DNA of 64,000 nt, taken from positions 13,034,001 to 13,098,000 of the forward strand of contig NC_060019.1 of NCBI RefSeq assembly GCF_021134715.1. The letters run 5' to 3'. The notes under the pieces were generated by a model. That model saw nothing but the letters and a program-made list of their open reading frames with translations. It searched no databases and was not told the origin of the DNA. A program made the position numbers and the translations under genes. This stretch comes from Daphnia pulex. Taxonomy: Eukaryota > Arthropoda > Branchiopoda > Diplostraca > Daphniidae. Positions 1-64,000 of the stretch are shown here, one piece after another (the stretch's first letter is position 1; every line of letters begins with the position of its first letter).

Positions 1-1570
1 GAGTCTCTCTTGTATTTAAAAAAAAAAAAGAACCCCGTGACGACCTCATCCATTGTCTTGTCTCAGTGCAACTGTCAACTGGGCTTTTTAGTCACACGAT
101 GGTCACGCCATTGCGATTCTTAATGAGCTCAGGGAAGGCTGGAAGCTACTACACAATGCCAATAGCAGATCGCTAGGGAGGAGAGGCTGATGGAATTCAA
201 GCGTTCCGCACGGTTTCTTTCTTTTGCCCTTGTCTCTTTTAGATTCACTCTGCAACTCACGAAATGAAGAAGAAAAAAGGAAACTACAAACTTAACCTGT
301 TTTCTCCTCTCCAACACTGTGGAGACAACGCACGCAGCATACTCCATATTTAGAATGATTTCAATCGAGTCGAGTGGCCCCCGACCAGCTACTACCTAGT
401 GAACATGTACAAAATGAAATAATTATACATTTCCAACCAGTAGTAGTAGTAGTAGAGTTGTTTCGAGTCTCTGTCGTCTTGCATGTCGTTAAAAAGCCAA
501 AATGTTATTTCTTTTTGGCTATGTTGTTGGCCTGACTCCCAGACACCAAAAGTCACTGACGCAATGAAATGTACAGCATGATGTATACATTAGCTCGCAG
601 TTCAGCAATCATCGGCATTAGCTAGTCATGTCGTCAAAAGACTCGTATAACGTTCCGAAAGAGAAAAATGCCAAATTTCCATTTTGTTTTATTCTTAGTT
701 GTGGGGTCTATTAAGTCAGGATTGATTGCGACAAGAGTTCTTCTCCAGGCGATCTAGTTGTTAGCCCCACCGTAGATATTCTTCCTTTTATAGTTGTGCA
801 GCTCTCTTTCATGTCTGGCTTCCTTCAACGCCGGTAGGGGCTGTGCCTTATTCGGTAGAGGCGCATAGAATTGAAAAAAAAATGTTGAAGTTGTTCAAAA
901 AAGGAACAAATATCAACCGAAATCGACTTGAATTTTGCCAACGCCAAGTTTGGTTCTGTCGGCCAGTTGGTAGGGAAAAAGCTGGACCAAACAAACGGGC
1001 TGGTCACCAGTCAGCAGATATCAATCGTTGATTTTCACCCTCATCTTTGCTGGGATTTGGAATGTCGCCGACTTTGTCGAGTCCTTGAAAATCGTGAAGC
1101 CGATTCGCCGCTCTGATTACGGGATTCTCAACTGCTCCGGGGTCTTTTTCTTTCTTTCTTTTTTCTTTCTAGAGTCGAGTTTCTCGTTCACGTTGGAGAT
1201 TTGGATTTGTCTTTTTCACTGGTAATTTCGTTTTTTTAGAAAAGGTTGCAGAGTCAAGTCATTGACCGGTTGAAAGGGAAAAAAGGGAAAACCTTAAACT
1301 TGACCGTGTCGAAAGTTTTAGACGGTCGCCCTCGAAATTCCATCAATGGATCCGGTACAAGAAAACGGACAATCCTATGTAGATCACGACTTTGTTGTTG
1401 CAAAAGGACTCGCGGTGTTCAATAGGCCATTTCTTGACGTAAAAGGATAGGCGTTGCCTTACTCCCGTTTCTCATTGCAAAAGATGCTGACCAATTAGCG
1501 GACCGTCAGGGCGTTGGCCACAAAGTCCGGTTAGCGTTCGCCCAGCACCTGTTCTTCTCCTCTTCGAATA
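1..1570. other. Non-genic stretch, no supported gene
   Basis: AT-rich sequence with homopolymer runs and a short GTA-type microsatellite near 440-455. Short open frames around 843-1225 on the plus strand have no convincing splice context or recognisable motif. I see no gene here. It may hold upstream control sequence for the gene starting near 1571. Confidence 0.5.
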
Positions 1571-3580
1571 ATGTTACAATATTTCACGATGGTTGTTGGT
1601 TGGGGCCAATTAATAATCATGTCAATTTTTCGTTGCACAGTTTTGCCTTCTCGTCATCGTTTCCAGCGTGCGGCTGATGCCGATTGCCGGCGTGGAGGAA
1701 ACGGAGACGACGGAATGGACTCACGACATCACAACAGAAGAGGCGGCAGCGGCGACGACTTGGCTGGCGCCAGAATCGATCACCAAGGAGGAGATAGTGG
1801 CCGACGCCAGCCACGACAACAACAACAACAACAAAGGCCCTGCAACAATCACGACGACAGAGGAGCCGTTCAACGCCGTCACCGACCACGACGAACCGAC
1901 AGCCGTCTGGTCGCCTTCGCAAACGGTCGAGATCCGCCTCCATCCGCAATCGCTAAGGACAGAAGAGTCCAAAGGATCTCACCAGGAGCATCCTACCGTG
2001 GCGCCTCTTGCCAGTCAAGAGTTTCCGGTGGGACCGCAAGCAGAAGGGACGTCATCTACTTCGATGCCGACGCCCAGCGTCGCTCCGTCCGAGGACGATC
2101 TCTTCGGCCGGAGGATGACGATGGAGCCGCAGACACACGGGAGCTTCGGCGGCCAAACGGGCCGTTTGAGATCCAGGGATAGTGTTGGAACGGCCCTCCG
2201 CCGAGCCGTAACCGGTTCTCCGGCTGTGCAGAGACTCCAGCAGAGCACAACCCGAATGGCCAGCAGTTTGCCCGTTTCGACTACGGGGCGTGACAAGGCC
2301 GGTCCTCCAGCAACTGCAACAGCAACAGGATCGCGCCCTGGACGTAAGATCGTGGGTTTTGGCAGCTTGTCGACTTTGTCCAATGCCCAGCGAGTCAATT
2401 CCAAAACGGCTGCAGCTCTGCGAAAGGAAAGTTTCTTCAAGAACCGACAATCAGGACATGTCCATGGCCAGCATGGCCATGGAGGAGGTGACACGCCTGC
2501 AGATACCCATATGGAGCCTTCACCCCAATGGCTATACGGAACCAGCAAAGGTGAAATAGTCGTTGCATATTACAGTTCTCCTAGTTCTCCTACAGAGAAC
2601 CAAAATGAGTTAGTTACAAGACCGGTTTAATTTATTTGATTTTTTTGGAAATTGTTCCCCCAGACACAAGAAAAACAGTCGAATCCTTCCGGCTATCTAA
2701 TAACGAGCGGTTGCTCGTTCTGGGTCTGCGGGACAAGGTGATGACGACGTCGACCGCTAGCACTCACGAAGAAGAAATGGCTACCACCACCACCACCAGC
2801 AAACCAGAAGAAATGGTTTCGACAACAACAACGACAACAACCTTCACGACAACGACCGTTCATCCGCCGGTAAGCGACGCAACCATTTCGGTGACTACTG
2901 AAACGGAAGCCGTCCAATCGACAACAACGACACGACCAACAATTCCTCAAGTGGATTCGGCGATGCAAGAGACAAACGACGTGCCAGCGCAGATCAAGGA
3001 TGCAGCGGCACGTGAGACGAATGACGCAACTCCGGAAATCGATCACGAAACATCCCAGCAAACTCACGACAAAACAGAAGGTCAGGCGGCACTCACCGAG
3101 GCGACTGTCCATCCGGAAACGCTTTCGACATCGGCAGCAGCAGTCAGCTCGACGGAAACCAATCCGTTCACCAAACATTCGGCAAGCGGCAAGCCGGCGA
3201 CGGCCCAAATTCCGCTGGATGTGGAGGGCGAACCCATCAAGAACCTGGACAACTCGCCGCTAGATGCTGGTAGTTCCTCCAAACAGGAACTGGGAGTTTT
3301 GTCGACAGGTGACGACTGTTTCGGGGCCGACTGCAACGAAGAACAGGAAACGGGATTGAACATGGGCCAGTTGGACCATGGCGGGTTCGATCAAGAGGCT
3401 CATCGTTACCTAGTGGAGGAGAAGACCCACGACGGTTACATCATCGGCGAGTTTGGAGTCGTTAGCCGGTCGAGCGACTTACGGGCCGTCCGTTACACGG
3501 CTCATCCGTCCATCGATCCTCAGCTGATCCAGGAAATGCTGCGGACTTTCTGGTTACTGAAAACGGGCGAGAAAGAGTAA
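1571..3580 (+). CDS. Secreted Thr/Ser-rich mucin-like protein with degenerate R&R-like C-terminus
   Basis: Proposed exons are 1571-1591, 1641-2550 and 2664-3580 (about 615 residues). The second junction is firm: AAG|GTGAAA donor, CCCCCAG acceptor, phase 1, frame preserved. The first intron would be only 49 nt with a weak GT donor, so the start is less certain; it is chosen because it completes a signal peptide (hydrophobic core FCLLVIVSSV). The body is low in complexity, with Thr runs around KPEEM and many Ser, Pro and Glu residues, as expected for a heavily O-glycosylated extracellular protein. The last 60 residues contain a stretch (YLVEEKTHDGYIIGEFGVV, then LRAVRYTA) that follows the R&R cuticle pattern (G-Y/F-x-V...R-x-V-x-Y-x-A) but lacks the usual PY start and GF-P end. 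The product is probably a cuticle or lining protein. I cannot assign it to a named family. Confidence 0.6.
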
Positions 3581-5123
3581 CATCAGACAAATTGGCCTTA
3601 GAGTAAATCGTTATTTGTTGTTTCGTGTCGTCATTCGCTCTCACCAATCATTCGATTCCTATCTATTTTTTTGCGTCCCCAAATTGTTGTTCGTAAATTG
3701 TCGAGATCCGGCGGGAGACGGTACGACCCCCCTTTTTTTTTTTCAATTACTGGAACCAGTGCATATCTCCGATTTCGTTTCTCTTGATATCCTTTTTTTT
3801 TATACCTATGTTTAAAAGAAGAAAAAAAAAAGAGTGGTGAAGATGTCGGCTGGATGATATGGAAATTGAGTCTTTTTCCAATTTGACTTTTCTCATTTTT
3901 TTCCTTTGGCTTCCTTTTTTTTTATTACGTTATAATTGTTACGTTGATTGATGGGTTCAGCGCGTCGGTATTTTTCTATTTTATAGATTTTTTTTCCTTT
4001 TACCTCCCGAATGTGTAAACGTTTTGAGTGCGTGTGTGTGTCTGAACTGTGGCCACGTCCAGATCTAATCTTAATCTTCCTTTTGGGCTGTCTCTTCTTC
4101 TTTCTCTTCTTCACGCTCTTGATTGCAATTCTATTCTTCCACTTTTCTTTCTTATAGATGGAATCTAATTAGATTGCAGCGTGCCATAGTCTGTCGTGTA
4201 TTGTTTGTCTGCGGAACGAAAGGAAAAGAAATAAATGATCTTCCACTCTAAAAAGATATCGGTGACTATTGTGAAACTTCACTTTCATCTCCCAGGCAGT
4301 CAAAGGGTTGTCGACGTTTGATTGAAACGGAAAGACCGACAACAAGTTAACAGTCAATCTTAATCAGCTGCAAAAAAAAGTAAACACCAGTCAATTAATG
4401 AGGCCCTCGAAGAAATGATGGTCGATCGATCTTTTTTGTGAAAGAAAATCCCGTGAATGAAAAACTAGCGTGAAAGGTTATCGGGAACATTGACATCTAG
4501 ACGTGTTTATTAGATGCGTGTTCTCTGTACCTGTTGACCTAAACTCTCGACCCAATAAATAATTGACGGAAAGGAATTCGAAGCATGAGAAACGGAGGCA
4601 AAAATCATTATCATTATTACACGACGACTGCTGGTTGCACATTTTTTCTTGTAATTAATGGCCTACATGCTTTGGTGGCCAACTAGTTCAAACCCCGTTT
4701 TTGGTCATTTACAATAAATTCACGTTGAAATTGTCTCACGAGTTATATCGGGCCAATGGTTAAAAGTAAACGTCTACATTTGTAAATACAGGAAGGTAGA
4801 CCGTATTTCGAACGGTCATGCACGTATGGGTTCTATCCCTTTAAGACTCGATGCCTTTCTGACTGACTGAATATGTTCGACTATACCTATTATTATTATT
4901 ATTCACTGCATAGCTAGAGTTTCCTTTCACCTTTACTCAGCCTTGAATATTATTTTAACATCGCATTCTTCGCCGCTTACGCAGTTGAATCCCATGGCTA
5001 TTGCAAGACTTTAATAGGGCCACACATGTCCATGAATATTGTAGGAAATGAAACCCGTTCTGAATATCACTGGCGTGCGTACACAAAAATTGGCCGAATC
5101 AAATAATTACAGCAACAACTTAC
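3581..5123. other. 3' flank and spacer
   Basis: T-rich then mixed AT-rich sequence after the preceding stop codon. AATAAA hexamers occur at about 4230-4235 and 4553-4558 and could serve as polyadenylation signals for the gene ending at 3580. No further coding exon is recognised. Confidence 0.4.
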
Positions 5124-5465
5124 TTGTACGAGAGGGATCTCGTTAACTTGATGAGGCGCAAAGCCACGCGGTTGGGTTGAAGCACTTGGAGCGGCAGCCA
5201 CTTTCCGGGCGACACCAAATGAAACGTGTGACGACCCCAGTGGCGTCTGCTCCTTCCTCGTTGAATGGCCATCTCACGGCCACATATGACAAATTCCATT
5301 AAATGTTATTCATTATATGTCATAATCTACGACTGTCGATTACCTTTTGCAACAATTGACGACTCGAATCAAGTGGTGAATCATTCCATGTCATTTGGGT
5401 GGACGTGTTGATTGGGCTGAACTGACGAGAAAATGACAAAGCCTCAGGTTCGTATAAGGTTGAGC
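5124..5465 (-). CDS. Two possible internal exons of an unidentified minus-strand gene (partial)
   Basis: On the minus strand an exon can be drawn at 5465-5344 (acceptor TTTTCCAG, donor AAAAG|GTAATC, in phase 1, out phase 0). A second lies at 5272-5124 (acceptor GTGAG, donor ACAA|GTAAGTT, in phase 0, out phase 2). The 71-nt gap is a normal intron size for this locus, and both exons are open in the linked frame. The acceptor of the second exon has a poor pyrimidine tract, and I could not find the flanking exons. The deduced peptide (for example SRRHWGRHTFHLVSPGKWLP) matches no family I recognise. These could also be non-coding transcript exons or chance. Confidence 0.3.
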
Positions 5466-8400
5466 CTGGAAAACAAAGTTGAATTATTCTAATGCCATGT
5501 GCAAAGATCAATAAAGGCCTAAACACAAATGGCAAGAGTCCATAGAATAAATTTAAAGAATTCCCGCTTAATCTTTCCGCGTTGATTAGACTCTATTTAA
5601 AAAAACAAACCCCTTCCCTTCTCAAGGAGAACGCAGTTCCCGGAGGGCCAACATTTTCATAATATTTCTGTTGAAATTTTAATCACAAATCTGTCTCATA
5701 AACTTCAGAAAAGAGTTTGAACATTACGACGGATATTTCTGGAAATGAATTGATGATACGGTGACGACAGATTTGGTTACAATGTGTTACATTTCTCTCC
5801 CGATTAAGGTGTGGATCATTTCAATCGAGTCACTGCATCCTATTCATTTGTACCGTTTTCACGGTTGAGAAATAAACGAAAACAAAAGAATAGCGCAGCT
5901 CAAAGGAAGAAGAAGTGATGGTTATTACGCCCGAATTCAGCGAGAGCTGCTGTGACAGCTCTATGTTGAGCAGCCTCGTCAGTTGTCTAGTTAACCGAAA
6001 GCGACGTGCTTGCTGCGCAACAAAACCGTGCGGTGGTTTTTGTTTGAATAGTTGTAGCCGTGGCGGTGTACAACAACTTGAAAGTTTGCCATCTGTTGGT
6101 TTGTTTGTACGCAATCCCTGAAAGGGAGGGCGCAGTCAGTCAGATGACGATTTCTTAAACCAAAAAGCAGAGCAACCCCGAGGCTTTCTCAGCTCAAAAT
6201 CGAGTGAGAATAAATAATCTCTCATTTTCGATGGGAGCCTTGAATGTGCGTTCAACAAATTCTGGTCTCTGCTGCGCTATAAAGGTTAGCTGATGGCTCG
6301 AGTCTTCTCGTCTAATTGGAGTTTTGCATTGTCAAGTGTTGGTTAGGACGCCAATGGAAACTCGTTTCGCTTTTTCGATCTATGGGGCGCTTATTCAACT
6401 CCTCTCGTGTGATAAGTGTGCCTTTATTTAGCCAGTTCAATCCCAAATGGCAAAAAAAAAACAAAAAAAACTACTAGCTTATTATTCTGGTTCTACCACC
6501 CCCTTTTTAAGGATGAGAGCGTCGACTTGATAGATTTGTTAATTCTCGGAATCGAAATAATACGATTGATTCTGTGATGAAATTGATAACTATTTTGGGG
6601 CTGTTGGTTATTCTTTTTTTTTTTAAATTAAATTTTACCTTGAATAATGGCCAATTGGTGCCAAATTTAATGATAGATTCATTAATCAAAGGCAGTTTAA
6701 TGACACTGAATAAAAATTTGCCACTTATTTGTTAGAATTACAAAAAAATCTTCAGCTTAGGCGCTAGATGGAAAATCAGCTAAAGGGCATTCATGATTCA
6801 GTTAATCATTCAGCTGCTGCCCTTGTAATTATCCAGTCAGATTTTACTTTTCCCAGAAAAAAGGAATATAAAAATTCGCCATTCTACCGTTACCTGCAAA
6901 GGTGCATGACCAAAAAACTGCAATTATAGAAAAAGTCAAAGTCGCGCACAGAAATTATTTGGAATATGTCAGTCGTGTCAGGAAATGCCAAACGCTGCTG
7001 TGCAGTGTATAGATATAGTTTTCCCCCTTTTATTATTATCAGCGCCACCATTTCATCGTTGTATTTCTGACGGGGCTTCTTATTATTATCGCTCGCATAT
7101 GATTCTTATCGAGCTCGCGTTTCCATGGCAAAAGGCGAATGCGAATGCCCTTGGAATTCCCGATAAGGAATTCCCCTTTCCACCGAAACGAAAAATGAAA
7201 AACCTTTTGCCCAAGCGGGAGAATAAAAATAACCAAAAGAATGAACGAGGGCGAACAAACACAACAACAAAAATATCTAAGGGTATTTGATAAGAGAGAA
7301 AAAAAAAAGGGAAATTCCTTTTTTCTCACACAAATAAAATCTCTACTGATTTAATGATGTTTTATCGTCTACATTATAGCTCTAAGACTCCTATATGGAA
7401 AGTAAAAAGCCCGCATTGGTCATGTGATTTCCGCCACTCTCTTCAAATCGTTTGAAAGGACAACATCATCCAAAATGTCTATAACGCGTATACTACTACG
7501 GTAAGAGCTTCTATTTGGACTACATCAACTGTACACATCAGAGTGAACTCACTCTATATAGCTCGTATATAACTGCTACTAAGCCCACGTCCAAGGCATT
7601 TTTCTCATAGAGCCCCAACGAGTCTTTTAAACAGTTTTACATCCTGTGCGCTTCGCTATTTAGCCACTCGTTGAAAAGTTGGAATTTTTCTCTTTTTTTA
7701 TTATTTTCAAGCTACGGTATAGAGACATCAACATGCAGCATCGTGGACTGTATAGACATTTCACGGGCATCGATTCCGAATGAATACCGCAACAAACCCC
7801 ATGGCCGCCATCTATTGTGCCGGGTACCTATCCATTGTATCGGCACCGTATGGTGGGGGGCTTAAAAGTTCCAGCTCTTTTTCTTCTTCTTCTTCTGCTT
7901 TCGCCATCCATTCACCACCCTCCCCCCCTTGTGCCTCTTGTGTGTTGGGGCTATACAGTCGAAAATCACTGGCAAATTGGTCTTGGTGAGTTACTAAGTC
8001 GCTATGAGGTCCTTTTTCTCCCTCACCCTCTGGCCCGATGCTATTTACTATACGTTCGTATGTACCTTGTTGTAGGGAGATGCCGCATGCTTTACTAGTG
8101 ATTATTATAGACAGACTGCTGCATGCGCTCGGTGAATGAATATAACCCAGTACGGTATCTGAGATCCGGCTAATAGACTGCCGCTACGACGACTCTATGC
8201 TGATGGGGCCTTTTTACATCATATCAAGCTGCTCGACGGCACCTTTTCAGCTCGAGCGTTCCAGCGTTGACGTCGGCATTCTCCCCAATGGAATGTGGCT
8301 CTTGTAGCATTCGGATCAAAGAGGCCCCTCTCCGTCGTGTAGAGCAGCCAAACATGATCAATTCTTTTCTATTATTACAATCGAGAGGGAGAGATCAAAA

Positions 8401-9740
8401 TATATCTGCGATGCTATTTACGGATGGATTTAAAAAAAATTGAGAGAGACCGGACGGTCGTATCTGGAACATCAAACAAGCGGATTGTCATCTCACTATA
8501 TAAAAGTCTAAGTCCATCCGGATGATGGCGACCCCCGTCATCTGATTTCGTTACGCAACGCAACACATATATAAGGAAAAGAAAAGTCTATAACATTACG
8601 GTGGGACATTACGGGCTGACAAAGTTTTTGGCTGCGAGGTGAAATTAAAAAAAAAAATGTCATTGGCGGTTTTTATTAGGGCAAACAGGAAACGTTGGAT
8701 CAAGTTCAATTTCGCTCCGATCTGGTGCCCAATCTTATACTTTCCCTGATAACGGTAATTTTTTTTTAGATTTCAACATATTTCAAGGATGAATTCAAAA
8801 TCAATAAAGCGTGTTATTTATTGATATTAACCGCCTCCCTTTTCTCCCAAATAATTGACAATGAGAATACGTTAGGTGCTATTTCAAGCGTGTTACGCGC
8901 GTGTGGTCTCTGCATAATAATTTCATTTTCAACTGTATAATGCCCAGTACAGCTACATTAACATACAGCATATTTTATTTTAAAAAAGGCTAAAGGGGAG
9001 AGAGAGAAGAATATAATCGTTGACAAGATAACTTTTTACTGCCGAAAGAGCATTTTTTGTTCTCTACTTTTCTTTTCTCTCCTGAATAATAAAATTCAAA
9101 AAAGACCCGGCTGTCGTCTAGGTACTCCTCCTCTATACCTTCTGGGTATTACAGAGTACATTAAACATAATAGAGTCGCCAATAGAGAGAAGATAGGGGG
9201 GTGATGCTTTTGTGTGGTGCACATCGATGATGACGGCAACAATCATCGGTTGTGCATTAAAAAGGGCACAGGAGAAAAAATGCTGAGGATCAGCCGAGAG
9301 GCAAGCGAAACGATCGCCTGTAAAAGGGGCCTGGGAAATAGTGGCTGCTGGCCCATGTTGCAGTCGAGAGAAAACTGACACCCACAGCACGGCAACTTTC
9401 GAGTGCGCATCGGCGCTGCTCCTGCCGGGTTGGCCTCCGCTCCACCAGTGCAAGTCTCCGCCTATATCGTCTGATTCTTATTATTTGTATTATTTGGCTG
9501 TGTGATCTTCCCCTCATCGATGTCGTCCCATCAGTGTTGTCAACAGAACGACGAAGGAGAGTCGGCGTCATTTCACCATTTGAAAAATGATTTGAATGGG
9601 GGAAAAATGACAAAAGAGCCGAGGTCCCTCTTCAAGCTCGGCCAAATCTATTCATCTCTCCTTTTTCTGTCTTCGTTCCATGTTGCTTTGGTGACCAGGT
9701 ATTTAGTGAACTGACGCTCCTCCTCGATTCAAAAGACGCT
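5466..9740. other. Non-genic stretch upstream of tailless
   Basis: AT-rich with poly-A/T runs, a TCT microsatellite near 7877-7896 and short open frames of no recognisable content. The 5915-6121 plus-strand frame is Cys-rich, but no promoter, splice or family evidence supports it. No gene is called. Confidence 0.5.
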
Positions 9741-9742
9741 CC

Positions 9743-9748
9743 CGTATA
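9743..9748 (+). promoter_or_regulatory. Possible TATA box
   Basis: GTATAAAAC lies about 70 nt upstream of an ATG at 9815. The spacing suits a TATA promoter with a short 5' leader, but the downstream open frame is unproven. Confidence 0.3.
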
Positions 9749-9814
9749 AAACAACAGCAGCACGGAAAACCCGCCTAGCTCTGTTGTATAGTCTCTTCAT
9801 CAAACCATCGCTAA

Positions 9815-10213
9815 ATGGCACACACATCGCCGGTTCTTCTCTTACAACACATTTTTTCTTTCACAACAGCATTGACTGAAGCTGCTGCTGCTGCTACTAC
9901 AACTGTCTCTATAGTCACTCCCTCCCCAGATCGGGCTGATGTAAAAGATTTCCAGGGCACAATAGAAGGAGAGAGAGAAAAAAAGGACAGAGTTCATAAC
10001 ATTTCTGTTCAGCCAGACCGAAACCCGAGTAATCAGTTCTCCTCCGGCATTCCGTCGTCAACGCACCTCTTCTTCTTCATGGAACCGATTCAAAAAATAG
10101 GAGGGAGGTACATCCAAGAGGAGCCCCTCCACCAGCAGCTAAAAGCAGCGCCTTTTTGGCTTGGCGATACTACATACGCTCAGCCAAAAGGGAGAAATAC
10201 AAATACAATATAA
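9815..10213 (+). CDS. Uncertain 132-residue open frame behind a TATA box
   Basis: A single open frame starts with MAHTSPVLLLQHIFSF, a moderately hydrophobic N-terminus that could be a weak signal peptide. It is followed by an Ala/Thr patch and low-complexity polar sequence. A TATAAA motif sits about 70 nt upstream. There is no recognisable domain and the composition is close to background, so this may be chance. It is included because it is among the longest isolated frames in the gene-poor tract and has a promoter-like element. Confidence 0.2.
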   Translation: MAHTSPVLLLQHIFSFTTALTEAAAAATTTVSIVTPSPDRADVKDFQGTIEGEREKKDRVHNISVQPDRNPSNQFSSGIPSSTHLFFFMEPIQKIGGRYIQEEPLHQQLKAAPFWLGDTTYAQPKGRNTNTI

Positions 10214-13034
10214 GGAATAAAAGGGAGAAAAAGCCTTTATGATGAAAAGAGTGTGTGTAGAGTTATGTAATGCCAGTCAAAGAAGAAGAAGAAGAAGATT
10301 TTTCAACTCCATTTTCGGAGCAGTTGTGTATAGAGTTCAACAATGAAAAAAGCCGATGTTGCATCTTTTTAAAGAGAAGAATGGCCCATCTGTGCGCCAT
10401 ATTTGGTTCATTATGTACACACGTGATTTGGCTATGAATTCCGTTAGACCAGAAATTTTCATCTGCCATAACGGAGAGAGAGAAAACTCGCTTGGCTTCT
10501 TTTCATCAAATTTCGAGAAAAATCTTCTCTTTTATTTCTTAAAAACATGTCTAGCAGATGAGCGTAGTACCTACAATATATCTGGAGCACCTCTAGAAAG
10601 GCCATCCAGCAGGAAGAGTCTTATGTCCATCAAGTGGTCAGCATAGCCAAAGAAATGTATATAAAAGAAACGAAGAAAAACCGGGAGCCCCCACCGTCTG
10701 CTGGGTGCTTCTTTATCTCTTCTTCAGATAGGATACTTTTTGGCGAAAATATCTTGGAAGGGAAAAAGCCATAACCCAATGGCCAGCCCGAATAGAGAGA
10801 CACTCGGCACAGCACAAACATCCTCCGCGCGCCAGTCGCTAATCTGTCGACGGGTCGGCTGTGGCCCATCGAAATCACACACACAATGGGTGCCGTGAAA
10901 TAGAAGGGAATATATATAAAAATATAATAACAGCATGTACTCTATACCTCGACAAGAAAATAAAGAAGAAGAAGAAGGGGCCGTGTATTTATAACACAAT
11001 GAGCCCCTCCCCGAAAGATCTATTCTATTTCTCTCTTTTTTTCAAGTGTACAGCAGTGGGAGTGAATAAGAAGAAGAAGAAAAAAAAGCTTCTGTGTATG
11101 TGGAGGATTTCTCTTTTGTTGTGTTTCTTCGATGAGTTCTTCTTTCTTTTTCTTTTGATCAATGCGGACTCACCATCAGCAGTTGACAGATAACTTGGTC
11201 GATAGACGACACTTGGCGGCTGTCTGTCAAATAGTTTAAGGTCGCCGTTCAAAAAATAAATACAGAAGGCCATGTACGTGCATGTGTGGACAGAGACTCT
11301 GGAGACTTGTTGGCTATCTCCGCTAACCATCCTCAGTTTAAACTACATGTAAGGAGCTCAAAAGTAATACAACAACTACTACCGTGTGTGCCAATGAAAA
11401 TCGATGGCCAGTTGATAATCATTTCAAGGATAACAATAACCTGGCGCTCTTATCGACCTAAACATATTCGCATCGACGACTGCCCAGCGATGGGTAATTG
11501 CGATAACGATTTGTCATTCCGACTGCTGGCTGTATTTTTCTAATCGCTTCGACAATCGGCGATCAGTGTCGGGATTGGGAGCTTCGGGGTTTTAGCACGA
11601 ACAGGTAACAACTTTTCCTTGTTTTGAAATCGACAGAAGGAAATGGTCGAGCATCGTTACGCCTGTCTTATATGGACATTGATGCAAAGGGGCGATTGAT
11701 TCCCACCTCCGAATTGAGATTGGCCAAGGTCTACAGGATACTAACAAGAAGAAGACAATAATTAAAGGGCACCCCAGCAGCTCTGGTCGTCTGCGGCGTG
11801 GCCAATGCGATAGTGCGCTAGAAAAAACGGCAGATACAAGTACTGTATGTGGGAAGCATATTGGTCATCAGGATTAGGAGGGATTGGAGATGATTAAAAA
11901 CAAAAGAAGAGGCCCAAGATGGCTGATATCAACCTATGGGAGAGAGGAGCGATAAGGGCCAAAGTGTCGGTCATTTTCCGCTCGTCATGAAAATCCGGTT
12001 CACCTCTACAGGATAAACGTGTACACACAAATTCTCTTCTATAAACCAGTAGCAGCAGTAGTAGCGCTGGTCGTTATTATCATCATCATATTCCTATACA
12101 CACGTAGTGTAGACAGCGTATAGTATATCCGCATAGAGAGAGAGAAAGAGATGAGGATTTCCGATGGATGGCAAAGAAGGAAATGAAAGAGACATTCTCC
12201 GCCTCTATTCAATTGTACATTTCTACAAATGCCCTCAAAGGCTAGCGCCCAATCATCTCTCTCTCTCTATGAGAGAAGCTGTGTGTGTGTAGTGATGAAC
12301 TCGTTTTTCCCATTCTCCCAGTTGAGCAGCATCTCTACTTGACAGTTTGTTTGAAGAGGATCTGCTCTCGGTAGAAAAAGGTACGGGCCCACGGCAGGGA
12401 ACCGCGGACTCGTCTCTTTCTCATCGATTCTATTTAGACACACTGAGAGAGACGATGCCTAGTATTCTGCTTTGACCGGTATTTATAGTACACGTTTGAA
12501 AAAAAAGAAAAGAAAAAAGAAAAAAAGTAGTTCCGCTCAAATCTTCTTTGCTCCAACACAATAGGATGTATACCGTCATCATCATATCAGCGCCGGTAGA
12601 TGAACAGAAACTTTGATGAACCCTCGTATCGACTGATTCGACTCTCCTCCTAGTCCTACCGGTTTCTATCACTATTATAATTTAACCAACATTTCGAAAA
12701 TTATGAATAGAATAAATCAAAATTCATATAATTCGTCGGGCCTATCAAAATTTGAATTTCCGAGCACATGCAAAATAGGCCTAAATGTTTATACCGACTT
12801 GTTTGCCATCAGACGAGTTATTTCCCATCGAATAACCAGAAGGTATGCACCTACACGTGATAAAGGCTGTCGATGTTGATATCGCCAGCGATAATCAGAA
12901 AGGTGTATTTACCGTTCGTCTTATAATAATAAAATCCGGCCAGCCATCAGAGTCCCGGGCATCCCAATCCTCCCTCCTTTTTTCTTTTTCTATTTTTTCG
13001 TCAATCTAATTCCTTTGGATTTCTTCTCGCACTA

Positions 13035-13054
13035 TGTGTGTGTGTGTGTGTGTG
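13035..13054. repeat. (TG)10 microsatellite
   Basis: Uninterrupted TG dinucleotide repeat of ten units, read directly. Confidence 0.9.
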
Positions 13055-16000
13055 AACGGGTTAATCCAAGCGGCATGTCTCACACACGGGGAACAAACCC
13101 AACAAGGCGGCAAATTATAGACCCAAAACCCCTTTTCTCTTCTTCTTCTTCGTCCAATTCTTTTCTTCAATGCACACAGAAAAGAGATGGAATAAAAAAA
13201 AGAGCTCTCCTTCTTCTTTCTTTTTTAACGGGGGGCTCCCCTTTAAAAAAGATGCACAATAGTGAGGCGACCAGTATGTTTAAACTGTTCATGTTTTGCA
13301 GGGAAGCACCAAAGAAGAAGAAGACGATGATGATGGCCTCTATACAAAAAGATACAAATCCTTCATAGACGGCCCTCGTCTCTTATTTTCTCTTCCAACA
13401 AAACAAAGCCAAAGAGAGAAAAAAAAAAGAAAATACGAGTTCGCCCAGCATGGGTCGGGAGAAAAAAGAAGGAAAATAAATAATGATAAGAGCAGAGAAT
13501 ACAAAAAAAATATCTCTCTCACGGGCCTGACAAATTCTCTTGTCCTTCCGTTTTTTTTTCTTTTATTTTCCCCTTTTTTTCTCTCTCCCACTCACTTCTC
13601 CAATGACAAATAAATATCCGTGTGTTTCTTATCGCCGAATTGAGAGATTCAATATAGCGATGCGTGTTAGTTTGCGGTGCCCAGCCGACGGCTCGCCATT
13701 GGTCCACTCATTTCAATTCTAATCCGTCCAAGAATGCCCTTTTTTTCTTTACAGGATTTCCTTTTCTTCCAACCCGTAAAAAAAAGATGGCAAACGTTTT
13801 ATCACGCGTGAAACAAGCCTTTCTCTCTGTACTATTGTGAAGAGCCCAGAGAAAAAAATGGGCCCGATTCTATTCAATGAATTTGTTCTCGTTTTGCTCA
13901 TTCACGTGACGACGAATGATTGACATGTCATCTCTCCATTTTTTGGGGTGATCTAGGGCACTCGATAATTTTACCCATTTCTGAATGTGTACATACCACT
14001 CGATTTAGCCCAGAATGTCGTACGCCGTAACCCTTAAACTTATTCACCAAAAAAAAAGGGGAATAATAATAAGATCCTCTTATGGACCGGGTCATCCACT
14101 TTGGAATTTTTTCGGGGTGAGATTCATGTGTTGTATACCTTTTTTTTTCTTTCGATTTCATTATTATTATTGGGCCTAGAGAGTTATAGAAAAGATTGTG
14201 GAAAAAAACACGGAAGGCAGCTGCTGCTCTTCATATTCTATTCCGCTTTTTTTGTTGACGTGCTGCTGTTGCTGCTGCGGGGGGTGGTGTCTCATCACCG
14301 TGATTGAGGTAACGACCTATACACTGATGGCCAGCCGCTGTGACACTGTACACAATATGTAGACTACTTTTTTTCTTTTTTTACGCCCCCGTAATCACCC
14401 AGCTGCCGCTGCTGTTGTACCTCTCCGGTTATGACGTAGACACGCGCCACATTTGATTCATAACAGCCGTGCCATCATCCGTTCTCCCTCTCTCCCCGAA
14501 AATAAAAAAGAGAAGATCCTCTTCAACCAACCAGAGCGCTGCATAATTATGCAACCAGCGGCATTATTATGATAGCAGTCTGTATTTGATGCAATTACTA
14601 TCGAATAAAATGAAGAGATTTTTTTAATAAAACGACCATCAAAAATTAAAGTTTCCCATGCAGAGACACATCCGGTTTGTGATCTCTGTGTGAGTGGTGG
14701 TCGAGTGTTTAATTAGCGACACACCAGAAAGAGATGCCGCTTTGTGTACACATACTTAAGAGAAATAACGATGTGTCGACCCGATTTGTTCTTCTTTTCT
14801 CTACTTAAGAAAAAAAGATAAACTGAAAATTTGTTGATCTTTTTTTCTTTTTCGTTTTTCTTTACTCACCGAAAAATTTGGAGAGAGAAAGGAAAGAAAA
14901 AGCAAAATCCGTTTTTCTTTTGTTTTCGACTTCTCATTACTTTACGAGACAAAAAAGTAGAAAATTGGAAATTCTTTTTTTTTCTTTTTTGGTTCTTTAA
15001 GGGATACGAAAAATTGGGTAGGGCGAGGGGTGTATAGTCTACCCTAATGGCCGCGCTTGAGTGAACAGGTACACATCAGTAGCTCACATACAACAACAGA
15101 TTGGCAATAGAATTTAAAAAAAGAAGCCTTTAAAGACAAGAAAGAAAAAATTGAAATTAAGAGTCGAGTTATAGAGAGCCGCCGGTAGTTGTCGTCTAAG
15201 AAACCATTTGATCCCGGGGGTTATAGGCGACGACTGTATAGATAAAATTACCGGATACAGTCAATGTAGTACATACAAGTGTTGAATATGATGAACCAGA
15301 CGGGTCCGGTGATCCCCCCTTTTCCTTCTACTTTTTTTTTTCGATTTATGAAACTCGAAAAAAATCTAAAAATGAATCACCACACGCGCGTCTACGGGTC
15401 AATCTGCTCTTTTTTTCGTGTGTGTGTTTGTCTGTATTGTCTTTCGGTCAAGAACAGGTGCGCTATCGCTCCGACTACTTCCGGCAAAAGTCTCTGGCTG
15501 ACATCCTCAAAAGAGGAAGAAGAAAAAACAAACAAAATCCAGCAGGAAAAACCAAATCGGAAGGAAGGAAGGAAAGGAAGTGCTTGACTGTGAAATTGGC
15601 ACGAGCGAACCCAGCGACGGCTGTGATGCCCGGAACCCCTGTGGAGTTGCTCCACACGCAGGTCACACGTAACGAACCAGTCGCCAGCACTTAACCCATC
15701 GGTTACACTAGGTGAAATCATCAAATGTATACAAGTAAAGACTGAATGAATGAATGGGGGTCACCTGTGCTATAAAGAAAAAAGAACTGCGTCAGATTCT
15801 AAATAAAAGGCTTTGATATTTCCGTTAAGGTGAAACGACACGAGAGAGGGGAGAGAGTTGAAAAGTTGTCTCTCTCTGCTTGTTCCGTATTGTTTTGTTT
15901 TTGGGACAAACATTTTGAGGTAGGGATAGGTAGTATAGCTACAGTCAGCGTTTTGTTGTAACCGTGTCCGTGTGCCACGCGCCCGGCCGCGGTTGCCAAC

Positions 16001-17414
16001 TGGCGCGCTACCGGAAATCAAAAGGTCAACTTCCGGGCAGAGGGCGAGACCATCAGGCCAAACGGGAGACGAAATAAAGAGAGAAAGAAGGGGGGGGGGG
16101 ATACCGAATAGAATGAAAATAAGGGACGAAAAACTTGAGAGTATTTTATACTTGTATATACGGCGTGTTTTGTTCCTCCCCCTCTTTTTCCTTCCTTCCT
16201 TCCTTCCGTATCATCACGACGATGAACTAAACAAAAACGTAACCTACCATTTATTTGGCACCGGTCAGTCATCATCATAGTTCACCCTCCACCTACTACC
16301 AGGTTATTTTATTTTTTCCAAAAAACTTGTAAGGGTCCCCCCCTTTAGTTGTGTCCATCATTTTTCTCCCCCCCCCTGTCCCCAAACAACTTGGCCCGGT
16401 ATAATTTCTAATGTCCATATAGTAGAGTCTACGATTTCACATTATCACCGGTGTGGGGGCATGACCAACCCCCCTTCCATAAACAACGCCACCTGATTCA
16501 AATCTGTGAATAACGGTCAGATTTGAAGTTTTGATTTACCGAAATCAGATCGAGAAATCAAAATTTTTGTTTTTCATCATCCCATGCAGTCAATTTGTGC
16601 GCGCATTCAAATTCTCACAGTTTCATTTCCCTCGAGAGTGTCGATAAGCCATTATGCACTGAAATAATCCGCGTTTTATAAGAAGATTAGCTCCTTAATA
16701 ACAACAGACGGCGGGTATATAGTGCCTTATCGACCTGGGTCCTCTCTTGGAAACAAACAATTTCACACGCGTCCGTCACATAGGCCAAAGATAATAATGA
16801 AACAAAAATCTGGATGACATCATTTCGAAAAGCTCCCCCAAGGGTCTTGTGTGATCACGGCCAATGCGATAATGAGGGATGGAGAAAAAAAAAATCAAAT
16901 TTCAACGGCGCCAAATGATTGCGCATCTATTGGGAGCGCTGACATTTGATGGCCCGTCTGGGTAAAGTATAGGAGTAAGCACTAGCGCGCTAAGTCCCTA
17001 TCCGAGCCAGTGATGAATAAAAGGGACCATGTGTGTTGCAGGAAATTGGATCCGCCAGTTATTTGTTCAGCGCATAAAGAAGGAAAAGAATCAAAAGACA
17101 CAGCCAAAAAGCGCAGAGAGTTCATAAGAGAGCATTCCCCACCCCTCCTTGTGCAATGTACGAGTTTCATATCGATGCCCTGCTTCATCTACACACACGG
17201 TACGGGTTATCATGGGGTAAATACAATCACGGGTTCCAGCATGTGTATATCACTGTATGTATATAGTTACTAAATATGGGGTGGGGGGGGGATAGAGAAC
17301 GCACTATAGGGGGCTCCGAGAGAAGGAGAGGGTGAAAAGGGGGAGGAGCTGGCCTATAACTTTTTGGCCGGCAAAGCTACTTACATTCGCGTCTATAGAA
17401 ACGGCGGGCAATCC

Positions 17415-17439
17415 GAGAAGAAGAAGAAGAAGAAGAAAA
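17415..17439. repeat. GAA-type trinucleotide microsatellite
   Basis: About eight near-perfect GAA/AAG units, read directly. Similar shorter tracts occur near 10281 and 42694. Confidence 0.85.
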
Positions 17440-19773
17440 GGGAGAAATCAGGAACGGAATAGAAAGGAGAGATCGGTCCAGCCTGGATAGAGAGCAACCA
17501 ATGGGAGAGTCAGCTGCCTGTCGTCTGATGGCCAAATCGTTGCTCTAAATCTCTTCTGTATATTTGTATTGTCATTATTCTCATGCGCGGAAAAAAAAGG
17601 AAAAAGTTCACCCCATTCCCTGCAGCAGGAGGCGACATACGTGTGTGCCTTTTGTTGGATATGCGAGCAACAAGTCGGTTACAAAGCTGCCCGGCTCAAA
17701 TGGGCAGCATTGGGGAGCGCTTATACAGACATCAAATGTCTTTGGCGAATCAAATCTTTCTTCTCTCTAGATCCAACTATCGAGTCATTTATCACAATAA
17801 ACAAGGAGGTAGTCCCTCTTTGCTTCAACTGTTTACAAAAACAAGCCTGATAGTCTGCAGTCGTTGTACAAATGAGCTAATGATCCCTGATTGAGAAAAA
17901 CATAAACGACAAGAGAAAAACAGTCCCAGTCTACGACATAGCTCTGGAATAATCGTACTCCGTAATAATGAGTTATAACAAAAGCCAACAAATAGACAAA
18001 AAAGAAGAATAGAAATGAAGTTGGCCTACCTTTAAGCCTGGGAAATACAGCCAGGCTTATCACAGCAGTTGCTCCGTCCTCTGGAGAGTTAAATGACGGG
18101 AAAAGGTCGTCCTCGTGAATACACCCACATTCACATGGGCATACACGAGATCAGAGTTTTCCCAATGAAACTGGATGATGTTCATCTAAGCGAAAAAGAA
18201 AAAATCAGTTATGAGAAAGTATTGACAGATACAACTAAGGAAAAGGTGAAATGAGACATTGGATAAATTGTAATTGAACAAGAGAATTGAAGATTTCCAC
18301 GTATGACTGCATTTATGCAAGCCATGCATCATTGAAATATCTAGCAGGTCGGAGGTATAAAAGAAACACAAATCATTATCCTAGCAGTGGTAGTAACATT
18401 ACTGCTGATGCCAGGTTAATACCAACACAAACTTGAACATCTTGTTGGTTAACGATGTCTGGCAAATCTGCACAAAGGAAAAGGTTATGTAACAGCAAAC
18501 AAACAACCATGGATCGACAGGGGGCTTACATGATGGAATTTAAGTTAGGAACTCACATTTCACAAAATTTGAACCGGTCTAACTATTCTATTTAAGTTTA
18601 CATTATCATACTATTTGCAATTTTAATTTGATTCACCTGCTAAACAGCATAGACCGCATCGACGATGTAACAAGCGATTCTATTGAGACGCGACCAGAAT
18701 TGAAACGACCAGACGCGACCACCACATTAATTGTAATTTCATTTGCCTTGCTATTTTTGGTGCAGCCACGTTTCCAAAAAAGTTACTGTTCCATTTCCTT
18801 TGTTGAAACCATCGAAACTGCCTGATTTCGAAACGTGTTGACGAATGCAGACGCGCCAATATTCTAATTAGCCATTGTCTAAGATATCGATAGTTAAAAA
18901 TGATTGAAAGAGTTAACCGAGTAACTTGAACGAACTACATAAATTATTGTATTATTGTTGACCGAAATCCCCACAATAAGACCCTAGATAGACTTAAAAA
19001 TAATGAAACGGAAATTCGTAAATATAAATAAACCATATGAAGGATCATTCCCCTCTCGACTATTTGGATGATTAACGATATGATTGCAACAAGTTATCGA
19101 TCAATGAAATGTCATTATTTGATTTCGTCTGCAATCAAATAGGCGGTCCCAAGTCGTTTTGCCATTTTTCTTGGAAGGAGGCGACTTCTTTTGCTTCTGC
19201 TGTTGATTTCCAGTGAAGAAAAGAAATGGCAAAGAGGCAAAAATGTGTGTCAATGGCAACGACTGCTGTGGATGGTCAAAAAAGTAAAGGAAAGCCATGA
19301 CTTGCTGGTGGCAAAGAAGAAGAGCCATGGGATTTGATTTGTCCTCCTGGCTGCCAAAGGATGGGCGAGAGGGCGGGCAAAGAGTAAGGCCTGACGGCCA
19401 AATGGAAGAAGCCCTTTTGGGTTGACTGGGCGGATCAAAGGTCACCCCCTCCAAACCCCCCCTACCCACTCCCTTTCCATCTCCTTTGTAACCCCCCCTC
19501 TCACCCTATAGCACACCCATTGCCTATGTACGTATTTTTCTACCCCCACCCTGGGCTGTGACTTGACGGGACTCGCCCGACGTCAAAAGGCCCAAATCTC
19601 GGTCCACTTTTCAACAGTTGCCAACCATCTGCCCAGCGAGTCAGGTCGTCTCTCGTGTTTCCTCTCAACGACCTCATCTCTTCCGGACTTTTGTGTGTTT
19701 TCTCTTCTCTCACAACCAAGAAAAGATTTTTGCGGATTTTTCCGGTTTTTACATTTCGTGAAAGTTTCGACCA

Positions 19774-21981
19774 ATGAAGTCCTCACCAGTCGACATGGAT
19801 CTCCGTCTCAGCCAAAAGAGCTCCAACTCAACTCCGTCCAGTAAGTTCACAACATTTCTTGCCAATCCGCCAGAAATTGAGGAAATTTAAAAATTTTGGT
19901 TTTTCTCCTTCAGGCCGGATCCTGTACGATATTCCGTGCAGAGTGTGCCAGGATCATTCCTCTGGCAAACATTACGGCATCTTTGCTTGCGATGGATGCG
20001 CCGGATTCTTCAAGGTACGTTGATGGACACAACATCATTTTTCCGCAAAAGTTTCTTGTTTTTGACATTGTTGCCAGTGCGTTGTGGGACCAGATTGTTG
20101 ACTTGTTTTCTCTTCTTCTTCTATTCCATCATATAGCGTTCCATTCGCCGGAATCGCCAGTACGTTTGCAAGGCCAAGAGTGAGGGGGCCTGTTTGGTTG
20201 ATAAGACCCACCGCAACCAATGCCGGGCCTGCCGACTCCGCAAATGCGTTGAAGTTGGAATGAACAAAGATGGTAAGTGAATTACACATCATCAGCCAAT
20301 CAACTGGAATGTTAATTAATTAATTTCTCTTCATATTTAGCCGTTCAACACGAACGCGGACCAAGGAACTCGACTCTGCGCCGCCAAATGTCCATGTTCT
20401 ACTCGATGAAAGGATCGACTTCGTCGTCGCCGGAAAACAACAACGGATCGGCCGACGCCGACAGTCCGCCACCGTCGACCGGTCGGGCTAGCCCGTTGAT
20501 GCCGTCGGGAATGACTACGCCCCCGTCGTCGTCCACTTCGATCCCCATGTTCCGTCCGCAGCAAATGGGCGCCTTTTCGCCACCGGCCACTTCGACGCCG
20601 ACCAGCAACACGGTCCTCAGCGTCTCATCTTCACCTCCGTCCAGTTTGCTCAACTGCCCAACGGCCGACCACCACCACCACCACCTGTCCCATCACTTGA
20701 CCCTGGCCGAAAGGATGTCCATGTCCCTGTTGTCTCATCACGCAGCCCGGCCCATGAACCTCTTGTGCGCTCCTCAGCCCAAGGTACATCATCATCTCTT
20801 TATTTCACCACACAATTCTGGGAATAGTCGCAATTAACTGTGGGATTGGATTAGCCAAACAAAAGTAGAGAAGAGATCAACAAATTTGCAATGGACAGGG
20901 TTAAAGAAACAACAAAGAACTTTTTCTTTTGGAATTTTCTCAAACTAAAATGGGCCACTGACTTTTTCACATACCTGACGCAAGGTCGATTGGGAATTTG
21001 ACCTCACCTGAGATTACCAAAAAGTCACACAGTTGTTTCTATTTCCATTCTACTTTTGGTCATTGTTTTTTTACTTTTCCAGCTTTTAATCCGATAGGCT
21101 TATCTAATTGAAGTCGTTTTCTGATTATTATTATTCTCGGCTAATGAGCATTTCTTGGGGGAATCTTCTTTTATTCGATTGGATAGTTGAATTAACCATT
21201 TCTATTTTTGCAGTATCCACATGAAATGTTCAACGCCGTTCCGGCCGCTGCCGCCGCCGCCATGATGCCGTGGAACTTTAGTCCCGAAACCATTTGCGAA
21301 TCAGCTGCCCGTTTGCTTTTCATGAACGTGCGATGGGCCAAGAGCGTGCCAGCTTTCACGACCCTGCCATCCCGCGACCAAATCATCTTGTTGGAGGAGA
21401 GCTGGAGGGAACTGTTTGTCCTGGGCGCCGCTCAATTCACGCTGCCCATCGAAGCTGGCACGTTGATGACGGCGCTAGGCCTCAGCAGCTCACCTTTCGG
21501 TCTGAGTGGCATGCCCTGCCCGCCCACAATGCCGGCCGTCAGCACCGAGCGCCAGTTAGGCCTCCTCAGCGAAATCAAGGCCTTCCAGGAAACGGTGGCC
21601 AAGTTCAAACAAATGAACGTCGACGCCACCGAATACGCTTGTCTCCGCGCCGTCATTCTCTTCAAAACCTGTAAGTTCATTTTTTTTTATTTCATTAGAA
21701 TTCTCGAAACTCATTTTTTCTTTTTAATTCTAATAGCTGCTGGATTACGAGATATTCCATCCGCCGTCAATTTGCAAGACCAGGCCCAGTTGACGCTGAG
21801 CCGTTACGTTTCGACGGCCTACCCGAACCAGCCGCTCCGCTTCGGCCGTCTTTTGCTCCTCCTGCCCGCTCTGCGCACCATCGCTCCTTCGACGATCGAA
21901 GAATTGTTTTTCCGCAAGACGATCGGCAACATCCCCATCGAGCGCATCATCAGCGACATGTACAAGTCTGGTGATTTGTAA
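19774..21981 (+). CDS. tll: Tailless, orphan nuclear receptor (NR2E family)
   Basis: Six exons join in frame: 19774-19840, 19914-20014, 20137-20272, 20341-20783, 21214-21670, 21737-21981 (482 residues). Residues 31-93 form the two-zinc-finger DNA-binding domain; all eight zinc cysteines are present (CRVC, CDGC, C67, C75, CRAC, C93). The P-box CDGCAG followed by FFKRS, and the post-finger stretch [20 protein letters not shown], are diagnostic of tailless/TLX rather than dissatisfaction or PNR. A Ser/Pro/His-rich hinge covers about 102-249. The ligand-binding domain (about 255-482) starts with [20 protein letters not shown], contains the [17 protein letters not shown] signature and ends in an AF-2-like [11 protein letters not shown]. 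In insects tailless is a transcriptional repressor for head and brain patterning and neural progenitors. A second in-frame ATG lies at 19795. The protein acts in the nucleus and binds AAGTCA-type half sites (family knowledge). Confidence 0.95.
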
Positions 21982-24962
21982 AACAGAAAAATGCCTTTAA
22001 AAACATTGTGTTTCACCTAATAATTAACCGTTTATGTAATTTACCCTGCCATGTTGTACAAACTTGTACAAAGAAATTTAAATTTAAAAAAATCAGGAAA
22101 TCAGAGAAAACCGTTTTTGATATTTTTGTCATTTGCTCAGAAATAGCGTCCAGCATTTTTTTTTGGGGTCCCATTTGCCAGTTGTGTGTATTTGATTGTT
22201 TCATTTCAAACTCTCTTCAATACAAGTTATTCCCATTTAAAGCCTCCACGTCATGTTTGCCGAGAAGAAACGCCGCCATATGTCCATTGACTCACCGCAA
22301 ATGGCCGACAACTTTTTTTTCCCAAAAGAAAAAAGTTTGAATTGAATTGAATCACTCCCCCCTTCCGTGAATGATGTGGTGGTTGATGATCATCGAACTG
22401 TCTATCAAACAATCCTCTTGTTACACACACACAAAAAGTTGTGTAGGGTCAGCCGGCGATAGTGGAGGATATAACCCTCGAAGCAAATCGACAACCGCCA
22501 TTGGTTTGTGTAGAGTTTAGTCGTTATATATTATAGTAGCAGTTGATCAATAATGAGGGGGGGCGATAGAGATGAGGAGAGAAAGAGGAGGAGTTGCAAT
22601 CTATACAAAAGGGAAGGGGTTTGACAGCCATCAAACAAGGCTTAAATAGAATGCTGTACTCTCTATATATCTAAAGTTTGCTGGGAACACAAATATACAA
22701 CATGGAAGCCTACAGCTTCTTTATTTTCCCCTTTTTATGAAACAAGGTGTTGAGCTGCTTCCTAAATACTTTTTTCCTCTTCTTCTCCCAGCCCTCTTCC
22801 ACCCTCCCATTTCTGGCTGAAGAAGAAGCTTTTGAGCCTATATGGTATAAATTTAGAAAATGAAAAGATACTAGTAGCTTTGACAAATTTCTCTCTTTTC
22901 AATGTGCCGCTTCTCTCTGTTCATTTTCATCAGCTTCTTCTCTCTTTGCTCAACAGTCGGCAAATGGATGCGGACCAATTTGCTCCGTCAATCATTCAGG
23001 CTCAGCTTCAGTCCAGTCCAGCACTCTGTTCTCTTCTCCTTAGACCCGTTGCTATATCTGGAAATCTCTGGGGTCAATTATACGCTACCACTACTCTACT
23101 CTATACTAGGTACTACTAAACTGTGTAGAGACCGATTTGTCAATGATGAAAATGAACCCTTGTTTGAGCGGATTAGAGCGACCATGCAAATCTACTCGAT
23201 CGATATGCAGCAGTATACATCGACACAGAGAGCCAATGTAACCGTTGCTTGATGTGATTAAAAATATCTCGGGTCGTTTCATTCATTCTCATTTCAAACG
23301 GTTCAATTCACGTCGACGAGCGCAGACAAAAAAAGATTTTTGGCAAATCTAATCAAATCGATTATTCCCCTCGCTGATTTATTTGCAGCTATTACCAACA
23401 ACTGTTTATACCCTGGTCGTCATAAAAGCCAATATGTTTATAGTCCATGTTATAATTATTATAGAGGATTCATTTCAAATATAGTACTATATTCAAACCG
23501 TTTCTTTTATAAATAAACTTTTTTTTAAAAGTTGAGTCAGGGGTTGTCCACTTCCGGAGATTGGAACACGCCAAGGAGGAGCAACTTCCGTGCAAATTCA
23601 TCACCAGAACACAAGCGTATCGAATCGGTCAAATTGGGAAGGAGGAGCAACTCGATTATCCGTTTCTCCACCCTCACCACCTCGGTGCTAGACTACTCCT
23701 CCTCCGGAATAGTTTTCTTCAAAAGAATCCATCAGCATCCACATAAACTCCAGCCGAGAGAGAGAGAGAGAAAAGGGCCTAAACGAATGTGAACAAATGA
23801 ACAATAAACTTAAACCCCGTTTCACTCTTTTCATCAGAAAAGATGGGCGGCGTGCTCACCTTTGACAAGTGGAAAATCTTTTTCTCTAATACTGTTTCTC
23901 AGTGTCCCCTACATACATGTACATACTGCTGGACTATTAATATCCGCGCGCTGGATTAGCAACAAAACAGACTGGGGCAAATCAGACCCCTCAATCGTGA
24001 GAACCATATCATTAATTGGTCTCTCTTCTCTTTTTTTCCCCATTTCGTACACGTCTAATTCAAACACACACACAAAAAAGTGTGCTTTGTTTTATTTCAT
24101 TTCAAGATGATCATCAACTCTTCTCCTCCGGTGTAGATTCTCCTTTTTCCCTGTGTGTCCAGCTACCGACAACAAGGTATAGATTTTTAAGAAAAGGTTT
24201 TCACAAGTCTTTCCACTCTTAGTTAGAAGGGATCGGTGTGAAACAAGAGAACTGAAACTATACATATATCTACTGCGTGGATATCGGACGCTGGGCATCT
24301 CTGTATGCTGGACAGGGTCGTCTTATTTTCCCACAATTTTCTTCGGTCCGAAAGTCCGATGGAATCCATTCAGCAACCGGCGATGGGTCGCTCTTTTATG
24401 TTTAGTTTCTCTTTTAGCCTGAAATCAAAAGAGGAAGAGACCGCACTACTCTCGGATCAACGGCTATTCGTTTCCGTTTCACTGGGACCCGTTTCTCTGC
24501 TGAGACGCACAGAAGGAAACGGAGGATTTGTTCCTTATTCTCAAGATCGGCTATGATGACCTCCTGATCGTCATCTTCCCAGGGCAGTAATTATTGGATT
24601 GCTATTCATCCCAGGCTTCGTAGGGCAGCAGCACCCACCATGTATCATCTTACACGTAAGCCACTCGCGACGGTTTGCATTCAAAAACTGAAAATGAGTT
24701 TGAAAAAAAAAAGAAAAAACCTTTTAACGTCGTCGTGGCCGCACAACAACAACAACAACAATCAGCGCTTTTCTTGAGAACATGGACCCAATTTTCCACA
24801 TATCAAATTCAACTTGTATTGTGTATGTCTGTGCAAGACATGTTTGAAGTTCTTTCATGACTATATGTGAAACCTATTGTGCACCGGGGGGGATTAATGC
24901 AAGGAGGGAGAGTCTTCAGCGTATGACAGAAGGTTGGCCAAAGGAGAAAATTCAGTGGGGAT
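21982..24962. other. 3' flank of tailless and spacer
   Basis: AT-rich sequence with microsatellite-like CT/GA runs. The open frame around 23561-23746 contains a direct repeat (AGGAGGAGCAACT near 23573 and 23641) but no domain, promoter or splice context. No gene is called. Confidence 0.45.
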
Positions 24963-26706
24963 CTACTCGGGTTTGAACCTGATCATACGCAACGCTGACG
25001 TGTGAATGTATTCCATCACTTCGACGGGGATGTAAGGCATTTTCTCTTGGAGATCGGCCACCAATTTGTCGAGTTTCTTCACTTGCTGGTCGACAATCTG
25101 CGGAGAAATAAATTCCAGTTAAACTTTCCCTATTTTAATAATTTCATTTGCGTCATAATTACCAGACGATAAGTTTTGGCAACCAGTTGCAAAACGGATT
25201 GAGCTTCTTTCAAGCCTGCCCCAACCAGTCCCATGACGGATTGGGATCCGGTATGTTTGCCGGCGGATTTGAACCCTGTGACGGGGTCGACAGCCGGAAC
25301 ATCCTGAACAACCAATCCCTGCACCAACATTCCTTGAACTTCGGAACGAGCTCCCAGCATTTGGAAAATTTCCGAGAAAGTTTTGTTGGCCAAAAATTCA
25401 TCGGCAATCTAATCGGAAGTGGCAGAAAGCGTCAAACAATTGATTATCTAATTCCTTCCTGGATAAAACGGAAATTCCAGGAATTGTCAAAATTATATAT
25501 ATACCCCGTGGATGACGCCGGGGAGAGTGCCCAGCCACTCGACGATGTGCTGGAAGGCCTCATCTTTCATCAATTCGCTAACGACATCGGCAATGATCTG
25601 CTCAAGGTTTAAACTCGACATTTTCGCGTTGTTGGAATCCAGCGAAATCATCAGTCCGGCAAAGGATGGACGTAATCCTGCAATCTTTTGATCCGCTTCG
25701 GCCACTTCTTTTTCCAAGTAGTGGATCGTTTGCTCATTGGGCCAGCGTGTCCTTTCGTATATAGCCAAGGTTAGCAATTCCAATTAAAAAAGAGTCAAAT
25801 TATGAATTCTAATAATACCTCCTGGAAGATGATTGGACAGCAGAGTTGACAAATTCTTCGGCGATGGCAAACGATCCCTGAACGAATCCATCGATTTGAG
25901 CTATCTCTTGAAACAAATGATCCTTTAATCGGTTGACGATGATGTCTTCAATTTCTGAACGAATCGCTGCGGGCAGATGAATCTGTTCTTCAAGCGCACG
26001 GTGAATGCCACCTTGAATGGCCGTTCGTAGACTTCGTTCGGACCAATCTGTTGGGAATAAAATGATTGGTGGGTTATTATTTGACACTTGAGTTACACAC
26101 CGATTCATTTCGCTACAACAGCTACCTGCCCACTTGAACCAAACCCCGCCTTATTTTGACACATTTAATCTCAAATTTTGAATTTTTCTAGCGTTTAGTG
26201 CACCGAGTTCCAGTTTTGGCAGGTAGGTGGCTCGGTAGCTTCGCTAGCTGCCGAAAATTGGAAAAATGGAAAGATACGTTATCGCCATTGAACATCGCAG
26301 AAGTGCGTTCTCGATCCCCTTTTTACTTTTGGTCCGTCTGAAAAACACTGTCTGAAACATCTAAAACAAGTTTTCGTAAATAAATCAAAAGAATTAACAT
26401 ATCAAACGCAAAACCGAAAATATCCACTTTGATCTGGTTAGAACTGCAACACCACTGTGAGTGAAGTCGACTCTTTACCAGGAACACGCGGAAAAAATAG
26501 AATACATTCGAGAAATTCAATTGACCCCAGATACCAGTTATGGTGAAAAAAGCCTATGGCTTGAATATTTTACGATTCCAAAAATCACGCTCAAGGGGGT
26601 TTCATCCACGAGGAGAGTTTCACTTACGTTGATTGACCACTCCGGCACCACTGCAGAACGCAACAGCGAGCAACAACGTCGTGGCGAAAATGAAGTCCGA
26701 CCTCAT
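24963..26706 (-). CDS. Secreted helical protein of unknown function, possibly insect-allergen-repeat-like
   Basis: Five exons on the minus strand: 26706-26628, 26047-25819, 25751-25505, 25408-25163, 25097-24963. They splice in phases 1, 2, 0, 0 to give 311 residues. Residues 1 to about 20 are a clean signal peptide (MRSDFIFATTLLLAVAFCSG). The rest is mostly amphipathic helix with almost no cysteine. The segment LNLEQIIADVVSELMKDEAF, then HIVEWLGTLPGV and FSEIFQMLGA, recalls the helical repeat of the insect allergen-related family (Bla g 1 / microvillar G12: paired short helices ending in LP), but the match is weak. If correct, it would be a gut-lumen lipid-binding type protein. Otherwise it is a lineage-specific secreted protein. 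The core promoter is well formed: TATAAA at 26803-26808 and TCAGT at 26770-26774. Exon structure is certain; function is not. Confidence 0.8.
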
Positions 26707-26769
26707 GACGATGAAAAATAACTTTTTCAGCAAGTAAAAACTAAAAAAAAACAACTTCAAGTGTGAACG

Positions 26770-26774
26770 ACTGA
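26770..26774 (-). promoter_or_regulatory. Initiator (TCAGT)
   Basis: TCAGT on the minus strand at the expected distance from the TATA box at 26803-26808. The predicted transcription start is the A near 26772. Confidence 0.65.
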
Positions 26775-26802
26775 AACAACTGTAAAGGCGAGGCGATTAC
26801 AA

Positions 26803-26808
26803 TTTATA
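26803..26808 (-). promoter_or_regulatory. TATA box of the secreted helical protein gene
   Basis: TATAAA on the minus strand. An arthropod initiator TCAGT lies about 31-36 nt downstream at 26774-26770, and the ATG is about 66 nt after that. Confidence 0.7.
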
Positions 26809-26809
26809 A

Positions 26810-29428
26810 CCAAAACAACAGCAGGCTTTACTGGTGGGGAATCATAATCTGACAGTTATCAGTCAGTTTTATCTTTCACGAGTCCAGCAGTGTTATAGCC
26901 GAGCATCATTTCACCATTATGACAGGTTCGAATTATTTTTATTTTATTTTGTCGTTCATGAAACTTGTTGAATAATTGCATCATGTGCCGTGTGATACTC
27001 TGTCGTAATATCCTATGCATTTATTTTGACTAATCAAATGACTAATTTGAACGTAAACCATTTTTCTGTTGACGTCACCTCCAAAATGGCGGCCAAAAGA
27101 TTCTTACCCTTACCTCTCCGACTTTTCCAACCATTCCCGCCACTTGCCAAAAAAGCAAAATGGCGGCCAGCCAGAACCTCTCCGAACCATTCCCGCCTGT
27201 TGCACAGCCGGGGGTACCAATTTTTGTTACATCTCCCAATTCTTTTTAGATTTTCGGTGGGGTAAAATGCGTTCAAAACTGTCTAGTAAGGAAGTGAAAA
27301 GCATGGGTCAGAAAAAAGTAAAAACGAGATGCTGAATTCTTATTAAAATAATAATAAGGTTTCATTATTCTTTCAGGGCCTTTTTTAGTCTGTTTGGCAT
27401 TTATATAATTTGTTCGCGCTAATCCTTCAGCTGGGATATCTGAAATGATTATTAAGCAATCGTCGAAATTGGGTTTGTTTTCACGACTATATAGCCCTTC
27501 ACTTGTATTTCGATAAACAACCGCGTGCCCATCATCATTAGACGTTTATCTTCGCACGATTCCATTCCAGAAATGGAAAGATTCCAGCCAAACCAAGTGA
27601 CGCATTAGTTAATTCAAGGATAGTTCAACGAGTTCGATTGCAGAAACTCGTCACGAAATAGCTTAATTTTGAAAACATCTACGTTTTAAACGTTGAAAAT
27701 TCACTGACTTGTTGTTTACCTGGCCGACCGAACTTTACCTTGTTTGCTTTCGAATAAAACCGGATTTCGGGAGCCTCAAGGCTTACGAATTACATGTGGC
27801 AAAAGTGATAATAATGAGCTTTTTTTCACGACCAAAAATGGAAGAATATACAACGTGTGTAGTGACGAGCTATACCGACGCTGGGCTACGCGCTGAGCCG
27901 CTGCCAAGGTTTCTTATATGCTAGACTTCCGACAGATTTTATATTTCGAGGAAAACAACAATTTTCTCTTCGATGAGATAAATCAAGGAAGTAATAACAG
28001 TCGAGTCTTTCAATAGACAAGTTTTGAATTCAACTTGTAAAATGGAAAACAAAACAATAAGTTTCGAAGCTTTCGAATTCTTCTTGTTTTAAATAAAATG
28101 CCAATGGTCAAGAATTGATTCCGAAAGTAAATCAAGCCAAGAAAAGATTTTTCAGGTGAATGCACCGAGATATGCTTCACTTTCATTTTGCCTCAACAAC
28201 CTCTGCCGATTCTATAATAAAAGAAGAAATAGAAAAATCTCTTGTTGTAAATTATAGTCAAGAATTCCAATTGTTGCCCTTTTTTATTTTTGCCCCTCTT
28301 TAATAGCCCGAAAGTATTTCGAATTTATTCGTAGCGACCTTCGTCTCAACATTATAAAACTTAATGGTTTGGGCAGTCATCCAATCATCAACATTTCTTT
28401 TTGATTAATCTTGGAAAATAATGATTCCTGCAGGTGACACTATAGGAGAGAGAGAAAAGTTAATTTTCCGCTTCAGGTGAAACCCGATTGATTGATCGTG
28501 AATGCATCGTGTAGTTGTGTACTATAAGACTGTTGTAGTAGGTACTTTTGTGCATGCGTTATCAGCAGAGAGCGATCGTTGATCATATAGAGTGACTTGG
28601 CTGAATCTATAGAGTCTGGTGGAATGTTTTTTGTTTTTCTTCGTGAAAACAAAAAAATGGCCGGTTTCCTTTGGGGTACATTGTCCATTTATCAAGGGCA
28701 GTTGGGCAGTTCCACCATTGGCAACCGACGTCTAGTGTGTCTCGCCCGCGGGAGTAAAAAAGGAACACGCGTTCAGCGCATGTCCACTCTGAAACCAGAA
28801 AAAATGTATAATCTCTCTAGCCTGTACTAACAGCATCAGCATTTAAACAGGAGGAATCTGACAACAAAATAAAAATAAAATCCAGTTCACTCCCAACGTA
28901 CCTATAGAACCTTGTAGAAACAGCCAACCGCTTTCCACCGATAGACGTCGCCTGCGGGACTGTCGTTTCGGGAGGGCCGTTTTCTTTTATAATTTTTTTG
29001 TTATTTATTTTATTTTAAACTCTTTTTTGTTTTAATCTCATCCTTTTGCTCTATATAGACATGCACGTACACACAATGCTCCCGTGTTTGTTGATCCAGC
29101 CAAGACTTCCGCCTTAACTTTTTAAGAGGAGAAAAAATGGGATTCAAAGACCCCATGCACATGCAGTGATGCCGTCTAAAACTGGTTCACTGAAAGTTGC
29201 CCACTGCTGCTGCTGCTGCTCGTTGGCGGTCACTACACTTGCACGCAGGGCGCCAAACAACAGCCATCGGGTCAGAACACGTTCGGGCGCGGGACTCTGC
29301 AGACGTCGCAAGTACACACCTCCTCATCCGTCCGTTCATTGCGGCTATAACTCAACAGGAGATTGACGCTGTTGACAGTCGGCAGTTGGATTTCAACGGG
29401 TTTTGTTAACTTTCATCCCGATTTGACG
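26810..29428. other. Intergenic, with a CRE and twin YY1-like motifs
   Basis: No coding gene recognised. 27069-27200 contains a perfect CRE palindrome (TGACGTCA) followed by two copies of a segment that includes AAAATGGCGGCCA and CCATTCCCGCC. The remainder is AT-rich. The 300 nt before 29429 are GC-richer and probably include the 5' leader of the next gene. Confidence 0.45.
27069..27205. promoter_or_regulatory. CRE plus duplicated YY1-type element
   Basis: TGACGTCA is followed within 20 nt by AAAATGGCGGC, and a second AAAATGGCGGC lies about 75 nt further on. Each YY1-like box is followed by CTCTCCGA and CCATTCCCGCC, so the block is an imperfect tandem duplication. AANATGGCGGC is the known core of YY1/Pho sites. 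Regulatory activity is inferred. Confidence 0.4.
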
Positions 29429-29861
29429 ATGATGTTACTCACGGAAAACAGTAAGTAATCAGAGGCAAGTTTGATGATGATAATTGAATTTTAAATTTGT
29501 AACGAGCCATGTATTGATCGGTTCAGGCATGTTGCTGGTGTTGTTGTGTTTTATGATGCTGGTGGGACTGATGGTCGTCATCAAGGCCTGTTGCCAGTCG
29601 GAATTCTTCCGGGGGAAAGACGACTCGTCACGTGACAGCAGTTCTGACAGCGTCGTTCAAGTCTCCGTGGTCGAGTCGACCGTCTCGACTCCGGTCCCTT
29701 ACCACACCAACATCAACATCATCCCAGATGTCCTGTTCGAAAGGAGCTGCCGGATGACTAGTAGTAGTGGCGACCAGCATTTTATCGATATCGATTTCTC
29801 ACTTCCGCCTTCCTACGAGGAGGCAGTCAAAATGCCTCTGCCCTTTCGATCGTCCAGTTGA
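29429..29861 (+). CDS. Small single-pass membrane protein with PPSY motif
   Basis: Two exons, 29429-29450 and 29527-29861, joined in phase 1 (donor GTAAGT, acceptor GGTTCAG), give 118 residues. The N-terminus is very short and is followed by one strong transmembrane helix (about residues 9-28, MLLVLLCFMMLVGLMVVI). A Cys pair just inside the membrane (KACC) could be palmitoylated. The cytoplasmic tail is Ser/Asp-rich and ends with LPPSYEEAVK, a PPxY ligand for WW domains of Nedd4-type ubiquitin ligases (established motif). This architecture is common among small endosomal or adaptor membrane proteins. I do not recognise the specific gene. Two consecutive ATG codons open the frame; the first is used. 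Confidence 0.7.
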
Positions 29862-30532
29862 CAACTTGCAAAATGCCCCATTCGAGAACTTATATAAATA
29901 TTGATGGTCTTATCAAATATTCCTAACACAACCAGAACAGAAAAGAAAGAAAAGAAAACGTAAGAATTTGCTTATTGTTTTTTTTTATTCTAAATTCTAA
30001 ACGTGTCAAGATAATTTTCCATCTGATGTACAGTTTGTAATTTTGTTGTTGTTGTATACTGATAAAGGTTAAAACATGAGAACTTGACCAATTTTTACCG
30101 AAGATGATTGAGAGTAGCTGGACACAAAAGTGATTTTCAATCACAACATCTTCATTTCCTCTCTCCCTCCTCCCACAAAACAACTCGAGAGGATGGCGGA
30201 ACTGCCTATTCCGCTGCTCTCTCTTTCTCATCCTCGTGTTTGTAATGTGTTTGGCTGTGCTTGTGCACTTTCACCAGACGCCTTGACCTCTTTTTTCTCA
30301 TTCACTGGCCCATCTCCCTCCGTATTCTGCTACTCCGAGTCTTGTTTTGTCGGCCACTATCGGCCTACCTACCTTGTGTACTGTGCAGCACAGGGCTGGG
30401 AGAGAGATTGGGGACGGGGATTGTCAACCTGTCAATCCTCGTCATAAGGTCGAAAAATAACTCTGACCTCGTTTTCCCAAAAAAAAAAATACCTTTTACT
30501 TTTTCTGTCCGGATGGGCCAAACTACCCCCCT

Positions 30533-30540
30533 TATAAATA
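30533..30540 (+). promoter_or_regulatory. TATA box of the R&R cuticular protein gene
   Basis: TATAAATA about 60 nt upstream of the ATG at 30598, leaving a leader of roughly 30 nt. Confidence 0.65.
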
Positions 30541-30597
30541 AGTGTGAGGGTCACCAACTTTGTATTCCAGTTCCAGTGCATCACCTATACCGACCCT

Positions 30598-33500
30598 ATG
30601 AAGCTCGTCCACTTCCTCCAGGTAAAATTGACATTTTACCGAAATTTGAAATTCATTCGAGTCGTGATTATTTTTCGTTTTATTTTAAAAAATAACCTGT
30701 TCATTTGTTGTTGTTTAATTCCCAATTATTTCTTTATTCCCGGTAGTTGCTGTTGCTCGGCGTCGCGGTTTACGGTCGTGCAATCGAAGAGAAAATAGCC
30801 GACACTCGGGTCGTCACGGTAAACTCATTTTTCAGATTAATCTTTTAGACGTTTCTTTGTGTATTCACGTTTTTAGGTTCTTTTCTTTCTTCCTTCCTTA
30901 TTATAATAATAATAATGATCCCGATGTGTACATTAAGGGCGATGCGGAGCAGCTTCCTTATCGATTCCGGTACAACGTGGCCAGTCAGGACTCTGGGGAC
31001 TACAAGAGCCAAACGGAATCTCGTGATGCGGCTGGAGTCGTTACAGGAATGTATCGAGTCCTCCAACCTGATGGTTAGTCATTTTTCTTTTTTTCTTTTC
31101 TTCTAACCCCCCACCCCTTTTTGGCTACTGTTATCTCATTACTCTTCAATTACTACAGCAATGTAAGGTCCTACGTGACTAGATGCACGCCGAGCCACTC
31201 GACATTTGGCAATATTTAGAGCCGCTCGATATCACACAGCACATTCTTGCGTCTTCCGAGCCATGGAACTGGTTTGGCTTTGGGGGAATTTCTTGGCTTC
31301 TTCTTCCTCCTTTTACTTTATTATTAGTATTTCATCTTTTATTAATGTATCCTTGATGAGTTGTACGATAGGGAGGGGCAGATCTATGCGGAATTGTCGC
31401 TTATCATCACGTCCACCAGAATTCTTTCTCTTATTTTTACCCATAGCGGAATAGTTACCGTTTTGACATGTCCAATTTAGTCGCGATTTGAGCTCGCATA
31501 AAAGAAGAAGCACGTAGCCACTAGTCAGAAAAGAAATCTATACAGACAACGCAGAATGACGGAAGAATTATTGATTTGTTTCGCGGAATATCTTAATAGT
31601 TTTGATCAAAGTTGGCCGAATGGAATGTTTCCAATGATTTCTCCTTTTTTTTCTATCTCTCTCTTTCTATCTGCTCATCACCTTATTCTACGTGTACGTC
31701 CTGCGTGTTTGGGTAAAACAAAAAACCCCAAACAGGTTGCGTGCGAGTCGTTCATTACACAGCTGATGCAATGGGCTTCCATCCGACAGTGACCTACGAA
31801 GGAGATTGCCAGCAGCAGCAGACGGCCGGATCGATCAACCCAGCCGGCCCAGCAACGTCCTCCTCCGACTCGACTCTCCCATCAGCCTCTTTAAAAGATG
31901 TTTCCACGGCGCCCATCAATCCATCGGCGGCGGCATTCCTCTCCAGGCCCGTACTCAGCGCCGTCCCGGGTCTTATCAATCCGTTGACGACGACGACAAC
32001 AGACGTACAAGATTCGGCTCGAGAGACTTTCATTATTTCACGTCCCAGCCAGCAGCAGGATTCATCAACACCCGTTGGGTTGCAGGTTGGCAGCGCCAGC
32101 CCATCAGCACCAGTGACGACGGACGCTGCTGCTGCAACGTCTTTATCGCAGAAAATCCCAGCCGACATCGATAGGTTGTGGCAGAGTTTAGGTCCGGCAA
32201 CTGGCGTCGTGCCAACGACAACCAGTAATGGAAACTCGGCTGCTGCTGCTCCTGTCAAAGCCCCAGCTGGGCAGCAGCAGAGTGCTGAGGAAATTGTTGT
32301 TGAAAGTCTGTTGCCAGAGGGCCTTTCAACTCCGACTCGACTGATGCCAGTGAGACTGTCTCTTGGCAACACGCAGCAAACTCTTGTCGACGTTGCTCAG
32401 GTTGAAACGACTAAACAGCAATCCATTATTAACCAAGTGCCGGAAACTGTCCCCCTAGCTGTCATAACCGGCAAAGTCCAGTCGACTGATGTTGTTCCCG
32501 ATTCCATTTTGAGCCTTTTGGAGACCTTCGAACCAACTAAAAGGTCCAATCAAAATGATGACGACGTAGTTGCTGATCCTCTAGAAGCTCAGCCGTCTGG
32601 ATTCTCTGAGCGCATGTTGAAAGACGAATCGCTGGATTCATCCGTCGATTTGTCCGCTGTTGAATCCGCACCGGAAGAATCATCAGTCCAGGTCGAGGAA
32701 ACGATCGAGTCCAAGACTTTTGTCGAGTCCGACGAACCTTCCGACGTGCCAGTCCAAGCCGATGAGACGGCCAAGTCGCCGGAAGAAACGATCGAATCGA
32801 AAAGTATTCCTCAGTCGGATGAAACCGCCCACGAAGAAGAAGAAGAATATTCTTTTAAATCCGTAGTCGAAGAAGAAACGATCCAGCCCAAAAATGCCGA
32901 TGCTCCGACTGAATCCGAATCTGAAAAGGAAAGATCCTTGAGCACATTGACTCAATCCGCTCTGGGCAACGTCAAGAATTTCACGGCTCCTTTAACTCAA
33001 TTGATATCGTCGTCGGTGCAAAATCTGACCAATCCCGTCACCGCCTTGTTCAACACCTTCAACAAGAATAAATTGACGACGACCGTTGCGCCATCGACGG
33101 TCGTGACGGAGGAACCCACCACCACCACCACCCAATCTATTCCGCCGGCAGGAAAAGTGGAAACCGACGACCAAGACATTCCATCTGGAAAACTCATCGT
33201 GACAGATGTACAGAATCAAGAAGAAGATTTCCCTGGAACGATTGATGGAGCCCTTCCGGCAGACATTCCGCCAGTCTCCCAACACACAAAACAAACGATT
33301 CTAGACACTCCAGCAGCCGAGGAGGAGGTCGAGCGGATTATTCCGGAAGGAGACCTGATCATCCCCGTCATCCAGCAGAATCTTGAAAGCATCAGTCTCG
33401 AAGTCAACGATCCAGCAGCTGCTGTGGTGGTGGAACCTGTTGGTCCGTCGGCGGCTGACGACATCGTCCAAGATTCCGCCGAGCCCACGCCGATTCAAGT

Positions 33501-34341
33501 GTCGGACGGCATTCCGGTCGACGCCCCTGCTGATGTTTATATCGGCGAAACTCTCGTTTCCGTTGCCGACCCTGCTATTCCGGCAGCAGCTGAAGGTGAA
33601 TCGTCGAAAGTAGCCGGCCTTGAAGAAACACCCGGCCAGCAGCAAGTTCGGGCCGATGTACTACGTGAGACCTCGAGCTGGAATGCCCAGGCTGTAGAGG
33701 TTGAAAATGCTGTCAAAGAATCCAAGGAAGTTGAGCCGACCCAGGGAAATGCGGAACTCGTCTACCAGCAGCAGTCAGTGAACGCCGATGAAGGCAGCAG
33801 CACTCTTCCGGAGACTTATGCCAGCAGCGTGATTGTGGCTGAACCGGTTCCAGTTATTTACAGCCACCAAGTAGCAACTGGGCCGTTTTTCGTCCACCAA
33901 CCAGCCGCCATTGTATCTCCTCAAACAGATTATTACCCCATGTCGGTCCGCCAAGGAACGGCCCGCTCCATCGACTCGGTCGCTGCCACCCCTTACGGTT
34001 TACGAGTCCACAAATTCGTGCCCACCTATGGGGCATTAGTGGGTAACGCTCCGCCAACTTTCGTTTACAACCAACATCGTCGCCAAGGCCACTACCAGCC
34101 ACAGCAACCAATGCAACACTACCAGCCAACAGCATACGCTGCTACCCGTTTTATTCCGGCCGCCGCTCCCATCCGGAAGAAGCACGGGCAAACTTACGGA
34201 ATGCGCTACGCGACCGTCCAGCAGGCCACACCCGTCCAGCTGCATCAGACCCCATTCAAGAAACTGCATCACGTCGTTCGCCCCAAGGCTCCCAAGCAGC
34301 AGCCTATTTGGTCTCCGCTTTACAGCACCCACGTCTACTAA
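30598..34341 (+). CDS. Cuticular protein with R&R chitin-binding domain and very long acidic/Ser-Pro-rich tail
   Basis: Four exons: 30598-30621, 30747-30818, 30938-31073, 31736-34341 (phases 0, 0, 1), 945 residues. Residues 1-19 are a signal peptide split by intron 1 (MKLVHFLQ then LLLLGVAVYG). The R&R domain (Chitin_bind_4) spans about residues 38-97: PYRFRYNVASQDSGDYKSQ, then E-x-R-D-x-x-G-V-V-x-G-x-Y, then VRVVHYTADAMGFHPTV. The aromatic residues that contact chitin are present. The next 850 residues are low complexity: Ala/Ser/Thr/Gln-rich, then a Glu/Asp/Ser-rich stretch with repeated ETIESK/EETIQPK-like phrases, then a basic His/Tyr/Gln/Pro-rich end. Most R&R proteins have 100-300 residues, so the tail is exceptional. 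An alternative third-exon acceptor (CAG before CTTCC, 15 nt later) also keeps frame. It is probably a structural component of the procuticle or of flexible cuticle. Confidence 0.88.
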
Positions 34342-35388
34342 CGGAAAAAATTCCAACGAAACATTTTCCTTTTTTTTTCGGTTCTCTGCATTTATCAGTG
34401 CCCATTTTTATGTTGCCGCATTTACATTTTTGACGTCACATGTGCAAACCCACACCTTTAACAGTGTCTTGTCCTGTTCCTCCTTTTTTTCTTTCGCCCC
34501 TTTTTTATTTTGAAAATATAATGCACTCGAACGCCTCGTAAAAATCAGCTGATTATTATTCTATGGGTTCTCATCCGCTCCATGTGGAGTTGGGCCACCT
34601 GGATGCCGATCCATATTCGGGTCTCAATAATGATATACACAAGTGTATAAGAAGACGGGAGTCGTTTCGCTTCGTTGATGACTGCAAGTGAAATTTGCAC
34701 CAATATTACTCTGTGTTTGACGGGCCGCGGTTAGATGATGGAACAACCGGTAAAGGAACAATGAAACGACGTCAGTTACATTTTTTACGACCCAAAAGTC
34801 GTCAAGTTTTTTCCCCGCACGAAGGGGGCAATTAAAAAACCCCGCCAAATTCAAATTTGATGATGAAGTTGGCCACAGTCAACTATTGGTGTTTGCCAGA
34901 ATTGACCAACAGTTGGAACAACGTCGGGATTCTCTCCAAATTCGGTCAAGCCGCTACTTTTTTTGTTATTTTCTGGAAAGAAAAAGGAAACCAGATTTTT
35001 ATTTTCATTTGGAGATTGAACCAAAAATCAAACGTGTTCCTTTTTTTCCCCTCCAAATTAAAATGGATTTTATTATTCAAGTTGCCGATTGTCATCGTGG
35101 GACCCAATAACCTGTCAGGTAGAATTAGATTAGCCAATAGCGCAAGGACATGGGAGCGTGCGAGATTAGTTGCTGGCCGAATCACAGTATGGAATCAGAT
35201 TTGTCCGGGACATCATTTTGGCATTCACTTGGAATCAGCTCTGAGCGCTGTTGTAGTGCCAACTGAATTTCAATGAAGATGATACAAAGATGGTGTGACC
35301 GCAAACATGGTGAAACTCGCCAACTGTGAAGATGACTGCGGAGAAGAGAATCGCATTAGAATAAATGGGCACGCGTGTATCTGTTCCA

Positions 35389-35734
35389 TGTATGCACGTA
35401 ACGATGGCGTCATTGGTCAGAGCGATATCAACAAAAGATTGTCCAATTTCGTAAGGTGTAACCCCTGCAAGTCCTCCAAATGTCCTTGTCCAATGTCGCT
35501 CCCATTTCAAAAGTGATTTCGGAAACAAAAACAAACGAAAAGAATAAACAAAGAGCTAACCACTGACCAATCCCGTTTTGTCACTTTGAATCACCATTTC
35601 CAATCAGTTGAAATTGAGGTATCGTGTACGATCAATTACAACAGCAGGAAAAAGACAAAACAACTGCATATAGAATTGGATTAAATAAATTGGGTGTAGT
35701 CATGGCGTACGTGTGTCCAATGCAGGTGGTCAGC
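35389..35734. repeat. Tandem duplication, copy 1
   Basis: Matches 36361-36690 over most of its length, for example CGTAAGGTGTAACC versus CGTAAGATGTAACC, and the shared run GTATCGTGTACGATCAATTA. A short indel and unmatched patches show the duplication is old. Confidence 0.8.
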
Positions 35735-35763
35735 TAATAGAAAATATTTGTTTTTCTTTTCAA

Positions 35764-36285
35764 GACAAATTCAATAAAAACTTTGGACGATAATAAAAAC
35801 AATTAATTCTAATTTTGATCCATTTCGCAATCTGGCAAATGGCCAATTGCAGACGTGACAGATTGCAGACTACAATTTAGCCAACGACATATGGAACGTC
35901 TTTTTCTTTCTTTAATTTTTAAAGAGTGCGAGAAAATATCAAAAATCATCGATACAACCTAGAAGAAATACTTCACAACGATATTCTACTATTTTGGCAG
36001 GTATGTATGTCTTAATTTGGTAAATCCGAGTGTGAATTATTTTGTATTGTAAAAAGCTGGCAGACACAAACACTGACATGAGCTTGTTTTCTTCTAAGAG
36101 GCCAGGCTGAGACTTTTATTGTTTTATAGCCAAATTTAGTCGAATTAGAAGATAATGATGAAGGTATCATTTGAGTAATATCAGGGTTTTTCTTGTCCAA
36201 CATCATTCATGTCAAAAGTCACTTGGTGGTTCTCGCTGGTGAAACAACTAAAACTAACTTCATCAGAACTACGTACAGGTTTTTT
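35764..36285. repeat. Dispersed duplicated segment, copy A
   Basis: Aligns with 45624-46147 in the same orientation. Shared landmarks in order are ACAAATTCAATAAAAACT, GGCAGGTATGT, GTGTGAATTATTT, AAAAAGCTGGCAGA, GGCCAGGCTGAG and CAACATCATTCATGTCAAAA. Divergence with small indels throughout; no coding capacity seen. Confidence 0.8.
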
Positions 36286-36360
36286 CTATTCACTGGAGAC
36301 TAGTAATTTATTTATGGAATTTAGTTTTATTTCGTTGTTTAAAAGTATAAATTTGATCGC

Positions 36361-36690
36361 TGGTATGCACGGAGCGATGTCGTCATTGGCGATATCAACT
36401 AGCGATAGTCCAATTTCGTAAGATGTAACCTCTGCAAGTCCTCCAAATGTCCTTCTCTCGAATGCCTTTCCTTTTTATAAAACCCATTGCGGAATATTTA
36501 AAACCGAATTAATTGACCACAGACCAATCCCGTTTGCCACTTTCAATCAGCAGCATTTGCAATCAGTTGAAATTGAGGTATCGTGTACGATCAATTACAA
36601 CAGCAGGAAAAGACAAAACAAGTGTGTCGAATTTCATCAAATAAATGAAGTGCAGTATTGTGTACGTGCGTCCAATGCAGGTGGTCAGCC
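36361..36690. repeat. Tandem duplication, copy 2
   Basis: Counterpart of 35389-35734 in the same orientation, about 970 nt downstream. Both end at the shared phrase CCAATGCAGGTGGTCAGC. Confidence 0.8.
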
Positions 36691-37751
36691 GGTACAAAAC
36701 GGCCCCATCAGAATATCAAGTAAAAAGAATCTATTACATTCCTGGTATGACAGTTGAGCGTCTCTTGGATGAGTCCGTGTCTGATGGATGAGTTGCGAGC
36801 AATTGTTGTTGTTGTTGTTGATGGTGTCGTTGATCGTGTTGTTGTTGTTTTTCTTGGCTGCGGGAGAAGAGCGAGCTAGAGAAAACGGACGTCGGGACTC
36901 CGCTTTCTCCGTTCGTGCATTTGACTCGGCTGTTAATCGTATGCGTAACTTGTTTTTCTCTTTTTTCTCTTTCGATATGTTGGTCCGTTTGCCGAACTTC
37001 GATGATGAGCCACTCACACACACAAACAACGTGTAGGTACACAACACGAGAATAATCTCGTGTGCCGTGTCTAGCGCCCATGTCCAGGTGGGACATGGCA
37101 TGGCCGGGGCAAGCATCATCATTAAGCCGCAGGTGAATTTCTCCTCTCCTGATGGCCCGTTAAGTGGCCGTCGGGAGAAACCGAAAATATTAAGCGTCGT
37201 GCCGTATCCGCGTTGGATGGGTTCCCGGCCGTGAGATGAAGATGATCCCATCCCAACTCTCTCGCCGCAGATATTATATAAAGAGAAAGTTCTTTTTCCT
37301 TTTTCTTTCCTTGTTATTTTAATCCATGCTAATGAGCTTTCTTCGACAGCAGACGCAACAACTTGCGCAATTGGCGGCGCGCTAAATTTTAAAAAAAATT
37401 CACGAGTGAAAAGTTGAACGCAAAGAAATTGTATTTTGGCGCCATCACGAAACGAATAGATATAATAATATGGTATCATATGTAGTGTGTACACAATGGG
37501 TCGTGGGCTTTTCGGTCAAGTCACTTTCGAATTAACAAAATCCGGTGGTTATTAATAATTTGTGTTGTGTCAAAAAAATTCACAAATGAAAAGCTCGAAA
37601 AAGGGGGGGGGACGTTTTGACGATGTCAAATGTACACGCGGAACCCGATGCCTCGGTCTAGATTAGTAATTAGAGAGTATTGCTGGGATACATTGGGTGG
37701 ATATTAACTTGTGCTGTAGTGATTAATTGCTCTCGTTGTCCCGCGTTCGAT

Positions 37752-38921
37752 CTACTGGGGTGGTAAGTAACTCTGGGCGGGTGGATCGGCCGTGATGATG
37801 CCGTTGGAAAGAGCCTCGACGGCGTTGGGTGCCACGTTGGGTGGTAAATAAGATGAGGTGGGCGGTTCAACCTTGACGGTTTCTTTGGCCGGTGTTGGTG
37901 GCAGGTAGTTTTGATTGGGACTATCCACCTGTTGCGTGTCGACGACTGACGGAGCCACCGCCAACTGCTCGGCTGCTGACTTTTCGGCCTTGTCGGGAAC
38001 GACGCCGATCTGGGCGTTGAGGTCGTAAAAGTCCTTGGAGGCGGCGCAGTCCACATTGAAATACCAGTTGCAGACGAAAACCTTCTGGTCGAAGATTGTG
38101 CCGTTGGGGCAGAGGAAGGAGAATTTGCGGCCGTCGTGGCACACGTGGAATACCTGGAAAACAATACGGATATCCCCATATATTAATTGTGATTTTGATT
38201 ACTTTTTTAATTTGTTTTTCAGATATTTCCAATTGCGACTGGACGCCCAAAATGGGTGAGGAAGGAACCGGGTTGATATACCTGGCAACGTCCTTCATCG
38301 ACGTCAGCGTAATAACCACCGGTGGGCTGATCGTTGCAGTTGAACTTGGTCTCGGGAATGGTGTCGAAAATGGGGTAGTCGGTGCCAGCGTTGCCGGGAA
38401 TTTCGCCGCCCATCATCATCATCGGAGCGACCGTTGAGCTGTCGACGCGCACCTCCACTTTGGTGGCGGCCTGAGGGTCCAGCTTCAGAGGATTGGGCGG
38501 GTTCTCTCTGGGGTAGCCCTTGGGAGTCTCTTCCTTGACCGCTTCGACCACCGGTGGCAGATACTCTAGACTGGGCTGCTGTTGCTCCTTCTCTTTGACC
38601 GGCTCGTCTTTTTCCAACGGTTTCAGGTCGATGGCCAGCGGCGGCTGCGGGATGTCCTTGCCGTAACCTTTTCTCGTCTCAACGACGGCCGAGGCCGAGG
38701 CTGAAGCGCCGACTTGTTTGACCCCATGTCCGTGGTGATCGTCGTGGTGATGGCCACCGCCCAGGTGAAGACTAATGTCACGCTCCTATATATCAATTCA
38801 ATTGTTTAATCAACTTAAATCAATTAGAAATTTGTGGAAATTTAGAACTTACAGGACGTTGAGCGCCAGCCTGGAATGCTGCGACGAGTAAGACAAAAAC
38901 TGATGCGATGATCCACTTCAT
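37752..38921 (-). CDS. CPAP1-type cuticular protein, one CBM14 chitin-binding domain
   Basis: Three exons on the minus strand (38921-38853, 38785-38282, 38153-37752), all in phase 0, 324 residues. Signal peptide is MKWIIASVFVLLVAAFQAG. A His-rich patch (GGGHHHDDHHGHG) opens the mature protein and is followed by Pro/Glu/Lys-rich linker. The CBM14 (peritrophin-A) domain covers residues 173-227 with its six cysteines at 173, 190, 196, 206, 219 and 227. The core FLCPNGTIFDQKVFVCNWYF is typical of the arthropod CPAP1 (single-domain) group, which has roles in cuticle assembly of trachea, epidermis or joints. The C-terminal 100 residues carry SYLPP-like repeats (YLPPT, YLPPN, YLPPQ). An intron splits the domain after Cys-Gln, exactly as in the gene at 41.8-44.8 kb. 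A TATATAAAG promoter motif lies at 39036-39044. Confidence 0.9.
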
Positions 38922-39035
38922 TTTGATATTTTCAAAATTCAAAATCCGGGACTGGGAGAGTATTTGTCTCTTCGGGATGGGTTATCACAGAAGAGCTGGA
39001 GAGTTGTGTGTGCTCATCCAAGTGGCGGAGCTGGT

Positions 39036-39044
39036 CTTTATATA
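39036..39044 (-). promoter_or_regulatory. TATA box (TATATAAAG) of the first CPAP1 gene
   Basis: Minus-strand TATATAAAG about 120 nt upstream of the ATG at 38921. The same nine bases precede the other CPAP1 gene. Confidence 0.6.
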
Positions 39045-39049
39045 GGCGG

Positions 39050-41828
39050 TCGGGATCCGAAAAGAAAAAGGCGAATCACAACATCTCGGCACGGGCAAAC
39101 GGACGGCATGTGTGAATGATCCCGCCAATGAACGAAGGGGAAAGTTCCTCTCGTGTGTGTGCCCACCTCCTCCGACCTACCGTCCGACCGACCGACAAAC
39201 ACACAAACCCACAGAGACTCACACGCTCAAACGGGGAGCCTCTTCTTCTGCCCTGCGGATGCGGAGAAAAGAAATCAAGAGTCAAAAAGGTGCGTACGCG
39301 CATTCAGTTCTCCTCCTTTTTCCTCCTCCCCAATAATCTCCCAGCGTGAGACCCCAAACACAAAAACAACTCAGACGCCGGCCCATGTAATATCCGTCGT
39401 GAATATAGGCAATGGGCCGACGCGTCGTCTCACCGAGAGCGACAGAAAATGGATTTCCCATCTGATATATTAGTGTCGTATAACACAACACATGAAATGG
39501 TCTCGCCAAATCATACATCACACGCCAAATCTATCCGCCCAGAGTTGCAATTGGTGGCCTCCAAAAGTCGATCGTAAAGTTGGAAAAAGCAAATGGCAGA
39601 CGAGCGAAATTCAATTCCGATCTTTTGGGTCGCAATTTGGAAAGTGACTGGTCGGCCGTGATTGGGTTACCAAGGCGACGAGATGGCGAATCAAGAGTAA
39701 AATGTTATGCAACGACAGTCCGCTGTTTTCGTCCTGATTTATCGGACGATCTTTGATCTCCCGCCTAAAGGTGAGGATCAATCCTTTTACTGTCGCCTTT
39801 GTCTTGTCTCGTGTCGACGTCGGGTGTTTGTTTCAGTTTATTTTTATCGATTTCCAAGGCGTTTTCTTTTTTCTTGTGCAGAATAGGAACAATTCCTGGA
39901 ATAAAACGGACACACGCCAGACAACCATCCAACTACTAAATACATGGTGGTGGTGTGTAACAACAGCCAAATTCAGAATTTCGCTAAACGTGAAATTCAT
40001 TTATTTTGGGCTCGGCCGTTTGCGCACAAGAGGATAGAAAAAAAAGTTGGTCAAACTAAATATTTAAAAAATATGTGGGGGGTTAGCAAAAAAAAATGTT
40101 GTGTGTCCTCAATAGCTTTATTATTCCATCTCTGTCTCTCGCTCGCTCGCTCTTGCGTCGTTTGCTTTTTTTTTTATTCACGCCGGATCCCGAAATATTT
40201 GTCGCTGCTGGTGTCGAGCTGTCGTTTTCCCGCGCGCTACTTTTATTCGTCCCGTGACATCGTCAAATCCTTCTCCCCCCTTTGGAAGAATAATAGATAA
40301 CGAATAATCTGCCACCCAAAAAAAAGAATGTCAACCCGCCGCCCAATTATTCATTTCAGTTTCCCTTTTTCTCTCTGCGACCCGAAAAAAAAAATTTTCG
40401 TTTACAAAAATGAACGCGGGATTTTTTTTTGTATTTTTTATCACCAAACAACAAACAACAACAAAAAACGAGCGGGTGATATTGCGGCCTTTTTAAATGT
40501 TTTTGGGAAAATGTTTTTATTCTGTACATTTTTATGGCCGTCCCTGTTGTCGTTTTGTGACCTTTTGGCGTCTAACGGGCGTGACCTCCCGCAAACATTT
40601 TTCGGTTGAGCCGCGCACTTTCTCCGCTCCAACTGATGAAATGTCGTCGTCGTCGTGTCTTTTCTTTTCTTCGCCTAAATTTTTTATTTTATTTGGGAAA
40701 TGCCTGGCGTAGTACCGAAATAGCCGCACGAAATCGACTTGCAACCAGGATGTGCCTAACAGTCGGAATAAAAAGAATTTGATTCTAATAATAAGATGAT
40801 GACGATCGCCTATTTTTATCGACTTTTTTTCTCTCTTTATAGTTTGAGGATGCCTCCGGCCTTTTTGGCGTCCGTTTCTCCTCTGCATTTCCTTCATCTT
40901 TCCACTTTATTAACCAAAAGCGGACGGTACAAGCCTTGGACGATCGCCGATTGTTTTATTTTCCCGCCGACTGATGGCCGACGTCGTGTCGTTACAAGTG
41001 CGAAAGGAACGTCAAACTATCGAAAACAAGAAAACATTTCAAACCAAACAAGGGCTCAGCGATGACGTCGGCGGCCACCGACGGAATCCCATCGGCTTTT
41101 CTTTCCAGCCTTAGACGAAATGGACGACAAAGAAATTCTTACAAAAACAAAAGAAAGAAAAACTCTGATGCAGGATTAAATGAGTCTGTTGGTTTACAAC
41201 GAAAATGTTTCTATTGATTCTCATCGCTCATTCACGAAGCTCTTTTGCATAAGCTATGGATGGAACACGCCTCTCGACTAAATACGACTTTTTAGTCCGT
41301 CTCTCCCCGCCGGTGGTATTCTTGTGCAGCCCAGTCTGATGGGGAGTCTATTCAGTTTTTGTGATGCCGAGTTCATTTCGCAGCTTATTAATAGGATGAT
41401 GTGGCCGAGTTGAACTGAAAGATATACAAAAACCTGTCCAGCCATCCGTCCGTCCTGCTGGTGGCCAAGGCCGGCCTTGGACTCGGGAGAAACGGTCATA
41501 AAGTGAGTCAAAGAAGAAGATGCAAAGTAGTTATCTAAGGTATATAGACACGCGCTTTCACTAGACGTAGTATAGGCCAGCAGCTAGTACGAAAAGAAAA
41601 AATCCCATCGCAACTGGCTCATTCAGATCAGCGGCTGCTGTTTTTATTACGGCGATATAAAAATGCGAATGTGCAAATCGTTTCCAGCTGGCCAAGGTTG
41701 CTGGACAGGCTGCAGCTGGCCATCACCATTTACAGACAAAATGTGGAATAAGCAGAGAGGCACTACTACTATACTATATGATTGTGATTGTATAATTTTC
41801 TATATGTCTTCTTTTTCTTCTTGTTTTT
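39050..41828. other. Intergenic, no supported gene
   Basis: AT-rich with T/A homopolymer runs and a CTCTCGCTCGC patch near 40138. The short open frames show no domain, promoter or splice support. Confidence 0.45.
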
Positions 41829-44814
41829 TTAGTAGGCGGACGAGGCCGTCGGTTGAATCGCCGGAGCTTTCAGTCCACTTGACGGACGTCGGATTGCCTC
41901 CTCGATCAAAACGGACTGAAGGACTGCCGAAGAAGGTGGGGGCCCATAAATTTGTTTCAGCGGTTTTTGCGACACGCCGGTGGTGCTGGACTGGATTGGC
42001 TGCTGCTGCTGGACGACAAGTTTAGTCGGCGCTGCTGCTGCTGGCTCGTAAGAAGTAGCCGATGGAAAATGGATGGGATTTCTAACGGCTGGCTGTTGGG
42101 TGGCAGGCGAGATGCCAATCAGGTCGTTGAGATTGTAATACTTGGCCGAAGATGCGCAATCGACATTGTGCCACCAGCGGCAAACGAAGACGCGCTGGTC
42201 GAAGATGGTCCCGTTCGGGCATAGAAACGAGAATGTCTTGTCCAAGGCGCAAACGTGGTAAACCTGTGCAGGCAAATGGATAAAGAGAGAGAGATAAGAG
42301 CAACAACAGCATTTTCTCGATTTAATGGAATAACAAATTGAAGATCCCGCTTGAGATGATGCGCTCCCAAACTGATTGCAATCAACCCAGCCAAGAAGAT
42401 GTTATAAGGGAATCAAAATGGAGGGAGGTTGAAAGAAAGAAAGAAAGAAAATGAATATCGCGACCAATTCATCATCATGTTTCAGGATTGAAACCCAAGA
42501 AAGGAGAAGAGACGAAGAAACTCTACACAGACTTTCACTTTGGAGCAGTCAATCATCCGGCTATCTCCTTTTCTTTTCATTTTCTCTCTCTCTATCCTTT
42601 TATACATTAATGTGTTCGCCTTGGCTCTGTCATATTTATTAACTAGTAGTGGAAGAGGTGTGTGTGTGTGTCGACTGGACACACATATATTCGAGAAGAA
42701 GAAGAAGAAGCAATTAATAATGAAATGAGGTAAAAAACATAAAAATAAAAAGATGAAACAGAAGATGATGATGAAACACGCCGTAACCGAAAGTGTTTTC
42801 CCCCTTTTTTTAAATTGATTTCCAGATTACCTGACAGGCAGATTCGACGTCGGCGTAATAACCTCCATCTTTCCTCCCGTTGCAGCTGAAAGAAGTGGGA
42901 ACTACGGCGGACAGGATCGGGTAATCTCGTCCGGCCACTCCCGGGATCGACTTGGAGTAATCCCATTTTTCTTCGTGGCCATTCTGTGTGACAACGAAAC
43001 GCGTCTCATCAATACGGACAAATCATCAGAAGAAATGGCACGCGACTCACATTGGGGCGGATTCTGCCGGCCGAAGAATAGGACGACGATGAACGATCCC
43101 GTCCAGCATCAGTCGACTGTACCAGGCCCCCAGAGGCGATCAGAATGAATTTTTTTGGCGGCATTGGTATAAGATATACGTGCGTGTGATTAGCATAGAA
43201 GAAAATGGCGAGCCCACATTCAGACGTAACAGACAAAACAAATTTATTTATTGATAGAGAAGAAGAGGAGGAATCGGAAAATAAGGCGCGGACGAAAAGG
43301 GAAAAATAAGACGACGAGACTTTTTGATTGCACTCTCTCTCTCTACTCACGCTTTGGCGGTCGACGTTGCCGGCCATCCACTCTGCTGGAGAAGAATAAG
43401 AAGACGAAGACGATGGATCATTCACGCCCGCGCCGCCATTAACCGATGCGCCCGCGACCTACATCCGTTCAAAACCGCAGAGAAAATGAATCCGATCGAT
43501 TCGACTCGCTCACAGAGAGTCTCCTCTTCCCCACTGATTTAATTTCAAGTTTACCGCGTTAGTCTCTTGCCGGATGATGGCGGGCGAATAAGGTGCGGAG
43601 GACGAGCCAACGGACGTTTCGTCGCCGATAATCTGCTTGACGCAATCAAAACCGGACGGGATGTCATTACAACAACAACAACAAGAAAAGAAACGGCTAG
43701 ACTTTGTAAAATTTACGTTGGCTCGGTTGTCGCTGATGGAAGAAGGTGCGCTATTGTAATGGCCGACTCGGTTGCCCGTCGTCGATTCATCAGGGACGCG
43801 GCCGTTCAAATGTGAAATGGCCGCAGTGTAACTGTCGCCGCTGTTGAGACTTGCATCGCTCTGCCCGGCGACTTGGACGAGAATGATGGTGTCACGGCGA
43901 GCAGTTGCAGGATCGTCTTCGGTCCTCAAGGCCATGTAACGCACATTATTTATGCTAATCATCTCACCTGTACGGAGACCAGCCAACTGACCGTCGATTT
44001 GATCTTGAGTCAAACCGGCAAACGAGCTGCTGGCCGCTGCTGCAGCGCTGACCGATCCCGTCCCGAACGAACTGGACGAAGCCGAAATAAAGTTGCCGTT
44101 GCCGACCGGAATTTCCTTTGTGGCTGCGCTAAATCCGTAAGGCTCGGCATTCTAACAGTCGAATAATAACAATCAAAGTCGAATAGAAATTGGCAAACGA
44201 GTCGACAATTAACAAAGAAGAGAAAATGAGAGAAAATCTGATTGGCCACGACTGTTGACGACTACCATCATTTTAACTGAATATTGATATAATGTGAACG
44301 AAACTTTCTACATTCAAAGTGACCGCCGTTTTGTGACTGAATCGTATTAAAGCCCAGCAACTTGTTCCTTCCTTCTTCTCTCTTTGGCCCGTCTGTGCCA
44401 TGTCGTCGTCGTCGTTCTGCCGCTCAGTTGGAGACGCGCTCGTTTTCTCCGGGCGGACAAAAGTAACGAGCCGGCCGTATACAATCCGTAAAGTTCATCG
44501 GACAAGTCCCCCATTTGCAATTTCAATGAGTTGGCGAGATTTTAAAAACCGCCATTTTCTCTTTTTATTCAAAACTTTGATACAAACATCTTCGGGGAAT
44601 TGAATCTCGCCCGAAATTCAGTTTTGAATGGCATCAACTTCTCGGAACTAAACTCAAAACACAATCGAGTCCAGCCTTTCTTCTTGGAATCGTTCTAAAC
44701 TAAATTGTAATGACAATCAAATGGAATTTGGATTTAATCTTACAGTACCGTCAGTGTCGGCCAGTCGCAGCAGCAGGCGACGATGGAGAATAAGAAGAAA
44801 AACTGGAGAGACAT
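41829..44814 (-). CDS. CPAP1-type cuticular protein, longer seven-exon paralogue
   Basis: Seven minus-strand exons, all phase 0: 44814-44749, 44151-43717, 43632-43555, 43458-43351, 43116-43051, 42983-42831, 42263-41829 (446 residues). The first donor (ACG|GTACTG) is weak; a better-looking GTAAGA five bases on would break the frame. Signal peptide is MSLQFFFLFSIVACCC. A long Ala/Ser/Gly-rich and Ser/Asp-rich spacer precedes one CBM14 domain at residues 285-338 (Cys 285, 301, 307, 317, 330, 338) with FLCPNGTIFDQRVFVCRWWH. The stretch GVAGRDYPIL before the domain matches GNAGTDYPIF in the first CPAP1 gene, so the two are paralogues. The C-terminus is Gln/Pro/Ala-rich. Exon 3 has a NAGNAG acceptor (43632 or 43635), allowing one optional Gln. 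It is expected in the extracellular cuticle. Confidence 0.88.
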
Positions 44815-44883
44815 TTTTCACTCGTGTCCGGATGAGCAAGAAAACGAATGCGATTGTCGAATGTTGAGCCGTAAATCATCGTC

Positions 44884-44892
44884 TTTATATAC
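44884..44892 (-). promoter_or_regulatory. TATA box (TATATAAAG) of the second CPAP1 gene
   Basis: Minus-strand TATATAAAG (position good to 2 nt) about 70 nt upstream of the ATG at 44814. Confidence 0.6.
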
Positions 44893-45623
44893 GCGGGAAT
44901 GGAATGAACGACGACATTGTCCTGTCATCAACTCTTCCCTTCTCAGCAGATTCTCCTCGTTTCATTTTCTTAACTGCACGACATGTTTATTCATCCTTGC
45001 CTACGCCTATTGTGTTATGACTTTACATCTTCATGTTTGATTCGATCAACATCTCATCTTCACTCGCCACGACCGACTCACGATTTTTGATTTGCGACGT
45101 GCCTGTGTGTAATCTCGGCATCTCATCACATCGGATTTGATTTCGGTTCGATTTTTGTATTTCACCGCGAGGTCGAGCAGCAAAGAGGCGTTCAGACTAG
45201 TATTAAATGGCCGTGATGACACTTTCACCTGGGACCGATAACGGTGCGGGACAATACGGCACGTACACATCGAGGAATTTCCCGATTGCATAACGACCAG
45301 TGGACGCGCGTCCTGAATCAACAAATACTTGGCCAGTACAGAAAGCCGACACCCAAGAATCGTCCTCAAAAAACAAAAGTCGATACATCATTTGATGCCA
45401 TAGACGTGGACGCACTGCCATCCTTTAAACAAATTATTTTGGGGTTTGGTCGTTTATATTCTATTGTTCACCATAGGTCAGTCCTCCGGAAATAAAAGAG
45501 ATTTGTTCGGCGGTTAATATCATTTATACAATGGCTTTGGACACATTTTTGCCAATTACCTAGTTTTATTGTATTATCTGGTTTTATTCCATTTATTTAT
45601 TTTTATTTTTATTGAATATTAGG

Positions 45624-46147
45624 TACAAATTCAATAAAAACTCGATAATAAAATTAAATTTGGATTTACTTTTCAACTCATTTTTGCAATCTGGCAAATG
45701 GTCAAATGCAAATTCAGTCCATTCCTCATTGCAGACGACAATTTAGCGAATGACACATGGGAACGTCTTTTTCTTTTGTGAAATTTGAGAGTGCGAGAAA
45801 GTAACTAGAAATCCATACATAATACCGATAAGGAAATAGTTTGGGACGACATTCTACTCTTTCGGCAGGTATGTGTGTCTTAATTTTGTATACTCGAGTG
45901 TGAATTATTTCATAGTGTAAAAAGCTGGCAGAGGCAGACTCAGGACATGGTCATAGTTTTATTTTTCTTGTAAAAGGCCAGGCTGAGGCCTTCATGGTCG
46001 AATTTAGCCCAATTAGAAGGAAATGTTGAAGGCATCATTTGAGAAATATCAGGGTTTTCTTATCCAACATCATTCATGTCAAAAGTCACTTGGTGATTTC
46101 GTTGGTGAAGTAACTTAAACACTCAGATCTACGTACAGATTTTTCAA
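45624..46147. repeat. Dispersed duplicated segment, copy B
   Basis: Same-orientation counterpart of 35764-36285, about 9.9 kb away, ending near the shared CTACGTACAG. No terminal inverted repeat or target-site duplication could be made out at the edges. Confidence 0.8.
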
Positions 46148-48307
46148 CACATTTAGGATTTTAGGAATCACAGCGAAACAATTAGTCGAAAATCATCTTG
46201 TTTCTTATCTTGTTTATGGCAAAACAACTCAATTTTTATTTCATTGCATCACATTTTTCGAAAAAAGCAAATTGATTGAATTGAGTTTTATTTCTTCTTT
46301 TTAACTATACAACTGGCGCTATGGTGTATATTAAAATTTCTTTCCGCAAGAGCATAATCATTTGCCAAGGAGAAAAGTTGATTTTGAAGGAGAAAGTGAG
46401 CTCGAAAATCGTTGACGTCGTGACTCTTGCATTTGGCATCTTTACCGTTGGTTTGGTGGTGGTGTACGTCTACTATATTTTTTCCTGCCCTTTTTGAAGA
46501 AATCGCCGAGGCTTATCTTGACGTGCCTTTTGTTGCTGTTGGTTGTCTTTTATCTGGCCAAAGGAAATTCAGTCGCATCCTGCCACATGCTTGCTGGCTG
46601 GCTGACTGGCGTAAAGAGGAATTGATCAAAAATCTCAATTTATCGCACGTTGGCGCAACAACAGTGTTTTATCTCCCGTTTGGTTCGATGTGATAAATTC
46701 TCAATGACGTCATTTAACAAAAGAAAAAAAAATTCAGTTAATTTATTTAGATTCTCCTCCTCCCGACCGAATATGTCTATGTCGGCCGGCTGTTGCCAAA
46801 AGAAAAAAAGATCAAAACCAAGTCACGGCCGAATGTTTTTTCTTCTTCTTCTTCGCCTGTGCGTGATGAGCCCCACCTTATCGCTGTTGCCCTTCTTCAC
46901 CCGGAGACGTTGAATCAGTTCACTTTCAATAGTCTCTCTACCTAAAAAGGGGCGGATGAAACACTAAACCCATCTAACCAAAAAGGAGGAGAATTTGAAT
47001 CTTTTGTAAATGTACAACATCTTTTGTTTATCTCAAGGAAAGCTGAGGCACTGGAACGCTCCGATTGAAACGTTTTCATTTGCGTTGGCGCAATCCGCAC
47101 GGATGGATCTTGTAAGTTGCGCCAATGTGGGTCGCCAAACGATTCGACGAGATATGAGGCCGTTCTGACGCCCTTTTCCTTCTTCTCTGCACTGCGCCAA
47201 AATGGAATTTATTTTCCATGTTGTTGTTGTTGTTGTCTTTTGGCCGAGACGTTGCGGGTTTGGCCGCTGAAGCCAAAGGCGAAAGTTTTCCTATCGAGGA
47301 TGAGGGGGGAGCCTCGTTGCATCCGAACGCTATGGCCCAGTGACATTTTTACGACTGGGGATGGAGTCGAAGAAGATGCTGCTGCAGGAGAGAATTTTGG
47401 TTTTTATCGCTTCATGCAAATTTCGATATGCCGGCCATTTTCTCCACCAGTCCCAAATAGACTCTCTCTCTCTTTCTTTCTATACTCCGCCAAAGCCGAC
47501 GAGCTGGCGAACTCTCTTTTTCATTCTGTATGGAGGCGATCGGGAAATCTGATGAGCAGCAGCAGCGCCCACATGGCTGATGTATCGGACCTGCTTCTTT
47601 TTTGGCCCAGTCGACACAATTCAGAATTCATCGCCGTTTCAAGGAGAAGAGATTGCCATCGCCGTATACTCTTCTGACTCGACAAAGTGTTACGGGCACA
47701 CAAGACGACGGACAAGCAACCCAAAAGCGCCCATCGAATATCGGCCAGAATAATGGATTGCCCAGATCGCCATGTGTCTGTCTGCTAGCTGCTAGCTCCA
47801 AAGGGGAACAAATATATGGGGGCCCTTAACAGCGTCCAATGCGATAAGAGTGATTGTGGTGCGACACCAGTAGAACAAGAGTTGGGGGCCAGCCTGTTGT
47901 TGTTGTGTGTTTGTCGCCTTTGAATGACGGCCGCTGCCGTTTGAAGGTTCTATGGTCTGTCCTTCCACATGTACATATCTGTCTAATCCATCCCCAAGGC
48001 TATAACAGCCGACCGAACTCGAATCGGAACAAACGTTCCCAATAAGGAGGCGATTTTGTCGTTCACCAAAGTCGAGAACCAGTTGCAAGTCGTTCGATTA
48101 TGTGTGGTATTTTATTTTTAGATGGTGCAATTAACAAACGCTCGCATTGTTTTATTATTTCTATTTTTATTATTTCTGACAATCGAATCAAACAATGAAC
48201 GTCGGATTGTGTATCAATGTTTGTGGCCATCAACTAATCAATAGGGCTATGTTGCTAAATATTGGGAAAATCAATGTGGATCATATTATAGGGGAATGCG
48301 GAAGTCA

Positions 48308-48330
48308 ACGGAAACGATCAACGTTTCCGT
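48308..48330 (-). other. Conserved stem-loop downstream of the 48-kb structural gene
   Basis: Perfect 9-bp inverted repeat ACGGAAACG / CGTTTCCGT with a 5-nt loop, 62 nt beyond the stop codon at 48393-48395 and probably inside the 3' UTR. The same element occurs at 60602-60624 behind the paralogous gene. Confidence 0.7.
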
Positions 48331-48392
48331 GTCTCCGACTCGAAATCATCATCTGTGCAGATCAAGTAATTTGTCGTCTTATTTCTTTAGAG

Positions 48393-49609
48393 TTAGCAAA
48401 TTCCGTTGCCACCACACAAGATGGGGAGAGTGCGTGCACCGGAGGTGCCACCGTAGCTGCTGCTCGAGCTTCCGCTGGAACTTCCGCCGTAGTGGCTGCT
48501 GCTGCTGCTGCTGGAACTAGAACTGCTGTAGCTTCCGGATCCAAAGGCTTGAGCGGCCTGAGCTGCGGCATACGCCTTGTTGGCGGCTTGCTGGGCAGCG
48601 GCGAGGTCGGCCAGTGAGGCCTGTTGTTTGGCTGCCAAGTGCTGGGCGTTGGACTGAGCCTGGACCGGTTACCATCACATTACATCGTTAGTATTCGTCG
48701 CACTTTAAAAATGTTTTTAACAATTTTTAAAATGAGCAAATTTGACTTTTACCTGAGATGCCATCTGGGACTGGGCACTGACAACAGCCTGGACGGCCTG
48801 GAGGGCAGAGGAGGAAGTGGCAGCGTGAGCACGAGCGGCAGCGGCAGCCTATTCATAACCAAGTAAGTCATCCCTCCAATTTTTAGAAAAACAAAAGTGA
48901 ATGGGTACCGAGGCAAGTGCCTGGGCCTGTTGGAGAGCTTGGACATTGGTTGCCTCGACGGCCTGGGCGGCCTGAGAAACTTGAGCGGCCAATGAAGCTT
49001 CAGCTTGAGCGGCGGCCTGGGCGGCTTGAGCGGCTTGGGAGATCTGAAACCAAGAACCACTAAAGAATCGAGATTTGGATGACTGTTAGTTGCTTTATAC
49101 AAACCTGTGCGGCCTGGGCTTGTTTAGCAGCTACAACAGCCTGGGCCTGCTGGGCGGCTTGAGTGGCCTGTGCGGCAAGTTGTGCGGTCGCTTGTTGGGC
49201 GGCTTGGGCAGCAGCGCCAGCCTGGGCATTTTGGGCCGCTTTGGCCTGGTTGGCCGCCTGCTGGGCGATGGCTGCAGCTCCACCAGCTCCGCTTCCGTAT
49301 CCGCTGGATCCACTTCCGTGGCTCGATCCACCAGATGAGGAACCATATCCGCCGCTGGCAAATCCACGCTTGTCCTATTCAATCCAATCAATTTTCCGTT
49401 TTTAACTGGGAGTGAGTGAACAGTCGTGTTGAACTTACCCGGGTGTATGAGCTGTCCTGCTCCTCAGCTGCGTACACAGCAACTGCAAATTAAAAAAAAA
49501 AAATAATTATTATTGATTGCTTTATTAAGATTTCGGCGATAGAAGCTAAATTAATAATTATTCAGTTAAAGTTACCAATAACAGCAACGAATACGACGAA
49601 GAATTTCAT
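48393..49609 (-). CDS. Ala/Gln-rich, Gly/Ser-flanked secreted structural protein (family member 1)
   Basis: Six minus-strand exons: 49609-49576, 49482-49439, 49374-49105, 49043-48909, 48848-48753, 48659-48393 (281 residues). Phases are 1 then 0 throughout. Signal peptide MKFFVVFVAVIGVAVYA is followed by a short acidic peptide and a dibasic site (TRDKRGF), suggesting propeptide removal. A Gly/Ser/Tyr segment follows, then about 160 residues of Ala/Gln repeats (AAQAAQ, QQAANQAKAAQNAQAG) predicted as continuous helix. The tail is a Ser/Gly/Tyr-rich stretch ending in ILCGGNGIC, with the only two mature cysteines. The make-up resembles coiled-coil silk- or cuticle-like proteins; some likeness to insect Ala-rich families such as DUF745 is possible but unproven. 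Promoter: TAAATAG at 49734-49740 and TCAGT at 49705-49709. Confidence 0.85.
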
Positions 49610-49704
49610 TTTTGCAAGTTGAATAAATAAGAATCCGGAAAGAGATTTGAATTTGGCGCTGCTGGCTTTCTGCTGCTGCTAGTGGGACGAGATACTCAAA
49701 AGTA

Positions 49705-49740
49705 ACTGATGGTTTAACTCGACTTTTGCGCCGCTATTTA
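49705..49740 (-). promoter_or_regulatory. Core promoter (TATA-like plus TCAGT initiator)
   Basis: On the minus strand AATAAATAGC (centre 49737) is followed 33 nt later by TCAGT at 49709-49705. The 60-kb paralogue has the same arrangement. Confidence 0.65.
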
Positions 49741-52299
49741 TTGGTCGGCTGAAGCAGTGCGAATTGCTCCTCAGAGCGTTAAAACAATGTTGTCTCTGGT
49801 TAAACTGTTTGCAACTTTTCAATTTGAAGTGAAACCACTTTCGCCCTTATTTTGACCATAATTCTCAATGCGAAGCCACGTAATCTCTGCCGAGTCATTG
49901 ACAACACTGACAGGTATCTTAACTTTAACAAAAATATATTGTTTAGTACAAAAAGAGAGTTCCAGTCCGTAGCTCAAAGTTGACAAAATTCTCGACGAGT
50001 CGCATTAATGAAATGGGTCTAAATCGGCTAAATCGGCGCTCACGCCCACGTTGTTTACTGGGAATACCGGGGGGAAAAAACCAACCAGTTGCGTTTTCTA
50101 TGACTCTGTTGGAGCTCTCTCTTCTTCTGTTTCAACTCTGAAACACATTTATTTGTTTTTTAAATTTGCATTAATTAAATCTCTGATTTTTAGTCGAGCC
50201 TGGCCGGGTGACAACAAATAATCGGTCGCTTCTCACAGGCCGGGACAATCTCCTGTAGGATATAGGTGGTTATAAGGTCGACGGGGAATGGCGTGATTAT
50301 TAATCCTGTGCATTTGACATCATTTCACGCTGGCACGTGTGCTGTCGTCGGGTGTTATTTGATCAGGTAGACCTACATTAGAGTATCATCAGCAGAATGA
50401 TATCCTGTTGAACCCTGGAATCAGATTGCGCATTCTTTTCGCGTCGATCGTGATACCCTTGAACTCTTTTCTAATTTTGGATTCGTCGTGAGGCGAATCA
50501 AACAAAAGGAGAAACGGATAAAGGCGCTTTTTTACACGAGCCGATTGTCTAAATTGATTAAAAGCAAATTTAGAAGAACGTGACTTGGATTCGCACCGAA
50601 TCGTTTCTCTGAATGGTTTTACCTTCTTCTTCTTTTCTCTCTTTCTTAGGACCCATAATGGAACCGTATATATTATGAAAAGACTTTTTAATGGCCACCG
50701 AACCTGGGCCTCTTATTCTTTTTAAACTCAATTTCACGTAAACATGGCAATGAGTCCATGTACAACAGGATCGAGATAAAAACCAAAACATGTTTCCCCC
50801 GATACGTCTAATTTATCTTTTTTTTTTTTTTAAATTCAGATCAATCGAAATAGAGTAAATTAAATTCCCGCCATCAGTTAATCTGTTGGATATCCCCAAA
50901 CCAATAAGTGTAAGCTCTTCAGTCTGGATAGTATTTCGGTGGCTGAAGTTGTTATCAGCCAAAGTGACCGTTGGACGGACTGAAACGTTGTTTTTTGAAC
51001 AAACGTGCCGTAGCGAGTCATCAGGATCGCTTGTTCCATTTCTTTCTTATCATCGGATAAGACCTGACAGCTGTCCATAGGATAACGGGGACAAATGTCG
51101 AAGTCAAAAGTCCATTTTCCCAGCGTCTATTTCAGAGTGCTGGAGAAAAAGATCGACTGAAAACTTTCCCTTTCGACCGAAAATCCCACCTTTATTCCCG
51201 ATGGTTTCCATTTGTTTGTCTTGACATTACACAACAGTTTCTGTCACCTAGTCGAAATCCAAACAAGAGTCATTGGCCAGAAAAATAACAAGTTGCTGCT
51301 GTACTAAAATTAGACGAATCACCATCAAGTCAACGCCTTGGCAAAGGATTGTCGGGCCCAAGTTGACCGGAAAAGACGAGGCGACAGAGCGGCAAATTCA
51401 AAAAATTCAAAATAAAAAATGAAAAAAAAAAAAAACTTGAGTTTATTCTTCCGGTTCCTCCTCGCTCGTCCTTATGTTGTTGGTTCAAGAAAATTGGAGC
51501 GTGAAACGACACCTTCTTTTCGTTTAAGGCTGCCACGTGCAATTTTCATAAAATTTCTCTCCATCTGCCACTGACCCGCTTGTTGTTGTTTTCTATTTCA
51601 TAAATGCCACGTAATCCACCGCCCAACAGTGGAATAGGTATTTACAGTGTTAATTTCCCGTCGAAGAGCTGCAGCCCGGAATACGGAATTCTAGGTCGGC
51701 CGCATATTGTTGTTGGCCAGCAATTTGTCATCGCGTATTATCAAAATCTGCTGAAAAGAATCAAACGAGAAAGTTGGGACTTGAAACACGGGAGATTTTT
51801 ATTTGTTGTTTTTGTCCAATTTTTCACCATGTGATTCCATGCGTAATGAAGGCAGGGCCCATGGATAATTTCCCACAAATAAACAGTCCAATTAATGGAT
51901 TGTCTGCAACGTTACAGAAGGAAGAAAAAACAACGAAATTAAGACGGACAATGGCACAGAAAGCCTCTCTCTCTCTCGCTCAATAGCCCCCCATTGTGAT
52001 TGTTTCAAGTGTCGCTTGCGCTATTCCAAGATGAAAGCGTATGCAAATGCCAACCCACTAGATGACCGCGTTATTAGTCGGCAAAAAAGAATCTTTGATG
52101 ATTTAATTTTTTTTTTGGTGAGAGTGAGAGTTTGGTGGGGCAAGGCTAATAGTCTTGTCGCAAGCAGAAGCAAAGGGTAATTAAGGCAAATTGTGTGAAA
52201 TTCGAATTTTCTTATTTTTTTTTCAGGTGAATTCGCCGAGAATAGAAGTCAGCGAGTCAAACGAAGCCGGGCGAGTTATTCATTCAGCCACCGCCCAAC
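49741..52299. other. Intergenic between divergent family members, no supported gene
   Basis: AT-rich sequence with scattered short open frames of no recognisable content. It separates the minus-strand gene ending upstream at 49609 from the plus-strand gene starting at 52438, so it may act as a shared control region. Confidence 0.4.
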
Positions 52300-52338
52300 T
52301 ATTTAAGGGCGAGTGGCGGAAGCTGGAACATCATCAGT
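52300..52338 (+). promoter_or_regulatory. Core promoter of the plus-strand structural gene
   Basis: TATTTAAG at 52300-52307 and TCAGT at 52334-52338, about 36 nt apart, with the ATG at 52438. Confidence 0.6.
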
Positions 52339-52437
52339 CGCTCTACATCAACTGAACGCTTCGTTCACTCAAACGATCATCAGTTCCCAACCCTTTTCAT
52401 TGTCGCAGAGAAATCGCCATTAACTCAACGAATTACG

Positions 52438-54244
52438 ATGCAGTTCTCAATGCTATTGCTTTTGGGTATCTACTACATTTCTCATTTTAGAAAAAAAAAC
52501 CTACTGGCCCCCCTTCGTCTGGCATTGGATTTCACTCGTGAAATAATGTTTTCTAATTACAGGTGCCCTCTGCGTAGCTGCCGAAAAACCAACTGGTGGT
52601 CAAAGTGATGTGGCCGCCGTCAGCAAGAATGCTAATGCGACTAGCGAAGAAATCGCAAGGGTAAGTTTAGACCTTCCAGCAACCAGTCGAATGGAATTTG
52701 ATTGAAATTCAATTTCCATTTTTTATGTTTTTCTTAAGGACAAACGTGGATTTGGAGCTGCTTCCTCCGGCGGTGGGAGTTACAACGCTTCGCCCGCAGT
52801 CACCGTTCCCAACATTCCGCAATCCAGCGATCCTTACTCTTCCGGAAGCTCTTCGTCTTACTCTAGCGGATCCAGCGGATCGTCTTACGAATCCAGCCCG
52901 GCATCTTCGTATCCTTCGTCCGACTCTTACAATCCAGCCCCGGCTCCAGCCCAATCCAGCTACGGTTCCTCATCGGGAAACAGCTACGAATCGAACCCAG
53001 CACCTTCCTACTCGGCTCCCGCTTCTTATTCACCTGCTCCAGCCCCATCATCCAGCTATGGCGCTTCATCTGGAAATAGTTACGAGTCGAGCAACACCCC
53101 CTCCTATTCACCAGCCCCCGTTTCGTATTCACCAGCCCCTGCTCCGGCTCCATCCAGCTACGGTTCCTCATCCGAAAGCAGCTACGGCTCAAGCCTCACA
53201 CCTTCCTCCTATTCACCAGCCCCAGTGAGCTATGGTGAGTCATCATCCGGAAGCAGTTATGGATCATCATCCGGAAGCAGCTATGGCTCTTCCTCCGGCG
53301 GTGCTGGCGGTTATGGATCATCGTCTGGATCGCAACACGGACCCAGTGCCACATCGCTCGCCGAACAGGCAGCCAACCAGGCCAAAGCGGCCCAAAATGC
53401 CCAGGCTGGCGCAGCTGCCCAAGCAGCCCAACAGGCAACCTCTCAACTTGCCGCCCAGGCCTCTCAAGCCGCCCAACAAGCCCAGGCAATCGTCGCCGCC
53501 AAACAGGCCCAGACAGCCATGGTTGGTTATTTATTTCCCTTTTAATTATGCTTGACTGCAGCTAAATTCCGTTTTTTTTTTTGTCTTTGAAAGATCACTC
53601 AAGCGGCTCAAGCGGCCCAATCTGCAGCACTAGCCGAGGCTACATTGGCCAGCCAAGTTCAATTGGCGTTCCAGGTAATTCGCGATATTTATCTTTTGCG
53701 AGAATCATTGTCATTTTTCATGTTTATTTTTTCAAAGGCTGTCCAAAGCACTCACGTTCAGGCCACTCAACTCGCCCAGTCCATTCAGAATCTGGCTCAA
53801 GCTGCCAACAACCACGCCAAAACGTAAATAACCGGCCAACAACTTTCGAAACGAATGCTGGAACTAACTGTTTTAACTTTTAGTGCCACATCCGCCGTCC
53901 AAGCGATTCAGGCGGTCCAATCTGCTCAGAACCAAATGGCAGCTCAGGCCCAGCAGAATGCCGCCCATCTCTCTCAGAAGCAGCAGGCCAGCCTAGCTGA
54001 TTTGGCTTCGGCTCAACAAGCTGCCAACAAAGCGGCCGCTGCGGCTTCCGCCGCCCAATCCAACGTCTCCGGCGGTGGATCCTACTCGACCGGCTACGGC
54101 GGTGGTAGTGGCAGCAGCCACGGTGGTAGCAGCTCATCCGGATACGGCTCACAGTCTCAGCAGTCGTCGTCGTCATCCAACAGCTACGGAAGCTCGACAT
54201 CGTCGACCAGCTACGGAAGTTCATCCGGAGGATCCAGCTATTGA
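52438..54244 (+). CDS. Ala/Gln-rich, Gly/Ser-flanked secreted structural protein (family member 2, long form)
   Basis: Six exons: 52438-52465, 52563-52660, 52739-53521, 53594-53674, 53738-53823, 53884-54244 (478 residues). Signal peptide is MQFSMLLLLGALCVAA. A DKRGFG site after a short acidic propeptide matches the two minus-strand relatives. This member has an added block of about 150 residues built from Ser/Tyr/Pro repeats (SSYGSSSGNSYES, YSPAPAP), recalling silk or adhesive proteins. The Ala/Gln helix region follows (QAAKAAQNAQAG-like phrases; QQASLADLASAQQAANKA near the end), then a Gly/Ser/Tyr/Gln-rich tail without the terminal cysteines of its relatives. Exons 1-4 match the relatives in phase; the intron between exons 5 and 6 is phase 2 here and phase 0 there, and the domain exons are shorter. 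Likely extracellular structural material. Function is not established. Confidence 0.85.
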
Positions 54245-54506
54245 GAATAGGACGAGGATTGGCACGACGAGACTTGATACTCCCCACCCCTTTTAACCGC
54301 CCACTAACAAACACTACGAGGAATGAATAATCTTTTGTCTATCTCATCAGCCATTGACGTCCAGCTGTGCTGCGTCTTTGGATGTTTACAATTTTCTTTA
54401 TAAAATATATACAAAATTATATTTCAAATGGATCTTGAGAGAATGGGGATCAAAAATACAGAAAAATGGATCGTTAAATAGCAGGGTTGATTGCTGTACA
54501 CAGTTT

Positions 54507-55247
54507 TCACGCATATTGGGCCGGCACGGCGTTGACCAGTTCGTCGACTTTGGCCGCCAAGCTGAAACGTTTGATGGCTCTCAGCGCAGTGACGAGTTCC
54601 CTCACGAGATCTCGATGCGATCGCGTTCGCCGAAACAGGTCGAGCATCTAAGTTGATTGTAACTCATTGTTTAATAATGGCACTGGAGCATGAAGCTAAT
54701 TCACATATACTTCCGAAGCGGCCAATTGCTGGTCGTTGCTGGTCGACGCTTGAATGTTTGCGATGTCGAATTCTGCCAGTGTCAGTTGACGGGCCAAGTT
54801 CCTCCAATCATTTTGAATACCCTCGGAAACTTGAGCGAAAGCTTAATCGAGTTCGCAATTAATACATATAGATGATAGATTACGACTAGGAATCAAAGTG
54901 GGTTACTTACCATTGTCGATGAGCATGGACATGTCTTTTGGGTGAGATGACGACGGAGGCGAGTGGCAATAGCGGCCGATGATTTGCTTCAAATCGGATC
55001 TGTCGGCCACTTCCGCCATGGCGATGAGCGCCGACAAATTATCGGGTCGAACTACGTGACGTGAAATCAGGTAGGTGAGCAGAGACGGCCCGTCTACCAA
55101 ATAGTTGAGCGTTTGTCTGGAATCGATTTCGGCACTGAAACGCTCAATCAGTGCGTTGAGCTGAAGCGTGTCCATTCTAGCCAACATGTTGCTGCATTCC
55201 TCAATCAACTCGTGAAATGGCAAGTGGCGATTCTCAGCGCTGCTCAT
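54507..55247 (-). CDS. FADD-like adaptor, DED plus death domain (copy A)
   Basis: Three minus-strand exons: 55247-54911, 54841-54711, 54647-54507 (phases 1, 0), 202 residues, no signal peptide. Residues 8-95 fit a death-effector domain: FHELIEECSNML at helix 1, then SLLTYLISRHVVRPDNLSAL and finally the RxDL signature in DRSDLKQIIGRY (charge-triad motif of DEDs). After a short Ser/Pro linker, residues 113-195 fit a death domain: WRNLARQLTLAEFDIANIQA, then MLDLFRRTRSHRDLVRELVT and ALRAIKRFSLAAKVDELV. DED then DD is the FADD architecture; arthropod FADD links IMD or death signalling to the caspase DREDD (family knowledge). The frame stays open upstream to 55391, so a longer N-terminus from an upstream ATG is possible. 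A close relative lies 1 kb away on the same strand. Confidence 0.82.
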
Positions 55248-56233
55248 CTTTTTTAATCCCAAATTTGAAATGAAAACAAAGGGAAATGTTTGTTGGAGCA
55301 GATTACAAAAATCGAACCTTTCCGATTGGTTTTCACGAAGCGACTGAAATGTCCAGTCAAAAAAAGGACCGTCAACTGCTGATCCTGACAACAGAACCTA
55401 ATCTCGGCAAATGATAACTGGAGTTACCCTTGAAGGTAATTAACATTTACCTCTCTGAAAATAAAAACGGGGAAAAAACCTTTTCATTTTGACATTGTTT
55501 GGCGTTTTTCAGATAGATCGTCTCAAATGTGAAATTTTTATTTCAAAACGACTTTATTAATAACGATGAGAAATCAACGTTTTACTTTTTCTTCTGATAC
55601 AACATGGGAAACGGCGCACATGAGCAAAGTACTACGGCCTACGGGAATTACTATTTCCTATGAATCGTATCACTCTTATAATTCTGAATTCTGATTATAA
55701 ATCATTTTCGTTCTGGCAGAGGAAAGTCTGGAAATGCCAAATTATTCTATCGCAAGGCATTTAAACACTTAAAACTAAAGTAATAACATTATAGACTATA
55801 TTATTTTCATACAAAAATTTTTGCCTGTTTCTGTTTAGTGTTTACCCTCTCCCTTTGACCCTTTTGTTTATTATTCATGTAAGAAATTGCAGTTTTTCAC
55901 CCATGCTCTCTGCTGTGCCACAACAATTCAAACAAGTTACAATTTTTTTTTTCATTTTTTATTATCCTTTCTTCAATGCAACCATCAGTTAGCTGCAAAT
56001 TATTATGTGCATGATACTTTACAAAGGCCTGAGCCTGACAAAGGAAACGATTGGTTCTACGAAAATATGTAAATCATCAGAAGCAGACGACTGACACGAG
56101 GCGAATGTTCAATTGTTCAGTCACAGCTCACGCGGTCACACCGTTCACAGCTCACAGGTAAGATCAAATTAATTTGATATATTTCGCACTCTATTAACGT
56201 GTCTAGCTCGCAATCAGTTGGTTAAGGGCAATG
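55248..56233. other. Spacer between the two FADD-like genes
   Basis: AT-rich, no recognisable gene. It probably holds the promoter of copy A and the 3' flank of copy B. No TATA-type element was seen, unlike the cuticle genes around it. Confidence 0.45.
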
Positions 56234-57131
56234 TTAAGAGCATCTCGGATCAGCAGGGGAAACAATAGGTTCAATTTTTCTACGAATTTCACTCCTTTTA
56301 ATGGTATTCAAGGCTTGCATTATGGTCTGGATGTGATCAACGTCAGGGTTCCTTTTTCGAAACAGCCTCAGTACCTAATCAAAGAACATTCAAAGGGAAA
56401 TTATGTGAATCACTCTTATTACCTGAATCATAATTTCAGAAAACTGACACTTTTCTTCCAGGTTTTTACTCAATTAAACAACAGCATGGTATACGACGTT
56501 AATCCTATCCCATGCCAACAGTTACAAACTAAATTTACCTGCATAGTAGTTTCTTGCAAATCCCCTTGGTGTTGGCTTTTCAAAGTCTGTAGCTCATTTT
56601 CGCTGAAGTCAAAGGGAAGGACTCGAGCAAAAGTCAAGACATCTTGGCCAAGGCGTTTAGCTACTTCTGTAAACACTGAGAAAGAGAAGGATGTTTTTTA
56701 TACAAATGAAATTTCTTTTTTTCAAGACTCGTGACTTTCTTACCCTTTTCTGTCAACTTGTCTCTGGAATCTTGACGAGTGACTTTAATTTCTTGTTTTG
56801 CAGGCAATACTGGTGAAGGGGGATGGATAACAATCTCTCTGTGTTTTTTGTAATCTTCGATTCTTCTTGCAGCCAAGGGACGATCAACAATCTTGGAAAT
56901 TTCAAGTAGGGCATCTACATTTTGAGGATTTAACACATTTCTGGCTTCCAAAATAGAGACAAGAGAGTTGATGTCTTTAATGTAGCTCATTACGCGATTA
57001 GATTGGATTTGATCGCGAAAATGTTCGAGTGCATCTTTCAACTCTCTTTCTCCTAAGGCAGCCAGGTGTAACTTCACTACGTCTTCTATTAATACGCTAT
57101 AAGGATTTCTAATGTCGCGTGTGGGGAACAT
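56234..57131 (-). CDS. FADD-like adaptor, DED plus death domain (copy B)
   Basis: Three minus-strand exons: 57131-56744, 56675-56539, 56374-56234 (phases 1, 0, the same as copy A), 221 residues. The N-terminal half fits a death-effector domain: YSVLIEDVVKLHLAAL, then LVSILEARNVLNPQNVDALL and ISKIVDRPLAARRIEDYKK. Its RxDL motif is degenerate (DRPLA in place of DRSDL), so the DED may pair differently from copy A. A 35-residue Lys/Pro linker follows. Residues 131-215 fit a death domain: VFTEVAKRLGQDVLTFARVL, DFSENELQTLKSQHQGDL, then VLRLFRKRNPDVDHIQTIMQ. It is probably a cytoplasmic adaptor of caspase or immune signalling, like FADD. Which copy is the functional orthologue cannot be settled here; copy B has the longer linker and copy A keeps RxDL. 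Confidence 0.82.
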
Positions 57132-57900
57132 GGTGAACTGGTGAAAAAACGTGCCGAACGGGACAGCACAAAAATGAGAATAACATCCAAGATTCTTTTA
57201 AAAGGTAAAGAATGTCTTGTCAATCAGTTTGACACTTATACTTTGGTCGTAGTTCGTAGATAGCAAAATGTAAACAACTCTCAAAGTACGTAGAGTTACA
57301 ATCGGCACGCCTATCGAAGGCAGAGCAGCCTAGCGGTCAATTCAATCTAGATAACGATGAAATTATTTGGTAATTTTATACACTTCTAACTTGCTCCTAA
57401 CTCTCATCATAAAAGAATCGAAATTAAAAGTCGATAACATCACTATTTTATTAATTACTATTTCCCGTTTTGCAGTGGGTATTCTCGACTGGATTAGTCA
57501 AAGAAATTTTCGTGAAACTACAAGATTCCACTAGTGGCGCTGGCAGGTATAAATTTACAATCTTATCTGATGAGCCGCTCGCTGAACCGTATAAAATGGT
57601 AATATTACAAAACCCTTTCTCCAGAGCACCATAAAGCTAGTATTTGGTAATCGGGAATTTCCCTTTCTCATAAAACTTGATTATCTTGCTCAAGTCTTTA
57701 CTTTCTTTTTTCCCGTTTATAATCTATAGTATTTCATAATGTTCATAATGATGATGCTTTATTCAACTAATACGCCAACTGCTTTATTCTACAACGTAAA
57801 AAATCGCAGTTGAATTTTTTAAAAATTAAGAAATATAATCATTCAAAATTTAGGGCAAATACAATAATCGGAGAAAAGAATTCATATTAACTGGGAGTTT
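57132..57900. other. Intergenic, no supported gene
   Basis: AT-rich spacer between the 5' end of FADD-like copy B and the 3' end of the chitinase. No coding content was seen. Confidence 0.45.
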
Positions 57901-59695
57901 CTAGTAGCAACCTGGTACGTTATAAGGCCAATCACACACTACATTATGAACAAAGCAATAAAAATAAACTTTAGAATAGATAGAATTGTTTTTACGCAAT
58001 ATTTATGGTACTTACCGTTAACTTTGGAATTGAAAACAAGACCAGCTTGGCAATATAAAGTGATGACCTGTTGATTAACGCATTGATAATATTTAGAGCA
58101 ATCGGCCGGATCAGCGTAATATTGGCCGTTACTCGTACACGTTACTAGATTGCATCAAAAGAAGACGTAAATTCGATAAAACAAACTAATGCTTTTTTTT
58201 TTACTTACTAGGGCGCTGAGTGGTTTGCGGATAGAGTGTCGGTGTTGGTGCCGGAGTTGAGGTGTCAAACGGCCGTCCTTCGAGTGTTGCAGTTATGGCA
58301 TTCGAAAAGGGGCTATTTAAAATAAAGGTAATAATAATTTGCGAATCAATGACGCAATTCAATTTTATTTCATACCGTGGACCCATATTGCAGACGCCAA
58401 GGAAATCGTCCAAACTGAGTTCCCAGAACATGATTCCACCCAAATTTTTGCTCATTGCGTATTTTACCTTGAGAATTGCCATGTCTACATCGTCCCATGA
58501 AGCCCAAGTTGTTCCTTTGAAACTGTATGGGCCCATCAGGCCTTGAGGGTCGGTCACTGTCGTCCACCCACTCTGTTGGTACAAGCACATCTCATACAAA
58601 GAAAGGAAACCTTCTGCTCCGGTGTACTTCCCTGCAGGACCGGCTCCGGTTGCAGGAGATAAAAGGCCAGTTTGCGTTGGGTCTTGTAGTGTCCAACTCC
58701 GACCGTATGCTGGCAAACCAAAAATTAATTTCTCGGCTGGCATCCCATTTTCCAGCCAAAAGTCAACTGATTCGGCTACTAAAATCGCCTCAGTGCCTTC
58801 TTCAAAGTCACGCCGATAAAGCGGGGCGTGATGGTCCACTTGATTTTCCCAGGCGCCGTGGATATCTATTGGCAGAAAAGGCTGGATGTAGTTATTCTTT
58901 TGTAACGAGTTTAGGCAACGATCGATTTACCATATGTCATAAAGTTGACGAAATCTACAGCTTCTGCAATGGCCGGGATATTGTAGCTCGTTTCAGCCCG
59001 TACTGCACTGCAAGACACTGCTATCGTGAGCAGTAAATTGTGAGGTTTGAAAGCGTCGCGAAGCATTCTCAAGAGCGTGATAAAGTTCTCTTTATCCTCG
59101 GGTTTTCCCGGATCACCAGGATACTCCCAATCGAAATCCAGTCCATCAAAATTGTACTGAAATAACATATAACAAATTAATTGTCGCATTTATTAACAAA
59201 AATTTATTATTTTTTACCTGCAGGACGAAAGCAAGAGCTTTTTGCACAAAGTTGGCCATCTTCACGGGATCTGCTACAAGTTCTGAATATTGAGTGGAGA
59301 ACGCCGAGTCATTCCATCCTCCAAGCGCAATCAAAGTTTTAAGGTTAGGATTTTGATTTTTCAACCCGGTGAATGTTTGGTAACCGCCTAGACCGATGTC
59401 GGCCCAATCGTCGAATACTTTCATTTCGTATGTGACGCGGTCAAGTACGCTGAAACCATAGATCAAATGGGTGCATTCGAATGCGTCCAATTTATCAGGC
59501 CCATACTGTCCAAGCCCTAGTGCCAATAATTAAACAAACAAATCAACATAATTAAAAACCTAATAGACTTGTGTACGTTGAATTACCGTTGCGGTAAACC
59601 GCCCAATTGGCAAAGTAACAAACTTTTTTGTAGTTTCCTTGAGCATTGGCCAAGGTAACTAGCAAAGACAACGCCAACAAGACAACTATTTTCAT
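57901..59695 (-). CDS. GH18 chitinase with C-terminal CBM14 domain
   Basis: Seven minus-strand exons: 59695-59587, 59516-59218, 59156-58931, 58865-58376, 58312-58209, 58144-58016, 57938-57901 (464 residues). Signal peptide is MKIVVLLALSLLVTLANAQ. The GH18 TIM barrel starts at about residue 23 (KKVCYFANWAVYR). It contains the SxGG-type strand (LIALGGWND) and the catalytic DxxDxDxE motif (FDGLDFDWEYP, acid/base Glu147). FMTYDIHGAWE and a late barrel MFWELSLDDF are also present, so an active endochitinase is expected. A short Thr/Pro linker follows, then a six-cysteine CBM14 domain that ends four residues after CDWPYNVP. It hydrolyses beta-1,4 chitin in cuticle or peritrophic matrix during moulting or digestion. 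Possible promoter: TTATAA near 59782-59787 and TCAGT at 59741-59745. Confidence 0.95.
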
Positions 59696-59740
59696 TTTTT
59701 GACTTGGCTGGCAATTGCAATTGCAACCAGTCGATTCTTC

Positions 59741-59745
59741 ACTGA
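59741..59745 (-). promoter_or_regulatory. Initiator (TCAGT) of the chitinase gene
   Basis: Minus-strand TCAGT about 46 nt upstream of the ATG, with a weak TTATAA about 40 nt further upstream. Confidence 0.5.
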
Positions 59746-60600
59746 ACTGCTAATGACTAAATTTCCAAAAGTAATAGGAGGTTATAAGGACTTGATCTGA
59801 TAAATGTCTTAAACAACTTGACATTTGAACGAGGATCCGGATGATAATGAAATCGAGTGCGTGCGCGTCAACAACAAATTTATTTGTATAATCGCTTCAC
59901 ATTTCTATTGATTTTGTTGCAAGAGGGGATCTTTTGGCTTAACCCTTGGATGGGAATCGTCCTTTATGTAAGCAAACATAGTTTTCAAACACCTATAAAC
60001 ATATGAAAACAGATAAACAAGAATAAGAGAAATCTATTTGAGATAAACAGTCGTCAAACCTTTGCCTTATTATGAAGTGACGAGTCAATATATACAAGGA
60101 AAAGTGTGTACAAACTAGAAATTGAGGACGAACCCAGTACGCACAAAAGAAGGACTTTGCTTTTGTGTAACTTGAAAACAAACTGTTGCAAGATCTTTGA
60201 ACTGACCATTCTGATACCTTGAAATGTTAGCCGCTCATATATGGGGGAAAAAAACAACGTGAAAAGAATTACGCGGCTTTTAACGTGTGTACAATGGAAA
60301 GCGTTTTTTTTTTGTCAATTAACTACAAAATTGAAGGTTGTTTTCTTCGGCTGAACTCGTCCAGTCAATCTCAAGGCGCTTCCGTGCGACAAAATATTTG
60401 TAATATTAGAACGACATTCCAAAACTACGTGTTTTCAATCATGACTGGAAAATGCCATTTTCAGTTAATGATGAAATTAATAAAGAAACGCATGGTTCTG
60501 TTAAAATTTGCTTTATTATATGAAGGACAATAACTATGGTTGTGAGTAAAATTCGTTGAGAAATCATTTTTAGGATTATATCAATATTGTTGCAGTAATC
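59746..60600. other. Intergenic, no supported gene
   Basis: AT-rich spacer between the chitinase promoter and the 3' end of the 60-kb structural gene. No coding content was seen. Confidence 0.45.
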
Positions 60601-60601
60601 A

Positions 60602-60624
60602 ACGGAAGCGATCAACGTTTCCGT
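60602..60624 (-). other. Conserved stem-loop downstream of the 60-kb structural gene
   Basis: ACGGAAGCG / CGTTTCCGT with the same ATCAA loop as the copy at 48308-48330, 57 nt beyond the stop codon. One base change makes a G-U pair on the plus strand and an A-C mismatch on the transcribed strand. Confidence 0.65.
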
Positions 60625-60638
60625 TTTTCCAATAGTTA

Positions 60639-60678
60639 AATGTGTCATTTCTGTAATTAATGTGTCATTTCTGTAATT
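60639..60678. repeat. 20-bp tandem duplication
   Basis: Two exact head-to-tail copies of a 20-nt unit beginning AATGTGTCATTT, between the stem-loop and the stop codon of the 60-kb gene. Confidence 0.9.
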
Positions 60679-60681
60679 GGA

Positions 60682-61946
60682 TTAGCAAATTCCGTTGCCA
60701 CCGCACAAGATGGGGAGAGAGCGTGCACCGGAGGTGCCGCCGTAACTGCTGCTCGAGCTTCCACCATAGCTTCCACTGGAACTTCCGCTGGAGCTTCCAC
60801 CGTAGCTGCTACCGCTGCTGTAACCGCCGTAGCTTCCGGATCCAAAGGCTTGAGCGGCCTGAGCGGCGGCATATGCCTTGTTGGCGGCTTGCTGGGCAGC
60901 GGCGAGATCGGCCAGTGAGGCCTGTTGTTTGGCTGCCAAGTGCTGGGCGTTGGACTGAGCCTGGACCGGTTTCCATCACATAACAATTGCATCATGTAAG
61001 TATTCATTATTATTAGCCTTAAAGCTGTTTATAACTATTTTAAAAATAAGCCAGTTTGACTTGTACCTGAGATGCCATCTGGGACTGGGCACTGACAACA
61101 GCCTGGACGGCCTGGAGGGCAGAGGATGCAGTGGCAGCGTGAGCACGAGCGGCAGCGGCAGCCTATTCATAAACCAGGTAAATCATCTCCCCAATTATTA
61201 GAAAACAAAAGCGAATGGGTACCGAAGCAAGTGCCTGGGCCTGTTGGAGGGCTTGGACATTGGTTGCCTCGACGGCCTGTGCGGCCTGAGAAACTTGAGC
61301 GGCCAATGAAGCTTCAGCTTGAGCGGCGGCCTGGGCGGCCTGAGCGGCTTGGGAGATCTAAATGAATTAGTTGATTTTGTAATGTCATCATTGGAAAAAA
61401 TTTCAATAATTCTAGAATTTGTACTAACCTGTCCAGCCATGGCTTGTTTAGCAGCTACAACAGCCTGGGCCTGCTGGGCGGCTTGAGTAGCCTGTGCGGC
61501 AAGTTGGGCGGTCGCTTGTTGGGCGGCTTGTGCAGCAGCGCCAGCCTGGGCATTTTGGGCCGCTTTGGCCTGGTTGGCTGCCTGCTGGGCGATGGCTGCA
61601 GCTCCACCAGCTCCACCAGCTCCGCTTCCGTATCCGCTGGATCCACTTCCGTGGCTCGATCCACCAGATGAGGATCCATATCCACCGCTGGCAAAACCGC
61701 GCTTGTCCTAATCAATCCAATTAATTTTTGTCTTGACGTTATTCAACAGGACGTGATTGTCGACCAAGTCGTGTTGAACTTACCCGGGTGTATGAGCTGT
61801 CCTGCTCCTCAGCTGCGTACACAGCAACTGCAAATTATAAAAATAATAATTGATTGCATTATTAAATTTTCGACGATAGAAGCTAAATTAATAATTATTT
61901 AGTTAAAGCTACCAATAACGGCAACGAATACGACGAAGAATTTCAT
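60682..61946 (-). CDS. Ala/Gln-rich, Gly/Ser-flanked secreted structural protein (family member 3)
   Basis: Six minus-strand exons: 61946-61913, 61827-61784, 61707-61429, 61357-61223, 61162-61067, 60960-60682 (288 residues). Exons 1, 2, 4 and 5 are identical in length to those of the 48-kb gene, and all phases match, so these are recent duplicates about 12 kb apart. Signal peptide, DKRGFASGGYG start, Ala/Gln helix block and ILCGGNGIC end are all shared. Differences: one extra GAG repeat in exon 3, KQAMAGQ instead of KQAQAAQ at its end, and a longer Gly/Ser/Tyr tail with SGSYGGYSSGSSYGG. The core promoter is conserved (TAAATAG at 62046-62052, TCAGT at 62018-62022), so co-expression is likely. 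Confidence 0.87.
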
Positions 61947-62017
61947 TTTTGCAAGTTGAATTAGAGTAAAAATCAATCCGGAAAGATTTAACTTGTTCGA
62001 GCTACTGCTGAAAGTTG

Positions 62018-62052
62018 ACTGATGATTAATCGAGACTTTCCTGGGCTATTTA
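62018..62052 (-). promoter_or_regulatory. Core promoter (TATA-like plus TCAGT initiator)
   Basis: Minus-strand AAATAAATAGC followed 32 nt later by TCAGT, the same layout as upstream of the 48-kb paralogue. Confidence 0.65.
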
Positions 62053-62059
62053 TTTCATC

Positions 62060-64000
62060 TAGAAGCGGGTACTTCGTAGACTGTTTCAATAGTATATTGT
62101 CCTTTAATCCCAATTATTAGAAAACTTTCGCCCTCATTATGACCACGCCACAGTACCATAAAGTAAACAAAATCGCAAAGTCACTGACAGCTATTGATGA
62201 CACGGAATAAAAAAAATTAAATCAGTTCAGATAGAGAGACTAGTACCCTTTACATTGAATCGGACGAACTCACACCTATAAAGGACAAACAATGGCGGCA
62301 ACGCCCACGACGGTCGGGTAAAAATCAATCTTCCGCACCGTGAGTCTAACTCTCTCTCTCTCTATCTATCGGTACGTAATTATACAGTAACCAGTCTATA
62401 TCTCATTTTATTGTGACTAAAATTCCAAGCCTTAACTTTTTCCTACTTTCACGCATGAGTCCATATTGTCTATGGCTATATATACTGCCACGCATAACGA
62501 TATGGTCACTTTATTTGCAGCATTCAATTAGAGATAGCCATTCATGCACGGGGTAGAACTGTTTAAATTGTCTCTTGACATTACTCCACGGGTTGAACGT
62601 TTGTTGTGTAAAGAATGCCAATACTGCTAATTTCTCTTCTCTCCATTGTGACAAATCGTAATCCTTGAAATCGACATGGCCATAACCCTATGATATTTAA
62701 AAATTACCAACTCCACTCACTCGGCGGTTTCGCTTTCAAATCGGGTTTTACTTTTATACGCACCAGCAATTCCTTAGCATTTGACATTTTGAGCCGTTTA
62801 GATATTTTTGTTGCGACATTATGTTACGCCACAATTTATTTTATTTATTTTTTGTTTTATTTTGTGAAGTTGTTGATGAACGTGACAGATGTCATTTCTG
62901 ATTGAAATCTAGCTGGCGCTTATTACCTACAAAATGTCAAATTTATTCAGAAGGAAAATGTTCGCTATCACAACCTTATCAAATGTCGAATAGCTATTTC
63001 CAAAGCCAAGTTGCCTGCTGATAGCACTTTCGATGAGTAATATTACTGAGGCTCACATTTAATAAATCACAATACATTAAAATAACTTAAAATAATCCGA
63101 ATCTCTTTTTCGTAATATTTTTTATTTTTATTTTTTACTTTAGAATTTTTGTTCTGTGCACTGTTTACGCAATATGAACTGAAACCATAGTCTGAAACTT
63201 AAAAAAAAAATAATAATAAAATAAAACAAAAATAGAAACAAAACAAACAAAGTTGGGTTTTCCGTCGGCTATCTAAACAAATATTTTTTAAGACTTTTGT
63301 TCGTGTTGTCTTCTACTCTCTTCTTTTTTCAATCTTCGTACGTGTTGGATATTACGATTTTCATTTGTAAAAATGACGCAACAGTATGCAGTCTTTTCGA
63401 TCGAGTTAGTAATACGTCTACTACTTAGCTATGTTGGTTGAGCTCCCACAGGCTACAGGTGTTGTACTACTGCCATTGTTGATCTGCCTACATCTTATAT
63501 AGGTGTTATGCAATAATCAGTGGCGCAAATGAAACAGCTACAATTAGAACCGAAGAACCTAATCAATGATTCTTCGGTGTCGGAAATGCGGACAAATTAA
63601 GCAAACTTTTCTTGCATTATTTGTCTCCAACTCACTACCTGATTTACTCGAAGCCCCGAAGTTCGATACTCGTAAACTCCAAACCTTTTAGAAATTAAAT
63701 ACTTCATTCTCCAAATTCCACATCCAATATTATGTGAGTAAAATGCAAATTAAACGTGAAAACTTCATTTCTTAATCCTAACGATCCTTACATCTTGTAT
63801 CCAGAAAACCATCTGTTTTCTGAAACTCTCTCTTAGATATTTCAGTTAGCGTTTTCTTTTCTGTAGCTTTCTTTAGAATTCGAATCACATGTGATCCTTT
63901 CGACGTGATGCCTTTCAGTCCCGACAGTGTTATCATTCATTGACGGAAAGCCACCTGTACTAGACTATGAATAATCCACCTAGTAACATGGACACAACCA
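62060..64000. other. Intergenic, no supported gene
   Basis: AT-rich sequence with a CT microsatellite near 62349-62364 and poly-A tracts around 63200. No gene, RNA or repeat family is recognised. Confidence 0.5.

Follow-up and report, generated by a model that had tools for sequence, protein, structure and literature searches.

In Table 1 of PMC4833078 a single FADD gene is counted in each of Drosophila, Daphnia and Strigamia; of the other five species, three have none and two arachnids have 2 (Parasteatoda) and 3 (Mesobuthus). The expectation of the first-pass annotation that arthropods usually have one FADD fits the first three species. The arachnid FADD-like copies are described in PMC4833078 as being without an N-terminal DED, and for malacostracans PMC5437397 reports that no clear FADD was found. 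Daphnia is reported to be without PGRPs (PMC4833078, PMC2685406) and to retain much of the IMD pathway (PMC4833078), raising the question of what feeds this pathway in Daphnia. PMC2685406 lists one Imd, and FADD is absent from its main text. Among the matches listed in a search of the open-licence PMC literature, no report of two FADD genes in Daphnia was found.

Two neighbouring FADD-like genes, A and B, are present in a 64,000-nt window of the Daphnia pulex assembly (the whole stretch of DNA analysed; NC_060019.1, 13,034,001 to 13,098,000). Like human FADD (PDB 2gf5, 8yd7), which is the best sequence and fold match of A, both carry a DED followed by a death domain (DD). They differ from it in being two tandem copies, in having replaced six of the human DED interface positions looked at and, for B, in lacking both the RxDL motif and a DD tryptophan. 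The arachnids resemble this case in carrying several FADD-like genes, but A and B each have a DED. The human sequence, rather than the Drosophila FADD of the IMD pathway, was used for all FADD comparisons.

The span from 54507 to 57131 has the stop codon of A at one end and the ATG of B at the other; both genes lie on the minus strand, and all exon borders are predictions from the sequence. Gene A is a three-exon model (55247-54507, minus strand, 202 aa). Its exon 1 (54911..55247) holds the complete DED at residues 27-93 and ends in phase 1, exon 2 (54711..54841) holds the first half of the DD and ends in phase 0, and exon 3 (54507..54647) holds the second half and a TGA stop. For intron 1 of A there are two candidate acceptors, separated by 12 bases. 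Of these the more upstream, 54842, was chosen by alignment, as its use brings back a segment that corresponds to parts of B and of human FADD. Gene B is likewise a three-exon model (57131-56234, minus strand, 221 aa), in which exon 1 (56744..57131) contains the complete DED (residues 26-96) and a linker and ends in phase 1, exon 2 (56539..56675) contains the first half of the DD and ends in phase 0, and exon 3 (56234..56374) contains the second half and a TAA stop. In both genes intron 1 interrupts the codon next to the conserved F at the start of the DD, on its 5' side, and intron 2 falls in the same alignment column. A and B are thus adjacent, on the same strand and alike in intron positions and phases, as expected of tandem duplicates and as the first-pass annotation had proposed. 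Their separation, put there at about 1 kb, is a 986-bp spacer (55248..56233, GC 0.354). Just downstream of B, inspection by eye showed a stretch resembling a splice donor, CACAG/GTAAGATC, on the plus strand (56100-56165), opposite to that of B; it may be the noncoding first exon of a plus-strand transcript. The flanking genes, also read by eye, are a Gln/Ala/Ser/Gly-rich repetitive protein (52700-54244, plus strand) and a chitinase of GH18 type that includes a chitin-binding region (57939-59530, minus strand).

In profile searches the Pfam Death profile (PF00531) scored 41.2 bits in A and 40.4 bits in B, both above the cut-off of 22.6. The DED profile (PF01335) was found in both (A, 24.4 bits, E 3.6e-5; B, 29.4 bits, E 9.3e-7), although below the curated cut-off of 35.9, and no other Pfam domain exceeded its cut-off in either protein. 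A DED search of the whole assembly (133,188,837 bases, 13 contigs) returned three places at E<=10, none above the cut-off, with B first (26.9 bits) and A second (19.5 bits). The third place (18.5 bits, genome-wide E 0.256) is an 85-aa open frame on contig C12 (L003:1474-1728, minus strand). This frame alone scored 19.4 bits (E 0.0012) against the profile, and its match is doubtful and may have arisen by chance.

Structure prediction gave a six-helix DED fold for A. For B six helices were also predicted, but in a weak model (mean pLDDT 49.3) with no meaningful structural match, so that the expectation of a six-helix DED was borne out clearly for A only. Human FADD was matched in the PDB by A at E 6.3e-6 and, through the DD, by a joint A and B profile at E 8.8e-7; B alone gave no human FADD match at E<=1. 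With a DED-only profile of the two copies the best PDB sequence match was PEA-15, at a weak E of 0.02. PEA-15 is a DED-plus-tail protein without a death domain, and A and B differ from it in having one. The weak fold model, together with the fact that B is known from sequence alone, would fit a B that is decaying or no working gene at all but an artefact of the gene model. We consider this very improbable, given 222 codons (stop included) that stay open across two introns matching those of A, a Death score above the cut-off and a DED match that ranks first in the assembly.

When the assembly was searched with either protein, the best non-self place was the DED exon of the other copy (31% identity; E 3.4e-5 and 3.0e-5 for the reciprocal matches). 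Identity between A and B is 26/87 in the DED and 21/91 in the DD, with shuffle Z scores of 16.9 and 12.9, respectively, and in neither domain did any of 1000 shuffles reach the observed score. In the codon alignment, which was protein-guided, second positions match at 60% and 57%, third positions at 21% and 26%, and fourfold third bases at 3/19. This pattern fits an old duplication with constraint on both proteins. Taken together, these data are best read as indicating that A and B are tandem FADD paralogues derived from an old local duplication, both apparently still constrained at the protein level.

The first-pass annotation had pointed to the RxDL motif as a difference between the copies, and the motif is indeed present in A as DRSDL and lost in B, where DRPLA occupies the same alignment position. 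By hand count, RSDL corresponds to residues 83-86 of A (54990..55001, minus strand) and RPLA to residues 84-87 of B (56871..56882, minus strand). From this motif difference a division of labour had been proposed in which A recruits DREDD through its RxDL-bearing DED and B, without the motif, acts as a modulator. The distribution of human FADD R34, which only A retains and whose mutant was impaired, also speaks for this proposal. Several published observations favour a role for the motif: the D74A mutant of human FADD, which changes the D of RxDL, gave no activation of caspase-8 in a lysate assay, and an involvement of D74 in CD95 signalling is stated (PMC11074299); the title of a 2006 paper in the reference list of PMC11074299 states that an RxDLL motif is required. 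In the same study, however, D74A behaved as the wild type did in TNF/CHX-treated cells (PMC11074299), and FADD self-association was assigned in another to a hydrophobic patch, not to RxDL (PMC4558505). As far as these sources go, published findings on the RxDL motif of human FADD disagree.

A legend of PMC4558505 describes the E/D-RxDL triad as a conserved feature of DED proteins. At its acid position (human E19) the one alignment used gives E for B and Q for A, so that, depending on that alignment, neither copy has the full triad: A has RxDL with Q, and B has E with RPLA. The triad was not treated as decisive for FADD membership in this analysis. In the same alignment human E22 is Asp in B and Ala in A. 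Against the DED of human FADD, B scored 48 (2 of 1000 shuffles as good) and A only 31 (153 of 1000), and B also has the better fit to the Pfam DED profile. No RxDL was found in the candidate DREDD prodomain (187 residues tested). Since the human mutant and interface data conflict and the comparison by domain is mixed, loss of RxDL is a poor, though not an empty, predictor of the role of B. That A recruits DREDD by RxDL while B modulates is unlikely: the supposed non-recruiting copy has the more typical DED, the triad acid is missing from the supposed recruiter in the alignment used, the candidate DREDD prodomain has no RxDL, and the D of the motif is dispensable in one of the human cell assays.

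Of the human FADD positions looked at in this alignment, A and B both carry substitutions at F25, L28, K33, E37, Q40 and E51. According to PMC11074299, human FADD mutated at F25, K33 or E51 brought back almost no apoptosis, and the E37K and R34A mutants were impaired in caspase-8 activation. As neither copy retains F25, K33, E37 or E51, the surfaces concerned would seem able to vary. This would suit a redundant pair that shares the same IMD and DREDD partners, differs mainly in the time or place of expression and owes its motif differences to drift on unused surfaces, and the contrasting GC3 values (A 0.631, B 0.374) could reflect different expression. Such redundancy is rather unlikely, as the identities of the DED and DD given above are low for redundant partners.

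The two copies also differ in their death domains. Against the DD of human FADD, A scored 92 and B 53. A has DWRNLARQL, close to the human DWRRLARQL, and B has lost the W of the DWxxLA stretch. On this crude measure, the scores against the human FADD domains suggest that the DED of A and the DD of B are the more derived halves, and in the best reading the change in B lies no less in its DD than in its DED. Among the 12 Death places of the assembly, this comparison covered all but L031, L033 and L034, and scores were used for those other than the minus-strand places L025, L027, L029, L030 and L035. One place, L024 on contig C3 at about 9.97 Mb (C3:9971365), has a DD that scored 99, above A, and that adjoins or follows an apparent ankyrin ZU5-UPA region, as judged by eye. 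Its best PDB matches were FADD, followed by ankyrins. DD similarity alone was rejected as proof of a FADD because the L024 domain outscores A yet follows an ankyrin-like region.

The explanation that we tentatively prefer, at slightly below even chances, is that A and B are tandem FADD paralogues, with A the conservative IMD-DREDD adaptor and B a second adaptor with a changed DD partner. By analogy with the family, each would act as a bridge, its DD docking on a DD partner and its DED nucleating a caspase such as DREDD. A, as the more conservative copy, would most likely link IMD to DREDD. In B the DED is still recognisable, the DD is more derived and RxDL is gone, which points to a second adaptor in which the upstream DD partner has probably shifted, rather than the caspase side alone; B may also co-assemble with A. 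We infer this role split, the anatomy and paralogy of the pair being the part for which the sequence itself argues. A more specific proposal makes B a retargeted FADD that links DREDD or another caspase of this genome to a DD receptor other than IMD, for example one like the p75NTR with a death domain described in D. pulex (PMC2772990). This is improbable; if true, a lineage in which PGRPs are reported absent would possess, alongside IMD, a death-receptor branch of TNFR-like type. A second, diverged FADD offers a specific point at which a further input could enter the IMD pathway.

A DREDD-type caspase locus was found on contig C11 (L045:2508-3739, minus strand; about 2047507-2048738 of the contig). 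Its prodomain matched Pfam Dredd_N at 62.9 bits (E 2.6e-17); the match to Dredd_2nd was weak, at 16.4 bits (below the cut-off of 27). A caspase domain with QACQG lies in a neighbouring open frame. The assembly thus contains two FADD-like genes and a DREDD-type caspase, compared with FADD 1 and DREDD 0 for Daphnia in Table 1 of PMC4833078. DREDD itself is not new in D. pulex, because a rhythmic Dredd gene model is already named in PMC4991082. A screen for DED caspases, using a home-made DED profile on 1921 open frames at 13 caspase loci, gave six matches at E<=5, none below 0.25. The best of these (L050:5653-5943) lies upstream of a kinase domain, has no Pfam match and was rejected, being read by eye as a kinase N-lobe.

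Elsewhere in the assembly, a kinase domain lies ahead of at least six caspase genes (QACQG). They lie at L050:5653-7500 (plus strand, C5), L051:5170-6760 (plus strand, C12), L046 (two genes, minus strand, C12) and L048 (two genes, minus strand, C1). Pfam Pkinase was matched in four of the six (E 2e-19 to 4e-27), the other two being judged by eye, and the one kinase compared with the PDB, that of L051, matched IRE1 best (E 7.9e-19). By eye, the start of the caspase domain continues in the open frame of the kinase in L050, L051 and one L048 gene. Nothing relevant to a kinase-caspase fusion was seen among the best 10 of 51 literature matches, and this family may be more novel than the FADD pair. 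In these genes HRN replaces HRD, which suggests that they encode pseudokinases.
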